NCBI RefSeq assembly: GCF_002980555.1
Contig: NZ_PVBT01000002.1
Coordinates: 248,001 to 312,000 of the forward strand
DNA: 64,000 nucleotides
Direction of reading: 5' to 3'
Origin: Phyllobacterium myrsinacearum
GTDB lineage: Bacteria > Pseudomonadota > Alphaproteobacteria > Rhizobiales > Rhizobiaceae
In this document: positions 1 to 64,000 of the stretch, in pieces
Layout of the letters: every line of letters begins with the position of its first letter
Numbering within the stretch: the first letter of the stretch is position 1
Program-made: the position numbers and the translations under genes
Notes under the pieces: generated by a model
Database searches by the model: none
Told to the model about the DNA's origin: nothing
The model's input: the letters and a program-made list of their open reading frames with translations, nothing else

Positions 1-386
1 TGGAGAATGTCGAGCTGCCCCTCATCTATCGCGGCATGGGCGGTGCGGAACGGCGAAAGCGGGCGCTGGAGGCGTTGCGGCAGGTGGGGCTGGCCAGCCG
101 CGCCAATCACGTCCCTTCGGAATTGTCGGGCGGCCAGCAGCAGCGCGTGGCGATTGCCCGCGCCATCGTCACCAACCCGCAGGTGCTGCTTGCCGACGAG
201 CCGACCGGCAATCTCGATACCAAGACCAGCGTCGAGATCATGGAGCTGATCTCCGGCTTTAACCGCGACAACGGCATTACCGTGATCATGGTCACGCACG
301 AGCCGGATATTGCCGCCTATGCCAAGCGCATCATCCGCTTTGTCGATGGCCACATCCAGAGCGACGAACGCAGACAGGATATATAA
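1..386 (+). CDS. MacB/LolD-type ABC transporter ATP-binding protein (3' part)
   Basis: The gene starts before the window; 127 codons remain, in frame from base 3. Visible are the ABC signature (LSGGQQQR), the Walker B region ([11 protein letters not shown]) and the H-loop histidine (MVTHE), in the order expected for the C-terminal half of an ABC ATPase. Walker A lies outside. The NLDTKTS wording after Walker B and the FtsX-like permease starting two bases after the stop place it in the MacB/LolD/FtsE group. That group does not pump solutes through the membrane but transmits ATP-driven motion to periplasmic partners, for example in tripartite efflux or lipoprotein release. The substrate cannot be read from the sequence. 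A membrane-fusion protein would be expected upstream, outside the window. Confidence 0.9.
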
Positions 387-388
387 CC

Positions 389-1588
389 ATGCTGCTTGAA
401 GCGTTCCGGCTGGCACTGCACTCCATGTCGCGCAACATGATGCGCTCCTTCCTGACGATGCTGGGCATTGTCATCGGCGTCGGCGCGGTGATCGCCATGG
501 TCACCGTCGGCAATGGCACCCGCCAGAGGGTCACCGGCGAAATCTCCAAGCTCGGGACCAATCTTCTCTTCGTGTCGCCGGGCAATCCCGAACGCCGGTC
601 AACCCTTCCGCCGCGCCCCTTTGATATCCGTGATATCGATGCGGTCCGCGACCAGGTGCCGGGCGTGGCTGCAGTTGCGCCGCTCGGCCAGGTCTCGGGC
701 ACCGCCATCCGCGAGGGCAGCAGCCGGACCGTATCGATCGTCGGTTCCACCAATGACTACTTCACCACCATGAACTGGCAGCTTGCCACGGGCCGTAACT
801 TCCTGGAATCGGAGGAGCGCAGCGGCCGCTCCGTCTGCATTATCGGCCCGACGGTGCAAAAGGTGCTTTTCGGCAACAGCGTGCCCGATGGCGAGCGGAT
901 CCGCATCAACCGCATTTCCTGCGAAGTCATCGGTACGCTGCTTTCCAAGGGCAAGGCGATCGATGGGCAGGATCAGGACAATATAGTCCTCATCCCGTTC
1001 CGCATGTTCCAGCGGCGTATTGCCGGCTCGACCGACGTCTCCCTGATAACGATATCGGCGAGAGATGGAGCGACGGCGCCGGTCAAGGCGGCACTTGAGG
1101 ACCTGTTCAAGGAGCGCCGCAAAATCCGCCAGTCTGGCGACAGGGATTTCGAGGTGACCGATCTCAGCCAGATCCTCGGCATCGTTTCCATGACCACGGT
1201 GATCCTGACCGGGCTTTTATCGTCCATCGCTGCGGTCAGCCTGCTCGTCGGCGGCATCGGCATCATGAACATCATGCTGGTCTCCGTCACCGAGCGCACG
1301 CGTGAGATCGGCGTGCGCCTGGCCATCGGCGCGACGGAACGGCAGGTGCTGACGCAGTTTCTGGTCGAGGCCATCGTGCTTTGCCTGTTCGGCGGCCTGA
1401 TCGGCATGATTATCGGGCTGGCGCTTGCCTTCACGGCGGTGACTTTGATGGGCGCGCCGTTCGTGTTCGATCCGTCGATCGTTCTTATCGCCTTCGGTTT
1501 TTCCGCCCTGATCGGTGTGCTCTTCGGCTATTTCCCGGCACGCCGTGCGGCGCGAATGAACCCCATCGATGCATTGCGCTACGAGTAA
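389..1588 (+). CDS. MacB-type ABC transporter permease (FtsX domain)
   Basis: This 399-residue inner-membrane protein has MacB topology: one N-terminal membrane segment after a short cytoplasmic stretch (LTMLGIVIGVGAVIAMVTVG), a large periplasmic domain (about residues 45-270), then three C-terminal membrane segments ending in the typical FPARRAARMNPIDALRYE tail. It begins two bases after the ATPase stop, so the two are translationally coupled and form one transporter. Known members export macrolides, peptides or siderophores with a TolC-type outer-membrane partner, or act in lipoprotein handling. The long periplasmic domain and the RTREIGVRLAIGA signature favour MacB over LolC/E. Substrate unknown. 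Confidence 0.9.
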   Translation: MLLEAFRLALHSMSRNMMRSFLTMLGIVIGVGAVIAMVTVGNGTRQRVTGEISKLGTNLLFVSPGNPERRSTLPPRPFDIRDIDAVRDQVPGVAAVAPLGQVSGTAIREGSSRTVSIVGSTNDYFTTMNWQLATGRNFLESEERSGRSVCIIGPTVQKVLFGNSVPDGERIRINRISCEVIGTLLSKGKAIDGQDQDNIVLIPFRMFQRRIAGSTDVSLITISARDGATAPVKAALEDLFKERRKIRQSGDRDFEVTDLSQILGIVSMTTVILTGLLSSIAAVSLLVGGIGIMNIMLVSVTERTREIGVRLAIGATERQVLTQFLVEAIVLCLFGGLIGMIIGLALAFTAVTLMGAPFVFDPSIVLIAFGFSALIGVLFGYFPARRAARMNPIDALRYE

Positions 1589-1774
1589 TCAAATAAAATG
1601 ATGTGGTCTTGAAAATACAAAATGCGGATTTTTGGTATTTACTGTTCAAAACATACGGTTAAGTCAAAGTAATTCAAAATTATCAGCAAAAATGAATTAT
1701 AACAATTTGTTAGAGATGAGGATTACTATTGAGTAATAATGGAGGCGCAAATTTATTAACATGGAGGAATGTTA
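1589..1774. other. AT-rich spacer ahead of a small peptide gene
   Basis: This 186-base spacer is strikingly AT-rich compared with the roughly 60% GC genes to its left. It carries several A/T tracts and TATAAC/TATTTA-type hexamers that could serve as a promoter for the 26-codon gene at 1775. I could not fix a single -35/-10 pair. A four-codon ORF (MEEC, 1761-1775) ends in a TAATG overlap with the small gene, which may be chance. Confidence 0.5.
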
Positions 1775-1855
1775 ATGTTTGGAGATCTCATTAAAGGTGT
1801 TCTTGAGGCTGTTGCCCATCTTATCGCTGGTATACTCGGCAGCCTGCCAATCTAA
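1775..1855 (+). CDS. 26-residue hydrophobic amphipathic peptide
   Basis: The ORF has 26 sense codons and a TAA stop. GGAGG at 1763-1767 lies seven bases before the ATG, an ideal ribosome binding site. A perfect 15-bp hairpin with a T-rich tail starts five bases after the stop (1861). The peptide begins MFGDLIKGVLEAV and ends AGILGSLPI. Its only charged residues are D4, K7 and E11 plus H15, spaced so that they would fall largely on one face of a helix, with Ile, Leu, Val and Ala on the rest. This resembles short membrane-active or type I toxin-like peptides in general character, but I recognise no named family. A dedicated ribosome site, a terminator and AT-rich upstream DNA together make a real gene likely. 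Confidence 0.65.
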   Translation: MFGDLIKGVLEAVAHLIAGILGSLPI

Positions 1856-1860
1856 TATCT

Positions 1861-1905
1861 TCGCCCGGATGTTAAGATTTAACATCCGGGCGATTCTATC
1901 GTTTT
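1861..1905 (+). terminator. Intrinsic terminator of the 26-residue peptide gene
   Basis: A perfect 15-bp inverted repeat pairs 1861-1875 with 1879-1893 (arm TCGCCCGGATGTTAA) around the 3-nt loop GAT. It is followed by a T-rich stretch (TTCTATCGTTTT). It sits five bases after the stop of the small gene and 270 bases after the permease, so it serves the small gene. Confidence 0.85.
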
Positions 1906-2134
1906 AAAGATCTTTGCCGGACATATTTTTCAAGCGCTCTTTTCGGAGTTTCCCCCGCACTCATGGCTCCCGAGACAGGACAGCTGCGCTGTTCGTTTTT
2001 CTGTCATGGCGAAACCTGCTTTAAACATGAACGGAGAGAAAACAGTCTCAGGCGGGCAGGGACTGATGGGCGGGATCGCTGCCGGCACTTTGACCATTCT
2101 CTCTCCGAACAGTGCCCATCACGGATAGGCACTT
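1906..2134. other. Intergenic DNA with no supported gene
   Basis: A 66-codon plus-strand ORF covers part of this stretch. It has no ribosome site, is rich in Arg, Cys and His, and resembles no family I know. I see no gene here; the structured element at 2135-2187 follows. Confidence 0.5.
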
Positions 2135-2187
2135 CTACACCGCAAGCGTGTGAACGGGACTGAAATCCACACCGTTGCGGAGTGTAG
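2135..2187. other. Long imperfect hairpin (possible structured RNA)
   Basis: CTACACCGCAA (2135-2145) pairs with TTGCGGAGTGTAG (2175-2187) with a two-base bulge. Inside it GTGTG (2148-2152) pairs with CACAC (2168-2172), and GGA with TCC. The nested arms make a continuous stem of roughly 18-19 pairs in 53 bases with no coding capacity. It could be a small RNA, a transcript-end structure of the barrel gene on the minus strand, or a repeat unit. No U-run follows on either strand. Confidence 0.4.
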
Positions 2188-2192
2188 TCAGA

Positions 2193-2228
2193 CATGATCC
2201 CGGCAGGACTGGCGCCGCCGGGATCATG
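2193..2228 (-). terminator. Hairpin after the outer-membrane barrel gene
   Basis: A perfect 12-bp stem pairs CATGATCCCGGC (2193-2204) with 2217-2228 around a 12-nt loop. It lies nine bases after the minus-strand stop at 2237. It lacks a clear U-run, so it may act as a 3' stabiliser rather than an efficient terminator. Confidence 0.5.
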
Positions 2229-2236
2229 CATCGTCA

Positions 2237-2869
2237 TTAGAACCGGTAGTTGAGACCGGCTTTAAGCTCGTGACTGCCGATGTCGGTCTCGCTGCGGCCG
2301 AGGTCCGATGTTGCCTTCACATTGGGTGTGCGGATGTAGTTGTATTCAACCTTGGCGGAGATGCCGCCGGCAAAGGCCCGTTCGACGCCGGCACCGACGA
2401 GATAACCGGTCTTCCAGCCGCTGGTGTCGCGCACGCCGTCACCGGAATCGAATTTGGTCATGGCCACGCCGGCCGTTCCGAAAACGAGCGTCCGGTCGAA
2501 GGTCAGGCCCGCTTTGGCCTTGGCTGCAGCACGCCATTTTTCCTCGACCTTGCCGCCAAGGACCTTGTGTTCGGCGCCGCCGAGATAGGAGCCTTCCAGT
2601 TCGGCACCGAGGACAGCCGGTCCCATCTGGTAGTTGTAGCCGCCCTGGATGCCGCCGCTCCAGCCGTTTCTGTCGGCAAAGGGGTTGGGAAACTTGGTGA
2701 AGGCGGTTCCGCCATGGGCGCCGATATAAGCACCGCTCCACTGGAATGCGGGCGGGTCAATATAGGCCGGTGCGGAATTGTAGAGATCGGCGGCTCGCGC
2801 CGACCCGGTTGATAAGGCTGCCAGCGCAAAGGCGCCGGCAAGCAAGACAGTCGTTCTCTGAGAGGACAT
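2237..2869 (-). CDS. Outer-membrane beta-barrel protein, Omp25/Omp31-like
   Basis: The 210-residue precursor has a signal peptide (about residues 1-25, TVLLAGAFALAALSTGSARAA cleavage region) followed by a small barrel. The barrel shows the glycine/aromatic strand pattern of rhizobial and Brucella porin-family proteins (WSGAYIGAHGG near the mature start, GWSGGIQGGYNYQ, and a C-terminal GLNYRF ending in Phe, the barrel-assembly signal). Role: structural outer-membrane protein, possibly an adhesin or weak pore. I chose the ATG at 2869 because GGAG lies eight bases upstream; the ATG at 2875 would be only two bases from it. The frame is open much further upstream, but that part has no family resemblance. 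Confidence 0.85.
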   Translation of the reverse strand: MSSQRTTVLLAGAFALAALSTGSARAADLYNSAPAYIDPPAFQWSGAYIGAHGGTAFTKFPNPFADRNGWSGGIQGGYNYQMGPAVLGAELEGSYLGGAEHKVLGGKVEEKWRAAAKAKAGLTFDRTLVFGTAGVAMTKFDSGDGVRDTSGWKTGYLVGAGVERAFAGGISAKVEYNYIRTPNVKATSDLGRSETDIGSHELKAGLNYRF

Positions 2870-3247
2870 TCGCATTACTCCAAACATACAAGCGCATGAT
2901 CCACCGAACTGTCCGGCGACATGTTGATGCGCGGGTTCAACTCCTGAGAGCCTGATACACGTGGGCTGATCGTGCTCTGGTACAGGTGTCTTCCGGCGCA
3001 CTGGTCGCCTGATCCATGAAATGGCCACCGAAACTGACGCAAAACCCCTGCAATCGACCACCCCATTTCCAGCAATGACTCTTGTGCCGGAAGACATGGT
3101 TTATTTTGCAATTGAAGATTGCATGCACATTGCACAGAATTGAGAAGTCGAGTATTTTATTATATATTTCAATAATTTATAATACTTTTTGTTTACGATT
3201 TCTTAAGTAAATTGGTCTTTGGGCCGATTGGGCACACCAGCGGGCAG
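2870..3247. other. Intergenic region upstream of the barrel gene and downstream of ubiA
   Basis: About 380 bases carry no gene I can support. The part 3140-3200 is AT-rich and would suit a minus-strand promoter for the barrel gene, with a long 5' leader. GCAAT/ATTGC around 3107-3121 makes a short hairpin. Three overlapping minus-strand ORFs are open here but lack ribosome sites and family resemblance. Confidence 0.5.
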
Positions 3248-4162
3248 CTACCATGTTCCGGCAAGCGCCGTGCACGCCAGAAGCACACCGGTCAGAATAT
3301 TCGACAGGAAGAGCCTGAAATTCAGCTCCGGGCGCCCAAGGTCGAGACGCCAGACCTGCCAGGCCAGATGCCCGGCGATGACCGTCATTCCCATGGCATA
3401 GCCCACCGACATGCCCGACAGCCAGCCGCCCAGTGACCAGCACAGGATGGCGAAGGCGTAGGACAGGCCGATACAGGCCTTTCCTCTCCGCCCGAACAGG
3501 ATGGCTGTCGACTTCAAGCCGAGGCGCGTGTCGTCTTTTACGTCCACATAGGCATAGACGGTGTCGTAACCGATCTGCCAGGCGATGGCGCCCATCCACA
3601 TGAGAATGGCGGCAGCCGGGATGTGTCCTGCCACCTCGGCCCATGCCATCAGCATGCCCCAGTTGAATGCCGCGCCCAGCACCGCCTGCGGCCAGTGGGT
3701 GAAGCGCTTGCACAGCGGATAGAGGAACACGAGCGGCACGACGGCGATGGCAATCAGACGTGTATAGGGTGTCAGAAACACCAGCAGCGATGCAGCGAGC
3801 GCCAATTCGGCAAGCAGGAATGCCACGGCCTGTCCCGTGCCGATCTGGCCGCTGGCGAGGGGGCGAAAGCGTGTCCGTTCGACATGCGCGTCGAACCTGC
3901 GGTCAGCAATGTCGTTGACCGTGGAACCGGCGCTGCGCATCAGCAGGGCGCCGAGGCAAAAGACGGTGAGCTGCCAGAGCGCTGGAAATCCGTGCGCCGC
4001 CTGGATGAGTGCGGCGAGACAAGGAAACAGCGTGAGCCACACGCCGACCGGCCGGTCGAGGCGTGCAAGCCGCGTATAGGGCCGCCAGGCGGACGGCAGC
4101 CGGCGATCAACCCAGTCGCCGGGATGGATATCGCTCAGGTCAGGGCGGCTCATTGCAGGCAT
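3248..4162 (-). CDS. ubiA: 4-hydroxybenzoate polyprenyltransferase (UbiA)
   Basis: This 304-residue integral membrane protein belongs to the UbiA superfamily. It transfers the polyprenyl tail to 4-hydroxybenzoate, the first membrane step of ubiquinone synthesis. The first Asp-rich motif is seen as STVNDIADRRFD (NDxxDxxxD). The second is YAYVDVKDDTRLGLKSTAILFG, with the DVKDD and GLKST features of bacterial UbiA. RLDRPVGVWLTLFPC near the N-terminus is also typical. Eight or so hydrophobic segments follow. The start at 4162 has GGGGGAG six bases upstream; a longer open frame to 4393 lacks resemblance. There is no ubiC neighbour. The gene is 125 bases downstream of the histidine kinase, without evident coupling. 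Confidence 0.92.
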   Translation of the reverse strand: MPAMSRPDLSDIHPGDWVDRRLPSAWRPYTRLARLDRPVGVWLTLFPCLAALIQAAHGFPALWQLTVFCLGALLMRSAGSTVNDIADRRFDAHVERTRFRPLASGQIGTGQAVAFLLAELALAASLLVFLTPYTRLIAIAVVPLVFLYPLCKRFTHWPQAVLGAAFNWGMLMAWAEVAGHIPAAAILMWMGAIAWQIGYDTVYAYVDVKDDTRLGLKSTAILFGRRGKACIGLSYAFAILCWSLGGWLSGMSVGYAMGMTVIAGHLAWQVWRLDLGRPELNFRLFLSNILTGVLLACTALAGTW

Positions 4163-4286
4163 GCTGGACTCCCCCTTTGCAATCCCGATTGGCGATCTTA
4201 TTCCGGGTTGGAACTGCCTTTCCAGCCCAATGTGAGGGCCGCAACGTCGCAGCACCGGCCGAGGGTCCAGATTAATGGGTCTGGAC

Positions 4287-5639
4287 CTAGCCTTTCGGCG
4301 CAAGCGGCAGGGTGATACGGAAGCAGGCGCCTGCAGTCTCTTCTTCGACCACGGCCACATGCCCCTGGTGGCGCGTGACGATTTCCCGGACAAGGTTCAA
4401 GCCCAGTCCGGCGCCGCGCTCGCGCGGATGCAGCCGGTAAAACGGTTCGAATATCAATGCGCGTTCCGCGCTGGGTATGCCGGGACCCTCGTCGGCAACC
4501 TCCAGGGTGCCATCCTGCTCAACGCGAATGATGATCGCCCCGCGGTGTTCTCCGTGTTCAATGGCATTTTGCACGAGATTGGTCACGGCGCGGCCCAGCG
4601 CTCCGGAATCGCCCCGCACAATCACCCGCCTTTCCGTCGTCTCGAGGGAAAGTTCATAACCGGCAGTGATGGCAATCGGCGCGAGATCCGCAGCGACACG
4701 CTGGCAAAGCTCCACCAGATTGACGTCGTGAAACGTTTCACCGGGCTGATTGATCCTTTGCAGATCCAGCATCTGCTCCGCCAGCCCGGCGACGCGGTTT
4801 GCATCCAGCAAAAGGCGGGTGCGCAGCGCGCCGGAGGGCATGGTTTCTAGGCGCGTCTGCAGGATGGCTATCGGCGTGCGCAGTTCGTGTGCCGCGTCGA
4901 TGAGAAAGCGCTGATGGCGCTGGTAACCGTCGTCGAGCCGCCCGAGCGCGCCATTGATGGCTTTGACCATCGGCTGCACCTCGACGGGTATCTTGTCTTC
5001 AGGCAGGCGCGTTCCCCGGCGGTCGATATCGATCTGTTCGGCCCGCGCTGCCACCGTTGCAATGCCGGAGAGCGCGCGGCTGACAATGATGGGAATGGCA
5101 ATCAGGGCAACCAGGGTCAGCAGCAGCAGGATCGGCACCATGAACAGGTGCGACAGCAGGACGATGACAAACAGCGTACTCACCATGGAGCCATTGCCGG
5201 CAAGGATGGTGAAGTCGCCAATATCGGTGCTGACCGTGCGCACCACCACCGCCAGATTGTACGGCTCGACCGTATCGCGCATTTCGCCATAGCTGAGCCG
5301 ATCGAGGACCGCGGCAAAGGGGCGGTAGGTTTCGGGCACGGCACCGCCGGTAATGACCTCGCCAGCCTTGTTGCGGGCGATGAACCAGATATTGGGCGAG
5401 GTTTGCTTGAGGGCAAGCACATCAGCCGTGTCTGTGACAACAAGCTTGCCGTCCGGATGCCGTTCTATGGCCGCGCCGATCACGTCGACACCGTCCGTAT
5501 CCATGAACTTGCCGCCGAGATCAGCGCGCACCAGCAGCATGATCAGGGCGACGACAACCGCGATCAGGATGGCCGATTGCAGAAACAGGAGCTGCCATAT
5601 GAGCCGCCGCTTGAGCGAACGCTTGCGGAAAAACCTCAT
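4287..5639 (-). CDS. Orphan sensor histidine kinase
   Basis: The protein has 450 residues. Order: membrane segment 1 (about residues 15-38), a periplasmic sensor of about 115 residues, membrane segment 2 (about 155-185), a HAMP-like linker, the dimerisation domain with phosphoacceptor His in AAHELRTPIA (about residue 250), then an HATPase domain with N box (NLVQNAIEHG), G1 (DEGPGIP) and G2 (GAGLGLNLV). All catalytic motifs look intact. No response regulator is next to it in the window, so the partner must be encoded elsewhere. The ribosome site is weak. The ligand cannot be inferred. Confidence 0.9.
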   Translation of the reverse strand: MRFFRKRSLKRRLIWQLLFLQSAILIAVVVALIMLLVRADLGGKFMDTDGVDVIGAAIERHPDGKLVVTDTADVLALKQTSPNIWFIARNKAGEVITGGAVPETYRPFAAVLDRLSYGEMRDTVEPYNLAVVVRTVSTDIGDFTILAGNGSMVSTLFVIVLLSHLFMVPILLLLTLVALIAIPIIVSRALSGIATVAARAEQIDIDRRGTRLPEDKIPVEVQPMVKAINGALGRLDDGYQRHQRFLIDAAHELRTPIAILQTRLETMPSGALRTRLLLDANRVAGLAEQMLDLQRINQPGETFHDVNLVELCQRVAADLAPIAITAGYELSLETTERRVIVRGDSGALGRAVTNLVQNAIEHGEHRGAIIIRVEQDGTLEVADEGPGIPSAERALIFEPFYRLHPRERGAGLGLNLVREIVTRHQGHVAVVEEETAGACFRITLPLAPKG

Positions 5640-5784
5640 CGTATTGTTCGAAAATCTGTGGGGAAAATGCGCATTCCCTGTTCCCGTCGCTGGACTCGTT
5701 GGGGCGCATCATAGTGCGCACCATTGCCGCAATATGACGCAAGTTGCGCCTTGTCCCCGCTGGCGCTGTCATTCCCGGAAGGGC

Positions 5785-5970
5785 TTAACGGGTCTTTTTC
5801 ACCACGCAGACCGGACCCCGGTCCGGATGGCGCGAATCCGTGTCGACACAGGTCGCATCGTAGCGGAATGTATCGTAATAAACACCGCCGGCGCATCCTG
5901 TCAGCAGGGGAAGGCTTGCAGCCAGCGTCAAAAATACCGGTTTGAAATATTTCAGGGCGTGATGGTTCAT
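5785..5970 (-). CDS. Small lipoprotein, 61 residues
   Basis: A short N-terminal signal ends in the lipobox LLTGC, so Cys25 would be lipidated and leave a mature peptide of only about 37 residues, with two further Cys (in ATCVDTD and GPVCVVKK). No functional family recognised. Very small entericidin- or osmotic-type lipoproteins exist in proteobacteria, but the mature part here does not match one I know. A 14-bp palindrome lies 29 bases upstream of the start (5999-6012). A clear signal plus lipobox supports a real gene. Confidence 0.75.
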   Translation of the reverse strand: MNHHALKYFKPVFLTLAASLPLLTGCAGGVYYDTFRYDATCVDTDSRHPDRGPVCVVKKTR

Positions 5971-5998
5971 TTCCGTCGCATCTTTCCTATATATAGCC

Positions 5999-6012
5999 TG
6001 TCACATGTGACA
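5999..6012. promoter_or_regulatory. Perfect palindrome TGTCACATGTGACA, candidate operator
   Basis: This 14-bp perfect palindrome lies upstream of the small lipoprotein gene, just before a TATATA run that would be a -10 element on the minus strand. The position between -35 and -10 suggests repressor binding. The TCAC/GTGA arms resemble CRP/FNR-family half-sites but the spacing is different. Confidence 0.4.
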
Positions 6013-6127
6013 CAGTGGCGTAACAATCCACTGATATTCTTTAGGAATTGGTCGAGTTAACATTCCACGAATTACAGTATTCTACGGACATCTGGTGCCT
6101 AAATAAGGCATGGTCGGGCGGACCTTT

Positions 6128-6150
6128 GCGATCACGTTTTCTGTGATCGC
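6128..6150. promoter_or_regulatory. Inverted repeat GCGATCAC-N7-GTGATCGC
   Basis: An 8-bp perfect inverted repeat with a 7-nt spacer lies about 85 bases upstream of the HTH gene at 6236. It could be an operator for that gene or a 5' leader hairpin. It shares TCAC/GTGA half-sites with the palindrome at 5999-6012. Confidence 0.35.
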
Positions 6151-6235
6151 CGATAAAAGGCTTGATCGAAGATGATGGACGTATAAGTTCTGCCTTCCGA
6201 TTTGTTAACCAACCATTCACGTTAGGAGCAAAGCG

Positions 6236-6502
6236 ATGAGCACAACCGTCGGCGACTATTCATTGCCAGAAGCCATTTCCACGGCGATAGCCAATGGTAC
6301 AAACATTGTTAGGGCGTTCCGCGAACAATTCGGATATTCCGTAGAGGATTTGGCCGTTGCGTGCGGTCTTACAACCCTCGAAATCGATACAATTGAGAGC
6401 GGGCAGAATTCGGACCCGACGAAATTGGAACGCATTGCCCATGCCCTCGGGCTGCCGGCAAATGCCATGACGCCTGACGTTTCAAAACGTCTAAGCGCAT
6501 GA
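6236..6502 (+). CDS. Small XRE-like helix-turn-helix protein, 88 residues
   Basis: The C-terminal two-thirds fit an XRE/Cro-type HTH: FREQFGYSVEDLAVACGLTTLEIDTIESGQ aligns with the usual five-helix layout, and SDPTKLERIAHALGLP follows as helices 4-5. The N-terminal 25 residues are not typical. It would bind DNA as a small regulator; the target is unknown, perhaps its own promoter, which holds the repeat at 6128. AGGAG lies seven to eight bases before the ATG and a strong terminator follows, so it is a single-gene unit. Confidence 0.75.
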   Translation: MSTTVGDYSLPEAISTAIANGTNIVRAFREQFGYSVEDLAVACGLTTLEIDTIESGQNSDPTKLERIAHALGLPANAMTPDVSKRLSA

Positions 6503-6529
6503 AATAACTGATTTTTTAAATCAAAAATC

Positions 6530-6572
6530 CAAAAGACTGCCAGAGCTAAATCCCAACTCTGGCAGTCTTTTG
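6530..6572. terminator. Bidirectional intrinsic terminator
   Basis: A perfect 16-bp stem (6530-6545 with 6557-6572, arm CAAAAGACTGCCAGAG) has an 11-nt loop, with an A-run on the left arm and a T-run on the right. It ends the HTH gene on the plus strand and also lies 19 bases beyond the minus-strand stop at 6591, so it serves both convergent genes. Confidence 0.85.
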
Positions 6573-6590
6573 ATTCCGGTGGCTCCCTGG

Positions 6591-7421
6591 CTACAGGCAG
6601 AGCAGTGCGCGCGTCAGCGGGTGCTCGCCATCGGCAAGGCCGTCAATGACATCGAAATGATGTTTGCCCGGCTCTTCCACCATATCGGCGCAGCACTCGA
6701 AGCCTGACCAGATATTGGCCAGCAGCGCACTCTGGCGCCGGAATTCCGGCCGTTCCGCACCGCCAACCCAGGCCGTCACATCAATGCCTTCCTGCGGTTC
6801 GAGCAGGGCAGGGCTCTCCAGCCGTGCCTCGACGGCATCGAGATGAAACGTTTCATTCATCCGCGTCCTCATCAGGGGGCGCAGGTCGCCGAGTGCCGAT
6901 ATGGGCACGGTTTTGCGGATGCGATGGCGAATCGGCTGCCCGAGCGGAGAGGTGGACGACACCATCCGCGCGACGAGCTGCCCGCCGGCCGAATGACCGG
7001 TCAGATGGATCGGGCCGGGGACTTCTGCTGCGGCATGGGTGATGGCGGTGCCAATCTGCACGGTGATGTCGCTGATGCGGGCCTGCGGACACAGCTCATA
7101 GGAGGGGATGGCAACGGCAAAGCCGTGCGTGAGCGGGCCTCTTGCCAGATGCGACCACGCCGACTTGTCGAAACTCATCCAGTATCCGCCATGCACGAAC
7201 ACGGCAAGGCCCTTCATCTCGCCGCGCGGCATGAAGAGATCCAGGACATTGCGCGTGTGCGGACCGTAGCTGATATCGGCCTTGAGCCGGCCGGCATCCG
7301 TCATTTCGGCGCGAAAATCCGCGGCCAGCGTTTTCCATTTCGGCGGAAAATCATTGCCGCCGGGAATATAGGCGCCGTTGGAATAGGCTGCGTCCCAGTC
7401 GATTTTCTTCATTGCAACCAT
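6591..7421 (-). CDS. Arylformamidase-like alpha/beta hydrolase
   Basis: This 276-residue alpha/beta hydrolase carries the oxyanion motif HGGYW, the nucleophile elbow GHSAGG and a late catalytic His in KHHFDVIDGL. These are the marks of the HGG-type kynurenine formamidases (AFMID family). It probably hydrolyses N-formylkynurenine to kynurenine in the cytoplasm. The assignment rests on the motifs plus the nearby tryptophan dioxygenase and kynureninase. It follows the ABC permease on the same strand by 82 bases, so it is likely the last gene of the transporter operon. GGGGGAA six bases before the ATG at 7421 fixes the start. A metal-dependent KynB is not seen. A general carboxylesterase is the alternative. 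Confidence 0.75.
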   Translation of the reverse strand: MVAMKKIDWDAAYSNGAYIPGGNDFPPKWKTLAADFRAEMTDAGRLKADISYGPHTRNVLDLFMPRGEMKGLAVFVHGGYWMSFDKSAWSHLARGPLTHGFAVAIPSYELCPQARISDITVQIGTAITHAAAEVPGPIHLTGHSAGGQLVARMVSSTSPLGQPIRHRIRKTVPISALGDLRPLMRTRMNETFHLDAVEARLESPALLEPQEGIDVTAWVGGAERPEFRRQSALLANIWSGFECCADMVEEPGKHHFDVIDGLADGEHPLTRALLCL

Positions 7422-7467
7422 GACGGTTCCCCCATCGATGCCGTTGCCCAAGCCTATCAGAGGCCGC

Positions 7468-7488
7468 GCCCGGCGCAAAATGCCGGGC
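7468..7488 (-). other. Hairpin between permease and hydrolase genes
   Basis: GCCCGGC (7468-7474) pairs with GCCGGGC (7482-7488) around a 7-nt loop. No U-run follows on the minus strand. It is probably a processing or stabilising element within the operon rather than a terminator. Confidence 0.4.
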
Positions 7489-7503
7489 CCGTCAGGCGGA
7501 TGC

Positions 7504-8418
7504 CTATTCCCGCACCTTTTCGCGAATCTGCGTGCCCGAGCCGGACTTGCGCAGGTTCGGCAGGGCCAGCATGAGCAGAACGAATGCGCCGGTGGCGAAC
7601 TTCAGATCGGCGGGGGCAAGGCCAAGCGTCAGGCAGAAGGAGATCAGCTGGTAATAGACGATCGAACCGACCACGGGCGCCATGACCTGACGCAGGATCG
7701 TTTGCCGTCCGGTGACCGCTTCGCCGATGATCAGTGCGGCAAGGCCGTTGATCAGGATGCCGAAGCCCATATTGACGTCGACGAAGCCCTGGGTCTGTAC
7801 CATGATGCTGCCGCCGGTTGCCGAAAGCGCACTGGCAACGCCGACACCCATGATGGTGGCGATGCCGACATTGATGCCCTGTGCTTCCGCCATGTCGGGG
7901 CTTGCGCCGACGGCACGCATCGACGTGCCTTTTTCAGACATGAAGAAATACAGCATCAGGCCGACAACCAGGGCAATCAGCGCGCCGACGATCAGGATTT
8001 TCACCCAGGGAACGTTGGCCGAAGGGCCGGCAAGAATGGTGAAGACGGTGTCATAAGTGAAGAGCGGAATGTTTGTGCGGCCCATGATGCGCAGATTGAT
8101 GCTGTAGAGCATCGTCATGACCAGAATGCCGGCGAGCAGCGTGTTGATCTTGAAGCGCAGATGGATGAACGCCGTGGTGCAACCGGCAAGGAAGCCGCAG
8201 ACCAGCGCTACACCGCAGGCAAGGAACGGATTGACGCCCATGCTGATCAGCGTGCCGCAGACGCAGCCGCCGAGCGGAAATGCGCCTTCCGACGTCAGGT
8301 CCGGGAAATTCAGAATGCGAAACGGCAGCATCACGCCGAGCACCACGAAGGCGACGATCAGGCTCTGCGCTATCGTGACGGGGATGAGACCGTAGAAACT
8401 GGTAAGAATGTCCAGCAT
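7504..8418 (-). CDS. ABC transporter permease, tryptophan/aromatic-type (TrpY-like)
   Basis: A 304-residue permease of the BPD_transp_2/LivH-like fold with about eight hydrophobic segments. It contains the conserved stretch FRILNFPDLTSEGAFPLGG, typical of permeases that work with PF04392-type binding proteins. It forms one importer with the ATPase (8424-9218) and binding protein (9317-10291). The start is the ATG at 8418, nine bases after GGGGAG; the TTG at 8427 would abut the ribosome site. Known relatives import tryptophan (streptococcal TrpXYZ). With kynurenine-pathway genes on both sides, tryptophan or kynurenine is the best guess. Confidence 0.85.
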   Translation of the reverse strand: MLDILTSFYGLIPVTIAQSLIVAFVVLGVMLPFRILNFPDLTSEGAFPLGGCVCGTLISMGVNPFLACGVALVCGFLAGCTTAFIHLRFKINTLLAGILVMTMLYSINLRIMGRTNIPLFTYDTVFTILAGPSANVPWVKILIVGALIALVVGLMLYFFMSEKGTSMRAVGASPDMAEAQGINVGIATIMGVGVASALSATGGSIMVQTQGFVDVNMGFGILINGLAALIIGEAVTGRQTILRQVMAPVVGSIVYYQLISFCLTLGLAPADLKFATGAFVLLMLALPNLRKSGSGTQIREKVRE

Positions 8419-8423
8419 GCTGC

Positions 8424-9218
8424 TCAACTCCCCTGCAATGCGATGGCGTCGGATTTGGTGTGAAACCGGTCGATGAGGTCGGGTACGGTGATACCGCGTT
8501 TCTCTTCCTGTCCGATCTCCAGCAGAACCTTGCCCGCATCCATCATGACGATCTTGTTTCCGTACTTGATCGCATGTTCCATATTGTGCGTGACCATCAG
8601 CGTGGTCAGCTTCAGTTCCTCGACGGCGCGCACGGTGGTGTCCATCACCAGCTTGGCGGTGCGCGGATCGAGCGCGGCCGTATGCTCGTCGAGCAGCAGC
8701 AGTTTGGGCCGGGTCGACACCGCCATCACCAGGGACAGGGACTGGCGCTGGCCGCCGGACAAAAGCCCGACCGGCATGTCCAGCCGGTTCTCCAGGCCGA
8801 GATTGAGTTCGGAAAGCTGCTCGCGGTACCGGGCCTTGCGCGGCGTGGTCAGCCCGTAGGAGAAGCCGCGCGGCTTGCCGCGCAGTTCGGCCAGCAGCAT
8901 GTTCTCGCCGATGGTCATGGTCGGCGCCGTGCCGATCATCGGGTCCTGGAACACGCGGGCAATGAATTGGGCGCGGCGATGCGCGTTGAGCTTGGTGACA
9001 TCCTGCCCGTCAATGCTGATGCGTCCGGCATCGAGCGGCAGCTTGCCGGAGACGGCATTGAGAAAACTGGACTTGCCCGCGCCATTGCTGCCGATGACGA
9101 TGCAGAAGTCTGCCGGTTTGAGCGCGATGTTCAAGCCGTCAAGCGCCCGGCGTTCATCCAGCGTGCCGCGATAAAAAATCTTTGTGCCGCCCGTTACGGC
9201 AAGCATGTCGGTGGTCAT
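8424..9218 (-). CDS. ABC transporter ATP-binding protein (TrpZ-like)
   Basis: A 264-residue ABC ATPase: Walker A GSNGAGKSS, signature LLSGGQRQS, Walker B LLLLDEHTAALDP, H-loop VTHNMEHA. DEHTAALD in Walker B is the form seen in the partners of PF04392 binding proteins. The ATG at 9218 has GAGGGG seven bases upstream; an in-frame TTG at 9233 is less likely. Five bases separate its stop from the permease start. It powers the same aromatic-type importer. Confidence 0.88.
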   Translation of the reverse strand: MTTDMLAVTGGTKIFYRGTLDERRALDGLNIALKPADFCIVIGSNGAGKSSFLNAVSGKLPLDAGRISIDGQDVTKLNAHRRAQFIARVFQDPMIGTAPTMTIGENMLLAELRGKPRGFSYGLTTPRKARYREQLSELNLGLENRLDMPVGLLSGGQRQSLSLVMAVSTRPKLLLLDEHTAALDPRTAKLVMDTTVRAVEELKLTTLMVTHNMEHAIKYGNKIVMMDAGKVLLEIGQEEKRGITVPDLIDRFHTKSDAIALQGS

Positions 9219-9256
9219 GTTTGAGCCCCTCAAACCAGGACGAAACGCCCCGTGTC

Positions 9257-9289
9257 AAAAGTTCCTGCGCCTGTGATGGCGCAGGAACT
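9257..9289 (-). terminator. Terminator-like hairpin after the binding-protein gene
   Basis: A perfect 12-bp stem pairs AGTTCCTGCGCC (9260-9271) with 9278-9289 around a 6-nt loop, followed on the minus strand by TTTTG. It lies between the binding-protein gene and the ATPase gene of one operon, so partial termination would raise binding-protein output. Confidence 0.7.
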
Positions 9290-9316
9290 ATATGTTTGCA
9301 GACGATAGGAGAAGGC

Positions 9317-10291
9317 TTATTTGACGAAACAGCCGCAATCCTTGAAGGAATCCGGGGCTTTGTGCCCAGCTTTTTCCAGAACCTTCTCATTGATCAGTGC
9401 CGTGTGATCCGCATAGGACGGCTTGATCGGTGCGAGGGTGGCGACGGATTTGCCGGCAATGATCTCGGCGGCAAGCTTGGCGGCGTTCTGGCCAACCTTG
9501 GTGTAGGACACTTCGAAGGCAGCGGCGACAAGCCCGTCGCGCACGGCCTGGGCCGAGGCATTGACGATCGGGATATTGATGCTGAGCGCTGCGGCGGCAA
9601 CAGCAGGAACGGCCGGCTGCACCAGGTTCGAGGCCGGTACGTAAATGACATCGGCCTTGCCGGCCAGCGAGCTTACGCGCATCGGAATGTCATTGGTGTT
9701 GTCGAGACCGACTTCGACGACGGTCAGGCCCTGGGCGGCCGCGGCTTCCTTGATCAGCTTCAGCACGGCAACGTCATTGTCTTCGCCCGGATTGTAGAGA
9801 TAGGCGAGACGCTTGGCATCGGGCAGCAGCTGCTTGATGAACTTGACGACGGAATTGACATCCTGCAGGTCGGACGCGCCGGTCATGTTCTTGTCGCCGG
9901 CCTCCCAGGACGGGGTCAGCTTGGCGACGACCGGATCGGTGACGGCGGCGAAAACAACCGGCGTGCCGGTGTTGCCGACGATCTGGCGGGCGCCCTGTGC
10001 CACCGGCGTGGTGACGGCGAGGATCAGCTTCGGATTGGCTGAAGCCAGTTTTGTCACCATTTGCGGGATGAGCGTCGCATCGAAATTCACCTGCAGCTCA
10101 TCGAAAACCGCATCGGCAATGCCAAGCTTGACCAGCTCGGCCTTGAAAGCGGTAACGGTTTCGTCCAGCTGCGGATGCTTGCCGAACTGCGCAATGCCGA
10201 TCTTCGTCTCCGCATAGGCTGCGCTGAGCCCAAGCCCCATTCCCAGTGCTGCAGCAAGCGCTGTCCGCACGACGTGTTTCACACCGATCAT
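9317..10291 (-). CDS. ABC transporter substrate-binding protein, PF04392-type (TrpX-like)
   Basis: A 324-residue periplasmic protein. The signal peptide covers about residues 1-27 (ending SAAYAET). The mature part has the two-lobed layout of the PF04392 family: TVTAFKAELVKLG near the start, LILAVTTPVAQGAR, PVVFAAVTDPV, and the hinge motif VDVIYVPASN-like (KADVIYVPASNLV). Family members bind aromatic amino acids (TrpX binds tryptophan). First gene of the minus-strand operon that also holds the ATPase, permease and arylformamidase-like hydrolase. GGAGA precedes the ATG by seven bases. The divergent GntR gene is 117 bases away and likely controls it. Confidence 0.88.
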   Translation of the reverse strand: MIGVKHVVRTALAAALGMGLGLSAAYAETKIGIAQFGKHPQLDETVTAFKAELVKLGIADAVFDELQVNFDATLIPQMVTKLASANPKLILAVTTPVAQGARQIVGNTGTPVVFAAVTDPVVAKLTPSWEAGDKNMTGASDLQDVNSVVKFIKQLLPDAKRLAYLYNPGEDNDVAVLKLIKEAAAAQGLTVVEVGLDNTNDIPMRVSSLAGKADVIYVPASNLVQPAVPAVAAAALSINIPIVNASAQAVRDGLVAAAFEVSYTKVGQNAAKLAAEIIAGKSVATLAPIKPSYADHTALINEKVLEKAGHKAPDSFKDCGCFVK

Positions 10292-10350
10292 CGATTGTTC
10301 TCCATTTTTTGTTGGCTTTTTATTGGCCTCGCCTCCTCAGGCTTGAAAAT

Positions 10351-10378
10351 AATATAACAAACGTGAAATGATATACAA
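10351..10378 (-). promoter_or_regulatory. Candidate promoter of the aromatic importer operon
   Basis: On the minus strand TTGTAT (10378-10373) and TATATT (10356-10351) are 16 bases apart, 60 bases upstream of the binding-protein start. The short direct repeat ATAACAAAC (10354-10362) and ATACAAAC (10373-10380) spans both elements and may be the binding site of the divergent GntR regulator. Confidence 0.45.
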
Positions 10379-10408
10379 ACAGAAAATGGCAAAGGCCGAG
10401 GGAACGCA

Positions 10409-11152
10409 ATGGCCGAAAGCATCAAGTCGGAAAACCTCTATGCAGCGTTGCGCTCGCGCATCCTGAACGGCGACCTGCAGCCAGGGCAATCCCTGCGCCT
10501 GCGCACGCTGGCGGCCGAACTCGGCAGCAGTGCCACGCCGGTCCGGGAAGCGCTGAACCGGCTGCAGGCGGAGAGCTTTGTGACCACCGAGGCCAACAAG
10601 GGCTTTCGCGTGGCCATCGTCACCCTGGAGGAACTGCAGGATCTCGAAGCGGCGCGCTCCGTCATCGAAACCCAGCTTCTCGTCAGTTCCATAGAGAATG
10701 GCGACCGGGACTGGGAAGCCAATCTTGTCGGGGCCCATTACCGCTTGTCGACCTGCGAGGTGCCCAATTCCTTTTCCCAGTTCGAGGCGATCGATATCTG
10801 GGACATCGCCCACACCGAATTTCACATGGCGCTCATCGCCGGGGCGTCATCCAAGTGGCTGCTCAACTTTGCCCAGCAGCTGCATGCACAGCTGCACCGC
10901 TATCGCCGCCACATCATCCTGCGGATCGATCACCTGACCCGCGTTGCGCAGGAAAACAGCGACAAATCGCTTGGCAACCTGTCGCGTGAAGCGCTGGGGA
11001 TCGATGCCCATACCGCGCTGATGGAAGCGGCGCTGGCCCGTGACAAGGCCAGGGCGGCGGCCTTGATGCTGGACCATGTGCGGCTTGCCAAGGACGCCTT
11101 TCTGAAACTCGCCAAAGCCAGTGGCATCGCCGGATTCGATACGGCTGCCTGA
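10409..11152 (+). CDS. GntR-family (FCD) transcriptional regulator
   Basis: 247 residues. The N-terminal winged helix (about residues 6-72) includes LRLRTLAAELGSSATPVREALNRL, the GntR recognition region. The C-terminal all-helical FCD ligand domain shows spaced His residues (HTEFH, and the later DAHTALMEA and MLDHVRLA) typical of metal-assisted ligand binding. It precedes kynureninase and tryptophan dioxygenase by 22 bases on the same strand and is divergent from the importer operon. It is therefore the likely local regulator, probably sensing tryptophan or kynurenine and acting on both promoters. GAGGG lies before the ATG. Confidence 0.88.
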   Translation: MAESIKSENLYAALRSRILNGDLQPGQSLRLRTLAAELGSSATPVREALNRLQAESFVTTEANKGFRVAIVTLEELQDLEAARSVIETQLLVSSIENGDRDWEANLVGAHYRLSTCEVPNSFSQFEAIDIWDIAHTEFHMALIAGASSKWLLNFAQQLHAQLHRYRRHIILRIDHLTRVAQENSDKSLGNLSREALGIDAHTALMEAALARDKARAAALMLDHVRLAKDAFLKLAKASGIAGFDTAA

Positions 11153-11174
11153 CAGATCAAAGAGAAGAGTGACG

Positions 11175-12410
11175 ATGACAAGGATCAATGCAACACAGTC
11201 GGACGCGACGGATCCCCTGCGCCATTTCCGCGAGCGGTTCGATCTGCCGGATGGGGTGATTTACCTCGATGGCAATTCACTGGGCGCCCTGCCGAAGACG
11301 GTGAAAGCCCGCGTGGCCCATACAATCAGCGAGGAATGGGGCACTCAGCTCATCCGCAGCTGGAACACGGCGGGCTGGGTGCATCTGCCGCAAAAGGTCG
11401 GCGGCAGGATCGGCCGCCTGATCGGGGCGCAGGAGAATTCTGTCGTGGCTGCGGACAGCACCTCCATCAACCTGTTCAAGGTGCTGTCCGCCGCGCTCAG
11501 CCTCAATCCCGGCCGCAGCAAGATTGTCTCGGAACGGGAGAATTTCCCGACCGATCTCTATATCGCCGAGGGCGTTGCCAGGCAGATCGGCCAGGGCCAC
11601 CGGCTGGTTCTGGCTGACAAACCTGCCGATATCCCGGCGATGCTGGCGGACGACGTTGCGGTTCTCATGCTCACCCACGTGAACTATCGCACGGGCTATC
11701 GCCATGACATGGCCGCGATCACCGAAGCGGCGCATGACAAGGGCATTCTCGTCATCTGGGATCTCGCCCATTCCGCCGGTGCCATGGCGGTGGATCTCAC
11801 GGGTGCGGACGCGGATTTTGCCATTGGCTGCGGTTACAAATATCTCAATGGCGGTCCCGGTGCCCCGGCGTTTCTCTATGTCAATCCGCGCCATCACGGC
11901 GGCTTTCGCCAGCCGCTGTCCGGTTGGTTCGGGCATCGCGCGCCCTTCGCCTTCGAGGCGTCCTATGCGCCGTCGAACAGCATTGACCAGTATCTGTGCG
12001 GCACGCCCTCCGTGCTTGGCATGGTGGCGATGGATGAGGCGCTGGCGCTGTGGGACGAGGTAGACATGGATGCGCTGCGGGCCAAGTCCGTGGCGCTGTG
12101 CGATTTCTTCATTCAGGAAGTCGACAGTTTTGCCGGAGAATTCGGCCTGACGCTGGTCACGCCGCGCCAGGCCGATCAGCGCGGCAGCCAGGTCTCCTAT
12201 TCCTGCGACAATGGCTATGCCATCATGCAGGCACTGATTGCCCGCGGCGTCATCGGTGATTTCCGCGCACCCGATATCATCCGCTTCGGCTTTACGCCGC
12301 TGTATCTCAGCTTTGCCGAAGTGTCCGAAGCGGTTGCCATCCTGCGGGATATTCTGTCCACGCGGGCCTGGGATGCGCCGAAATACAAGGTGAGGGAGGC
12401 CGTCACATGA
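11175..12410 (+). CDS. kynU: Kynureninase
   Basis: 411 residues, the normal size. A fold-type I PLP enzyme that cleaves kynurenine to anthranilate and alanine. Seen: [11 protein letters not shown] near the N-terminus (family signature), the PLP Asp in [14 protein letters not shown], and the Schiff-base Lys in [14 protein letters not shown]. The ATG at 11175 is preceded by AGAAGAG; an in-frame ATG at 11121 overlaps the GntR gene and is rejected. Its last four bases overlap the start of the dioxygenase gene (ATGA), so both are co-translated. With the dioxygenase and the formamidase-like hydrolase it completes tryptophan to anthranilate; no anthranilate-degrading gene is in the window. Confidence 0.95.
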
Positions 12411-13246
12411 GCCGCACACCCTACAACCCGGAGACGGAAGGCGCGCAGATGTCCTTCGACGGGCGCATGTCCTATGGTGACTACCTGCGCCTCGACAAGA
12501 TTTTGACGGCACAGGCGCCGCTCTCCCATGCCCATGACGAGATGCTGTTCATCGTGCAGCACCAGGCGTCGGAAATCTGGATGCGGCTGGTCATCCATGA
12601 GCTGATGTCGGTCTGCGAACACATTGCCAAGGACGATCTCGCGCCGTCATTCAAGATGCTGAGCCGCGTCTCGCGCATTCTCGACCAGCTGAACTCCGCC
12701 TGGGACGTGCTCCGGACCATGACGCCGAGCGAGTACACGACCTTCCGCGAGGCGCTTGGCATGTCCTCGGGCTTCCAGTCGTTCCAGTACCGGGCCATCG
12801 AGTTTCTGGCCGGCAACAAGAATGCCGCCATGATGCGCCCGCACGTGCACAGACCCGAGATTCATGCCTGGCTTGAGGGTATTCTGCGTGCGCCCAGCAT
12901 CTACGACCAGTCGATCCGCCTGCTGGCGCGCAAGGGCTTTGCCATCGACGCGGCGGTGCTGGAGCGGGATTGTGCGCTGCCCTACGAGGCGAACGACAGC
13001 GTGCGCGATGCCTGGCTCGTGGTCTACCGCGCGCCGGAGGCCCATTGGCCGCTCTATGAACTGGCGGAAAAGCTGGTGGATTTCGAGGACTATTTCCGCC
13101 GATGGCGGTTCAACCACGTCACCACGGTGGAGCGCATCATCGGCTTCAAGACCGGCACGGGCGGAACATCCGGCGTCAACTACCTGCGCAAGATGCTCGA
13201 TGTCGTGCTGTTTCCGGAATTGTGGAGCATGCGGACCGAGCTGTAA
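12407..13246 (+). CDS. kynA: Tryptophan 2,3-dioxygenase
   Basis: 279 residues. The heme enzyme that opens the indole ring of tryptophan to N-formylkynurenine. Family marks: [31 protein letters not shown] (substrate pocket), [16 protein letters not shown], the proximal heme His in [25 protein letters not shown], and [15 protein letters not shown] at the end. It overlaps kynU by four bases. First step of the pathway although last in the operon. It converges with the small minus-strand gene at 13264, leaving only 17 bases and no clear terminator. Confidence 0.96.
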
Positions 13247-13263
13247 GCGCGGCCCGCGGCGAC

Positions 13264-13623
13264 TCAGGCGGCGAATTTGTCGATGGCAACGCAGTCCATC
13301 GCCGACTTGGCGTGAATGTGGTTGCTGTGGGCAAAGCCATGCTTGGCAATGGCCGCCAGATCGTCGTCCGGCTTGATCGGCCGTGACCACCAGTTGTCGT
13401 TGAGCACCCAGCCCTGGGCGGTGGCGCTTTCAACCTCCTGGCTGTCGGGGCGCAGCACGCAGGACTCATGCATGATTCGGGCATTGGGGGAGCGCCTGTT
13501 CATCATCTTGCGGCCTTCGGCGAGGGCAGTGGCCTCGTCTTCGGCAATGACAAGCTGATGAAACAGATGACGTGTCTGTTTGTACTTGGTCAGATAGGCG
13601 AATTTGACTTGATACGCTGGCAC
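13264..13623 (-). CDS. Uncharacterised protein, 119 residues
   Basis: No family recognised with confidence. The product is soluble, without signal or membrane segment, and starts (V/M)PAYQVKFAYLTKYKQTRH. It has an N-terminal half rich in aromatic and basic residues and a C-terminal half with WVLNDNWWSRPIKPDDD and HSNHIHAKSAMD. The start is the GTG at 13623, because AGGAG lies six bases upstream. The open frame to 13683 also begins with GTG but has no ribosome site. Being convergent with the kynurenine operon says little about its role. Confidence 0.6.
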   Translation of the reverse strand: MPAYQVKFAYLTKYKQTRHLFHQLVIAEDEATALAEGRKMMNRRSPNARIMHESCVLRPDSQEVESATAQGWVLNDNWWSRPIKPDDDLAAIAKHGFAHSNHIHAKSAMDCVAIDKFAA

Positions 13624-13802
13624 TTCATTCTCCTGTACCAAAGACTCAGTCGTTAACCATTTATTAATATTGGCGCTTGACACGGTTTTTTCAAGGAGAG
13701 CCGGGTTTTATACAGATTTATTTGCATGCGGTTATCCCTATCCGCACTTTCATCAACATATTGTTTTGAAACGATAAAACGAATTTGTTCCATGGCCGAA
13801 AT

Positions 13803-13834
13803 AAAAAGCCGTCCTGACCTCGGGTCAGAACGGC
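13803..13834 (-). terminator. Intrinsic terminator after the SAF-domain oxidoreductase gene
   Basis: The stem pairs 13808-13819 with 13823-13834 (11 pairs, one C/A mismatch, TCG loop). On the minus strand it is followed by TTTTTAT. It lies 31 bases beyond the stop at 13866, ending the importer/epimerase/oxidoreductase transcript. Confidence 0.75.
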
Positions 13835-13865
13835 GCAAGAATGGCGTCAATCGGCTTGACGCGGA

Positions 13866-15182
13866 TCAGCCATAAACGAGCTTGTCCTGCCGTTGTCTGA
13901 GTTCGACGATTTTCGAGCCGGGGATGGGGGCGGCGTTGGCGCTGGTGATGAGCGCGCCCTTGGCGATGGGTGCCGTCACCGTGCCGCCCTGGAGAAGGCC
14001 GCAGGGGATGGCTCCGGCGGCGCGCGCTTCCGGCGCCGTCATGATCCAGGCGCGGTAGCAATATTCGCCGATCGCATCGAGCGTGTCGCCAACCTTCAGG
14101 TCCTTCTTCGCCACCGCGCAGACTTCCGCGACGGGCTTGGCCAAAGGCACCATGTCGGCCTTGCCGTAGAGCACGACGCGCGCGCAGGTCAGCGGCACTT
14201 CCAGCGAGGTCAGGTGATAGGGCCGGTGGAAGGTGAAATACGGGCCCTTGCCCATCTTCAGATCCTCCATCCGCTCCGAAATGCGCGGATGCGACATGTC
14301 GGCAACGACGAACACGCCCGGCGCCACGCCCTTGCCGATGGAATAGTCGACAACGCCAACGCGCGACAACAGCCCGCCATCCCTCTGCGGGATCAGCGTC
14401 TTGTTCAATTGGTCCAGCGTGGCGGCGGGGCCGTGCATGCCCGCTCTGTCGGGCACGAGACCCGTGGCATTGGCGATGGCCGCCATTTCCACCATGGTCT
14501 TCGAGCCGTCGACGAATTCCACCAGCATGCGCACATTCATGTGGCGGCGCGCCGCCTCTTCCTGGTAATCGTCGGGAATGGCGTCGATGTTGAGCGGATT
14601 GTTCTTGCCCTTGCCGGCGGCCACGATCGGATGGCCCATGGCCGAGACGAATTCGATCAGCTCCATGCAGGAGGACGGCTCGTCGCCCGCGCCGAGCGAA
14701 TAGGTGACGCCCAGGCGGTCCGCCTCGCTTTTGAGGTACGCGCCGATGGTCACGTCAGCCTCGACATTCATCATCACGAGATGCTTGCCGTGCTCCATGG
14801 CGCGAAGGCCGATCTCGGCCCCGACCGCCGGAACGCCGGTCGCATCGATCACCACGTCGATGAGGCCGTTTTCGAGGATGAGGTCGGCATTGCCGGTGAC
14901 GGCGATCTTGCCGCCCTCCATTGCCGCGGTCAGGGCCGAGGCGGTGCTCACTTCCTTGGCATGGCCGGGTTCCCGGTAGGCGATGTCGACGGCTTTGAGC
15001 GCATTGGGCAGGTTCAGTTCGGAAATCGCGCCGATCTCGACGCCCGGCATATGCGCCACCCGCGTGACGATGTCCGTGCCCATCTCGCCCGAGCCGATCA
15101 GCCCGATGCGGATCGGACGACCCGCATCCGCCCGCGCCTGCATGTCCCGCGCCAGTCCCGTCAATGCTACATTGCTCGCCAT
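13866..15182 (-). CDS. Homoserine dehydrogenase-like oxidoreductase with SAF domain
   Basis: 438 residues. The N-terminal NAD(P)-binding Rossmann fold has the fingerprint RIGLIGSGEMGTDIV and an ITG/ATG inner strand (VVIDATGVPAVGAE). The middle part resembles the homoserine-dehydrogenase-type oxidoreductases of COG4091. The C-terminal about 80 residues (KKDLKVGDTLDAIGEYCYRAWI to the end) form a SAF domain, the fold of sugar-acid and antifreeze-type binding proteins. Substrate unknown; relatives sit in sugar and polyol loci. It follows the epimerase gene by 69 bases on the same strand, so it may act on the imported sugar or its acid. The start at 15182 has GAGGAG ten bases upstream. Confidence 0.75.
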   Translation of the reverse strand: MASNVALTGLARDMQARADAGRPIRIGLIGSGEMGTDIVTRVAHMPGVEIGAISELNLPNALKAVDIAYREPGHAKEVSTASALTAAMEGGKIAVTGNADLILENGLIDVVIDATGVPAVGAEIGLRAMEHGKHLVMMNVEADVTIGAYLKSEADRLGVTYSLGAGDEPSSCMELIEFVSAMGHPIVAAGKGKNNPLNIDAIPDDYQEEAARRHMNVRMLVEFVDGSKTMVEMAAIANATGLVPDRAGMHGPAATLDQLNKTLIPQRDGGLLSRVGVVDYSIGKGVAPGVFVVADMSHPRISERMEDLKMGKGPYFTFHRPYHLTSLEVPLTCARVVLYGKADMVPLAKPVAEVCAVAKKDLKVGDTLDAIGEYCYRAWIMTAPEARAAGAIPCGLLQGGTVTAPIAKGALITSANAAPIPGSKIVELRQRQDKLVYG

Positions 15183-15251
15183 GCTGAAATCGCTCCTCAA
15201 AAGGCAGTTTTGCATTCCGGCATAGGACGGGAGCGGGCGCTTGGCAACAGG

Positions 15252-16280
15252 TTAGCGGTTGAAGAAGCGGAATTCCGTGTGCTGCCGGTAGGTCTCGCCG
15301 GGCCGCAGCACGGTCCTTGGAAAATGCGGCTGGTTGGGGCTGTCGGGAAAGTGCTGGGCTTCCAGGCACAGGCCCGCATGCGCGCCGTAACGCCTGCCGC
15401 CAAGGCCGGTCAGCGACGGATCGATCATGCGGCCGTCATAGAACTGCAGGCCGGGTTCGCTGGTATGGACCTGCAATTCGAGGCCATTATCCGCGGCGAG
15501 CGACGCGGCATGGCGCAGCCCGTCCCCGGCCGCGCCGCTCAACACAAAATTGTGGTCATAGGCCGTGGACGGGTGCGCACCGATCCGGCGTGACGCGCGA
15601 AAGTCGAAGGGCGTCGCGTCGACCGGCAGGATGTCGCCGGTCGGAATGAGGCCGTCCGAGACCGGCGTGTAGCTGCCGGCGAAAATCTGCAGCCGGTGGC
15701 CGCGGATATCGTCCGACCCGTCGAGGTTGAAATAGCTGTGCTGGGCGAAGCTGGCGACCGTCGGCGCATCGGTTGCTGCCTCGATGTCCATGCGCAGCGT
15801 CGAATCCGCAGTGAAGCTGTAGGTGCAGCGCACCTCCATTGCGCCGGGAAACCCCTGATCGCCATCGGGCAGCCGCAAGGCGAGCGTGACCGACGAGGCG
15901 CTCCAGCCGGTGATGGCCCACAGGCGTTGCGACGTGCCCATCGCGCCGCCGTGCAGGGTCTGCTTCCCTCCTTCATTGCGGTCGAGCTGGTATTCCCGGC
16001 CGTCAAGGGTAAAGCGGCCATGGGCGATCCTGTTGGCATAGCGTCCGACCAGCGCGCCGAAGTAGGGCGACCGGGCCGGATAGGGATCGAAGCGGTCGAA
16101 GCCGAGCACCACCCGTTGCGGCGTGCCGTCCGTAAGGGGGATGTGCAGGTCACGGATGACCGCGCCCCAATTGAGCACATGCGCCAGCGCCCCCGACGGC
16201 GACTGAATCGTCGCCTGGAACACCGGTTCCCCGGCAAACAGGGCGAAGGGCTGGGGCCCGAGCAGCGCGCGCACGCTCAA
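15252..16280 (-). CDS. Aldose 1-epimerase (galactose mutarotase family)
   Basis: 342 residues, the usual size for GalM. It interconverts alpha and beta anomers of aldoses. Seen: YANRIAHGRFTLDGREYQL (active-site Arg region), the His motif LHGG (KQTLHGGAMGTSQRLW), QHSYFNLDGSDDIRGHRLQI with the catalytic His, and LCLEAQHFPDSPNQPHFP with the catalytic Glu. It overlaps the upstream permease gene by four bases if the TTG at 16280 is used; a GTG at 16274 is the alternative. The coupling indicates that the imported sugar needs mutarotation before catabolism, as expected for a furanose or galactose-type substrate. Confidence 0.9.
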   Translation of the reverse strand: MSVRALLGPQPFALFAGEPVFQATIQSPSGALAHVLNWGAVIRDLHIPLTDGTPQRVVLGFDRFDPYPARSPYFGALVGRYANRIAHGRFTLDGREYQLDRNEGGKQTLHGGAMGTSQRLWAITGWSASSVTLALRLPDGDQGFPGAMEVRCTYSFTADSTLRMDIEAATDAPTVASFAQHSYFNLDGSDDIRGHRLQIFAGSYTPVSDGLIPTGDILPVDATPFDFRASRRIGAHPSTAYDHNFVLSGAAGDGLRHAASLAADNGLELQVHTSEPGLQFYDGRMIDPSLTGLGGRRYGAHAGLCLEAQHFPDSPNQPHFPRTVLRPGETYRQHTEFRFFNR

Positions 16281-17254
16281 TGATCCCGCACGGCCGCATC
16301 GCCGCGCGCGGCGAGCTTCGCCTGCAGGACAACGACGATGAGCAGAAACAGGCCGCGAATGACCGATTGCCAGTAGGCGGAGAGTGATATCCAGCCTTTG
16401 CCGTTCTCGAAATTGAGAACGTTGAAAAGGATGCCGAGGAGCAGCACGCCCGCCAGCGTGGCCCCGACCGAACCGACGCCGCCGGTCAAAAGGGTGCCGC
16501 CGACGACGACGGCGGCAATGGCGAAAAGCTCCCAGCCGACGCCCTCAATCGGCTGGCCTGCACCGAACTGCGAGGCGAGGATGACGCCGGCCAGACCGGC
16601 GAGCCCGCCGCTGGCAAGGTAGACCAGAAATTTGATCCGCCCCACCGGCAGGCCCATCATGCGCGTTGCATCCTCATTGCCGCCGACGGCCAGCACGCCG
16701 CGTCCGGTGCTGGTGAAGTTGAGGATGATCCAGCCGGCGACATAGGCGGCAAGCGCAATCCATGCCGGGATGGGGAAGCCGAAAAAGTTGTCCTGGCCGA
16801 TGCTGGTAAAGCCGCTGTCATAGGAGACGGAAACCGACTGGTTGTCGGCAAGGAGCAGGGCGGTGCCGCTGGCCGCCAGCATGGTTGCAAGCGTGGCGAT
16901 GAACGGCATGATCTTGAGCCGGGTGACCAGCGTGGCATTGACGAGACCGACGCAGAGCCCGGCACCGACCCCGGCACCGAGACCGATCCAGGTGCCCTGC
17001 GGGCTGAAGAGCGCGGCGACGACGCTGCCGAGCGCCGCGGTCGATCCGACCGAGAGATCGATGCCGCCGGTCATGATGACAAAGCACATGCCAAGCGCCA
17101 CCAGGGCGAACATCGAATTGTAGCGCAGCACGCTGGAGATGTTGAAAAAGCCGAGGAAATAATCGTAGCGCAGCCAGCCGAACAGGATGAGCAACAGCAG
17201 CGCGACCACCACACCGTACCTGCCGAGCAGGGATATCCATCGTGTCCGGGTCAT
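16277..17254 (-). CDS. Sugar ABC transporter permease, YjfF-like
   Basis: A 325-residue permease of the RbsC family with about eight to ten hydrophobic segments. The conserved GMCFVIMTGGIDLSVGS motif (contact with the ATPase) and AVGGNEDATRMMGLPV are present. It is the second of two tandem permeases, an arrangement typical of the YtfQRT-YjfF galactofuranose importer. It overlaps the first permease by four bases (ATGA) and the epimerase gene by four. The two permeases probably form a heterodimer in the inner membrane. Confidence 0.88.
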   Translation of the reverse strand: MTRTRWISLLGRYGVVVALLLLILFGWLRYDYFLGFFNISSVLRYNSMFALVALGMCFVIMTGGIDLSVGSTAALGSVVAALFSPQGTWIGLGAGVGAGLCVGLVNATLVTRLKIMPFIATLATMLAASGTALLLADNQSVSVSYDSGFTSIGQDNFFGFPIPAWIALAAYVAGWIILNFTSTGRGVLAVGGNEDATRMMGLPVGRIKFLVYLASGGLAGLAGVILASQFGAGQPIEGVGWELFAIAAVVVGGTLLTGGVGSVGATLAGVLLLGILFNVLNFENGKGWISLSAYWQSVIRGLFLLIVVVLQAKLAARGDAAVRDH

Positions 17255-18252
17255 GCGTGCGCCCTGCCTTGCTGCTGGATCCAGACGGCAAGGATGATGA
17301 TCCCCGCCTTGACCACCAGCGCGGCGGCATCGGGCACGCCATTGGCGAGCAGCGTGTAGCGCACCAGCTGGATCGTCATGGCGCCGATCAGCGTGCCAAT
17401 GATGGTGGCCTTGCCGCCGCTCAGCAGCGTGCCGCCGACGGCAACCGCGGCGATGGCGTCAAGCTCCATGCCGAGGCCGACCAGATTGGCGTCGCTGGAG
17501 GAGTTGATGGCGATGACGACAAGCCCCGCCAGCCCGGCGCACAGGCCGCTGATGGCATAGACCAGCAGCTTGACCCTGGCGACGGCAATGCCCGACAATT
17601 CCGCCGCCCGCTCATTGCCGCCGATGGCGATGATCTGGCGGCCAAACACCGTCCGTTTCAGCATCCACGCGGCGGCAAGGACGATCAGCAGCATCAGGAT
17701 CACCTGCACCGGAATGCCGAGCACCCGGCCAAGCCCGATGAACTGGAACTGCGGCACGCGGAATGTCTGCAGATTGCCGTTGGTCATGACCTGCGCGATG
17801 CCGCGCCCGGCAATGAACAAAACAAGCGTGGCAACGATGGGCTGGATGCGGAAGGCGGAGATCAGCCAGCCATTGAACAGGCCGAACAGCCCGGCAACGG
17901 CGATGGAAACCAGCATCGCGGCGGCAACGGCGAGATAGATATTGCCGATGGGCATGATCTTGCCGAGGAAAATCATCGGCGCCAGGGCGCCCGAGATGGC
18001 CATGAGCGAACCGACGGAGAGATCAATGCCGCCCGTCGCAATGACCAGCGTCATGCCGACCGCGACGATGACGATGGTGCAGACCTGGGTGAGATTGACA
18101 TTCAGCGTCTGTATCGTTGCAAAATTGCGGGTGAATACCAGATTGAACAGGATCAGCAGCAGCAATGCGATCAGCGTGCCGTAGCGCGCGAGGAAGTCGA
18201 AGGGATCGAAACGCCGGGCTGTCGTGCGCGTCATGGGGGAAGTGCCGGTCAT
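17251..18252 (-). CDS. Sugar ABC transporter permease, YtfT-like
   Basis: A 333-residue RbsC-family permease. GMTLVIATGGIDLSVGSLMA and AIGGNERAAELSGI are the family motifs, and a short basic N-terminus precedes the first membrane helix. The ATG at 18252 overlaps the stop of the ATPase gene by four bases. It pairs with the adjacent YjfF-like permease. Order and pairing match the E. coli ytfQRT-yjfF importer for galactofuranose; a related pentose such as arabinofuranose is possible. Confidence 0.88.
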   Translation of the reverse strand: MTGTSPMTRTTARRFDPFDFLARYGTLIALLLLILFNLVFTRNFATIQTLNVNLTQVCTIVIVAVGMTLVIATGGIDLSVGSLMAISGALAPMIFLGKIMPIGNIYLAVAAAMLVSIAVAGLFGLFNGWLISAFRIQPIVATLVLFIAGRGIAQVMTNGNLQTFRVPQFQFIGLGRVLGIPVQVILMLLIVLAAAWMLKRTVFGRQIIAIGGNERAAELSGIAVARVKLLVYAISGLCAGLAGLVVIAINSSSDANLVGLGMELDAIAAVAVGGTLLSGGKATIIGTLIGAMTIQLVRYTLLANGVPDAAALVVKAGIIILAVWIQQQGRAHA

Positions 18253-19787
18253 ATCCGGGCCTCCGCGACTACAGGCGCATTGCCGTGGGCCATGGCGCCC
18301 ATGAGCGCATCTTCCGTGGCGGCGGCGCGGCCGAATTCGGCGACGCTGATGCCGTCGCGCAGGACGAACACCCGATCGGCACCCTCGATGACTTCCTCCA
18401 GTTCCGAGGAGATCATCAGCACCGCCAGGCCCTGATCCGCCAGCGATTTGATCAGCGACTGGATTTCCCCCTTGGCGCCGACATCGATGCCGCGCGTCGG
18501 CTCGTCAAGAATGAGCAGGCGCGGATTCATCGCCAGCCAGCGGCCAAGCAGGACTTTCTGCTGGTTGCCGCCGGAAAGCTCGCGCACCTTCTGGTCCGGG
18601 CCGGAGCATTTGATGCCAAGCTGCCTGATGAAACGTTTCACGATCTCCTGCTGCGCCTTCTCGTCGATCACCCCGGATTTGGCGAGTTTCGGCATCAGCG
18701 CCAGCATCATGTTTTCCGCGACGCTCATATCCGGCACGATGCCTTCGCTCTTGCGGTCTTCGGTGCAGAAACCCATGCCTGCGGCGATGGCGTCGGAGGG
18801 CCGCCGGGGTTCAAAACGCTTGTCGCCATAGGTCATGGCGCCCGCCTTCAGGCGGTCGATGCCAAAGACCAGCCGCGCCGTTTCCGTGCGGCCTGCGCCG
18901 AGCAGTCCGGCAAAACCGGCAATCTCGCCGCTGCGGATGGTGAAGGAGACGTCCTGAACGATCTGCCCGACGGCGAGATTGTCGGCGGACAGCAGGACCT
19001 TGCCGATGTTCTTTTCATCGCGTGCGGTGAATGCGGTGGCGTGGCCCTCGGTCTTTTCCATGCTGCGCCCCAGCATGGACGAGACGAGATCGATCTTTTC
19101 AATGTCATCCATGCGGGCCGTTTTGACCGTTCTGCCGTCGCGCATGATCGTCACGCGGTCGCATACCGCATAGAGTTCATCCAGCTTGTGGCTGACGAAC
19201 ACCACGGAAACACCGTCCTGCTTCAACTGGCGGATGACGTTGAAGAGGACACCGACTTCGCGCTCGTCGAGCGAGGAGGTCGGCTCATCCATGATGACGA
19301 GCTTGGCGGAAAAGCCGATGGCGCGGGCAATGGCCACCATCTGCTGGGTTGCCGTATTGAATTCCATGAGGGGACGGCGGACGTCGGCGCGGATATTGAA
19401 GCGCTGCAACAGGTTTTCAGCCTCCCGGTGCATGCTCGCCCAGTCGAGCAGGCCGAAGCGGCGCTTCTCGCGTCCAAGGCAGATGTTTTCCGTCAGGGAG
19501 CGGTAGGGCACCAGATTGATTTCCTGGTAGATGGTGCTGATGCCGTTTGCCTGCGCCTGCTGCGGCGAGGATACTTCGAACGGCTTGCCGTCGAACGTCA
19601 CCTCGCCCGCATCCCGCCGGTGATAGCCTGTCAGCACCTTGATGAGCGTCGACTTCCCCGCGCCGTTCTGGCCGATCAGCGCATGCACCTCGCCGCGGGC
19701 CACGGTGAACGAGGCGGCGGAAAGGGCGGGGATGCCCGCAAAGCGCTTGTCGATGCCTGTCATCGACAGAAGAATATCGGTGTCCAT
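18249..19787 (-). CDS. Sugar ABC transporter ATP-binding protein, YtfR-like (two ABC domains)
   Basis: 512 residues with two ABC cassettes, as in RbsA, MglA and YtfR. Cassette 1 has Walker A GQNGAGKST, the Q-loop region TIYQEINLV and Walker B LVIMDEPTSSLD. Cassette 2 has a degenerate Walker A (GLLGAGRTET), signature LSGGNQQK and Walker B LLILDEPTRGIDVGAK. IYQEINLVPYRSLTENICLGRE is close in wording to YtfR. The ATG at 19787 starts the conserved region; the GTG at 19841 would add 18 poorly conserved residues. It energises the tandem permeases. Confidence 0.9.
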   Translation of the reverse strand: MDTDILLSMTGIDKRFAGIPALSAASFTVARGEVHALIGQNGAGKSTLIKVLTGYHRRDAGEVTFDGKPFEVSSPQQAQANGISTIYQEINLVPYRSLTENICLGREKRRFGLLDWASMHREAENLLQRFNIRADVRRPLMEFNTATQQMVAIARAIGFSAKLVIMDEPTSSLDEREVGVLFNVIRQLKQDGVSVVFVSHKLDELYAVCDRVTIMRDGRTVKTARMDDIEKIDLVSSMLGRSMEKTEGHATAFTARDEKNIGKVLLSADNLAVGQIVQDVSFTIRSGEIAGFAGLLGAGRTETARLVFGIDRLKAGAMTYGDKRFEPRRPSDAIAAGMGFCTEDRKSEGIVPDMSVAENMMLALMPKLAKSGVIDEKAQQEIVKRFIRQLGIKCSGPDQKVRELSGGNQQKVLLGRWLAMNPRLLILDEPTRGIDVGAKGEIQSLIKSLADQGLAVLMISSELEEVIEGADRVFVLRDGISVAEFGRAAATEDALMGAMAHGNAPVVAEARI

Positions 19788-19849
19788 TGCAAAGCCGTTT
19801 CTGAAATCATCCGGAGCTTTTGCCTGGATGCGGGGTTGCACCAGACATG

Positions 19850-19881
19850 AAAAAGCCAGCGCCCCATGGAAGCGCTGGCTT
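19850..19881 (-). terminator. Terminator-like hairpin after the sugar-binding protein gene
   Basis: A perfect 10-bp stem pairs AAGCCAGCGC (19853-19862) with 19872-19881, and on the minus strand is followed by TTTTTCATG. It lies between the binding-protein stop (19891) and the ATPase start, so it probably attenuates expression of the downstream transporter genes. Confidence 0.75.
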
Positions 19882-19890
19882 CATCAGATA

Positions 19891-20871
19891 TCAATAGGCG
19901 GAGCTCAACAATTTTGCCGCATTGCCGGCATCGTAGAACTGGTCCGGATTGATGATCTTCGGGGCGATTTTCTCCCCGGCGGCATAGGCGGCTGCCGTAT
20001 CATAGGCCTTGGGACCGAAGCGCGGATTGCATTCGACCACCGCGGCAATCTTGCCGTCGACCACGGCCTGGACCGCTTCCTTGCCGCCATCGATCGACAG
20101 GACGAGGATATCCTTGCCGGGCACCTTGCCCGCCGCTTCAATGGCGGAAATGGCACCGATCGCCATCTCGTCATTGTGGGCATAGATGACATTGGCGTCG
20201 GGATGCGCCTGCAGCAGGGTTTCGGCGACCTGGCGGCCCTTGTCACGGGCAAAATCGCCGGTCTGCGAGGCAACGATCGAGAAATCCGAATGCTTGGCGA
20301 TGACGTCGTCAAAGCCCTTCTTGCGGTCATTGGCGGGCGAGGAGCCGGTCGTGCCTTCCAGCTCGATGATCTTGGTCTTGCCCTTGGCATTGGCCACCAG
20401 CCATTCGCCAACGCGCTGGCCCTCTTCGATGAAGTTGGAGCCGATGAAGGTTACGTAGTCGTCGCCTGCCTTGGCAAGGGACGGATCGACGCTGCGGTCG
20501 AGCAGGATAACCGGAATGCCGGCATTCTTGGCGGCCTTGATCGCCGGAATCAGCGGCTTTTCCTCGCGCGGGGCGAGGAAGATCAGGTCAACGCCCTGTG
20601 CGATCATCGAATTGACGTCGGCGACCTGCTTGGCCGCGGAGCTTGCCGCGTCCGTATAGACAAGCTGCCAGCCGCGCTTCTTGGCCTCTTCCTGCATGCT
20701 GGCCGTCTGGGCCAGGCGCCACGGATTGTTGCTTTCCGTCTGGGCAAAGCCGACCTTGTAGGTGTCTTTCTTCTTCAGCGGCGGCGACGCGGCGAAAACA
20801 CTGCCCGCAGCCATGGCGGCGACGAGGCCTGCGGCCGAGGTGAGCAATAGGGTACGACGGGTGATGGACAT
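19891..20871 (-). CDS. Sugar ABC transporter substrate-binding protein, YtfQ-like
   Basis: 326 residues. The signal peptide (about residues 1-28, with a twin-arginine-like start SITRRTLLLTSAAGLVAA) may direct Tat export. The mature periplasmic-binding-protein type I fold shows KVGFAQTESNNPWR, MIAQGVDLIFLAPREEKPL, PVILLDRSVDPS, IELEGTTGSSPANDRKKGFDD and VIYAHNDEMAIGAI. These read very close to E. coli YtfQ, which binds galactofuranose. First gene of the importer operon. GGGAGG lies about nine bases before the ATG. Divergent from a LacI-family gene. Confidence 0.9.
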   Translation of the reverse strand: MSITRRTLLLTSAAGLVAAMAAGSVFAASPPLKKKDTYKVGFAQTESNNPWRLAQTASMQEEAKKRGWQLVYTDAASSAAKQVADVNSMIAQGVDLIFLAPREEKPLIPAIKAAKNAGIPVILLDRSVDPSLAKAGDDYVTFIGSNFIEEGQRVGEWLVANAKGKTKIIELEGTTGSSPANDRKKGFDDVIAKHSDFSIVASQTGDFARDKGRQVAETLLQAHPDANVIYAHNDEMAIGAISAIEAAGKVPGKDILVLSIDGGKEAVQAVVDGKIAAVVECNPRFGPKAYDTAAAYAAGEKIAPKIINPDQFYDAGNAAKLLSSAY

Positions 20872-20938
20872 ACGAATTTTCCTCCCAGAAATTCAGAGCG
20901 TGGAAATTCCACTGGCCTGATCATCTTCATTTATAAAA

Positions 20939-20969
20939 ATTAGTCAATAATTATTTATGTTGATTAGTC
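20939..20969. repeat. ATTAGTC direct repeat in divergent promoter region
   Basis: ATTAGTC occurs at 20939-20945 and 20963-20969, 24 bp apart, in an AT-rich stretch between the divergent binding-protein and LacI genes. It may be part of the regulator's binding region. LacI proteins usually bind palindromes, so this is weak. Confidence 0.3.
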
Positions 20970-21047
20970 GGTGTTTCGCTGCATAATCTTTCCCATGCCG
21001 TCTGATTGATTCAGAGGCGCTGCAGCGTGGCAAAGGGCGATTGTCGA

Positions 21048-22199
21048 ATGAATGATACAGTGGATGATACGACCACTGAAAAGAAAAAGCCCGCCCGGGT
21101 CACGCCCCGGCGCAAACGCGTCAACAAACGCGTGACGATGACCGATATCGCGCGCATCGCCGGCTGTTCGCAGGCAACGGTTTCCTTCGTGCTCAACAAG
21201 ACGCCGGGCATCAAGCTGGCGGCGGAAACGCGCGAACGGGTGATCGAAGCGGCCCGCTCGCTCGGCTATGCCGCGCCCAACTTTGCCCATCTGGACAGCC
21301 ATGATGCCTATGCGCCCGCGGTCGACGGCAAGATCGGCTTCGTGGTCGACCAGTTGGCGACCAGTCCTGAAGCGGTGGTTGCCATTGAAGGCGCGCGGCA
21401 GGCCTCATGGAATGCCGGCAACATCATTCTGGTTGCCCAGACGCTGAACGATCCCGAGATGGAGCCGCGCACCATCCGCGCCCTGCGCGAGCAGGGGGTT
21501 TCCGCGCTGATCTATATGGCGATCTTTACCCGCGAGGTGACGTTGCCGGACTACCTCTACACCCTCGACATTCCGCTGGTGCTCCTGAACTGCTATACCG
21601 CCGATTATGCCTTTCCCGCGGTTGTTCCGAGTGAGATTGCAGGCGGGCAGCACTCGACCCGCCACCTGATCCAGCACGGCCACCGGCGCATCGGCATCAT
21701 CACCGGCGAGCCGTGGATGGAGGCGGCAAAGGACCGGCTGCGCGGCTATCGCCGGGCGCTGGCGACCGCCGATATCCCCTTCGATCCGGAACTGGTGATC
21801 GAGGGCGACTGGTCGGCAAGCGCGGGCTACAAGGCGACGAAGACGCTGCTGGCGCTGAAGGACAGGCCCACGGCCATTTTCTGCCAGAATGACCGGACCG
21901 CCATCGGCTGCTATGAAGCGCTGAAGGAAGCGGGCATCCGCATCCCGGAGGATATTTCGGTCATCGGTTATGACGATGAGGAAATCTCACGGCACCTGCA
22001 CCCGCAATTGACCACATCCGTTCTGCCGCACCGGGCCATGGGCCGCTGGGCCATTGAACAGCTCGACAGCTATGCCGCGGGCAGTGGCACGCGCTATCCC
22101 ATCACCAAGCTCGAATGCCCGCTGGTCGAACGTCTCTCGGTGACGGAGCGCACCAAGCAGGCATCCGCTAGATCTGGTCCGGGGCTGACTTTCCTTTGA
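21048..22199 (+). CDS. LacI-family transcriptional regulator
   Basis: 383 residues with an unusual basic extension of about 25 residues ([17 protein letters not shown]) before the LacI HTH ([26 protein letters not shown], with hinge helix). The C-terminal domain is a type I periplasmic-binding fold that would bind the imported sugar. Divergent from the YtfQ-like operon, so it is its likely regulator. The ATG at 21048 is chosen over 21006 because AAGGG precedes it by about nine bases. The 3' end overlaps the convergent dctD gene by 32 bases. Confidence 0.88.
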
Positions 22200-23532
22200 C
22201 ATAATCGGCCCGGTCGATGCCGTGGCGCTGCAGCTTGTCGTAGAATGTCTTGCGCGGAATGCCGAGGGCCTCGATTGTCGTCCTCACATCGCCATTGTTG
22301 CCCGTCAGGGCCTCGCGGATGAGCCTTGCCTCATGGCGCTCCATCGCCTCGGGCAAAGTGAGCGTGCTGGTCTGCGGCGCGCTCTGTTCGCTGACCATCT
22401 CATCCAGCCCCAGCGCCACCCGCTCGGCGAAATGCGCGAGTTCGCGCACATTGCCGGGCCAGTCATGGTCCATCAGCCGTGCGCGCATCGCCGTGTTTAT
22501 GTCCTGCGGTTCCGTCTTGAAGCGGATGGCCGCCCGGTGCAGGAAATGCGTGAACAGCAGCGGAATATCCTCCTTGCGCTCGCGCAAGGGCGGTATCGAG
22601 ACGGTGACGACGTTGAGACGGTAGAACAGGTCCTCGCGGAAATTCGCCCGCTGTTCGGGGCTGCCGAGATCCACCTTCGCCGCGGCGACGACGCGCAGAT
22701 CCACGGGCCTGTGTTCATTGGTGCCAAGCGGCGTGATTTCCCGCATTTCCAGAACGCGCAGCAGTTTGACCTGGGTGGCCAAGGGCATGCTTTCGATCTC
22801 GTCGAGGAACAAGGTGCCGCCGCTGGCATGTTCGATCCGCCCGATGCGTTTGTTCTGCGCGCCGGTGAAGGCTCCGGCCTCGTGGCCGAACAGCTCGCTC
22901 TCGATCACCGATTCCGGCAGGGCGCCGCAATTGAGCGCAACGAAATTGCCCTGCCTGCGGCGGCTCCATTCATGCAGGAGACCGGCGGCCACGTCCTTGC
23001 CGCTGCCAGTCTCGCCGGCGATCAGCACATCCACATCGGCATTGGCCACATGACGCAGCGTCTTGCGCAGATTCTGCATGACGGGTGTCTGGCCGATCAG
23101 CGGCACGGTCTCATCGGAGGCTTCCATGAATTGCCGCAGCTGGCGGTTTTCCATGACAAGCTGGCGCTTGTCTGCGGCGCGGCGGATGCTCTGGACCAGG
23201 CGCTCGGCCGGATAGGGTTTGGCGATGAAATCATAGGCGCCTTCCTGCATGGCCTCCACGGCCATTTCGATATCGCCATGCCCGGTGATCAGGATGACGG
23301 GCAGGTCCGCGTCCATCGCGCGCAGGCGCCGGAAAAATTCCAGCCCGTCCACATGCGGCATGCGGACATCGCTGACGACAACGCCCGCGAATTCCGGCGT
23401 CAGGAAGCGCAGGGCACTCATGGCATCGGCAAACGGAATCACGCTGAATCCGGCAAGCTCCAGCGTCTGCCTGTTGGCGTTGCGCAGGTCGTCATCATCG
23501 TCGACAAAGGCGATTTGCGGCTGGAATCCCAT
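22168..23532 (-). CDS. dctD: C4-dicarboxylate response regulator DctD, sigma-54 activator
   Basis: 454 residues. Receiver domain (about 1-120) with acidic pair DDDD, phosphoacceptor Asp in [13 protein letters not shown] and Lys in [14 protein letters not shown]+ domain (about 145-380) with Walker A GETGSGKD, the sigma-54 contact loop GAFTGAQ and Walker [15 protein letters not shown]-terminal Fis-type HTH ([27 protein letters not shown]). It activates dctA transcription with sigma-54. Two bases after the dctB stop, so in one operon with its kinase. The paired inverted repeats at 25400-25449 are its expected binding sites. Confidence 0.95.
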
Positions 23533-23534
23533 GA

Positions 23535-25391
23535 TCAGGCAACCCTTTTGAGATGAACGGTAAATCGGGTTCCGGCGCTGCTGCTGTCCACTTCGATGCG
23601 TCCGCCATACTCGGCGACGATGTCGTGGCAGATGACCAGGCCAAGCCCGAGCCCGCGGTCCTTGGAGGTGTTGAAGGGGGTAAACAGCGCCTGCATGATG
23701 TCCTCGGGAATGCCGGGGCCGTTATCGGCCACGCTCAATTGCACCTCGTCATCGCCGACCGCATAGCCGACGCTGATCCGGCTGGACGGCCCGCCCTCGG
23801 TTGCCTCCAGCGCATTCTGCATCAGATTGATCAGCACCTGTTCGAGCCGGATGCGATTGCCATGCACCTTCAGGCCGGCTGGCGGCGTCTCGGTTGTGAT
23901 CTTGCCGACGGTCTGGCGGAAACGGCTGCCGAGCAGCAGCAGCGCGCCTTCGATGACGTCGCCGACATCTGCCGGACCGGCATCGCCGGTGCCCTTGCGC
24001 GAGAAGGTGCGCAGTTCATCGGTGATGCTGCCGATGCGCTCGGTGAGGCCCGCGATGGCTGACAGGTTTTCCCTGGCCGGTTCGACCTGATTGCGCGACA
24101 GAAACGTTCCGGCATTGTCCGCATAGGCGCGGATGGCCGCCACGGGCTGGTTGATCTCATGCGCAACGCCCGCCGTCACCTGCCCGAGAATGGCAAGGCG
24201 GTTGGCCTGCACCAGTTCCTGCTGCACCGTTTGCAGCTTGTTCTCGGTTTTCTGCCGCTCCTCCGCCTGCATCACCAGTTCCGCATGGGCGGTGCTCAGC
24301 GCTTCGGTGCGTTCCGTCACACGGCGCTCAAGCTCCAGGCGCGCCAGTTCCTGCTCCTGTAGGCGCTGCAGCGCGAGGCCGCGACGATGCAGGAAGAACG
24401 CGGTGAAGCCGAGGATAGGCGCAATGACCGCCAGCGCGGCGAGTTGCGCGGCGCGGATGGCTTCGCTCACCGCCGCGCCGGCCGGGGTCAGCAGCTGCAG
24501 CGTCCAGCTGGTGGTCGGCACGGGAACGCGGACCCGGACATATTCGGCGTCCTGGCTGGAACCCGGCATCTGGGCCGTCACCCTGTCCGGCGTCGCGGTT
24601 GTCAGGGCGGGCGCGACGCTCAAGGGTGCGAGCGGCGCGCTGCCGAACTGCAGGCTTTCTCTGATCGGGCCGAGCTGTTCGGCCGGGATTGGTGCCTGCA
24701 CCATGAAGCGCCACTCAGGAAAGCTGGTGACGAGCACGATACCGCGGGGGTCGATGACATAGGACGGGTCGCTGCTCCGGCGCCAGTCGGCCTCCAGCTC
24801 ATCGAACTCGACCTTGACCACAATCACGCCGAGCAGGCCGGACGGACCGTCGATACGCCGCGAAATATACAGGCCCGGCCGTTTGCTGATGGTGCCGAGC
24901 GCGTAGTGCTCGGCACTGCCATTGGCAAGCGCACGCAGATAATAGGGGCGGAAACTGTAGTCGACGCCGACGAAGCTTGTCGGTTCCTGCCAGTTGCTGG
25001 CCGACAGGGCAGTGCCCTTCGCATCGAGGAGATAGATGACGGACGCATGCGTGCCGTCGATCAGGCTTTCCAGCTTGCGGTCGACAAGATGCAGCATGCT
25101 CTCGCTGCGGGATGACAGGGCGCTGATGAGGTCACGGTCCTGCGAGAGAACGAAGGGCAGGGAGCGTTGCTTCTCCAACACGGTCCGCAGCAGGACGGCA
25201 TTGAGCTCCGCCGCGCTTCTCGCCCGGGTTTCCAGCGCGACATAGGCGCGGTTGCGGCCGTAATCATTGGCGGCCAGCAGGGCGCCAAGGATGATGATGA
25301 CGGCCAGAGCCCCGTAGATGATTTTGCCAAACGCGCTGAATCTCCCGGTGCGGGGCAGCATATCGGCATCGTGTGGCGTGGGTCGGTCCAT
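23535..25391 (-). CDS. dctB: C4-dicarboxylate sensor histidine kinase DctB
   Basis: About 618 residues. N-terminal membrane helix ([17 protein letters not shown]), a periplasmic double-Cache sensor of about 260 residues that in the family binds succinate, fumarate or malate, second membrane helix ([16 protein letters not shown]), coiled-coil stretch, then the HisKA domain with His in [20 protein letters not shown] and HATPase motifs ([29 protein letters not shown]). It phosphorylates DctD. Start uncertain: the ATG at 25391 lacks a good ribosome site; ATGs at 25406 and 25361 are in frame. Divergent from dctA. Confidence 0.93.
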
Positions 25392-25399
25392 GAATAATT

Positions 25400-25417
25400 T
25401 GTGCATATATCCGCACG
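25400..25417. promoter_or_regulatory. DctD upstream activating site 1
   Basis: TGTGCATATATCCGCACG is an imperfect inverted repeat (TGTGC/GCAC arms) like the rhizobial DctD site. It lies just upstream of the dctB start and 32 bp, three helical turns, from the stronger site 2. Confidence 0.75.
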
Positions 25418-25431
25418 ATTGGCAATCAGTT

Positions 25432-25449
25432 TGTGCGAAATTCCGCACA
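25432..25449. promoter_or_regulatory. DctD upstream activating site 2
   Basis: TGTGCGAAATTCCGCACA has perfect 6-bp arms (TGTGCG/CGCACA) and a 6-bp centre. It lies about 105 bp upstream of the expected dctA transcription start, the distance known for DctD enhancers. Confidence 0.85.
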
Positions 25450-25521
25450 TATTCAGGAAGTGTTGTCGGTGGGTGAAGATAATATGTAATAAAATCAATA
25501 GTTTAATAAATAGGTCGAGAC

Positions 25522-25536
25522 TGGCACGGTGCTTGC
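25522..25536 (+). promoter_or_regulatory. Sigma-54 promoter of dctA
   Basis: TGGCACGGTGCTTGC matches the -24/-12 consensus TGGCACG-N4-TTGC exactly. It lies 102 bases before the dctA ATG and downstream of the two DctD-type sites. Confidence 0.93.
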
Positions 25537-25637
25537 TTATGCCTTTTGAGAGAACGAACTGGTTGTTCTCGAGAACAAGAGGGCCCGGGAGGCTGACAGG
25601 GTTTCTGCCAGACGCGGCTCGCACCATGGAGGAAGAC

Positions 25638-26963
25638 ATGAGTCCTGTGACCATCAGCGCAGCACCGCAGCCGCGCGTCAAGAAACCTATCTACACCCAT
25701 CTGTATTTCCAGGTCATCGTTGCCATCACCATCGGCATTGCGCTTGGCCATTATTATCCCGATGTCGGCACCAGCATGAAGCCGCTCGGCGATGCCTTCA
25801 TCAAGCTGGTGAAAATGATCATTGCTCCGGTCATTTTCCTGACCGTGACGACCGGCATCGCCGGCATGAGCGATCTGCAGAAAGTCGGCCGCGTCGCCGG
25901 CAAGGCGATGATCTACTTCCTCACCTTCTCGACCCTTGCGCTGATCGTCGGCCTCATCGTTGCGAATGTCGTGCAGCCCGGTGCCGGCATGAACATCAAT
26001 CCGGCAACGCTCGATCCGGCCTCGGTCGCCACCTACACGCAGCAGGCGCATGAACAGAGCGTCATCGGCTTCCTGCAGAACATCATTCCAACGACCATCG
26101 TCGGTGCCTTTGCTTCGGGCGACATTCTTCAGGTGCTGTTCTTCTCGGTTCTGTTCGGTGTCTCGCTGGCCATGGTCGGCGATCGCGCCGCGCCGGTCAC
26201 CAACTTCCTGCATGTGCTGTCCGCACCGGTGTTCAAGCTGGTCGCCATTCTGATGAAGGCTGCTCCCATCGGTGCCTTCGGCGCCATGGCGTTCACCATC
26301 GGCAAGTACGGCATTTCCTCGGTTGCCAACCTACTGTTCCTCATCGGAACCTTCTACCTGACGTCGATCCTCTTCGTGGTGATCATCCTCGGTGCAGTCG
26401 CCCGTTATAACGGCTTCTCGATTTTCGCCCTGATCCGTTACATCAAGGAAGAACTGCTGCTCGTTCTCGGCACCAGCTCGTCGGAAGCCGCGCTGCCGAC
26501 GCTGATGGCAAAAATGGAAAAGGCGGGCTGCAAGAAGTCCGTCGTCGGCCTCGTCATCCCGACCGGTTATTCCTTCAATCTGGACGGCACCAATATCTAC
26601 ATGACTTTGGCTGCGCTGTTCATTGCCCAGGCAACCAACACGCCGCTGACCCTGATGGACCAGGTTCTGCTGCTGCTCGTGGCCATGCTCAGCTCCAAGG
26701 GCGCTGCCGGTATCACCGGTGCCGGCTTCATCACGCTGGCGGCAACGCTGTCCGTGGTTCCCGCCGTTCCGGTCGCCGGCATGGCGCTGATCCTCGGCAT
26801 CGACCGCTTCATGTCGGAATGCCGCGCCCTGACCAACCTCGTCGGCAATGCGGTCGCAACCATCGTTGTCGCCCGCTGGGAAGGCGAACTGGACAAGGGC
26901 CAGCTTGACCGCGCGCTGCATGGCGGCGTCAGCGAAGACGAGGCGCTTGCCTATGCCGGCTGA
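25638..26963 (+). CDS. dctA: C4-dicarboxylate transporter DctA
   Basis: 441 residues, the usual length for rhizobial DctA. A dicarboxylate/cation symporter of the DAACS family importing succinate, fumarate and malate. Seen: [23 protein letters not shown] start, [24 protein letters not shown], the serine-rich re-entrant loop [14 protein letters not shown], and [15 protein letters not shown] with the substrate/Na-binding NLDGT. GGAGG five bases before the ATG at 25638 fixes the start; a longer frame back to 25401 contains the promoter and is not translated. Expression depends on DctB/DctD and sigma-54, judging by the sites upstream. Confidence 0.97.
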
Positions 26964-26987
26964 CAGCCGGATAAGTGAATGTAAGGG

Positions 26988-27015
26988 AAAGGCGGGCTTT
27001 TTAGCCCGCCTTTTT
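26988..27015. terminator. Bidirectional terminator between dctA and rhaK
   Basis: An 11-bp stem pairs AAAGGCGGGCT (26988-26998) with 27003-27013 around TTTT, followed by further T residues, with A-rich sequence on the left side. It abuts the rhaK stop codon, so it ends both convergent transcripts. Confidence 0.88.
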
Positions 27016-28376
27016 CATGCGAGGTGGTCCCGCCATATCGCCGCATAGGTGTCGAATGCGGCATCGAGCGGCTGCCCGTTTCCGGCTTCTGCCTGAACGG
27101 GGATTGTCGCGCCCGCCAGAAGGGCCGCGCCAAGACTGGTGCCAGTTGAGCCGGGCAAGGCCGCCACGCCGCGCCGCGTCAGGCTGCGCAGGGCAGACAG
27201 ATACACCGCATTGCGGGCGAAGGGACCTTCGACAATCGTGGTGCCCTCAGCCCCGATCAATCCCAGGCTGACATGGGTCATCAAAGCGGCATAGAGCGAG
27301 GCTGCGGCGGTGCGTTCGGCCGGTGTCCGGGCCTCGCCGTTCGGCCACATCGCCTCCCGGTGCGGAAAGGGCCCTGTTCCCTTGACAAGACTGGGCAGCA
27401 GCATGATGCGATCGCGGATGACCCGGTCGAGCGTTACGGTATCGGGCGCGACGGCATTGCCACCCGTCAAAAGGTCAAACTCCCGCCCGCCCATGAACCG
27501 GGCGGAGGGCACCGCCTTGCCATAGGCGTCGACATTGGCAAGCGTATCGCGCTGCTGATCGAGCCTGTCCAGCCGCCCGCCCACGGCAAACAGCACCACC
27601 CAGGTACCCGTGGAGACCACGGAAAACGGCGAGCTGCGCGTCATCAGATGCGGCAGCAGCGATGCATTGGAATCGTGGATGCCGCAAAAGACCGGCACAG
27701 GATTTTTAATGCCCAGCTGATGTTGAAGAGGGGCCAGCACATCGCCGATATGATCGAATGCCCTACGGATCGGCGGCAGGAGCGGGCGCAGGTCGAGCGT
27801 GTCGACAAGGCTGGAATAATCACCTTCCCGCGGATTCCACAGATCCGTATGGCATCCGAGCGACGTCACTTCATTGACCGCAATGCCGGTGAGCCGCCAC
27901 ACCCAGTATTGCGCATAGGTCAGGATGGTTCTGACATCCCCGAACCGTTGGGGAAACTGCGTCTTCTGATAGTGGATTTGCGCACCGGCATTCAGTCCGC
28001 CCGCCAGATAGGGCGAGGCGGTTTCGGTAAAGTCCGGCCGTAGCTCCGCATAGGCGCGGCGCACCGCATCGGGATAACTGTGTTCATAGTCGATGACGGG
28101 CATGGCCAGGCCGTCATCGCCCATGAGGGCTGCCGCTGCGCCATGGGCGGTGACGGATATCGCATCGAAGCCGGGTGTTGCGGCGAGTTCCGCCAGGGAG
28201 GCCAGGAAGAAGGCCCAGAGGGCGTCTACGTCGTAATGCGGGTAGGGGCCGCCGGTGAGCACGCGGTTGGGCGTGCTGCGTGCGGCAAGTTCCACGCCGC
28301 TCGCCGCATCCACGACAACGATCTTGGCATTGGTCTTGCCGACGTCGATGATAGCGATATGGCGCGGTTTGCTCAT
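27015..28376 (-). CDS. rhaK: Rhamnulokinase-type FGGY carbohydrate kinase
   Basis: 453 residues. FGGY-family sugar kinase with the ASKHA fold: HIAIIDVGKTNAKIVVVD is the phosphate-1 loop, SVTAHGAAAALMG the substrate region, CGIHDSNASLLPHL and VVSTGTWVVLFAVGG the phosphate-2 area. In this locus the product should phosphorylate L-rhamnulose to rhamnulose-1-phosphate. In Rhizobium leguminosarum the kinase of the same operon is also needed for ABC transport of rhamnose, an unusual link. Last gene of rhaRSTPQUK, seven bases after rhaU. Confidence 0.9.
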   Translation of the reverse strand: MSKPRHIAIIDVGKTNAKIVVVDAASGVELAARSTPNRVLTGGPYPHYDVDALWAFFLASLAELAATPGFDAISVTAHGAAAALMGDDGLAMPVIDYEHSYPDAVRRAYAELRPDFTETASPYLAGGLNAGAQIHYQKTQFPQRFGDVRTILTYAQYWVWRLTGIAVNEVTSLGCHTDLWNPREGDYSSLVDTLDLRPLLPPIRRAFDHIGDVLAPLQHQLGIKNPVPVFCGIHDSNASLLPHLMTRSSPFSVVSTGTWVVLFAVGGRLDRLDQQRDTLANVDAYGKAVPSARFMGGREFDLLTGGNAVAPDTVTLDRVIRDRIMLLPSLVKGTGPFPHREAMWPNGEARTPAERTAAASLYAALMTHVSLGLIGAEGTTIVEGPFARNAVYLSALRSLTRRGVAALPGSTGTSLGAALLAGATIPVQAEAGNGQPLDAAFDTYAAIWRDHLA

Positions 28377-28382
28377 GCCGGT

Positions 28383-28706
28383 TCAGGCCAGATGAAACAG
28401 GCAGACCAGATCGGACTGCACCGGCGAATTGTCGGGGTTCGTCACCATGATGTCGGCCATGTGCGCCCACCATTTCTTCATGACGGGATGATCGGGAAGA
28501 TCAGCCATCCCATGTTTTTTCGGGCGGGTCAGGACACCGAACAGGGTACGGGTGTCGCGATCAAGGTGGATCGAATAATTCCTGATACCGGCATCGCGCA
28601 GGAGTGCGGCCAGTTCCGGCCAGATGGCATCGTGCCGGCGGCGGTATTCCTCTTCCATGCCCGGAAGGAGCGTCATCTTGAATGCATGGGTTTCCTGGGT
28701 GCTCAT
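28383..28706 (-). CDS. rhaU: L-rhamnose mutarotase
   Basis: 107 residues, full length for the RhaM/RhaU family. It converts between alpha and beta rhamnose anomers in the cytoplasm. Typical features: [40 protein letters not shown] with the catalytic His in [11 protein letters not shown], and the closing [12 protein letters not shown]. Starts within the end of rhaQ (ATGA overlap). The small dimeric ferredoxin-like fold fits the length. Very confident because of the wording and the operon. Confidence 0.95.
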
Positions 28707-29704
28707 GCGTGTTTCCTGTGCCTGAAGCGGCGGATGATGATCGGCAGGGTGATGGTGATGATCAGGAGCAGGCCGATGAAGATCGACATGACGATACCGG
28801 GCACATTGAGAAGCCCGAGGCCGAATGTCACCAGCCCCATGACAAAGGCGGCGATGACCACGCCGCCGATGGTTCCAGAGCCGCCGAGGATGGAGATGCC
28901 GCCGAGAACCACCATGGTGACGATTTCAAGTTCCCAGCCTTGCGCGATCGACGGCCGTGTCGAGCCGAGACGCGAGGTGAGGCAGACCGCGGCGATGCCG
29001 GACATCAGCCCGGTCAACAGGAACAGCGTGAACTTGATGCGCTCGACGCTGATGCCGGAGAACCGCGCGGCAAACTCGTTGTTGCCAATGGCATAGACGC
29101 GCCGGCCGAAATTGGTTGCGTGGAGGAGAACGGCAAAGAGAATGGCAAGGACAGCAAACAGGGCGAATTCAAACGAAATGACCCAGAAGGCATAGCCCTG
29201 GCCGAAATAGGCGAAGGAAGCGGGATAGCCGCCATAGGCCTTGTCGCCAAGCACGATATAAGCGATGCCGCGAAACAGGCTCATCGTGCCGATGGTCACG
29301 ACGATAGACGGCAGGCGCAGCCCGGCCACGAGAATGCCGTTGATCACGCCGCAGCCGATGCCGACCCCAAGGCCGATGGCAACAAGGCCTGGCGTGCCCA
29401 CGCCCATCTGCGCCGCGGCGCCCATGGCCGTCGAGGCAAGCGCAATGATCGCCGCGACGGACAGGTCGATTTCACCGGCAATGATCAAGAGCGCCATGGC
29501 AAAGGCCACCATCGCCTTCTCGGTGAAGTTGAACGTGGCGTCCGACAGGTTCCATGCGTTGAGGAAATAGGGGGATGCAAAGGAGTTGGCGATGAAGATC
29601 AGGATCGCGACAACCAGCAGCAGCGCTTCCCAGCTGGCAAACAGCCGCGTTGCAGAGGTGCCGAGCCGGTCCGGGATATGACGTTTTTCAGTGACCGCGC
29701 TCAT
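28703..29704 (-). CDS. rhaQ: Rhamnose ABC transporter permease RhaQ
   Basis: 333 residues, RbsC-family permease with about nine hydrophobic segments. [23 protein letters not shown] is the ATPase-contact region, and [22 protein letters not shown] follows. One of two permeases forming the rhamnose channel. The ATG at 29704 overlaps the rhaP stop by four bases, and its own stop overlaps rhaU by four bases, so the operon is tightly coupled. Confidence 0.92.
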
Positions 29705-30702
29705 GCGATGCCCTCGATTGTTTCCGATGCCCCGCGGTCACGCAGGATGATGCGGCCGCGCCGCCGTTCCTGCCGCGCGTTGAAGATTACGGCGGCGATG
29801 ATCACGCCGCCCGAAATTGCCATTTGTGAGAAGGGCGAAATATTGATGACCGGCAGGGCATTTTTGATGACGCCGAGAAACAGCGACCCAAGCACCGCCC
29901 CGGCCACCGAGCCGATGCCGCCAAGGGTCGAAATGCCGCCGATGACGCAGGCGGCGACGCTGTCGAGCTCGAAGCCCGCGGCAATGTCGACATAGGCCAC
30001 CGCATAGCGCGATACCCACAGATAGCCGCAGAGCCCGGCAAGCGTGCCGGACAGGACGAAAGCGAAGAAGCGGGTGCGCCCGACATCAATGCCCGCATAG
30101 ACCGCCGCCGTCGGGTTGCCGCCGGAGGCGTAGATCGCCCGGCCGAGGAAGGTGCGCGACATGACGATATAGATGATGGCGACGATGACGATGGCGGTCC
30201 AGCCGAGCACCGGCAGGCCGAGGAAAAGCTGGCGCGGCGTTTGCAGGAATGGCTCGGTCATCTGGTGGGCGTTGACCCAGCCGCCGCCGGAGAGCACGAA
30301 GGCCATGCCGCGATAGATGGTGAGCGTACCAAGCGTGACGACAATCGAGGGAATGCCGAGCTTCCACACGAACAGGCCGTTGATGGCCCCGAGGATCGCG
30401 CCGATGCCAAGCGCGATGAGAACGATTAGTGCCAGCGGCAGGCCGGGATGCGCGGCGTTGAGCATGGCAACGGCCATGCCGGTAAAGGCAACATTGGCCG
30501 CGACGGACAGGTCGATGGATTTCGTCAGGATGACGGTCATCTGCCCGAGGGCCAGAATGATCAGGATCGACGTGTCGTTGAAAATATTCGACAGGTTCGA
30601 CGGGCTGGCAAAGCCGGGCGAGCGGGAGGAGAAAACACCGAGCAGCACGGCGATGATCACCACCAGCAGCATTTCGCGAAATTTGAACAGTTGCTTGATC
30701 AT
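29701..30702 (-). CDS. rhaP: Rhamnose ABC transporter permease RhaP
   Basis: 333 residues, RbsC-family permease. LGQMTVILTKSIDLSVAANVAFTGMAVAML and ASGGNPTAAVYAGIDVGRTRFFAF are the family motifs. GAGGA five bases before the ATG at 30702 supports that start; a GTG at 30714, overlapping the rhaT stop, is the alternative. It pairs with RhaQ in the inner membrane. Confidence 0.92.
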   Translation of the reverse strand: MIKQLFKFREMLLVVIIAVLLGVFSSRSPGFASPSNLSNIFNDTSILIILALGQMTVILTKSIDLSVAANVAFTGMAVAMLNAAHPGLPLALIVLIALGIGAILGAINGLFVWKLGIPSIVVTLGTLTIYRGMAFVLSGGGWVNAHQMTEPFLQTPRQLFLGLPVLGWTAIVIVAIIYIVMSRTFLGRAIYASGGNPTAAVYAGIDVGRTRFFAFVLSGTLAGLCGYLWVSRYAVAYVDIAAGFELDSVAACVIGGISTLGGIGSVAGAVLGSLFLGVIKNALPVINISPFSQMAISGGVIIAAVIFNARQERRRGRIILRDRGASETIEGIA

Positions 30703-30710
30703 CCCGATCC

Positions 30711-32231
30711 TCACGCATTGCCCGTTGCGGCGCGAACCAGCGTCTCGGCGCTCATGCCGGCCCGCTCGAAGAGACCGGCGGACAGGCCTTCGCGCATCAC
30801 CAGCACGCGATCCGACATGCCCAGGATTTCCGGCAGTTCCGACGACACCATGATGATGCTCAGGCCTTCGCCGGCAAGCTCGCTGATGAAGGCGTGGACC
30901 GCTGCCTTCGAGCCGATGTCGATGCCCTTGGTCGGTTCATCGAGAATGAGGATTTTCGGTTGCGTGGCGAGCCACTTGCCGATGACGACCTTCTGCTGAT
31001 TGCCGCCGGAAAGCGTGCCGACCGGCACCGAAAGCGCCGCAGCCCTGAGATCGAAGCGCTCGGCATATGTGCGTGCCAGCGCCAGTTCTTCGGCAGCACG
31101 CAGGAAACCCGAGCGGGATGTCCGGCCGAGCGAAGGCAATGAAATGTTCTGGTAGATCGGCAATTGCAGCACGGCGCCATGGCGGCCACGCTCCTCCGGC
31201 ACATAGACGATGCCCGCATGGATCGCATCGCCGGGCGAGCGGATCTGGATCTCCTTGCCATCCAGTTCCAGCCTGCCGCCGGACGGGCGGGTCACACCGA
31301 ACAGGGACTGGCAGATTTCCGAGCGGCCCGCGCCGACCAGCCCGTAGATGCCAAGGATTTCACCCTTCCTGAGTTCAAAGGAAATGTCGCGGAATTCGGT
31401 GGGGTGGCTGTAGTTCTCGACTTTGAGCACTGTTTCGCCGAGCGGGATATCGACTTTCGGGAAGGCGTGCTCGATGGAACGGCCGACCATGAGGCGGACA
31501 ATGTCGTTCTGGCTGATGTCGGCGAGAGCCCCGCTGCCCACGGCCTTGCCGTCGCGGAACACGGCGTAATTGTCGGCGATCTCATAGACCTCGTCGAACT
31601 TGTGGCTGATGAAGAGAATGGCCTTTCCCTGCGCTTTCAGCCGCTTGACGATCTGGAAGAGGTCATCCACCTCCTTGCGCGACAGGGCGGCCGTCGGCTC
31701 GTCCATGATGACGATGCGCGCGTCGACCGACAGCGCGCGGGCAATGGCAACGAGATGGCGCTGGGCGATGGACAGGTCCTTCAGCCGTGTGCGCGGATCG
31801 ATGTTGCTTTCCAGCGAATGGAGAAGGGCGAGCGCCCTGGCGTTGACGCCCTTCCAGTTGACCAGACCCAGCGATGTCTTTGGCGCATGGCCGATGAAAA
31901 TGTTTTCCGCGACCGAGAGTTCGTCAAACAGCACCGTTTCCTGATGGATGGCGGTCACGCCGTGATCGATGGCAGCCTGCGCGTTGCCGAAGGTGACGGG
32001 CCTGCCGTCGATATGGATCTCGCCTTCGTCGGACGGGTAGATGCCGGTCAGAATCTTGACGAGCGTGGATTTGCCCGCCCCGTTCTCGCCGATGAGCGCC
32101 GTCACCTCGCCGGGAAACAGGGCGATGTTGACGTCGTCAAGGGCTTTCACGCCTGGAAAGGTCTTGGAGATGGCCCGCATTTCCAGAATGGGGGTTATCG
32201 GGTGTGATTCAGCAAGGGCTGCGGTCATCAT
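30711..32231 (-). CDS. rhaT: Rhamnose ABC transporter ATP-binding protein RhaT (two ABC domains)
   Basis: 506 residues with two cassettes. Cassette 1: Walker A GENGAGKST, Walker B IVIMDEPTAALSRKEVDD. Cassette 2: degenerate Walker A GLVGAGRSEI, signature LSGGNQQK, Walker B ILILDEPTKGIDIGSK. This is the rhizobial RhaT ATPase, unrelated to the E. coli RhaT symporter. Start: ATG at 32231 or 32228; no strong ribosome site is visible. It follows a terminator-like hairpin after rhaS. Confidence 0.92.
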   Translation of the reverse strand: MMTAALAESHPITPILEMRAISKTFPGVKALDDVNIALFPGEVTALIGENGAGKSTLVKILTGIYPSDEGEIHIDGRPVTFGNAQAAIDHGVTAIHQETVLFDELSVAENIFIGHAPKTSLGLVNWKGVNARALALLHSLESNIDPRTRLKDLSIAQRHLVAIARALSVDARIVIMDEPTAALSRKEVDDLFQIVKRLKAQGKAILFISHKFDEVYEIADNYAVFRDGKAVGSGALADISQNDIVRLMVGRSIEHAFPKVDIPLGETVLKVENYSHPTEFRDISFELRKGEILGIYGLVGAGRSEICQSLFGVTRPSGGRLELDGKEIQIRSPGDAIHAGIVYVPEERGRHGAVLQLPIYQNISLPSLGRTSRSGFLRAAEELALARTYAERFDLRAAALSVPVGTLSGGNQQKVVIGKWLATQPKILILDEPTKGIDIGSKAAVHAFISELAGEGLSIIMVSSELPEILGMSDRVLVMREGLSAGLFERAGMSAETLVRAATGNA

Positions 32232-32249
32232 GGGCAATACCGGAGGGTT

Positions 32250-32279
32250 AAAAAATGCCCGGCAGAAGGCCTGCCGGGC
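32250..32279 (-). terminator. Terminator-like hairpin between rhaS and rhaT
   Basis: GCCCGGCAG (32257-32265) pairs with CTGCCGGGC (32271-32279), followed on the minus strand by six T. It stands inside the rha operon directly after the binding-protein gene and should cause partial termination, favouring rhaS over the membrane components. Confidence 0.8.
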
Positions 32280-32299
32280 TTTGCGGCGCGATTGCCGGA

Positions 32300-33295
32300 T
32301 CAGAAAATCTTGGAGAACTGATCGATGTTCTTCGCATCATAGACGAAGGGATCAGCCATGGCAGCCTCGCCATTGTCGCCGATCTTGATCTTGCCCATGC
32401 GGCCCGCGCTGATGTCGCTGCCGGGTTTGCCATCGGTATCGCCCTTGACGAGGTGATAGGCGATCTGCGTGGCGGAGTAGCCGAGATCGATCGGGTTCCA
32501 GATGGCGAATTCCTTGGTGGCGCCTGATTTGATGGCGCCGGCCATTTCCGAGGGCAGGCCGAGGCCGGTCACGTAGACCGTGCCGATCTTCTTGGCATCC
32601 GATACCGCCTGCGATGCGGCCAATACGCCCACCGTGGTTGGCGCAACGATGACCTTCACATTCGGCTGCGAGGTCAAAAGGCCCTGCGCTTCGCGGTAGC
32701 TCTTGTCGGCGAGGTCATCGCCATAGACCGTCGTGACGAGATTGAGGCCGGGAAAATTCGGCAGCTGCTTTTTCATCTCGGCAATCCAGGTGTTCTGGTT
32801 TGTCGATGTGGTCGTGGCCGAGAGGATGGCGAAGTCGCCCTTGCCATCGGGCAGGTGGGCGGCGGCAAGCTGCAGGCACATCTTGCCGATCAGCTCGTTC
32901 GATGACGGGTTGAGGTGGACGATGCGGCCGTCCTTGGCGACGGCGGAATCCCACGAGATCACCTTGATGCCGCGCGCCATGGCCTTCTTCAGAGCCGGGA
33001 CGACAGCGTCGGGATCGTTGGCGGAAATGGCTATGGCATTGACGTTCTGGGCGATCAGCGCATTGATAACCTCGATCTGGCCTTCGGCCGTCGTCGATGT
33101 CGGTCCGGTATAGATGACTTCGACGCCGCCCAACTCCTTGGCGGCTTCCTGCGCGCCCTTGTTGGCCGCTTCGAAGAAGCCGTTGCCGAGTGATTTGGCG
33201 ACGAGACCGATCTTGATCGTTTCCGCCTGTGCATGCGATGCGAGCATGGCAAGGGCCAAGGCCGATCCCAGCGCGAGTGTCTTCAACAGTTTCAT
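32300..33295 (-). CDS. rhaS: Rhamnose-binding periplasmic protein RhaS
   Basis: 331 residues. Signal peptide about residues 1-24 (LALGSALALAMLASHAQAET). Periplasmic-binding type I fold: IKIGLVAKSLGNGFFEAANKGAQEAAKELGGVEVIYTGP, ALIAQNVNAIAISANDPDAV, ISWDSAVAKDGRIVHLNP, YVTGLGLPSEMAGAIKSGATKEFAIWNPIDLGY. This last region is typical of RhaS and the related autoinducer-2 binding protein LsrB. With rhamnose catabolic genes on both sides, L-rhamnose is the ligand. GGAGG five bases before the ATG. Confidence 0.93.
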   Translation of the reverse strand: MKLLKTLALGSALALAMLASHAQAETIKIGLVAKSLGNGFFEAANKGAQEAAKELGGVEVIYTGPTSTTAEGQIEVINALIAQNVNAIAISANDPDAVVPALKKAMARGIKVISWDSAVAKDGRIVHLNPSSNELIGKMCLQLAAAHLPDGKGDFAILSATTTSTNQNTWIAEMKKQLPNFPGLNLVTTVYGDDLADKSYREAQGLLTSQPNVKVIVAPTTVGVLAASQAVSDAKKIGTVYVTGLGLPSEMAGAIKSGATKEFAIWNPIDLGYSATQIAYHLVKGDTDGKPGSDISAGRMGKIKIGDNGEAAMADPFVYDAKNIDQFSKIF

Positions 33296-33339
33296 TTCAT
33301 CCTCCCTAGATTGAAATACGCCGCTTCGGCGCCTGGTTT

Positions 33340-34152
33340 TTATGCGATCGAAGCGGAATCCCTTGATTTGTCCTGAGCTCCCACCTTTGCGACGATGAGC
33401 TCGACCCCGGCATCCTCCACCATCTTCCGGTCGGCATCCGCAATGCCGTCATCGGTGATAATTGTTGCAACCCGCTGCAACGGGCACAAAATCAGGCTCG
33501 ACCGGCGCTCGAACTTGCTGGAATCCACCAGCAGCACCAGTTCATCCGCCTGATTGATCAGCTTCTGCTCGCCCTGAATGATCAGCGGGTCCGATTCCAT
33601 GGCACCGAACGGACCGACCCCGACGGCGCCCATGAACATGCGCTTGCCGTAGAAATTGCGGGTCACGTCATTGTCGAACGGCGAGAGGATCATGCTCTGC
33701 TCGCGATAGATCATGCCGCCCGGTATGATGACGGTGCTCTTCGAGTTCTTCACCAGATGTTCGGCAATGGCGAAGGAATTGGTCATGATCTGCAGGCGGC
33801 GGGTGGCGAGATAATGCACCATCTGGAACGTCGTGGTGCCGCCGTTGAGAATGATGGCGTCGCCCTCGCTGCACAGGCCCACGGCTTCACGGGCGATCGC
33901 CCGCTTCTTGTCGATGTTCTCGGCTTCCGAGACGCGGAATGGACGGCCGGCCAGCGCGGTCTGCTGCGGCGGGTGAATGGCTTCCGCGCCGCCGCGCACC
34001 CGGCGCAGCTTGCCCTGGACATGCATGGAGGCGATGTCACGACGGATCGTTGCTTCCGACGCTTCCGTCAGTTCGGCAATGTCCTGAATGGTGATGAACG
34101 GCTTTTCCTGAACGGCACTCAGGATAATTCGTTGGCGCTCACGTTCGTGCAT
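33340..34152 (-). CDS. rhaR: DeoR-family regulator of rhamnose genes
   Basis: 270 residues. The DeoR-type winged helix at the N-terminus (ERERQRIILSAVQEKPFITIQDIAELTEASEATIRRDIASMHVQGKLRRVRGGAEA) is followed by the sugar-phosphate-sensing DeoR C-terminal domain (GDAIILNGGTTTFQMVHYL). Likely represses the rha genes and responds to a phosphorylated rhamnose intermediate. The ATG at 34152 has GGAGGG four to five bases upstream. First gene of the minus-strand operon, 44 bases before rhaS. The divergent spacer to rhaD carries the repeats at 34195-34278. Confidence 0.9.
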   Translation of the reverse strand: MHERERQRIILSAVQEKPFITIQDIAELTEASEATIRRDIASMHVQGKLRRVRGGAEAIHPPQQTALAGRPFRVSEAENIDKKRAIAREAVGLCSEGDAIILNGGTTTFQMVHYLATRRLQIMTNSFAIAEHLVKNSKSTVIIPGGMIYREQSMILSPFDNDVTRNFYGKRMFMGAVGVGPFGAMESDPLIIQGEQKLINQADELVLLVDSSKFERRSSLILCPLQRVATIITDDGIADADRKMVEDAGVELIVAKVGAQDKSRDSASIA

Positions 34153-34194
34153 TTTTCCCTCCACACCGCAAACATTGCGCAAATACAACGATCA

Positions 34195-34278
34195 TGTCAA
34201 TCAACTTCAGTCAAAATTATTCATATTGCACTGCACAACTGCAATTTTATGATTGAATTTGATCATTTATGATTGACA
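34195..34278. promoter_or_regulatory. rhaR-rhaD divergent operator region with repeats
   Basis: TTTATGATTGA occurs at 34246-34256 and 34266-34276, exactly 20 bp apart. TGTCAATCA at 34195-34203 is the inverted copy of TGATTGACA at 34270-34278. TTGACA (34273-34278) is a candidate -35 for rhaD and overlaps the second repeat. This suits repression by the DeoR-type regulator of both divergent operons. Confidence 0.6.
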
Positions 34279-34365
34279 GCAAATCGCTCCCTGCTTCATA
34301 GCTAGAGAAAATTCACATGGCTGCGGCGTGTTGTCAGGCCATCAGATCGTCTTCGGGAGGCAAGC

Positions 34366-36456
34366 ATGGCGAACAAGGTCCAACTTCTGGATAATCGTTG
34401 GGATGATCAAAAGGCCGCCACGCTGGATGAGCCCGGCAAGCTGCTCTACCGCTCCAATCTTCTGGGCGCCGACAAGCGCATCACCAATTATGGCGGCGGC
34501 AACACTTCGGCCAAAGTGACGCAAACCGATCCGCTTACCGGCAAGCCGGTGGAGGTGCTGTGGGTGAAGGGCTCGGGCGGCGATGTCGGCACGATCAAGC
34601 TCGACGGTTTCGCCACGCTCTATATGGAAAAGCTGGAATCGCTGAAGTCCATCTACACGGGTGTTGCGGACGAAGACCGCATGGTGGGTTTCCTGCCCCA
34701 TTGCACCTTCAATCTCAACAGCCGTGCCGCATCGATCGATACGCCCCTGCACGGTTTCGTGCCGTTCAGGCATGTGGATCACATGCATCCCGATGCGATC
34801 ATCGCCATTGCTGCGTCGAAGAACTCGCGCGCGCTGACGAAAGAGGTGTTTGGTGATGAAATCGGCTGGCTGCCCTGGCGCCGCCCCGGCTTCCAGCTCG
34901 GCCTCGATCTCGGCGCATACGCGGCCGCGCATCCGAGTTCAAAGGGTGTCGTGCTGGAAAGCCATGGCCTGTTCACCTGGGCCGATGACGCCAAAGAATG
35001 CTACGAGCTCACGCTCGATATCATCAACAGGGCGATTGTCTGGTTCGACGCCAAGACGGCGGGAAAGCCCGCATTCGGCGGGGAGATAACAGCGAGCCTC
35101 GACGCATCGGCGCGCCGCGCCATCGCCGCGCGGCTCATGCCGGAAATCCGCGGCAAGATCGGTGTAGCCGAGCGTAAGCTCGGCCATTTCGACGATCAGC
35201 CCGCGGTGCTGGAATTCGTCAACGCCCGCAACCTGCGTCCGCTCGCGGCGCTGGGAACAAGCTGCCCCGATCATTTCCTGCGCACCAAAATTCGCCCGCT
35301 GGTGCTGGATGTCGATCCGGCCAATCCCGAAGCCGCTGTCGAAGCACTTGATGCGGCGCTGGAAGCCTACCGCACCGACTATGCCCGCTATTACACCGCC
35401 TGCAAGCATGCCAATTCGCCAGCCATGCGCGATCCCAACCCGGTCATCTTTCTCATTCCTGGCGTCGGCATGCTGTCCTTTGCCAAGGACAAGGCAACGG
35501 CGCGCATTGCCGGGGAATTCTACGTCAACGCCATCAATGTGATGCGCGGCGCGTCGTCTGTCTCGGACTATCAGGGTCTGCCCGAACAGGAGGCCTTCGA
35601 TATCGAATACTGGTTGCTTGAAGAAGCCAAGCTGCAGCGCATGCCGAAGCCGAAATCGCTGGCGGGCCGCGTGGCTTTTGTCACCGGCGGTGCCGGTGGC
35701 ATCGGCCGCGCCACGGCGGAACGGCTGCTCGGGCAGGGCGCCTGCGTGGTGCTGGCTGATATCGATGCGGAGGCCCTGAAGGCGGCGCATGAGGATTTTG
35801 CCGCGCGCTACAGTGCGGACGCGGTGCGCGGCGTGCAGCTCAACGTGACGGACGAAGCGGCGGTGATTGCGAGTTTCGCCGAAGCGTCGATCGAGTTCGG
35901 CGGCATCGATATTCTGGTTTCCAACGCCGGCATCGCCTCGTCCGCGCCGATAGAGGTGACCGAGCTTGCCATGTGGAACCGCAACATGGACATTCTGGCG
36001 ACCGGCTATTTCCTCGTATCGCGCGAAGCGTTCCGCCTGTTCCGGCGCCAGAAGATCGGCGGCAACGTGGTCTTCGTCGCATCGAAGAACGGGCTTGCCG
36101 CCTCGCCCAATGCCAGCGCCTATTGCGCTGCCAAGGCGGCGGAAATCCATCTCGCCCGCTGCCTCGCGCTGGAGGGAGCGGAAGCCGGCATCCGCGTCAA
36201 CACCGTCAATCCCGATGCGGTGCTGCGCGGCTCGAAAATCTGGAACGGCGAATGGCGCGAACAGCGTGCCGCCTCGTCCAACCTGCAGGTGGATGAGCTG
36301 GAAGAGCATTACCGCAAGCGGTCGCTGCTCAAGCTCAACGTGCTGCCGGAAGATATCGCCGAGGCCATCTATTTCCTGGCCTCCGATGCGTCCGCCAAAT
36401 CGACGGGCAACATCATCAATGTCGACGCTGGCAACGTGCAGAGCTTCACGCGATAA
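34366..36456 (+). CDS. rhaD: Bifunctional rhamnulose-1-phosphate aldolase / lactaldehyde-type alcohol dehydrogenase
   Basis: 696 residues with two enzymes. Residues 1 to about 420 are a class II (zinc) aldolase of the RhaD type, with metal ligands in HVDHMHPDAI and LESHGLFTWADDAKECYELT. Residues about 430-696 are a short-chain dehydrogenase: cofactor motif TGGAGGIGRATAE, NAG in VSNAGIASSAP, catalytic YCAAK. The aldolase splits rhamnulose-1-phosphate to dihydroxyacetone phosphate and L-lactaldehyde; the second domain oxidises or reduces the lactaldehyde. GGGAGG five bases before the ATG. Divergent from rhaR and cotranscribed with rhaI. Confidence 0.93.
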   Translation: MANKVQLLDNRWDDQKAATLDEPGKLLYRSNLLGADKRITNYGGGNTSAKVTQTDPLTGKPVEVLWVKGSGGDVGTIKLDGFATLYMEKLESLKSIYTGVADEDRMVGFLPHCTFNLNSRAASIDTPLHGFVPFRHVDHMHPDAIIAIAASKNSRALTKEVFGDEIGWLPWRRPGFQLGLDLGAYAAAHPSSKGVVLESHGLFTWADDAKECYELTLDIINRAIVWFDAKTAGKPAFGGEITASLDASARRAIAARLMPEIRGKIGVAERKLGHFDDQPAVLEFVNARNLRPLAALGTSCPDHFLRTKIRPLVLDVDPANPEAAVEALDAALEAYRTDYARYYTACKHANSPAMRDPNPVIFLIPGVGMLSFAKDKATARIAGEFYVNAINVMRGASSVSDYQGLPEQEAFDIEYWLLEEAKLQRMPKPKSLAGRVAFVTGGAGGIGRATAERLLGQGACVVLADIDAEALKAAHEDFAARYSADAVRGVQLNVTDEAAVIASFAEASIEFGGIDILVSNAGIASSAPIEVTELAMWNRNMDILATGYFLVSREAFRLFRRQKIGGNVVFVASKNGLAASPNASAYCAAKAAEIHLARCLALEGAEAGIRVNTVNPDAVLRGSKIWNGEWREQRAASSNLQVDELEEHYRKRSLLKLNVLPEDIAEAIYFLASDASAKSTGNIINVDAGNVQSFTR

Positions 36457-36478
36457 AGACAGTCCTGGGGAGGACAAC

Positions 36479-37771
36479 ATGGCTGAACAGCATATTTCCG
36501 GCGATCTCATCGCATCCGAGAACGACAGGCGCGGTGCGGCGCACAGCAGCGATTTCGAGGCGCTGGGTGCGCATCTTGCCCGCCGCAACATCGATATCGA
36601 GGCGATCACCGCCAAGGTGGCCGATTTCTTCGTCGCCGTTCCCTCGTGGGGCGTCGGTACCGGCGGCACACGCTTTGCCCGGTTTCCGGGGCAGGGCGAG
36701 CCGCGCGGCATTTTCGACAAGCTCGATGACTGTGCGGTCATCCATCAGCTGAGCCGTGCGACACCCAATGTCTCGCTGCACATCCCTTGGGACAAGGCCG
36801 ATCCGCAGCAGCTGAAAGCCCATGCGGATGCGCTCGGTCTCGGCTTCGACGCGATGAATTCCAACACCTTTTCCGATGTGCCGGATCAGGCGCATTCCTA
36901 CAAATACGGCTCGCTCAGCCATGTGGATGCGGCAACGCGCAAGCAGGCCATCGCGCACAATATCGAGTGCATCGAAATCGGCGATGCCATCGGCTCGAAG
37001 GCCCTGACGGTGTGGATCGGCGATGGATCGAATTTTCCCGGCCAGAGCCATTTTGCCCGGTCGTTCGAGCGCTATCTCGACGCCATGGCGCAGGTCTACA
37101 AGGCGCTGCCGGACGACTGGCGCATTTTCTCCGAGCACAAGATGTTCGAACCGGCGTTTTATTCGACCGTCGTGCAGGACTGGGGCAGCAACTATCTGAT
37201 CGCCCAGACACTGGGGCCGAAAGCCTTTTGCCTGGTTGATCTTGGCCATCATGCGCCGAACACCAACATCGAGATGATCGTGTCGCGACTGATCCAGTTC
37301 AAAAAACTGGGCGGCTTCCACTTCAACGATTCGAAATATGGCGATGACGATCTCGATGCGGGTTCCATCGATCCGTACCGGCTGTTTCTGGTTTTCAACG
37401 AACTGGTCGATGCGGAGGAGCGCGGCGCGGAGAATTTCCACCCCGCGCATATGATCGATCAGTCGCACAATGTGACCGACCCGATTGAAAGCCTGATCTC
37501 GAGTGCCAATGAAATCCGCCGCGCCTATGCACAGGCGCTGCTGGTCGACCGGGCGGCGCTCGATGGCTATCAGGACGGCAACGATGCGCTGATGGCGTCG
37601 GATGTGCTGAAGCGCGCCTACCGGACGGATGTCGAGCCGATACTCGCCGAAGCCCGCCGCCGGGCCGGGGGCGCCATTGATCCGATTGCAGCGTACCGGG
37701 CCAGCGGTTACCGGCAAAAGGTTGGAAAAATCCGGCCGGCCAGCACTGGCGGCAGCGGCGGCATTGTCTGA
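36479..37771 (+). CDS. rhaI: L-rhamnose isomerase
   Basis: 430 residues, the length of the rhizobial/Pseudomonas stutzeri-type rhamnose isomerase with a TIM barrel and two metal ions. It turns L-rhamnose into L-rhamnulose. Metal and substrate residues lie in FSEHKMFEPAFYSTV (Glu), LVDLGHHAPNTNIE (Asp, His), GGFHFNDSKYGDDDLD (His, Asp). SWGVGTGGTRFARFPG is an early conserved stretch. GGGGAGG precedes the ATG at 36479. Starts 22 bases after rhaD. Confidence 0.95.
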   Translation: MAEQHISGDLIASENDRRGAAHSSDFEALGAHLARRNIDIEAITAKVADFFVAVPSWGVGTGGTRFARFPGQGEPRGIFDKLDDCAVIHQLSRATPNVSLHIPWDKADPQQLKAHADALGLGFDAMNSNTFSDVPDQAHSYKYGSLSHVDAATRKQAIAHNIECIEIGDAIGSKALTVWIGDGSNFPGQSHFARSFERYLDAMAQVYKALPDDWRIFSEHKMFEPAFYSTVVQDWGSNYLIAQTLGPKAFCLVDLGHHAPNTNIEMIVSRLIQFKKLGGFHFNDSKYGDDDLDAGSIDPYRLFLVFNELVDAEERGAENFHPAHMIDQSHNVTDPIESLISSANEIRRAYAQALLVDRAALDGYQDGNDALMASDVLKRAYRTDVEPILAEARRRAGGAIDPIAAYRASGYRQKVGKIRPASTGGSGGIV

Positions 37772-37797
37772 ACGGATTACCGGCCGGTTGCACGATC

Positions 37798-37830
37798 AAG
37801 GCAGCGCCCCTCGCGCTGCCTTTTCTTTTT
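37798..37830 (+). terminator. Intrinsic terminator after rhaI
   Basis: A perfect 10-bp stem pairs AAGGCAGCGC (37798-37807) with 37813-37822 around CCCTC, followed by TTCTTTTTT. It ends the rhaDI transcript 26 bases after the stop. Confidence 0.9.
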
Positions 37831-37833
37831 TGT

Positions 37834-37899
37834 TTGACAGCGCCCTATACATTTGGTCTTATTCTACTATAAAACATTATATAACATAATAATAGAATA
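37834..37899 (+). promoter_or_regulatory. Promoter and inverted-repeat operator of the peptide-type importer operon
   Basis: TTGACA (37834-37839) and TCTTAT (37857-37862) are 17 bp apart, a good promoter fit. Overlapping and following it, TATTCTACTA (37860-37869) and TAATAGAATA (37890-37899) form an inverted repeat with one mismatch, in a very AT-rich 40-bp stretch. The ACATTATA inside (37874-37881) is also found in the other divergent promoter of this cluster (43932-43939). Confidence 0.55.
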
Positions 37900-37914
37900 A
37901 CAAAGGGGACTGTC

Positions 37915-39444
37915 ATGAAATCACTGAAACTCGCACTCCTGTTGGGTTCGGCGCTGGTTGCCCTCAGCCCAGCCGCCTTTGCCCAGACCAAGGGCGGCGT
38001 CATCAATGTCGCGACCATCGGCGAGCCGCCGACACTCGATGCCATGGCATCGACGGCGGATCTGGTCGGCATTGTTTCGCAGCACATTTTCGAGACGCTC
38101 TACACCTTCGATGAAAACTGGAACCCGACACCATTGCTGGCGGCAAGCCTGCCGGAGATTTCGGCCGATGGCAAAATCTACACGATCAAACTGCGCACCG
38201 GCGTCAAATTCCACGACGGCACCGACATGGATTCGGCCGATGTCGTTGCGTCGCTGAAGCGCTGGACCCAGATCGCCTCGCGCGGCAAGCAGGTTGCGCC
38301 CCTGATCACGTCGATTGACGCGGTTGATGCCTCGACGGTCCGCATCACGCTCAATGCCCCGCATGCACCGCTGCTGTCGCTGCTGGCGTTCAACAATGCC
38401 GCAGCGATCATCCTCCCAAGCGAAAAGCAGCAGAACCCGATGACCGAGCCGGTCGGAACGGGCCCCTACAAGCTGAAGGAGCGCAAGGCGGACCAGTATA
38501 TCCAGCTCGTGCGCTTCGACGGCTACAAGTCTCCCGAAGGGCGCGAGAATGGCTATGGCGGCGCGCGCCATCAATATCTCGACGAAATCCGCTTTGTTCC
38601 CGTCCCCGATGCCAATACCCGGGTTGAAGGCGCGATTTCCGGCCAGTTCGACTATGCCGACAGTCTGCCTGTCGAGGCCTATGACCGCCTGAAGGGCCAG
38701 AAGGTCACCGAGCCGGTGCTGCTGAAGCCGTTCGGCTGGCCGGTCTTCGTGCTGAACACGGCACAGGGCCTGACCAAGAGCCAGGACATGCGCCTGGCGA
38801 TCCGCGCTGCGCTCAACGTCGAAGACATGCTGGCCGCCGCGTTCGGCAGCAAGGATTTCTATGCGCTCAATGGATCGTTCTATCCGGCATCCTATAGCTG
38901 GGCCAGCGATGCCGGTGTCAAGGATGGCTATAATATCGGCGATCCCGAAAAGGCTGCGGCGTTTCTGAAGAAGGCCAGTTATGACGGCAAGCCGGTGCGC
39001 ATTCTCACCAGCCGCCAGTATGAATTCCACTACAAGATGGCGCAGGTCGCGGCGGAATATCTGAAGGCCGCCGGGATCAATGTCGATCTGCAGGTCGTCG
39101 ACTGGGCAACGCTGACCCAGCGCCGGGCCGACCCTACGCTTTGGGATATCTATATCAGCCACAGCCCGTTCCTGCCGGAGCCTGCCTTGATCGGAGCGCT
39201 GTCGACCAGTGCGCCGGGCAATTGGGATACGCCGGCCCGCAAGGTGGCGGTGGATGCCTTCAATGCTGAAACGGACCCGAAAAAGCGCATCGCATTGTGG
39301 GCCGAGGTGCAGAAGGTGATCTACGCGGAAGCACCGATCATCAAGATCGGCGATTTCAATGCGCTGTCGGCCAAATCGCCCAAGCTGGAGCACTTTACCC
39401 CGGCGCCCTGGCCCTATTTCTGGAACGTATCGCTCAAGCAGTAA
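37915..39444 (+). CDS. Peptide/nickel-type ABC transporter substrate-binding protein (SBP family 5)
   Basis: 509 residues. Signal peptide about 1-23 (LLLGSALVALSPAAFAQT). SBP_bac_5 fold: INVATIGEPPTLDAMA, SQHIFETLYTFDENWNPTPLLAASL, YTIKLRTGVKFHDGTDMDSADVVASLKRW, TGPYKLKE, DMRLAIRAALNVEDML. Relatives bind di- and oligopeptides, opines or glutathione; the ligand here is not readable. GGGG lies nine bases before the ATG. First gene of the operon with the two permeases, an amidohydrolase and a RidA-like protein. The matching double ATPase is at 45253. Confidence 0.9.
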   Translation: MKSLKLALLLGSALVALSPAAFAQTKGGVINVATIGEPPTLDAMASTADLVGIVSQHIFETLYTFDENWNPTPLLAASLPEISADGKIYTIKLRTGVKFHDGTDMDSADVVASLKRWTQIASRGKQVAPLITSIDAVDASTVRITLNAPHAPLLSLLAFNNAAAIILPSEKQQNPMTEPVGTGPYKLKERKADQYIQLVRFDGYKSPEGRENGYGGARHQYLDEIRFVPVPDANTRVEGAISGQFDYADSLPVEAYDRLKGQKVTEPVLLKPFGWPVFVLNTAQGLTKSQDMRLAIRAALNVEDMLAAAFGSKDFYALNGSFYPASYSWASDAGVKDGYNIGDPEKAAAFLKKASYDGKPVRILTSRQYEFHYKMAQVAAEYLKAAGINVDLQVVDWATLTQRRADPTLWDIYISHSPFLPEPALIGALSTSAPGNWDTPARKVAVDAFNAETDPKKRIALWAEVQKVIYAEAPIIKIGDFNALSAKSPKLEHFTPAPWPYFWNVSLKQ

Positions 39445-39460
39445 TCCGAGGTGAACAAAG

Positions 39461-39482
39461 GCGGGCGGCGCAAGCCGTCCGC
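39461..39482 (+). other. Hairpin after the binding-protein gene
   Basis: GCGGGCGGC (39461-39469) pairs with GCCGTCCGC (39474-39482) with one G-U pair and a GCAA tetraloop. No U-run. It may stabilise the upstream binding-protein message. Confidence 0.5.
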
Positions 39483-39525
39483 TGGCAGTCCATTCTCATC
39501 GCTGTAGCAGGATAGAACCGACCCA

Positions 39526-40467
39526 ATGCTTCGTTACATCTTCCAACGCTTTGTCGGCATGATTGTCGTGATGTTCCTGGTGGTGACCATCGTGTTCATC
39601 ATCGTGCGCGTCACGCCCGGCGATCCGGCGGCCGTCATGCTCGGACCGGAAGCAACCGCCGCCGATATCGCGCAGCTGCGGACAGCGCTCGGGCTCGACC
39701 GTTCCATCCTCGTCCAGTACGTCTATTTCATCGGCCAATTGCTGCAGGGCGATCTCGGACGGTCGATCTTTCTCGATCAGCCCGTGCTGACGGCATTGGC
39801 GCAGCGCGCCGAGCCGACGTTTTTCCTCACGGTTTTCTCGATCCTCATCGCCAGTGTCATCGCGATCCCCATCGGGGTCTATGCCGCCTACCGGCGCGGA
39901 TCGGTCTTTGATCAGGCCGCAACGGCGCTTGCCATGCTGGCCGCCAGCATTCCAAGCTTCTGGCTCGGCCTGATCCTGATGCAGGTCTTTGCCGTCCGTT
40001 TCGGCATTTTCCCGGTCTCGGGCTACGGCGGACCGGACACGACGCTGGGCGTGCGGCTGTATCACCTTGTCCTGCCGGCTTTTGCTCTGGGAATCGTTTC
40101 ATCGGCGCTGATCATGCGGTTTACCCGCGCGTCGATGCTGGACGTGCTGGGCGATGACTATATCCGCACCGCCCGTGCCAAGGGCGTTGTCGAACGCAGC
40201 GTCGTTCTCAAGCACGCGTTCAAGAATGCGCTGATCCCGATCATCACCGTCGTCGGCCTGACGGCTGCCGTGCTCATCTCCGGCGCGGTGGTGACGGAGA
40301 CGGTGTTCGGCCTGCCCGGCGTCGGCAATCTGGTCGTCTCTGCCGTTCTGCGCCGCGATTACCCGGTCATTCAGGGTGCGCTTCTCATCATCGCCGGGCT
40401 CTACGTCCTCATCAATTTCGCCATTGACATGCTTTACCTCGTCGTTGATCCAAGGGTGCGCTACTGA
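39526..40467 (+). CDS. Peptide-type ABC transporter permease (DppB-like)
   Basis: 313 residues with the DppB/OppB layout: N-terminal helix right after MLRYIFQRFVGMIVVMFLVV, the FIIVRVTPGDPAAVMLG motif diagnostic of this permease type, six membrane helices in all, and the ATPase contact loop DDYIRTARAKGVVERSVVLKHAFKNALIPI. Stop and the next start share one base (TGATG), so it is coupled to the DppC-like partner. Confidence 0.92.
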   Translation: MLRYIFQRFVGMIVVMFLVVTIVFIIVRVTPGDPAAVMLGPEATAADIAQLRTALGLDRSILVQYVYFIGQLLQGDLGRSIFLDQPVLTALAQRAEPTFFLTVFSILIASVIAIPIGVYAAYRRGSVFDQAATALAMLAASIPSFWLGLILMQVFAVRFGIFPVSGYGGPDTTLGVRLYHLVLPAFALGIVSSALIMRFTRASMLDVLGDDYIRTARAKGVVERSVVLKHAFKNALIPIITVVGLTAAVLISGAVVTETVFGLPGVGNLVVSAVLRRDYPVIQGALLIIAGLYVLINFAIDMLYLVVDPRVRY

Positions 40468-41336
40468 TGACCGATATCGTTTCACCCGTTCCCGCCAGCG
40501 AGCGCAGCAAGTTCCTGCGGGTTCTCCTGCGCCGCAAGACTGTCCTGTTTGGCCTGATCGTTCTGGCAATCTTCATCACGCTGGCCATTCTCGCGCCGCT
40601 CATTGCGCCCTATGCGCCGAACAAGCTGTCGATCGTCAACCGGCTGAAACCGCCAAGTGCCCAATGGATTTTCGGCACCGATGAATTCGGGCGCGACGTG
40701 TTCTCGCGCACGATCTATTCCGCCCGGCTGTCGCTGCTGGTTGGTTTTGCCGTGGTGGTGCTTGCCTCGCTCATCGGCGTGACCCTCGGCATTCTCGCCG
40801 GTTTTTTCCACAAGCTCGATGCGCCGATCACCCGGCTGATCGATGCGATGATGGCATTCCCCGACATCCTGCTCGCCATTGCGCTGGTTGCGGCGCTTGG
40901 CCCCTCGCTGACGACGGTGATCATCGCGCTCAGCATCGTTTATGCGCCGCGGCTGGCGCGCGTGGTGCGGGCCTCGACGCTGGTCATCCGCGAATTGCCC
41001 TATGTGGAAGCCGCCCATGCGCTCGGCATTTCGACGCCGCATATCCTGACGCGCCATATCCTGCGCAATCTGCTCTCGCCCATCCTCGTCCAGGGAACGT
41101 TCCTGTTTGCCCATGCCATGCTGGCGGAGGCGGGCCTGTCTTTCCTCGGTCTCGGTGTCAGTCCCGAGGTGCCAACCTGGGGCACGATGATTGCCGCCGG
41201 CCGGCAATATGTCGGTCAGGCCGACTGGATGACCCTGTTTCCCGGCATTGCCATCGTGCTCTCCGTTCTCTCCCTGCAAATGGTCGGCGATGGCTTCCGC
41301 GACCTCCTAGACCCCCGCCTCAGAAAGGATCTCTGA
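40467..41336 (+). CDS. Peptide-type ABC transporter permease (DppC-like)
   Basis: 289 residues. The OppC N-terminal stretch (RRKTVLFGLIVLAIFITLAILAPLIAPYAPN), the FGTDEFGRDVFSRTIYSARLSL motif, and the ATPase contact loop PYVEAAHALGISTPHILTRHILRNLLSPILV are clear. About six membrane helices. Forms the channel with the preceding permease. The amidohydrolase gene starts two bases after its stop, so import and hydrolysis are co-expressed. Confidence 0.92.
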   Translation: MTDIVSPVPASERSKFLRVLLRRKTVLFGLIVLAIFITLAILAPLIAPYAPNKLSIVNRLKPPSAQWIFGTDEFGRDVFSRTIYSARLSLLVGFAVVVLASLIGVTLGILAGFFHKLDAPITRLIDAMMAFPDILLAIALVAALGPSLTTVIIALSIVYAPRLARVVRASTLVIRELPYVEAAHALGISTPHILTRHILRNLLSPILVQGTFLFAHAMLAEAGLSFLGLGVSPEVPTWGTMIAAGRQYVGQADWMTLFPGIAIVLSVLSLQMVGDGFRDLLDPRLRKDL

Positions 41337-41338
41337 TC

Positions 41339-42550
41339 ATGCCCGCCCCCTCCGCAACCGATGGCCGTTTGCTGCTGACCAATGTCAAGCCGGTTGCCTT
41401 TGGCCCCAACACGCCTTCCGGCAGCATCGATATCCTGATCGGCGCAGACGGAAAAATCGCCGAATTCGGCCCCTCCCTGAACGTCGCCGGCGACATCAGG
41501 CGCGTCGACCTGAAGGGTGCCTGGATTTCGCCCGGCTGGACCGATCTGCATGCCCATGTCTGGCATGGCGGAACCGATATCTCGGTTCGCCCGCAAATCT
41601 GCGGTGTCGAGCGCGGCGTGACGACCATCGTCGATGCGGGCTCGGCCGGTGAAGCGAATTTCCACGGCCTGCGCGAATACATCATCGAACCAGCAAAGGA
41701 GCGCATCAAGGCTTTCCTCAATCTCGGCTCGATTGGTCTTGTCGCCTGCAACCGCGTCAGCGAACTCAGCGATATCCGCTCCATCGATCTCGACCGCACT
41801 GTCGCCTGCGTCAATGAGAACCGCGACCACATTGTCGGCCTGAAGGTGCGAGCCAGCCACGTCATCACCGGCTCCTGGGGCGTAACGCCGGTCAAGGTCG
41901 GCAAGAAGGTGGCAAAGATTCTGAAACTGCCGATGATGGTGCATGTGGGCGAACCGCCCGCGCTCTACGACGAAGTGCTGGAGATTCTGGGACCGGGCGA
42001 CATCATCACCCATTGCTTCAACGGCAAGGTCGGCGCCAGCATCATTGAAGACGAGGATCTGTTCGAACTGGCGGAGCGCTGCGCCGGAGAAGGCATCCGG
42101 CTCGATATCGGTCATGGCGGCGCGTCGTTCTCGTTCCGCGTGGCGGAGGTTGCCATCAGCCGCGGCCTGCTGCCGTTCTCCATCTCGACTGATATCCACC
42201 TGCACAGCCTGAACTATTCCGTGTGGGATTTGGGAACGACGATGTCGAAGCTCCTGAGCGTCGGCATGCCGTTCGATAGGGTTGTCGAGGCCGTGACGCT
42301 TTCGCCGGCATCGGCCATCGGCCTGCCGACCGACAATCTCCTCTCCGTCGGCAAGCCGGCCGAGTTCACCATCTTTGAACTGGTCGATTCTGATCTCAGC
42401 GTCATCGATTCCCTGGGCTACGAGGCGACGCTGCACAAACTGTTCGAACCGCGCATGGTGGTTCTGGGCACCGAAACCATCGCGGCGAGCCGCTATCAAC
42501 CGGTGAAGCCTGAACTGGTCAATCACCGCCATACCCATTCATACCGCTAA
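41339..42550 (+). CDS. COG3964-type amidohydrolase/deacetylase
   Basis: 403 residues, metal-dependent TIM-barrel amidohydrolase. Metal ligands: HAHVWHG (HxH), carboxylated-Lys candidate in VGLKVRASHVITGSWG, His in MMVHVGEPP, His in THCFNGK, Asp in SISTDIHLHS. It closely resembles the Enterococcus EF0837 / Agrobacterium Atu3266 group, whose natural substrate is unsettled (esterase activity on acylated R-hydroxy acids has been reported from memory). Members are often next to SelA-like PLP enzymes, as here (44001). Probably hydrolyses an amide or ester bond of the imported compound in the cytoplasm. Confidence 0.85.
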   Translation: MPAPSATDGRLLLTNVKPVAFGPNTPSGSIDILIGADGKIAEFGPSLNVAGDIRRVDLKGAWISPGWTDLHAHVWHGGTDISVRPQICGVERGVTTIVDAGSAGEANFHGLREYIIEPAKERIKAFLNLGSIGLVACNRVSELSDIRSIDLDRTVACVNENRDHIVGLKVRASHVITGSWGVTPVKVGKKVAKILKLPMMVHVGEPPALYDEVLEILGPGDIITHCFNGKVGASIIEDEDLFELAERCAGEGIRLDIGHGGASFSFRVAEVAISRGLLPFSISTDIHLHSLNYSVWDLGTTMSKLLSVGMPFDRVVEAVTLSPASAIGLPTDNLLSVGKPAEFTIFELVDSDLSVIDSLGYEATLHKLFEPRMVVLGTETIAASRYQPVKPELVNHRHTHSYR

Positions 42551-42559
42551 GGAGCTCGC

Positions 42560-43057
42560 GTGAATCCTTCATCCAGTCCGGCTGTCGACGCCGGCACATC
42601 TCCTTACACCAGGCTGAAGGCGCTGGGCATCGTGCTGCCGCCGGCACCGCGTCCGATTGCCAATTTCGTCACCCACATCCAGGAAGGCAATATGCTGTAC
42701 CTGTCGGGCCAGGGCCCGCGCGAGGATGATGGCTTCATGCATACGGGCAAGGTGGGCGAGACCGTCAGCATCGAGGACGCCTATGCCCATGCCCGGCTGA
42801 CCGGCATCAACCTGCTGGCGGTCCTGCATTCCGCCCTGGGTGATCTTGGCCGCGTCAAGCAGGTGGTCAAGCTGCTGGGCATGGTCAATGCCGTGCCTGA
42901 CTTTGCCGATCATCCGCTTGTGATCAACGGATGCTCCGATCTGCTGATCGACGTGTTCGGCGACGCGGGACAGCATGCCCGCTCGGCCGTCGGCTTCGGC
43001 TCACTGCCGGGCAACATCACCGTGGAGATCGAGGCGATCATCGCCTTGAGGGACTAG
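42560..43057 (+). CDS. RidA/YjgF-family protein
   Basis: 165 residues, longer than the usual 130 of RidA because of an N-terminal 35-residue extension; it matches the subgroup with a trimeric chorismate-mutase-like fold. Seen: GNMLYLSGQGP, KVGETVSIEDAYAHARLTGINLLAVLHSALGDLGRVKQVVKLLGMVN, and the closing ARSAVGFGSLPGNITVEIEAIIAL. The Arg of RSAVG is the residue that positions imine hydrolysis in RidA. It would hydrolyse enamine/imine intermediates such as those released by PLP-dependent ammonia lyases. The start is GTG with GGAG five bases upstream. Its stop shares CTAG with the convergent IclR gene. Confidence 0.88.
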   Translation: MNPSSSPAVDAGTSPYTRLKALGIVLPPAPRPIANFVTHIQEGNMLYLSGQGPREDDGFMHTGKVGETVSIEDAYAHARLTGINLLAVLHSALGDLGRVKQVVKLLGMVNAVPDFADHPLVINGCSDLLIDVFGDAGQHARSAVGFGSLPGNITVEIEAIIALRD

Positions 43058-43887
43058 GAATGACTGCGCCAGCCCATCACCGTTTCGATCCGTTCGGCAG
43101 ATGCCTTGACCTCGGCCGTATAGCGCTCGGGGTCGTCGGCAATCTTCTGCTCGGGCAGAACGATGGAGATGGTGGCAACGCAGGTGCCCTTGTCGTCGCA
43201 GACGGGCGAGGCAACACAGGCGACGGCGTAGTCGGATTCGCCCGCCTGGATGGAAATGCGCGATTGCAGCGCCTCGGCAGCGGCTTTCGACAGCGCTGCC
43301 GGTTCGATGACGGCGCGGCCGGTGGGCGAGGATTTGGCGCAGCGCTTGAACAGATCAAGCCGTTCGGCTTCCGGCAGATGGCCGACAAGCAGGCGGCCGG
43401 ATGCGGTCCAGTTCAGCGGCACGCGGGTGCCGACGCGCGAGGTGACATGGAAATGGCCGGGACCATCGGCCATGGCCAGAACCATCATGTGGTCGCCGTC
43501 GCGGCCGCACACCTGCACCGTTTCACCCGATACGCGGCTGAGATTGTGCATTTCGTGGTTGGCGACGTCGAGAAAATCCAGCGAGCGGGCATAGGCGAGG
43601 CCGTAGTGGTAAAGCCGTGCACCCAGCCAGACGGAGCCGTCATTGTTGCGGGAGAGAAGGTTCTTCTCAACCAGATCGTCAATGATGACGTAGACGGTCG
43701 ACAGCGGCGCCCCGATGGCCTTGGCAATGCCGTAGACACCGGCCGGACTGCCGGTTTCGTAGAGGTAATCCAGGACCTGCAAGGCACGGTCGATGCCGCT
43801 GACACGGGAACGGCGGCCCGTCGCTTCCGGTTGTTCGGTTGTCTCAAGACCGGGGGCAGCGCCCATGTCTGATGTCTTTGCGTCCAC
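43054..43887 (-). CDS. IclR-family transcriptional regulator
   Basis: 277 residues. N-terminal winged helix (GIDRALQVLDYLYETGSPAGVYGIAKAIGAPLSTVYVIIDDLVEKNLLSRN) and the IclR effector domain (ETVQVCGRDGDHMMVLAMADGPGHFHVTSRVGTRVPLNWTASGRLLVGHL). Start: GTG at 43887, supported by AGGAG seven bases upstream; the ATG at 43866 has none. It lies between the two halves of the importer/catabolic cluster and is divergent from the SelA-like gene, so it is the probable local regulator of both operons. Confidence 0.88.
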   Translation of the reverse strand: MDAKTSDMGAAPGLETTEQPEATGRRSRVSGIDRALQVLDYLYETGSPAGVYGIAKAIGAPLSTVYVIIDDLVEKNLLSRNNDGSVWLGARLYHYGLAYARSLDFLDVANHEMHNLSRVSGETVQVCGRDGDHMMVLAMADGPGHFHVTSRVGTRVPLNWTASGRLLVGHLPEAERLDLFKRCAKSSPTGRAVIEPAALSKAAAEALQSRISIQAGESDYAVACVASPVCDDKGTCVATISIVLPEQKIADDPERYTAEVKASAERIETVMGWRSHS

Positions 43888-43931
43888 GTTCAGGCTCCTG
43901 GCAGGCTCGATTGATCGTCAAACAGTTTATT

Positions 43932-43953
43932 ACATTATAATGGCATATATGCC
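43932..43953. promoter_or_regulatory. TATAAT box and 12-bp palindrome in IclR/SelA-like divergent region
   Basis: TATAAT (43936-43941) is directly followed by the perfect palindrome GGCATATATGCC (43942-43953), 48 bases before the SelA-like start. A candidate -35 TTGATC (43911-43916) is 19 bp away. The palindrome would cover the transcription start, fitting repression. ACATTATA (43932-43939) recurs at 37874. Confidence 0.5.
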
Positions 43954-44000
43954 TAGAAAATGGAATGTGTTGCAAGCGGCAACATTTCGAGGAGATTAGC

Positions 44001-45212
44001 ATGACAGACTCTCACAATCCCGACGATATTCGCGAAACGCTCGGCTTGCGACCCGTTATCAACGTGTCCGGCACGATGACCTCGCTGGGGGCGTCGATCG
44101 TGGTCCCGCAAGCCGTCGCCGCCATGACAAGCATTCTTCCGCAGTTCGTCGAGGTCAACGACCTGCAGAAGAAGGCAAGCCCGGTGATTGCCCGGTTGAC
44201 AGGCGGCGAAGCCGGCTTTGTCACGGCGTCCTGCTCCGCCGGCATCAGCCTCGCGGTGGCGGCAGCCATGACGGGAAATGATCTTGCCGCCATCGAACGC
44301 CTGCCCGACACCACGGGGTTGAAGGACGAAGTCATCATCCAGATGGGCCACGTGGTCAGCTATGGCGCGCCGGTCGATCAGGGTATCCGGCTCGCCGGTG
44401 CCAAGGCCATTCTGGTCGGTCAGGCAACATCCTGCTATCCCTATCACCTGGATGGGGCGATCAACGAGCGCACCGCTGCCGCAGTGTTCGTTGTCTCGCA
44501 TCACACCGTCCAATACGGCCTGGTTGCGCTGAAGAAATTTGCCGAAGTCTGCCATGCCCGCGGCGTGCCTGTCATCGTTGATGCGGCCTCCGAATATGAC
44601 CTCAGGATTTTTCTGGAGCAGGGGGCGGATATCGCGCTCTACTCGTCGCACAAGTTTCTCGGCGGCCCGACGGGCGGTATCGTTGCCGGTGCCAAGGATT
44701 TCGTCCGCAACACCTTTCTGCAGAACATGGGCATCGGCCGTGGCATGAAAGTGGGCAAGGAGAGCATTCTCGGAACCATCGCCGCGCTGGAAGCCTGGGA
44801 AAAGCGTGACCATGCGGGTATCCGTGAGCGGGAAACCGGTTATCTCAACCTCTGGCAGCAGACGCTTGCGGGCAAGCCGGGCGTCACGGCAGTCATCGAA
44901 CCCGATCCGACACACAATCCGCTCGACCGCCTGCGCGTCACCATCGATCCGCAGGCCGCTCATATCTCCGCCTGGGATCTCGCCGATGCGCTGGCACAGG
45001 GCTCGCGCCCGGTGATCGTCCGGGACCACGAGGTTGAGCACGGCTATTTCTATATGGACCCGTGCAATCTGCATCCCGGCGAAGAGGCTATCGTTGCCAG
45101 CCGCCTGACCGAAGAACTCGGCAAGGCACGCGCATCCAACGCGATCATCTCGACCCCGGTTGAAAACCGCTACACCCGCCGCATGGCCGGTCTCATGCGC
45201 TGGCCCGATTGA
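44001..45212 (+). CDS. SelA-like PLP-dependent enzyme (putative ammonia-lyase/racemase type)
   Basis: 403 residues, fold-type I PLP enzyme of the SelA/DgaE group. [21 protein letters not shown] at the N-terminus is typical, with a PLP Asp in [13 protein letters not shown] and a Schiff-base Lys in [15 protein letters not shown]. SelA proper works on seryl-tRNA(Sec), but no tRNA-binding extension or other selenium gene is seen; DgaE is a glucosaminate-6-phosphate ammonia lyase. A lyase or racemase acting on an unusual amino acid fits the RidA and amidohydrolase neighbours. GAGGAG lies six bases before the ATG. Cotranscribed with the double ATPase. Confidence 0.8.
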
Positions 45213-45252
45213 TCAGCGCGTCGCCCTCAGCCAACGGAAAGGATTTATAAGC

Positions 45253-47103
45253 ATGGAAAACCGTCAGCCTTCTCCTTCTGACAAGGGGAGTAATGCACTT
45301 GCTCCGGTCCTGTCGGTTTCCAATCTGACGACATCCTTCCAGTCCGACGGCAAGTGGCGGCCGGTCGTGCGCAATGTGTCGTTCGACGTGGCGCCGGGCG
45401 AGACGGTGGCCATCGTCGGCGAATCCGGTTCGGGCAAGAGCGTGACATCGCTGTCCATCATGCGGCTGTTGCAAAAGGACAAGAGCCGCATCGAGGGCCG
45501 GATCGTGTTGGGCGGCAAGGACATCCTCGCGCTGCCTGAAAACCAGATGCGGGCGGTGCGCGGCAATGACGTCGCCATGATCTTTCAGGAGCCGATGACC
45601 TCGCTCAATCCGCTGTTCACCGTGGGTCAGCAGATCAGCGAGGCCCTGCTCTGCCATTCCGCCATGTCGCGGGCGGAAGCCAAGGCCGAAACGATCCGGC
45701 TTCTGGAAAAGGTGCGCATTCCCGCCGCGCAATCGCGCTTCGACGAATATCCGCACCGCTTCTCCGGCGGCATGCGCCAGCGCGTGATGATTGCCATGGC
45801 GCTGGCCAGCAAGCCGAAACTGCTGATCGCGGATGAGCCGACGACGGCGCTTGACGTGACGATCCAGGGCCAGATTCTCGACCTGATCAAGCTGCTGCAG
45901 GAAGAGGAGGGCACATCCGTCCTCTTCATCACCCACGATATGGGCGTCGTCGCCGAGATCGCCGACCGCACCGTTGTCATGTATAATGGCGAGGCGGTGG
46001 AAACCGGAAAAACCGAGGACATCTTTGCCCGTCCCCGGCATCCCTATACCCGTTCGCTTCTCTCGGCTGTTCCCATTCTCGGCTCGATGAAGGGACACAG
46101 GCGTCCATTGCGCTTTCCGGTGGTGGACCGTGCAACCGGCACGTCGGATGTGCCTGTCGAGGCCGCCGACACCGTCAAGACGGATGCCAGGCCATTGCTC
46201 GAGGTGAAGAATCTCACCACGCGCTTCAATATCCATTCAGGCATGTTCGGCCAGCTGGAAGGCCGCGTGCATGCGGTGGAAAACCTGTCTTTCACCCTGC
46301 AGCCTGGCGAGACGCTGTCGCTCGTCGGCGAATCCGGTTGCGGCAAGTCGACGACCGGGCGTTCGATCATGCGCCTGGTGCAGCCGCTCAGCGGCGAGGT
46401 GCTGCTCAACGGCGAAGACGTGCTGACCATGGAGCCGAAGCGGCTGCGCGATATGCGCCGCACCATGCAGATGATCTTTCAGGACCCCTTTGCCAGCCTC
46501 AATCCTCGCATCACCGTAGGTGCGGCGATTGCCGAGCCCTATCTCGAACACAGGCTGGGAACGCGCACGCAGGCCCGCGAGCGTGTCGCCGATCTCCTCG
46601 AGCGGGTCGGGCTGACGGCGGATATGGCAAGCCGCTATCCGCATGAATTTTCCGGCGGCCAAAGGCAGCGCGTGTGCATTGCCCGCGCACTCGCCCTCGA
46701 TCCGAAACTGATCGTTGCCGATGAATCCGTCTCGGCGCTGGATGTGTCGATCAAGGCGCAGGTCATCAACCTTTTGCTCGATCTGCAGGCAAGCCTCAAC
46801 CTCGCCTATCTCTTCATCTCGCACGATATCGCCGTGGTCGAACGGGTCAGCCATCGTATTGCGGTGATGTATCTCGGTGAAATCGTCGAGATTGGATCGC
46901 GCGCAGCCATCTTCGAGAATCCACAACACCCCTATACGCGCAAGCTCATTTCAGCCGTGCCAGTGCCCGATCCGTCACGGCGCGGCATCAAGCGGCCGGT
47001 CTCCAATGACGAGATCAAGAGCCCGGTGCGCACGCCGGACTTCATTGTGCCAGTGCGGCAATACAATGAAGTCTCGGCGGGGCATCTGGTTCAGGTGCAG
47101 TAG
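45253..47103 (+). CDS. Peptide-type ABC transporter ATP-binding protein, DppD-DppF fusion
   Basis: 616 residues with two complete Opp/Dpp-type cassettes. Cassette 1 (about 20-275): Walker A GESGSGKS, FQEPMTSLNPLFTVGQQI, signature FSGGMRQR, Walker B LLIADEPTTALDVT. Cassette 2 (about 315-585): Walker A GESGCGKS, FQDPFASLNPRITVG, signature FSGGQRQR, Walker B LIVADESVSALDVS. Each ends in the oligopeptide-ATPase tail (HPYTRSLLSAVP, HPYTRKLISAVP). It completes the importer encoded at 37915-41336 across the IclR gene. Walker B of cassette 2 has DESVSALD, normal for DppF. Confidence 0.92.
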   Translation: MENRQPSPSDKGSNALAPVLSVSNLTTSFQSDGKWRPVVRNVSFDVAPGETVAIVGESGSGKSVTSLSIMRLLQKDKSRIEGRIVLGGKDILALPENQMRAVRGNDVAMIFQEPMTSLNPLFTVGQQISEALLCHSAMSRAEAKAETIRLLEKVRIPAAQSRFDEYPHRFSGGMRQRVMIAMALASKPKLLIADEPTTALDVTIQGQILDLIKLLQEEEGTSVLFITHDMGVVAEIADRTVVMYNGEAVETGKTEDIFARPRHPYTRSLLSAVPILGSMKGHRRPLRFPVVDRATGTSDVPVEAADTVKTDARPLLEVKNLTTRFNIHSGMFGQLEGRVHAVENLSFTLQPGETLSLVGESGCGKSTTGRSIMRLVQPLSGEVLLNGEDVLTMEPKRLRDMRRTMQMIFQDPFASLNPRITVGAAIAEPYLEHRLGTRTQARERVADLLERVGLTADMASRYPHEFSGGQRQRVCIARALALDPKLIVADESVSALDVSIKAQVINLLLDLQASLNLAYLFISHDIAVVERVSHRIAVMYLGEIVEIGSRAAIFENPQHPYTRKLISAVPVPDPSRRGIKRPVSNDEIKSPVRTPDFIVPVRQYNEVSAGHLVQVQ

Positions 47104-47108
47104 CGCCC

Positions 47109-48305
47109 TTACTTCGATTTCTTGGAACCGACCAGTTCGTCCCATTTGCGGAAGGCGAGGACCATCTTGTCCGGCTTCAGCGGCAGCTCGATCGGGTTGT
47201 TGGCGATAAGCCCGGCATATTCCTCCCGGCCGAACTGCTTGATCACGTCCTGGCTGTGCTGCGGTGCCATGGACAGCGGCACGTTCTTCACCGCCGGACC
47301 CGGATAGAGATAGCCCTCATCATAGGAGTAGGCCTGTGCCTTGGGGGTGAGCAGGAAAGCCATCAGATCGAGGACCACGGCCGCCTTGTCGTCGGCGATG
47401 CCCTTGGGCATGCACATGAAGAAGGCGTCGGAAACCCAATGGAACCCCTTGAGGGTGCCGATCTTCGCCGTTTCGGGCACGATGCCGAGCGCGCGCGGAT
47501 TGATGTCCCAGCCGGTGGTGCTGATGATGATGTCGCGCGATCCCTCGCCGAATTCCTTCATCGTCGCGCCGGTTCCGGCCGGATAATAATCGATGTACTG
47601 GCCGAGATCGGCGAGATAGGCCCAGGTCTTGTCCCAGCCATTGACCGGATCCTGCGGGTCCTTGTCGCCGAGAATATAGGGCAGCCCCATCATGAATGTG
47701 CGGCCGGGACCGGAATTGGTCGGGCGGGCATACATGAAGCGTCCGGGATTTTCCTTGGCATAGGCCAGAAGTTCTTCCGCGCTGGTCGGGACCTTCTTGA
47801 CCCGTTCCGGATCATATTCGATCAGCGGGCCCGAGGGGTAATAGTTGACGACGACACCGTAGCCGTCGCCCTGCGCCTTGTGCAGGGCGAGCGCGGCGGG
47901 TTCGTAGTTTTCCTCGATGCCTGGAAACGTGTCGGCGAAATCCGGCAGGATTTTCAGCCATGTTTCATTGGCAAGCCCGGCCGCCAATCCATCGCTGCCG
48001 GTCAGAACGATATCGATATCGACGCGGCCCGCGCTCTGCTGCGCCTTGAGCTTGCCGGCAAGTTCCGTCACCGGCGCCTTGGTGAAGATGATCCGCGATG
48101 CCCGCTCCGGATAGGTCTTGGCATAGTCCTCGAATGCAGGCTGGATCAACGCCAGTGCACCGCCCACATCCATCACGGTGATGACAACCGGTGCCGCGGG
48201 CAGGGCGGGCGCCTTGGCCCAGGCGGGCATCGCGCCTGCCATCGCCGATGCGGTCATGCCGCCGAGCAGCACCCGGCGGTTGATTCGAAACTGGTCATTT
48301 CCCAT
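47109..48305 (-). CDS. Orphan extracellular solute-binding protein (PotD/family 1 type)
   Basis: 398 residues. A twin-arginine-like signal (INRRVLLGGMTASAMAGAMPAWA) is followed by a two-lobed binding protein: VVITVMDVGGALALIQPAFEDYAKTYP, IDIVLTGSDGLAAGL, YGVVVNYYPSGPLIEYDPERV, PTSAEELLAYAKENPGRFMYARPTNSGPGR, and a late YLYPGPAVKNVPLS. This reads as the polyamine/iron-type family. No permease or ATPase genes accompany it. It follows nagA by 30 bases on the same strand, so it may bring a ligand related to amino sugars, using a transporter encoded elsewhere. The ATG at 48305 is seven bases from GGGG. Confidence 0.8.
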   Translation of the reverse strand: MGNDQFRINRRVLLGGMTASAMAGAMPAWAKAPALPAAPVVITVMDVGGALALIQPAFEDYAKTYPERASRIIFTKAPVTELAGKLKAQQSAGRVDIDIVLTGSDGLAAGLANETWLKILPDFADTFPGIEENYEPAALALHKAQGDGYGVVVNYYPSGPLIEYDPERVKKVPTSAEELLAYAKENPGRFMYARPTNSGPGRTFMMGLPYILGDKDPQDPVNGWDKTWAYLADLGQYIDYYPAGTGATMKEFGEGSRDIIISTTGWDINPRALGIVPETAKIGTLKGFHWVSDAFFMCMPKGIADDKAAVVLDLMAFLLTPKAQAYSYDEGYLYPGPAVKNVPLSMAPQHSQDVIKQFGREEYAGLIANNPIELPLKPDKMVLAFRKWDELVGSKKSK

Positions 48306-48335
48306 TTGCATTCCCCTTTATTGTTCTTGGATATT

Positions 48336-49355
48336 TCAGTGGTAATTTCTGATCTCGTCGCCGATGCGGACGCTGCGGATGGCCATGCTGTCCGACCAGT
48401 CGATTTCCGCATGCGGCAGGGTGATGTTGCGGGCACGCAGGGCCGGTTCCAGTGCAACCAGCAACCGCGTCGATGCCATTTCAACGGCCTGTTCGAAGGA
48501 TGCGATGCCCCAACGGACAAGGTTGCGCACCCCGTCATCGAGACAGAGGGACGATCCGGCAAGCCCCGTCGTTCCGGGCAGGCGCACCGTGCCGTCTGCG
48601 CTGCGCTCGATGCGCATGCCGGCGAAATCATAGGTGCCTGCGGGAACGGCGGCTGCGGCGATGGCGTCGGTTACCAGGGCGCAACGTTCGAAACCCTTGG
48701 CCCGCATCAGCGATTTCAGCGCCTTGGGCGGAAGATGAATGCCATCGGCAATGAAGGTCGCCAGCAGCCGGTCTTCGCCAAGCTGGGCAAAGAGCGGATT
48801 GTCGAGCTTGGGCATGATCTGCGGCAGGCCATTGCCGAGATGGGTCGACAGGGTTGCACCGGCCAGCGCCGCCGCTTCGACCATGGCGAAATCTGCAGCC
48901 GAATGGCCGATTGCAACCAGAATATCCCGCGCCGCCATGGCCCGGATGAAATCGAGGCCGCCGGATATTTCGGGCGCGAGGGTCACGAGCAGGATGGGCC
49001 GTTTGATCCTGTCCTGCAGGCGCGTGACCAATGCGGGATCAGCCGCCGTCATCGCACCCGCCGGATGGCACCCGGAAAAGCCCTGTGCCGGATTGAGGAA
49101 CGGCCCCTCAAGATGATAGCCCGGACACATCAGCGGGCCGAGACGGCTCGTGCTGACGCAGCGGTCGAGCGCGGCAAAGCGTGCGTCCAGTTCATCGGGA
49201 TGGGCGGTGATGATCGTCGGCAGGCATGTGGTGACGCCCGTTGCCAGCATGGCCTCCAAGGCGTGATCAAGCGCGTCCGGCGTCAGGTCTGCGGCGTTGA
49301 AATCCACCCCGGCAAACCCGTTGACCTGGATATCGACGAGGCCCGAAGTGATCAT
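48336..49355 (-). CDS. nagA: N-acetylglucosamine-6-phosphate deacetylase
   Basis: 339 residues, slightly short for NagA (about 380). Amidohydrolase of the E. coli NagA type: [15 protein letters not shown] replaces the usual HxH, the metal Glu is in [10 protein letters not shown], then His in [22 protein letters not shown] and the catalytic Asp in [10 protein letters not shown]. It removes acetate from GlcNAc-6-phosphate. The ATG at 49355 overlaps the nagB stop (ATGA). The shortness is at the N-terminus: the first beta-sandwich strands are missing, since the protein starts almost at the barrel. Confidence 0.88.
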
Positions 49356-50089
49356 GACAGTTTCGACGCCGAGTCCGGATCGAGCAGCAGGATTGTCTGC
49401 GGATGGGTCTGGACGATCGAGGCGGGATGGCGTGGGTCGACCGGACCTTCCAGTGCGTCCTTGACGGCCTGCGCCTTGCGCGCGTCGGGCACGGAAAGGA
49501 TGATGAGGCGGCTCTTGAGGATTTGCCGGATGCTCATCGAAATGGCCTGCTCAGGCACGGCATCCAGCGACGGGAACCAGCCTTCACCCATCTGCTGCCT
49601 GCGGCAGGCCTCGTCCAGTGTCACCACAACGTAAGGCTCGTCCGTTTCGAAGTCGGCGGGCGGATCGTTGAACGCCAGATGGCAGTTCTCGCCGATGCCG
49701 GCAAAGCAGACATCGATATCGTGTTCGGCGATCACAGCGCCAAGGCGCGCCGCTTCTGCCTGCGCATTGGTTTCGGCATTGACCGGATGAAACGTTACAT
49801 CGCCGCCGAGCGGTGCGATAAACCGCTCCTGCAGATATTTGCGGAAGCTGGCGGGGTGGGTGATGTCCATGCCGACATATTCATCGAGATGGAACGCCGT
49901 GACCCGCGACCAGTCGATGCCCTCCGCCGCAACGAGATTTTGCAAAAGTTCGAACTGGCTGGCGCCGGTTGCCACAATGATCGACGCCTTGCCCTTCTGC
50001 GCAATGGCCTGGCGGATCGCCGCTGCGCCAAGCGCGGCGCCGGCCGCGCCGAGGGCCTGCTTGTCAGATAAAATACGCGTATCGACCAT
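49352..50089 (-). CDS. nagB: Glucosamine-6-phosphate deaminase
   Basis: 245 residues, close to the short bacterial NagB form. It converts GlcN-6-phosphate to fructose-6-phosphate and ammonia. Motifs: [16 protein letters not shown] (phosphate loop), [12 protein letters not shown] (catalytic Asp), [17 protein letters not shown] (His of the ring-opening step). Start taken as the ATG at 50089; a TTG at 50101 directly abuts the AAGAAGG sequence and is less likely. First gene of nagB-nagA-binding protein, divergent from a ROK regulator. Confidence 0.9.
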
Positions 50090-50168
50090 GGGCTTTACCA
50101 ACCTTCTTGCATATGCTTTTCACCGTGGCCGCCATTGTAAGCATAGCTGTCCATGGCACCGCAAGGTA

Positions 50169-50192
50169 TTTTAGAATAATATTGTTCAAAAA
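50169..50192. promoter_or_regulatory. Imperfect palindrome in nagB-ROK divergent region
   Basis: TTTTAGAA (50169-50176) and TTCAAAAA (50185-50192) are inverted copies with one mismatch, eight bases apart. It lies 21 bases before the ROK start, in AT-rich DNA between the divergent genes, and is a candidate ROK operator. Confidence 0.45.
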
Positions 50193-50213
50193 TAAGAACG
50201 AGGGCGTTTCCGC

Positions 50214-51392
50214 ATGATTCTGACGGTTGACGAGACACATTATGACGATGCCCACCAGCGTGACTGCGCCCGGGTCGTGGCGCTTGTCTCCGGCGGCGGT
50301 CAGCATTCCCGCCCGGGCATTGCCGAAGCGCTCGACATGACCTCGACCACGACATCGAAGGTGGTGGGGGACCTGATCGTGCGCGGCCTGCTGGTGGAAA
50401 CGGCGGGCGAAAAAAGCGGGCGGGGCCGCCCGGCCATCCGGATCGGCCTCAACACGCAGCGTTTCGCCGCAACGGTCATTCACGTGTCGAGCCGTTCGCT
50501 GCGCGGCACGCTGGTGGATTTCGGCGGCCGGACGCTGGAACGCCTCAGCCTCGATATGCGGGCCGACGCCGACCGCGACCAGATGACGGCCGCCATGCGT
50601 GATCTGGTCACGTTTCTAGCGGGCAAATGCCCGGCTGATATGCAGCATATCGGGACGTCCGTGTCGGTGTCCGGCGTTGTCGATGTCGAAAGCCGCACCT
50701 GGCTGCTCACCTCGCGCTGGCCGAAGATTCGTGATTTTGACCTGGCGGCGGCGCTGGCCCCGGTGACCCCGGAGGTTCTCGTCTGCCGTCATCTTGATGC
50801 CGAACTCAATGCCCGCATGCTGCAGGACCCCATTTATGGCACTGACAATACCTTGCTCCTGCACTGGGGCTGGGGCATTGGCCTGGCCTACAGCGTGAAC
50901 GGCGATCCGTTCATCCGTGCGGGCGGTCCGTTCGGTGAAATCGGCCATTGGCGTTTCAACCGGCTGGGAGAGCGCCCCTGCGGCTGCGGCAATCATGGCT
51001 GTCTTGAAACGGCGGCATCGCTCTGGGCGCTGCTGCCGCGGATGCTCGAACGGTGGCCGTCCCTGTCCGAGAACGAGGAAGTGCTGGCCGGGCAAATGGC
51101 CCGGCGGCCCCTGCTCGACATGGACGATATGCGCACCGGGGTCGAGCTGATGGCGCGATCCCTCGCCAATGTCTGCCGCCTGCTTTTTCCCAAGCGGGTT
51201 ATTGTGACCGGACCATTCATTGCCAATGCGGATGTCTGGCAGGCGTTCGAACAGGCCTTTCGGGCGGAAGGGCTGATCGGCACGCTGGAACTGCCGGTTC
51301 TGATCGCGGACAAATCGAGCGAGGAGTTCGCCATTCTCGGTGCCGTGCGGCCGCTGTTCAATCTGGGGCTTGAGACATTCATCCGATCGTGA
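50214..51392 (+). CDS. ROK-family transcriptional regulator (NagC-like)
   Basis: 392 residues. N-terminal winged helix (about 15-75: [39 protein letters not shown]) followed by a ROK sugar-kinase-like domain with the zinc cluster [18 protein letters not shown] and [11 protein letters not shown] before it. The usual ATP-binding motif DxGxT of true ROK kinases is not evident, fitting a regulator. Divergent from nagBA, so it probably senses an amino-sugar phosphate and controls that operon. GAGGG lies about nine bases before the ATG. Confidence 0.88.
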
Positions 51393-51471
51393 GATGACAC
51401 TGGCTGCGAACATCCGATTGCACCAACGCCACGGCCCCGCCGGAAGAACACAGCAGGACACCACACGGATC

Positions 51472-52662
51472 ATGACCCAGCAATTCATCGATCACCTCAC
51501 GAGCGAGCTGAAAGGCTTGAAGGCGTCCGGGCTTTACAAGTCCGAACGGGTCATTACCTCCAAGCAGGCCGGGCAAATCGAGGTTTCCGGCGGTGCCAGG
51601 GTCCTGAATTTCTGCGCCAACAACTATCTCGGTCTTGCCGACAATGAGGAACTGGCGCAGGCCGGGAAAGCCGCGCTCGACCGTTACGGCTATGGCATGG
51701 CTTCCGTCCGTTTCATCTGCGGCACGCAGGAAGAGCACAAGCAGCTTGAGTCGCGTATTTCCAGCTTCCTCGGACTGGAAGACACGATCCTTTATTCCAG
51801 CTGCTTTGACGCCAATGGCGGCCTGTTCGAGACCCTTCTGGGCGAAGAGGATGCGATCATTTCCGATGCGCTGAACCATGCCTCGATCATTGACGGCGTG
51901 CGCCTGTCGAAGGCGAAGCGCTTCCGCTATGCCAACAACGACATGGCGGCGCTGGAAGAAGAACTGAAGAAAGCCGAAGGCAGCCGGTTCAAGCTGATCG
52001 CCACCGACGGCGTCTTCTCCATGGACGGCATTATCGCCAATCTCGGCGGCGTGTGCGATCTCGCCGAAAAATATGGCGCCATGGTCATGGTCGATGACAG
52101 TCATGCGGTCGGCTTTGTCGGCAAGCATGGCCGCGGCTCGGCCGAACATTGCGGCGTCGAAGGCCGGGTCGATATCATCACCGGCACGCTCGGCAAGGCG
52201 CTGGGCGGTGCATCCGGCGGTTATACCTCCGGGAAGGCCGAGGTGGTCGACTGGCTGCGCCAGCGGTCGCGGCCCTATCTCTTCTCCAACACGCTGGCGC
52301 CGGTCATTGCCGCTGCCTCGCTGAAGGTCTTTGACCTGATCGATGGGGGTGCCGGGCTGCGGGCGCGCCTCAGCGCCAACGCCGCGCATTTCCGCAGGGA
52401 TATGAGCAAGCTCGGCTTTACCCTTGCCGGCGCCGATCATCCGATCATCCCGGTCATGCTGGGCGACGCAGCGCTGGCGCAAGACATGGCGGCGCGCATG
52501 CTGGAAAAGGGCGTCTATGTCATCGGTTTTGCCTTCCCGGTCGTCCCGAAAGGCCAGGCGCGCATCCGCACGCAAATGTCTGCTGCCCACACCACCGAAG
52601 ATGTCGCCCGCGCTATAGACGTCTTTGCCGAAGTCGGGCGTGATCTCGGCATCATCAAATAG
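51472..52662 (+). CDS. kbl: 2-amino-3-ketobutyrate coenzyme A ligase (glycine C-acetyltransferase)
   Basis: 396 residues, the standard size. PLP enzyme of the alpha-oxoamine synthase family, splitting 2-amino-3-oxobutyrate with CoA into glycine and acetyl-CoA. Motifs: [34 protein letters not shown] (PLP-binding DxxH), [16 protein letters not shown] (Schiff-base Lys), and [14 protein letters not shown]. The ATG at 51472 begins the conserved [13 protein letters not shown]; the longer frame to 51340 overlaps the ROK gene. Ten bases separate it from tdh. Confidence 0.96.
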
Positions 52663-52672
52663 GAAACACACC

Positions 52673-53710
52673 ATGTCGAACATGATGAAGGCACTGGTAA
52701 AGGCAAAGGCCGAACCCGGCATCTGGATGGAACACGTTCCCGTGCCGGAGCCCGGTCCCAACGATGTGCTGATCCGCGTCAAGAAGTCTGCCATCTGCGG
52801 CACCGACGTTCATATCTACAATTGGGATCAGTGGGCGCAGGCGACGATTCCGGTGCCGATGGTTGTCGGGCATGAGTTCTGCGGCGAGATTGCCGACATC
52901 GGCTCGGCGGTCACAAAGTATAAGGTCGGGCAGCGGGTTTCCGGCGAGGGGCATATTGTCTGCGGCACCTGCCGCAACTGCCGGGCGGGCAGGGGCCATC
53001 TTTGCCGCAACACGCTGGGTGTCGGCGTCCATCGTCCCGGCTCGTTCGGCGAATATGTGTGCATTCCGGAATACAATGTCGTGCCGATTCCCGATGATAT
53101 TTCCGACGAGATCGCCGCGATTTTCGATCCGTTCGGCAATGCGGTTCACACCGCGCTGAGTTTCGATCTGGTGGGCGAGGATGTGCTGGTCACGGGCGCC
53201 GGGCCCATCGGCATCATGGGTGCGCTGGTTGCCAAGCGTTCGGGCGCCCGCAAGGTCGTCATCACCGACATCAATCCGTCCCGCCTTGCGCTTGCCAAGA
53301 AACTGGGCATCGATCACGTGGTCGATGCATCGAAGGAAAACCTCGCCGACGTCATGCGCCAGATCGGCATGACGGAAGGTTTTGACGTCGGCCTCGAAAT
53401 GTCCGGCGCCGCGCCGGCCTTCCGCGACATGATCGACAAGATGAACAATGGCGGCAAGATTGCCATTCTCGGCATCGCGCCGACGGGCTTCGAGATCGAC
53501 TGGAACAAGGTCATTTTCAAGATGCTCAACCTGAAGGGCATTTACGGCCGGGAAATGTTCGAGACCTGGTACAAGATGATTGCCTTCGTGCAAGGGGGGC
53601 TTGATCTCAGCCAGATCATCACCCACCGCCTGCCGATCGATGATTTCCAGGCGGGTTTCGATGCCATGCGCTCGGGAAGCTCGGGCAAGGTTGTCCTGAG
53701 CTGGCACTGA
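52673..53710 (+). CDS. tdh: L-threonine 3-dehydrogenase
   Basis: 345 residues, zinc-containing medium-chain dehydrogenase. Catalytic zinc ligands CGTD and GHEFCGE, structural zinc Cys cluster [15 protein letters not shown], cofactor motif [10 protein letters not shown]. It oxidises threonine to 2-amino-3-ketobutyrate with NAD+. AGGAAA precedes the ATG. In an operon after kbl, together turning threonine into glycine and acetyl-CoA. Two hairpins follow the stop (53730-53775). Confidence 0.97.
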
Positions 53711-53729
53711 AATAGTGCCCTGTTTCGCA

Positions 53730-53775
53730 ATGACGCCATTTCATGGCGTCATGATCGGCGCAGCAATGCGCCGAT
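53730..53775 (+). other. Tandem hairpins between tdh and the MfnB-like/FolB gene
   Basis: Hairpin 1: ATGACGCCAT (53730-53739) with 53743-53752. Hairpin 2: ATCGGCGCA (53754-53762) with TGCGCCGAT (53767-53775) closed by a GCAA tetraloop. Both are perfect and almost touch. No U-run, so they are not classic terminators. They could be mRNA stabilisers, REP-like repeats or leader structures of the gene at 53812. Confidence 0.5.
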
Positions 53776-53811
53776 ACATGTAGTTCATGGTGCATCCGGA
53801 GGTTTTTGCCC

Positions 53812-54918
53812 ATGACCAAGATGCTTGCCACCGTCCGTAGTCCTGAAGAAGCGGATATCGCCCTTCAGTGCGGTGCCGATATCATTGACGTACCAGCATC
53901 TGATCTGGAAGCGCTGCAGCCCTATGCAAAGGCGGCGCGCGGCAAGGCCGTGCTGTGTGCAACGCTGCCACAGGCGCCGCTTGCATCCCGTGCCGGGGAA
54001 CTGGCCGGTGCAGGGCTCGGTTTCATCGGCATTCCGGTCGAAGCGTCCACGCCGCTCCATTCGCTGCCCGATTTGCCCGGTTCGACACGATGGATGGCGG
54101 TCGTTCACGTGGACCGGACGCGCGATCTGCCCGATATATCCGGCCTGTCGTCTCAGGGTTTTGCCGCGATCATGCTGGATACCAGCAACGGATCGCGGCT
54201 TTTAAACCATGTGTCGCTTGCCCAAATCGACGCCTATGTGCGGGAGTGCCATGCGCTTTCGATTCTGGTCGGCATTGCCGGTGCGCTTGAAACGCCGGAT
54301 ATTCCGCGGCTTCTTAGCTTCCAGCTCGATATTCTGGGTTTCAGGGAAGCCCTTTTCGACACGGCACATGCGGGCGCGATCAGTGTTGAGGCGGCGTCGC
54401 GAATCCGCGAGCTCATTCCTCAGGAGCGGCAGGGCAGTCTTGCGCCGGGTGTCGACTATCAATTGCTGGCCGCGCGCGGCTATTTCCCCGATCCGGCCGA
54501 AGAGGGGCTTGGTACGGACAAGATTTTCGTGCGTGACTTCGTCCTGCCTGTTCATATCGGCGCTTACAGTTTCGAGCACGGCATTGCCCAGAAGATGCGT
54601 TTTGACGTAACGGCGGAAGTCCTGCGTGTCACTCGCAACCCTGAGGACATGCGCCATATCGTGTCCTACGACCTGATCATGGATGGCATTCGCGCCATCG
54701 TTGCCCGTGGTCATGTCGAGCTGTCGGAAACACTGGCCGAGCGTATTGCCGCCTTCATCCTCGAGAATCCGCGTGTCACCCGTGTGGTGGTACGGGCCGA
54801 AAAGCTGGAGCTGGGGCCGGGGGGCGTGGGTGTCGAGATCGAGCGCAGGCGCGAGACGCAGATCGCGCCGGTCCTGCCCGCGAACGTGCCCGCATCGCAC
54901 CGCAGGCGCGATCATTGA
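53812..54918 (+). CDS. Fusion of MfnB-like domain and dihydroneopterin aldolase (FolB)
   Basis: 368 residues. Residues 1 to about 215 resemble (5-formylfuran-3-yl)methyl phosphate synthase, MfnB: GADIIDV (21-27), AIMLDTS (about 119-125), DILGFREA (about 173-180). But the position of the Schiff-base Lys of the archaeal enzyme (DVKNP) is Pro28, and the second Lys region reads GALETPDI. Residues about 236-355 are FolB-like, with Tyr296 (VSYDLIM), Glu in LSETLAERIA and Lys341 (RAEKLELGPGGVGVEIER), all expected active-site residues. So the aldolase half looks active in pterin synthesis, and the first half degenerate or altered. GGAGG nine bases before the ATG. Convergent with fae, suggesting tetrahydromethanopterin synthesis. 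Confidence 0.75.
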   Translation: MTKMLATVRSPEEADIALQCGADIIDVPASDLEALQPYAKAARGKAVLCATLPQAPLASRAGELAGAGLGFIGIPVEASTPLHSLPDLPGSTRWMAVVHVDRTRDLPDISGLSSQGFAAIMLDTSNGSRLLNHVSLAQIDAYVRECHALSILVGIAGALETPDIPRLLSFQLDILGFREALFDTAHAGAISVEAASRIRELIPQERQGSLAPGVDYQLLAARGYFPDPAEEGLGTDKIFVRDFVLPVHIGAYSFEHGIAQKMRFDVTAEVLRVTRNPEDMRHIVSYDLIMDGIRAIVARGHVELSETLAERIAAFILENPRVTRVVVRAEKLELGPGGVGVEIERRRETQIAPVLPANVPASHRRRDH

Positions 54919-54932
54919 GCATCAGGCTTGCG

Positions 54933-55415
54933 CTATGATTTCAGGCTGAGTATCTCGGCAGCCGTCGGACGGCCCGTTACGGCGCGCTGAATGGCTTCTT
55001 TGGTCGCCTGGTAGTTGTAGTCGTGTATCCTGCTGTCGTCGCGCGCCTGCCAGTGAATGAATACGCCGACGCAGATAAACAGATTGTCGGCTTCCTCGAG
55101 CGGGATCACGCCTTCCGCAACGCAATCGCGCACCGCCTTGGCAATACCCGATTGCGCCGGCCCGAACAGCTGCATGGCCTGACCGGACCCGCGGATCGTA
55201 ACCTTGTTGTACATCACCGTATTGGGCTTGCACGGCAGGTTCGGCTCGATCACGGCAAGCACCGACGTGAACCCATCCTTGTTGTTGGTCAGGGCGTTGC
55301 AGAACGCGGTTTCCACCGCGCTGCCGCGCGGGCCGATCAACAGGTCGATATGGGCAACCTCATTGCCTTCGCCGACCAGGGATTCTCCCACCATGACTCT
55401 GTTGATGATCTGCAT
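54933..55415 (-). CDS. fae: Formaldehyde-activating enzyme (Fae)
   Basis: 160 residues, near the 170 of methylotroph Fae. The enzyme condenses formaldehyde with tetrahydromethanopterin to methylene-H4MPT. Very clear family wording: [33 protein letters not shown] with the catalytic His22, [53 protein letters not shown], and [28 protein letters not shown]. The C-terminus ends soon after the last conserved block. GGAGG seven bases before the ATG. Separated from the convergent FolB fusion by 14 bases. The rest of the H4MPT pathway is not in the window. A specialised paralogue is possible, but the key residues are kept. Confidence 0.93.
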
Positions 55416-55487
55416 GCCGATTCCTCCATCTCGCGCAGCTATAGCCCAAGATGCCGATGCGGGAAACGGCCTGTATTCGGCGGCCCG

Positions 55488-56495
55488 TCAGAGCGTCAGA
55501 TCGAGTGCCTGCAGCCGCCGCGCGATGTCCGGCTTGCGATCGGGATGGACGGCGAGGATGTTCGCCACGTGTTCGGCTGGAAAAGCCATGCTCGCAGCAT
55601 GGGCGGTCGGCAGGGGCGCGAGCGCTCCGGGACGAACCTCCCACATGTCGTAACCATGATCGGCCAGTTGTTCGAAAATCCTGCCGGGTGTCGATTTTGA
55701 CAGATTGGCAAGGAGTTCACGATTGATCTCGACAAGGATCGCGGGCTTTGAAGCGGCTATCGTGGCGGCGGCGCCGGCGAAGAACAATCCTTCGGCGCCC
55801 TCAATATCAACCTTGATGGAATCGGGTTTGCGTTTTTTTGCCATGGCATCGAGCGTTTCCACCCGCGTGCTGCGTGTGCAATCGGTATCCCTGGAACCGG
55901 GAACAAGGCTCGTCGCCCCGGCATTGATCGTATATTCGGCATCATTCAGTTGCATGGTGCCGGGCGCGTCGGCAAGTGCCAGCTTGTGCAGCGTTATGGT
56001 CTTTGCAAGCCTGTTTTCAGCAATCGATTTGCTGAACAGATTCCACAAATGCGGCAATGGTTCAAACGCCAGGATTTTGCCGCGGAAGCCGGGCTTGCTT
56101 GCCAGCGACAATGAATAATATCCGACATTGGCACCCACATCGATGAACAGGCCGTCATCCGGCGTGATCGCCTTGATGATCTCGAGGTCGAATTTCTTGT
56201 GCTGGCCGTTGAAAATGCCGAAGGTCATGTAATACTGGCGAAGATCCAAATAAATTTTGAAGTTATTTTTTGTTTCATAGAGTATCTCCACGCTTTCGCG
56301 CACGAAATTCTCGAAAACAACATCCGCATGCCTGTGGTGAAATTCCGGGGATGACAGGAAGCGCCGCCGGTGTTCGTCAAATGCTATATCCGAGATGTCG
56401 AGTAAATTATCGGTAATTAGTTTTATTTCTTCCGAATTTGCTTCACGTCCAAGGATAAATTTGTAGCAACTCATAATGTCATTGTAACTCGTCAT
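55488..56495 (-). CDS. FkbM-family methyltransferase with DUF4214-like N-terminus
   Basis: 335 residues. The first about 70 residues (CYKFILGREANSEEI and RRFLSSPEFHHRH) resemble the short DUF4214-type repeat found in glycan and surface proteins. From about 95 the FkbM SAM-methyltransferase starts: LFIDVGANVGYYSLSLAS (SAM motif I), ILAFEPLPHLWNLF, IKVDIEGAEGLFFAGA (the DIEGAE motif), ILVEINRELL. It probably O-methylates a sugar in a surface polysaccharide. The 5' half is AT-richer than neighbours. Fifty-three bases after the glycosyltransferase gene on the same strand. Confidence 0.85.
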   Translation of the reverse strand: MTSYNDIMSCYKFILGREANSEEIKLITDNLLDISDIAFDEHRRRFLSSPEFHHRHADVVFENFVRESVEILYETKNNFKIYLDLRQYYMTFGIFNGQHKKFDLEIIKAITPDDGLFIDVGANVGYYSLSLASKPGFRGKILAFEPLPHLWNLFSKSIAENRLAKTITLHKLALADAPGTMQLNDAEYTINAGATSLVPGSRDTDCTRSTRVETLDAMAKKRKPDSIKVDIEGAEGLFFAGAAATIAASKPAILVEINRELLANLSKSTPGRIFEQLADHGYDMWEVRPGALAPLPTAHAASMAFPAEHVANILAVHPDRKPDIARRLQALDLTL

Positions 56496-56548
56496 GACGC
56501 CTTCACATTCATTCGGATTGACCTGCTACGGAAATGAAATTCAACCTG

Positions 56549-57814
56549 CTAGCGCGCAGTCTGAACAGCACTTGCCAACAATTCATCCAATACTTCAAAA
56601 TGTCCACTCCAATCTTGCGATGCATGACGCGATTGACTGCGGTATTCACGGGTATGCGCTTCAATCGCCGCCCGCCAGCCCAGGCCGTCGCAGGGATCGA
56701 GCAGCGTTGCCTGGTCGCCGACAATTTCCTTATGGGAGGGAATATCGGATGCGATGATGGGTGTGCCCGTGGCCATGGCTTCGGCGACCGGCATGCCATA
56801 TCCCTCGACGAAGGACGGGGCGAGCAGGGCGGCGGCACCGGACATCAGATCGGCCAAAGCTGCATCCCCCAGATCCGACACTTCGATCACCATATTGCGC
56901 AACTGGGGGCATCGGTCCAACGTGGCAAAGACCTGCGCGTTTTCCCAGCCGCGTTTGCCGGCTATCACCAGGCGCGGCGCGCTGTCGCCATCGCGGTCGA
57001 CGAGCCAGCGCCATAATTGCAGAAGCAGGATGTGGTTCTTGCGCGGTTCAATGGTTCCGACAATGACGAAATAGGGATTTCGGGTACGGGAGACGCCCGC
57101 ACGGCGCACCTGGCGAAAGCTGTTCTCGATGCCCGGCGGCAGTATCGCCGTGGGCGGTGCGACGCGCCCGCGTTCGTCGGCAAACGAACGCAGCGAGCGG
57201 GCCGTTGTCTGGGAATTGCACAGGACGAGACCGGCATGTCGCAAAACAGTCTCCATCCGCTGCAGGTGGCGCTGGGGTTCGTTCTTGCGGACGAATTCCG
57301 GATGGGTCACGGGGATGAGGTCATGGACGTAGAAAACGCCGCTGCGGCGTTTGCCGTCGAGCCATGAAAAGGCGGCAGGCCTGTCGAGATTGGTGTGGGA
57401 TACATGGACGAAAGGGGTGTTGCGCACCATCGGTCCGGCCGGAAGCAACGTCCGCAAGGTCTTTCTGGCCGCCAGCGCCCATTGTTTCGCCTTCGCCGGT
57501 TGCGATCCGGCTGGAGCAGGCCTGATATCACACCAGGAAATGCGGCCATCGATGGCCGCGTAAATCTGTTCCAGCTCGGCGGACTGCTTTGGGCTCAATG
57601 CCGTACCGGACCAGCGCGCGCTCAGGTCGGTTATCAATCCCGCCGCACGCCCCTCATTGATCGCAATCGGCTTGTTCCGGCCCATCTCGACAAAAAGCGA
57701 GCTGCGTGCTCTCGCCCAATGCGCGTATTGCAGTTCAAAACGATCAATGCCGGTCGGCGTCGAATAATGCGAGCGCCCGATCAGGCGCGAGATGTCCATG
57801 GCTATTGCATTCAT
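56549..57814 (-). CDS. Glycosyltransferase family 4 protein
   Basis: 421 residues, GT-B fold. VHVSHTNL and FYVHDLIPVTHPEF lie in the acceptor half, NPYFVIVGTIEPRKNHILLLQLW begins the donor half, and APSFVEGYGMPVAEAMATGTPIIASDIPSHKEIVGD is the EX7E nucleotide-sugar motif of GT4. It transfers a sugar (often mannose) during capsule or O-antigen assembly in the cytoplasm. The ATG at 57814 overlaps the KpsC-like stop by four bases. Confidence 0.9.
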   Translation of the reverse strand: MNAIAMDISRLIGRSHYSTPTGIDRFELQYAHWARARSSLFVEMGRNKPIAINEGRAAGLITDLSARWSGTALSPKQSAELEQIYAAIDGRISWCDIRPAPAGSQPAKAKQWALAARKTLRTLLPAGPMVRNTPFVHVSHTNLDRPAAFSWLDGKRRSGVFYVHDLIPVTHPEFVRKNEPQRHLQRMETVLRHAGLVLCNSQTTARSLRSFADERGRVAPPTAILPPGIENSFRQVRRAGVSRTRNPYFVIVGTIEPRKNHILLLQLWRWLVDRDGDSAPRLVIAGKRGWENAQVFATLDRCPQLRNMVIEVSDLGDAALADLMSGAAALLAPSFVEGYGMPVAEAMATGTPIIASDIPSHKEIVGDQATLLDPCDGLGWRAAIEAHTREYRSQSRHASQDWSGHFEVLDELLASAVQTAR

Positions 57815-59934
57815 CGTGCCCACCCAATCCGGCGTAACGACCGGCGCAAAAGGCCAGTCTTGTTGTGTCGTGTCGCGTGAATTTCATCGATAATGTCTTC
57901 CACCTCGCAGGGCAGACCGGTGTCGCCGGAGAGATAGCTGGGATAGAGAATGAGGACCCCTGCAATGAGTGCATCGAGCGGGAGCGCGCGCCGCGGGCGC
58001 AGCGGCGTGACGGCGTCATGGGTCAGGCCCCAGCCCGCGTAAAACGGCAATCCGTAGCACCAGACCGGCCGTTGCCGGATCAAGGCTTCAAAGCCCAGCT
58101 GCGACGTGGCGACATGCACTTCGTCGCTGGCGTCCAGAAGGGCGTCGAGCCCGACATTGCCGGCGACAAGGTCGGCTAGGGTGTCAAGCGCGGCGGCATC
58201 GCAAAGGCCCTGCCGCTTTCCCGCCAGCAGATCGGGATGTTCCTTGTACACCAGGAACGCGTCCGGGCGGCGTGCCCGCACCATCTGCAGCAATTGGAGG
58301 TTCGAGAGGCCGCCGGTGAGGCCAAACCGCAGGGAGGCGTCGTCCGGCACCTGTCCGGCCACGGTAATGATGCGGCGACCGGCGGCGAGCGTGCGGTAGT
58401 CCGGCGACGCGGTGGCGTTGAGATTGTATTTGCTGATCCCGTATTGAACGATCCGCTGGCGCAGTCGGGCTGCCCGTGCAAGCAGCAATGGATCGAACGA
58501 TGCCGTGCGCAACAGCCTCTCCAGGCCGCTTTCGCGGGTGGCATCGTAGTAGAGTGCCTCCCGGTCGATACAAAGCGAAGAAGCTGGTGTCAGCTTGGCG
58601 CCAAGTCCGGCGGAACGGATGAAGCCATCCTCGATATGCAGAACAGGCAATGTGGCGGCGTGGGCCTCGCCCTTTCCCGGCATCTCGGCATTCTGGCCCC
58701 AGCGCACGAGATAGTCTGCCCGTGCCAGCTGCTTTTTCGTCGGCTTGTCGCCGCAGAAACTGACGGTTGACCAGGGGCCCTGCAGCAGATGCCTGATCGT
58801 GGGCCGCTTGTGACGCGAGAACCCCGCACAAAGATAGATGCCGCGCCGTTGCAGCGCACGGTGCCGCCAGGCGACCAGCCTGTCGATGGCCTTTTCGGCC
58901 GTGGTTTGCTGCTTTGTCACCGGGTCGACATAGAGGGCATACTGGAGCAATGTTGCCGCGACAAAGGCATCGAGGCTGACCGGGCGCCTGCGGCGGCGCA
59001 ATGCCGCATCGGCAACGGCTCCCTCGGCCCAGTCCCGCGTCAGACCCCAGCCGGCGTAAAAGGGAACACCAAATGTCGTGACGGGGATGGACCGCAATAT
59101 CGCATCGAAGCCGAACTGGCTGGACACTGTCCAGACTTCATCGACGACGTCGAGCAAGGCATGCGGCGATATGGCCTCATCGATAAAGCGGATGTTCGGC
59201 CTTCCCGCGAGATGGCCGAGATACCCCCTGGCATAACCGGCAGCAATGTCCGGATGGCTTTTGACCAGGACCGTTGCCCCGGGCACGGCGCAGGCTTCAT
59301 TGGCCATATGCCGGAAGGCATGTTCATCGGCACCCGCTCCCGTCACCGAATAATCGCCGGCCACCTGATCAATGAGCAGGATCCGCCTGCCATGGGTGGC
59401 GGGCAGGGCAATCTGTTGGTCCGGAAAATGATTGTATTTGGTCAGCCGATGTTCAACGATCATGGCGCGCAGCGTGCGGGCGCGGGCGAGATCCGGCTTT
59501 CCGGCACCCCGCTGCAGCAATTCTTCCAGGCGCGATGGCTGCGCGGCATTGAAATAGATGCCGAGATCGTCCGCCACCATGGAAACCGGCGGCGCCCCGG
59601 CCTTGCCGAGGCCCACCGACCGGAGAAAGCCGTCTTCCAGCGACCAATAGGGAATGCCGCGCATGGCTGCCAATCGTCTTCCGAGGCGGGCGAGCGGCTT
59701 CTCGCCCCAGCCGACAACACCATCGGCGTCGCTCCAGGCAATTTCCGCCGGTTTTATCGAGGCGGCACCGAGCACCGGTCCAATCAGCGGGAACCGCAAG
59801 CGCGTCGGCAGGAATGCCAGCAGCGTGGCACCCTGCGGCGGCAGCCAGTTCGCCTGTATCGCCGCCGCAATTGCTGCCTCGCCGGCGTTTGCCGGTCCTG
59901 CTGCGTGGAAGGGGAGCGACCGCACAAAATTCAT
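57811..59934 (-). CDS. KpsC-like capsule Kdo transferase (two tandem units)
   Basis: 707 residues, close to KpsC (about 675). Two homologous halves are visible: EDGFLRSVGLG and FGVPFYAGWGLTRDW in the first, EDGFIRSAGLG and YGLPFYAGWGLTHD in the second. In ABC-exported group 2/3 capsules KpsC and KpsS build the poly-Kdo linker on phosphatidylglycerol at the inner membrane. The gene overlaps the KpsS-like gene and the GT4 gene by four bases each, one operon. Sequence wording is alphaproteobacterial (RkpJ/KpsC type). Confidence 0.88.
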   Translation of the reverse strand: MNFVRSLPFHAAGPANAGEAAIAAAIQANWLPPQGATLLAFLPTRLRFPLIGPVLGAASIKPAEIAWSDADGVVGWGEKPLARLGRRLAAMRGIPYWSLEDGFLRSVGLGKAGAPPVSMVADDLGIYFNAAQPSRLEELLQRGAGKPDLARARTLRAMIVEHRLTKYNHFPDQQIALPATHGRRILLIDQVAGDYSVTGAGADEHAFRHMANEACAVPGATVLVKSHPDIAAGYARGYLGHLAGRPNIRFIDEAISPHALLDVVDEVWTVSSQFGFDAILRSIPVTTFGVPFYAGWGLTRDWAEGAVADAALRRRRRPVSLDAFVAATLLQYALYVDPVTKQQTTAEKAIDRLVAWRHRALQRRGIYLCAGFSRHKRPTIRHLLQGPWSTVSFCGDKPTKKQLARADYLVRWGQNAEMPGKGEAHAATLPVLHIEDGFIRSAGLGAKLTPASSLCIDREALYYDATRESGLERLLRTASFDPLLLARAARLRQRIVQYGISKYNLNATASPDYRTLAAGRRIITVAGQVPDDASLRFGLTGGLSNLQLLQMVRARRPDAFLVYKEHPDLLAGKRQGLCDAAALDTLADLVAGNVGLDALLDASDEVHVATSQLGFEALIRQRPVWCYGLPFYAGWGLTHDAVTPLRPRRALPLDALIAGVLILYPSYLSGDTGLPCEVEDIIDEIHATRHNKTGLLRRSLRRIGWAR

Positions 59935-61361
59935 GGTGATCCGTTCGGAATATCGGGCGACAGCGGGGGGAAGGGTTCGCGTTGTGGCGAGGCTCCCGCA
60001 ATTTCGGTTGGCTTTTCCGCCAACGGTTCGGAGGACGGCGAGGGGATATCGACAGGGATCACCTTCAGGTCCCGCTGAATGCGTTGCACGACGCGCTTGC
60101 TTGTGGCATCGATCAGATTGCGCAGGTAGAAGCTGCCATTGACGAGGCTTTCCTCATGCATGCGCGCATTGAATGCCTTGACGGCGTCGCGGCGCGGCGG
60201 AACCGGATATGTCCAGAAATCATCCATTCCAGCCGTATCGTCCAGGTCGCCGCTGTGACGGCCCCAGACCAGATCGCGCTTGTTGTAGATCGCTTCGCCG
60301 AGGGAAAGCACGGGTTTGCCATGGTTCAAAGCCAGCAGCCCGGAGGTGCTGTTGACCGTCACCAGGCCCAGGGAATGGCGTATCAGCAAGCCGATGGAAC
60401 CATCGTCGACAATATGGACGCGCTCGGCACAGCCGGCGATCCGCGCCAGTTCCATGGCAAATGGCCGGTAGCTTTTGTGGCCGCGGTCCATCGGATGCAC
60501 TTTGATCACCAGATGATGCGCCGGGGCGGCATACCGCCGGAATGAGCGGATGCTTTCGGTGATGAGCTTTTCCATGGTCCAGCCGCGGCCATGCCGCAGG
60601 AGCTGCTGGTCATCGTGCACCTGCAAGGCAACGACGAAATACTGATTCTCCAGATTCTCGATCAGATTGAGCATCAGCTCGTTGTTTGCGGGATAATGAC
60701 GGATCTTCCGGTAGAAATTCCGGGTCCAGAGAATGGTCTCCGACAGAATGCCACGGCTGCGATGATGGATATTGCCGCGAAAGAAAACGGCGCCGGCCGT
60801 CTTTGCCAGGTAGTAGCGGACGGCAAACAGCGTCATGGCGCGGAAAAGGTTGCCTCTGACGGGCTCCACCGGGAGTGAGGACGATGCGGACCGCGCAGGC
60901 TGGGGTCTGCGGAGAGGTGACAGCGCATTGTTCCCATCCCATTCGCAGGTGATGAAATTGGGGCGCACATAGCCTTCTTCAAAACAGGAGACAGGTACGC
61001 CGGCGCGCAGTGCAACCATGATCGCCTGGCGGTGGTAGGGCCGGCTGTCGCCGAACAGGACGATTGCCTCCGGCCGCCTGCTGCGGATGAACGCCGCCAG
61101 CCAGTCTGACCACGCATCCATGGAGCCGCAGAAATTCAGCGTTCCGGGCCCGTGCGAAAACAGCCAGTCGCCCCCGTTGAAGTTGACCTTGAGGACATCA
61201 AAGCCCTCCGCTTCAAATGTGCCGGAAAGGGTGCGGAAAAAGGGGCCGACGGGACCCTGAAGCAGCAGGATAAGGGGCTTTTGCGAGGAGATGCAACGGC
61301 TTGTACGTCCGCGGATCGGAAATGGAACGATTGTGCCAGATTGCCCGGATTTCTCCTTCAC
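59931..61361 (-). CDS. KpsS-like capsule Kdo transferase
   Basis: 476 residues. LILLLQGPVGPFFRTLSGTFEAEGFDVLKVNFNGGDW near the N-terminus and VLFGDSRPYHRQAI, CFEEGYVRPNFITCEWDGNNA, LVIKVHPMDRGHKSY, and GLVTVNSTSGLLALNHGKPVLSLG are typical of KpsS. It adds the first Kdo to the lipid anchor of the capsule. Start is uncertain: the GTG at 61361 has no good ribosome site, and no ATG occurs in the conserved N-terminus. First gene of a minus-strand operon, divergent from kpsE. Confidence 0.87.
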   Translation of the reverse strand: MKEKSGQSGTIVPFPIRGRTSRCISSQKPLILLLQGPVGPFFRTLSGTFEAEGFDVLKVNFNGGDWLFSHGPGTLNFCGSMDAWSDWLAAFIRSRRPEAIVLFGDSRPYHRQAIMVALRAGVPVSCFEEGYVRPNFITCEWDGNNALSPLRRPQPARSASSSLPVEPVRGNLFRAMTLFAVRYYLAKTAGAVFFRGNIHHRSRGILSETILWTRNFYRKIRHYPANNELMLNLIENLENQYFVVALQVHDDQQLLRHGRGWTMEKLITESIRSFRRYAAPAHHLVIKVHPMDRGHKSYRPFAMELARIAGCAERVHIVDDGSIGLLIRHSLGLVTVNSTSGLLALNHGKPVLSLGEAIYNKRDLVWGRHSGDLDDTAGMDDFWTYPVPPRRDAVKAFNARMHEESLVNGSFYLRNLIDATSKRVVQRIQRDLKVIPVDIPSPSSEPLAEKPTEIAGASPQREPFPPLSPDIPNGSP

Positions 61362-61727
61362 AGGTCGTCACGCCCCTTCGCAATCGGTTCACAATTGACG
61401 TTACGCCAACAGAACCCAAAACAAACGCAATTTCAGATAGTTATTTCATTGGGATTTTTGCGGCGCTATACTAATTCCGCCAGAACAGATATATTTACGA
61501 CAATAAGGTGTGTATTTGTTTTTTGATGGTTGCTGTTGTACATTTGTATTCTAATAACTTTAATTATACCAATAGTTACATGCAGTTGTAATTGCGGAAT
61601 GTTTATTTTCACTATATCTTGGTCTTGTGATGGATGGCATGAGGCTGCTGGCGGAGGCGACGATGGGTTTGGCATTATCCGGCAAAGATTCTGAATCCGG
61701 ACTCTCGACAGCCGGGTGCCTCCTCGC
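61362..61727. other. AT-rich divergent spacer between KpsS-like and KpsE-like genes
   Basis: The stretch 61430-61620 is strongly AT-rich compared with about 60% GC around it. It holds many A/T tracts and TATA-like hexamers on both strands, suited to divergent promoters and to nucleoid-protein silencing. Two minus-strand ORFs (61466-61747, 61560-61856) lack ribosome sites and family likeness. I see no gene. Confidence 0.55.
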
Positions 61728-62930
61728 ATGACGCGGCTCAGTCCCAACGACGAATTCCTTGATTACCTGACGCTGGTTGATCTCAGTCAGTCCGAGGTCG
61801 AGAAGGCCCGCAAAGACCACTGGACGATACGCCTGGTGGCACTGTTGCGCCGGCATGCATTGCTGGTTCTGATGGTGATACTCCCGACGACGCTTGCCAC
61901 GGTCTATTACGGTGTCATTGCTTCACCCCAATATGTATCGGAAACGCGCTTTGTGGTGCGCAGTCCCAACAGGAATGCAGCGGGTCTCCTGAGCGGATTT
62001 CTGCAGAGCACGGGCTTCGTTCGCGCTCAGGACGATAGCTACGTGGTGATGGAATATATTGAGTCGCGCGCAGCCGTTGCCACGCTCGAAGAGAAAACAA
62101 ATCTGCGCGAGATATTGTCCCGGCCCGGCCTCGATTTTCTTAGCCGGTTCCCCCGTATCTGGGGCGATGCGACGGAAGAAGCGCTTTATCAGCACTATCT
62201 CAAAATCATGAAGATCGATACGGATTCCGGCGGCGGCATAACCACCCTTGAAGTGCGCGCCTCCCGCCCGGAGGACGCGCAACAGCTGGCGGAGGCGCTG
62301 CTCGATGGCGCGGAGGCTTTGATCAATCAGCTCAATGAGCGGGCGCGTCAGGATGCCATACGCTATGCCAAGCTTGAGGTTACCGACAGCGAGGGCCGGA
62401 TGACGCAGGTGCAGAAGTCGCTGACGGAATTCCGCAACAAGGTGGCCATGATCGATCCCAGCAAGCAATCGGCGGCCATGCTCGACATGATTGCGAAGTT
62501 GTCGGATGAGGTGGCGAAGAACAAGGCCCAGTATACGGCGCTTATCCAGCAGGCGCCGCAAAGCCCGCAGATACAGTCGCTTCGCAGCAGCATCGATGCG
62601 ATGGAGACGCAGATCAGCATGGAGCGGGCCCGGGTCGTGGGCGGCGATGCGTCCATGGCGCCGTTGATCGCTCAGTATGAACAACTGCTCCTGCAGCGCG
62701 AACTCGGCATGCGCATGCTGGAATCATCATCGGCGTCGCTTGAGAACGCCAAGATCGAAGCGCAACGGCAGCAGCTTTACCTGGAGCGGATCGTCAACCC
62801 GAATCGACCGGACTATGCCTTGTATCCAAAGCGCCTGCGGTCGATCCTGCTTACCTTCGTGATGTGCTTTGCCGCATTCTGGATCGTCCGTTTCATGTTC
62901 AACCAAATTTACGAGCACGCCGAGACATGA
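61728..62930 (+). CDS. KpsE-like capsule export inner-membrane protein
   Basis: 400 residues, polysaccharide co-polymerase type 3. One membrane helix near residues 32-55 (LLVLMVILPTTLATVYYGVI), a long periplasmic part with coiled coils (about 200-345), and a C-terminal helix (SILLTFVMCFAAFWIVRFMF). Seen: SPQYVSETRFVVRSPNRN, typical of KpsE/BexC. It bridges the ABC exporter to the outer-membrane channel. The start is the ATG at 61728, or the GTG at 61716; the ribosome site is weak. The stop overlaps the KpsT-like start by four bases. Confidence 0.87.
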   Translation: MTRLSPNDEFLDYLTLVDLSQSEVEKARKDHWTIRLVALLRRHALLVLMVILPTTLATVYYGVIASPQYVSETRFVVRSPNRNAAGLLSGFLQSTGFVRAQDDSYVVMEYIESRAAVATLEEKTNLREILSRPGLDFLSRFPRIWGDATEEALYQHYLKIMKIDTDSGGGITTLEVRASRPEDAQQLAEALLDGAEALINQLNERARQDAIRYAKLEVTDSEGRMTQVQKSLTEFRNKVAMIDPSKQSAAMLDMIAKLSDEVAKNKAQYTALIQQAPQSPQIQSLRSSIDAMETQISMERARVVGGDASMAPLIAQYEQLLLQRELGMRMLESSSASLENAKIEAQRQQLYLERIVNPNRPDYALYPKRLRSILLTFVMCFAAFWIVRFMFNQIYEHAET

Positions 62931-63673
62931 ACCCTTTGGACACCCTCACATTCTCCAATCCTGGCGATGTGCCGCGTCAGTTCACTGCCAATATCCCATC
63001 GCCCGGCGGATTGTCGAAGGACGGCACCATCGGGGTCTATAATCTGGTCAAGGAATATCCGGTCCGTGGCGGAACCCGGCGCGTCCTCGACGATATCAGC
63101 TTCGAAGTGCGCCCCGGTGAGAAGATCGCGATACTCGGCCACAATGGCGCGGGCAAATCCACCCTGGTCAGGTTGATTGCAGGTATAGAGCCGCCCACGG
63201 CCGGCCGCGTGGTGCGTTCCATGTCGCTGTCCTGGCCTATCGCCTTGAGCGGCGGTTTTGGCGGGTCGATGACCGGCTTCGACTGCATGCGGTTTCTCGC
63301 GCGCATCTATAACAGGCCACTCGACGAGATTCGCGATTGTGTCGAGACCTTCAGCGATCTCGGCAAATACCTGCAGATGCCGATCAAAACCTATTCTTCC
63401 GGGATGCGCGCGCGCCTGTCCTTCGGTCTGTCCCTTGCGATCGATTTCGACTGCTATCTCATCGATGAGGTCATTGCTGTTGGCGACCAGCGCTTTCAGC
63501 GCCGGTCATTTGATGAGCTGTTCGTCAAGCGCAGGGATCGCGCGATGATTATCGTTGGCCACAGCCTGGATATCATCTCGGACCAGTGCAAATCGGCGCT
63601 TGTCCTTAAAAGCGGGCGAGGGCGGGTCTTCGACGACGTCAAGTTCGCCTTCAGTATCTACGCTTCATTGTAA
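62927..63673 (+). CDS. KpsT-like capsule export ABC ATP-binding protein
   Basis: 248 residues. Walker A LGHNGAGKST, a signature in KTYSSGMRARLSFGLSLAIDFD, Walker B YLIDEVIAVGD, and a late switch His in MIIVGHSLDII, all KpsT-like. The first 28 residues are an extension before the usual start (IGVYNLVKEYPVRGG). It exports the capsule polysaccharide together with a KpsM-type permease, which is not found next to it; the next gene lies on the other strand. Confidence 0.9.
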   Translation: MNPLDTLTFSNPGDVPRQFTANIPSPGGLSKDGTIGVYNLVKEYPVRGGTRRVLDDISFEVRPGEKIAILGHNGAGKSTLVRLIAGIEPPTAGRVVRSMSLSWPIALSGGFGGSMTGFDCMRFLARIYNRPLDEIRDCVETFSDLGKYLQMPIKTYSSGMRARLSFGLSLAIDFDCYLIDEVIAVGDQRFQRRSFDELFVKRRDRAMIIVGHSLDIISDQCKSALVLKSGRGRVFDDVKFAFSIYASL

Positions 63674-63689
63674 GCGCCGGGACGGCACG

Positions 63690-64000
63690 TCAAGCGCGCC
63701 TGGCAATGAAGTAATAGGCATGGATGCCCGTTGTCGAATGATCGTGGAGAAGGTGGACATTTGTCATCTGGTTCTTGTGGAACAGAGCCAAAACCGTATT
63801 CGCGTCATAATCATACATCTGTATGTCCGGATGACTGTAATTATCCCGGTCAACAAAGACTGTTTCGTTCTTGTAGTAGTCATTGCGAAAATACATGACC
63901 CGGTCATTGTAATATTCGGCCCGGTTCGCGGTCTTGAACAGCGGGATGTGCAGCGAGGCAACCCCGCCGCTTTTCACGCATTGCAACAGGTCGTTGATGA
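63690..64000 (-). CDS. Methyltransferase-like protein, C-terminal part (cut by window end)
   Basis: The frame is open to the right edge, reading INDLLQCVKSGGVASLHIP and so on, then 80 more residues ending IHAYYFIARRA. The phrase with VKSGG and LHIPLF resembles the late strand of a class I SAM-methyltransferase (GG after the last helix, then substrate region). No SAM motif I is in view because the N-terminus is missing. Convergent with the KpsT-like gene, with 16 bases between. It may modify the capsule sugar, but this is a guess from location. Confidence 0.5.
   Translation of the reverse strand, partial: INDLLQCVKSGGVASLHIPLFKTANRAEYYNDRVMYFRNDYYKNETVFVDRDNYSHPDIQMYDYDANTVLALFHKNQMTNVHLLHDHSTTGIHAYYFIARRA

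Follow-up and report, generated by a model that had tools for sequence, protein, structure and literature searches.

The window, a stretch of 64,000 nucleotides from the genome of Phyllobacterium myrsinacearum, carries on its forward strand a gene (53812..54918) that encodes a protein of 368 amino acids and starts with an ATG, with a GGAGG 9 nucleotides before it. The product joins an MfnB-like (4HFCP_synth) barrel half (residues 1-206; 53812..54429), delimited by profile, alignment and model, via a linker of low model confidence (residues 207-235; 54430..54516) to a FolB (dihydroneopterin aldolase) half (residues 236-346; 54517..54849), in which Glu255, Tyr286, Glu306 and Lys331 are present. 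Within the barrel half lies a motif specific to such fusions (residues 157-168, GALETPDIPRLL; 54280..54315), all of these parts being read from the forward strand. Upstream of the fusion and following kbl, we located tdh (L-threonine 3-dehydrogenase; 52673..53710, forward strand), which was named after annotated syntenic loci and whose start was placed to agree with that of an annotated syntenic tdh, 1038 nucleotides long. On the other side, a second gene for a formaldehyde-activating enzyme (fae; 54933..55415, reverse strand) is convergent with the fusion and 14 bp away from it, in agreement with the preliminary description, which had placed fae next to the fusion. This second Fae is 78% identical to the methylotrophy-cluster Fae of the same genome, and a corresponding Fae occurs in Phyllobacterium sp. 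628, a genome without mch.

The interval between tdh and the fusion (53711..53811, forward strand) is a conserved leader in which two perfect hairpins lie side by side, at 53730-53752 and 53754-53775. Over five loci, its mean pairwise nucleotide identity was 0.877, versus 0.876 for the coding end of tdh and 0.714 for the barrel half, and its RNA fold had a z score of -3.3; a comparison with Rfam gave no credible match. An exact search found the first hairpin at 14 of 185 loci, each being the same locus as in the window; it did not occur before intact copies of the fusion.

Both halves of the protein passed the cut-offs of their Pfam models, with 71.9 bits (E = 8.5e-20) against a gathering score of 22.4 for PF04476 (4HFCP_synth, the MfnB family) and 64.4 bits (E = 1.6e-17) against a cut-off of 31.8 for PF02152 (FolB). 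The open reading frame and its coordinates hold as well, so that the earlier claim of an MfnB-type barrel without its lysines and a FolB in one polypeptide is borne out, including by the profile comparison it had suggested for the first half. Among the NCBIfam models, the best ones for the first half were of the MfnB type and stayed far under their cut-offs (the top score being 107 of 297 bits). The second half passed TIGR00526, the folB domain model (47.5 over 45.05 bits), and missed the cut-off of TIGR00525, the folB equivalog (47.6 of 72.15 bits); it is therefore by its residues and context that we call it a dihydroneopterin aldolase. A chance fusion or frame artefact was ruled out, since orthologues (L003 to L006) share 77 to 90% identity. 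In the alignment of these Phyllobacterium copies, the linker is almost unchanged.

Structure prediction with AlphaFold2 (nine sequences) gave a mean pLDDT of 72 and a pTM of 0.55, with values near 85 in the barrel half; given that the pLDDT of the linker was below 50, we do not trust the placement of the two domains relative to each other. For the first half, eight strands in barrel order were predicted, and a Foldseek search with the model returned MfnB MJ1099 (4U9P and 4RC1; E = 1e-11) as the top PDB matches, with dihydroneopterin aldolases and other barrels ranking next. The predicted fold is that of an MfnB-type TIM barrel, consistent with membership in this family, and with these top matches we ruled out another TIM-barrel family. 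In the lysine-intact fusion L007, residues 95-106 form a helix, while the window model shows none between the strands at 69-76 and 93-99.

Using MJ1099 as the numbering reference for the barrel, we found by alignment that the site of the Schiff-base Lys27 is occupied by Pro28 in the window protein, the site of Lys85 by Gly73, and that Lys155 is deleted (MLDTSN--GSRLLNH). The equivalents of Asp25 and Asp151, namely, Asp26 and Asp123, are both present. According to PMC6604932, two lysines and two aspartates are all essential in MfnB, with Lys27 forming the Schiff base. With the Schiff-base lysine and its partners lost, the MfnB half would be unable to make furan phosphate; judged from the aligned residues, furan synthesis without the essential lysines is very unlikely. 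Lysines at shifted positions were ruled out by the alignments. The preliminary description had correctly read DIIDVPAS at the Lys27 site, on which our alignments agree, but had taken GALETPDI for the second lysine region; this stretch is really the beta7-alpha7 segment (AGSIKKEHI in MJ1099), the Lys155 site being the deleted one given above. It had also listed Tyr296, a glutamate and Lys341 as kept in FolB, where the residues are indeed retained but the true numbers are Tyr286 and Lys331. The set of Glu255, Tyr286, Glu306 and Lys331, the active-site residues of dihydroneopterin aldolases, was present in 85 of the 85 fusions examined (L029 and L118 excluded).

The genome containing the window (5.4 Mb) encodes a second PF04476 protein, a lysine-intact MfnB-FolB fusion (C4:228206-229372; L001, L042) that sits in the H4MPT/methylofuran cluster, with an AA_kinase gene following it and with mch on the same contig at a distance of 7.6 kb. 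This copy has the architecture of the window protein and shares with it the linker, the motif and the FolB half, at ∼56% identity between the complete proteins, but differs in having K27, K85 and K155. Having two fusions, the window genome contains two FolB proteins (PF02152). The AA_kinase match (PF00696) is presumably what MfnE would give; at another locus, the gene after the intact fusion (L083:13167-13802) is annotated as a dihydroneopterin aldolase, and its positional equivalent in the window genome is the one that matches PF00696. The same arrangement of two copies is seen in Phyllobacterium sp. T1293, where the intact copy lies on plasmid pT1293c in a neighborhood with xoxF5, pqq, a HisA-like gene, fae and mch. 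The lysine-poor copy is on plasmid pT1293a, where, just as in the window, the genes are arranged kbl-tdh-fusion-fae with fae convergent. Both copies together with mch occur in T1293, the window genome, G584 (L003), G585 (L004), G149 (L005) and G588 (L008, an unclassified Rhizobiales record), and two further genomes, P. sp. 628 (G586, L006) and G063 (L044), contain the lysine-poor copy alone, without mch. The latter pattern fits a back-up FolB that outlived the loss of the methylotrophy cluster.

A different reading of the second copy is that it is a dedicated supplier of the H4MPT pterin, acting with the adjoining second fae in C1 metabolism. The synteny with fae in the window and in two annotated Phyllobacterium loci would suit this reading, as would the FolB half, whose type also occurs next to separate mfnB genes. 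However, P. sp. 628 has the fusion and fae without mch, and fae, being convergent, lies outside the operon of the fusion, which makes a dedicated pterin supplier improbable in our estimation. The persistence of the copy in P. sp. 628 likewise leaves the earlier proposal of a role in making C1 cofactors weak for the window copy.

To place the gene in a wider context, we turn to its distribution. The window protein was matched in 73 of the 297 genomes of the host family; 71 of these have the fusion, one (G171) was matched through a FolB-like stretch only, and one (G088) has a fusion-type FolB without the barrel. Elsewhere in the host order, fusions were also found in families f5, f28 and f42, and in several other families of the order mfnB and folB are separate neighboring frames. 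Outside the order, there was no full-length match among the matches listed, in order of E-value, for 385 genomes of the class. It is likely that a neighboring gene pair became a fusion inside this order, where the fusion is a normal architecture of the intact enzyme; neither this nor the intact copy in the window genome was anticipated in the preliminary description. No paper describing this fusion or a lysine-less MfnB came up in a search of the open-access literature.

Some loci depart from this general picture. In L099 and L100 (genomes G368 and G572), lysine-intact mfnB and folB lie in one open frame connected by a long linker, with an ambiguous start of FolB, and the motif is absent; these are either neighbors without an intervening stop or an independent, unfinished fusion. 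The barrel-less FolB of G088 (L116), a genome without mch, lies near an amino-acid-kinase-like frame (named by eye), and it contradicts the idea that the barrel was never shed, which we discarded. In several reduced genomes (L051, L054, L050, L074 and L076), the lysine-poor fusion is flanked on one side by a frame for a TerC-like membrane protein and on the other by similar membrane protein frames (names again by eye), and these similar flanks suggest vertical inheritance.

We then compared the lysine state of the fusions with the presence of the H4MPT pathway. In total, 86 fusions were typed, 57 with Lys27, Lys85 and Lys155 and 29 missing at least one of them. Not included in the typing were L010, a distant separate MfnB; L092, which is cut by a contig end so that its motif is present and its lysines are unreadable; L029 from genome G057, in which fusion and mch are both frameshifted; and L001, L002, L009 and L012, which duplicate other rows. 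That each typed row has one open frame follows from the design of the typing and was not counted as evidence. The frameshifts in mch and at the start of the fusion in G057 would stem either from errors in sequencing or from ongoing loss of the pathway.

The 57 intact fusions come from 57 genomes, all of which have mch. Conversely, every one of the 51 family genomes with mch has the fusion, 50 of them typed as intact and one (G057) frameshifted. A lysine-poor fusion is the only fusion found in 23 genomes, none of which has mch (23/23), and it occurs as a second copy in six genomes with mch, the window genome among them (L003, L004, L005, L008, L011 and L081), where the other copy is fully lysine intact. 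Two of these 23, G500 and G544, lie outside the family; their lysine typing preceded the look-up of mch. A search for Fae and Ftr in 26 genomes agreed with the mch assignment, with neither protein found in the 22 genomes without mch and both found in the four with it. PF02152 picked out a single FolB per genome in all 20 family genomes whose sole fusion is degenerate.

In a FolB-half tree (84 rows and 117 columns, with many forks unresolved and L117 and L118 left out), the lysine label requires seven changes, five of them on well-supported branches. In five independent pairs, absence of the pathway goes with lysine loss in 4.7 pairs on average and never in the reverse direction; with the second copies excluded, this holds for five of five pairs (sign test, p = 0.0625, the pairs being too few for a lower value). 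By comparison, 54 MfnB proteins that are not fused in this way (L099 and L100 counted among them) all have the three lysines, Lys85 included, bearing in mind that this set consists of the best-scoring matches to an intact query plus 20 chosen among the matches listed, so that lysine-poor separate copies could be undersampled. As judged from its residues and their distribution, the lysine-poor form is a predicted pseudoenzyme that recurs.

The replacements differ between lineages. In the lysine-poor fusions, Lys27 is replaced by P, L, G, T, A, E, R or others depending on the lineage, and Lys85, Lys155 and the RGA phosphate loop are also lost in many of them, the RGA loop being mostly gone. Asp163 and Arg166 are the only invariant barrel-half positions among the lysine-poor fusions (29/29), and they are equally invariant in the intact ones (57/57), i.e., in all 86 typed fusions. 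They belong to the motif A-G-x-L-E160-x-P162-D163-[IV]-x-R166-L (short form ExPD[IV]xR), in which E160 is found in 26 of 29 lysine-poor and 57 of 57 intact fusions and P162 in 25 of 29 and 57 of 57, respectively. The proline before Arg166 is variable (26/29 lysine-poor and 49/57 intact), with serine in the intact copy of the window genome. At the place of the motif, MJ1099 reads AGSIKKEHIPIL, and among the 54 other MfnB proteins ExPDxxR was found in none and the Asp and Arg alone in four; if L099 and L100 were true fusions, the motif would be present in 86 of 88. By sequence comparison, the motif accompanies the fusion and outlasts the active site, and it may form an inter-domain contact.

Selection on the two halves was assessed by pairwise dN/dS (NG86) for pairs with a FolB identity of at least 0.87 and a dS of 0.1 to 1.5 in both halves. 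The median for the barrel half was 0.188 among 11 usable lysine-poor pairs (range, 0.09 to 0.23), of which ten stem from one clade, versus 0.179 among 79 intact pairs; the pairs are not independent. For the FolB half, the medians were 0.024 (lysine poor) and 0.082 (intact), and the ratio of barrel to FolB dN was 7.9 and 3.1, respectively. The pooled medians of 0.571 and 0.366 were not used, since they mix in pairs with saturated dS. An initial reading of weaker constraint on the lysine-poor barrel was dropped because dN/dS was no different once more intact pairs were added. The barrel is therefore constrained, although its changes accumulate faster next to a FolB that is very conserved.

These observations bear on what the barrel is still doing. 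The preliminary description had proposed a new catalytic or a regulatory role for the first domain. A newly gained catalytic activity would be in line with the presence of Asp26 and Asp123 in the Phyllobacterium copies and with the retention of the predicted fold and of constraint. Against it, the Lys27 substitutes differ between lineages, the RGA phosphate loop is mostly lost, no new residue is shared, the invariant Asp163 and Arg166 are common to the intact copies, and lysine loss tracks the absence of H4MPT, so that we regard new catalysis as highly improbable. The regulatory option fares better, as a noncatalytic (structural or regulatory) role is favored by a dN/dS near 0.19 together with the fusion-specific motif. 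Alternatively, the MfnB half could be a neutral, decaying relic, retained only as the upstream in-frame part of an essential FolB. The recurrence of lysine loss with pathway absence, the finding that 0 of 54 other MfnB proteins are lysine poor, the missing barrel in G088, its loss of a Pfam match in L117 and L118 and the barrel-to-FolB dN ratio above that of intact copies all point this way, but the low dN/dS of the 11 lysine-poor pairs (most from one clade) and the invariance of Asp163 and Arg166 speak against free decay, and we consider a neutral relic unlikely.

Instead, we think that the gene probably encodes a dihydroneopterin aldolase for folate that carries a catalytically dead furan-synthase barrel, kept for a noncatalytic reason. 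The gene would have arisen by duplication of the gene for the MfnB-FolB fusion enzyme found in the H4MPT/methylofuran cluster. Given that the FolB residues are intact, that no other FolB was found and that the gene persists without the pathway, its FolB half would act as a dihydroneopterin aldolase, mainly for folate, and the cell would thereby keep a FolB independent of the dispensable methylotrophy cluster. The MfnB half would no longer make furan phosphate and would most likely be kept because, via the fusion motif, it helps the FolB half to fold, assemble or take its position. A structural role of the barrel is thus plausible on the predicted features; the more specific idea that the dead barrel is a working noncatalytic part, with ExPD[IV]xR anchoring or shaping the FolB assembly or active site, is a tentative one that we put forward as a possibility. 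Several points count against the preferred reading of a folate enzyme with a retained dead barrel. The barrel is not strictly needed, since G088 has a fusion-type FolB without it, and the higher dN ratio is what partial decay would also give. Further points are the faint barrels of L117 and L118, the missed TIGR00525 cut-off, the absence of the motif from L099 and L100, and the six two-copy genomes with mch, which allow a second copy serving the H4MPT pterin.

If the barrel does work in this way, the FolB of many Rhizobiales, those with reduced genomes included, would depend on a fossil of methylotrophy, and the motif would be a candidate inter-domain element in a folate enzyme. The system offers a countable natural experiment on the fate of one half of a bifunctional enzyme after pathway loss: in the samples examined, separate MfnB proteins always have their lysines, and fused MfnB persists as a putative pseudoenzyme. 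The MfnB half is a molecular trace of a lost H4MPT/methylofuran pathway that is readable even at genome sizes of 1.0 to 1.5 Mb. There is also a consequence for annotation, since the label "(5-formylfuran-3-yl)methyl phosphate synthase" on the T1293 pT1293a protein, which is without the catalytic lysine, would wrongly predict methylofuran synthesis.

Among known systems, the closest in predicted fold is MJ1099, the 4-HFC-P synthase MfnB of Methanocaldococcus jannaschii (the Foldseek matches above), with which the window protein has in common the two aspartate equivalents and from which it differs in being without Lys27, Lys85 and Lys155 and in being fused to FolB, at ∼21% identity. Orf22/MfnB of Methylorubrum extorquens (PMC8141765) is a homologue from the furan-phosphate synthase family that belongs to the methylofuran cluster; the window protein, a fusion, is by comparison lysine poor and encoded away from such a cluster. 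Finally, the FolB half has in common with the dihydroneopterin aldolases of PDB 3V9O and 1DHN the fold and the Glu/Tyr/Glu/Lys set, but it has a shorter post-lysine loop (KLELGPGGVGVEI) and, at the N terminus of the protein, the additional barrel.
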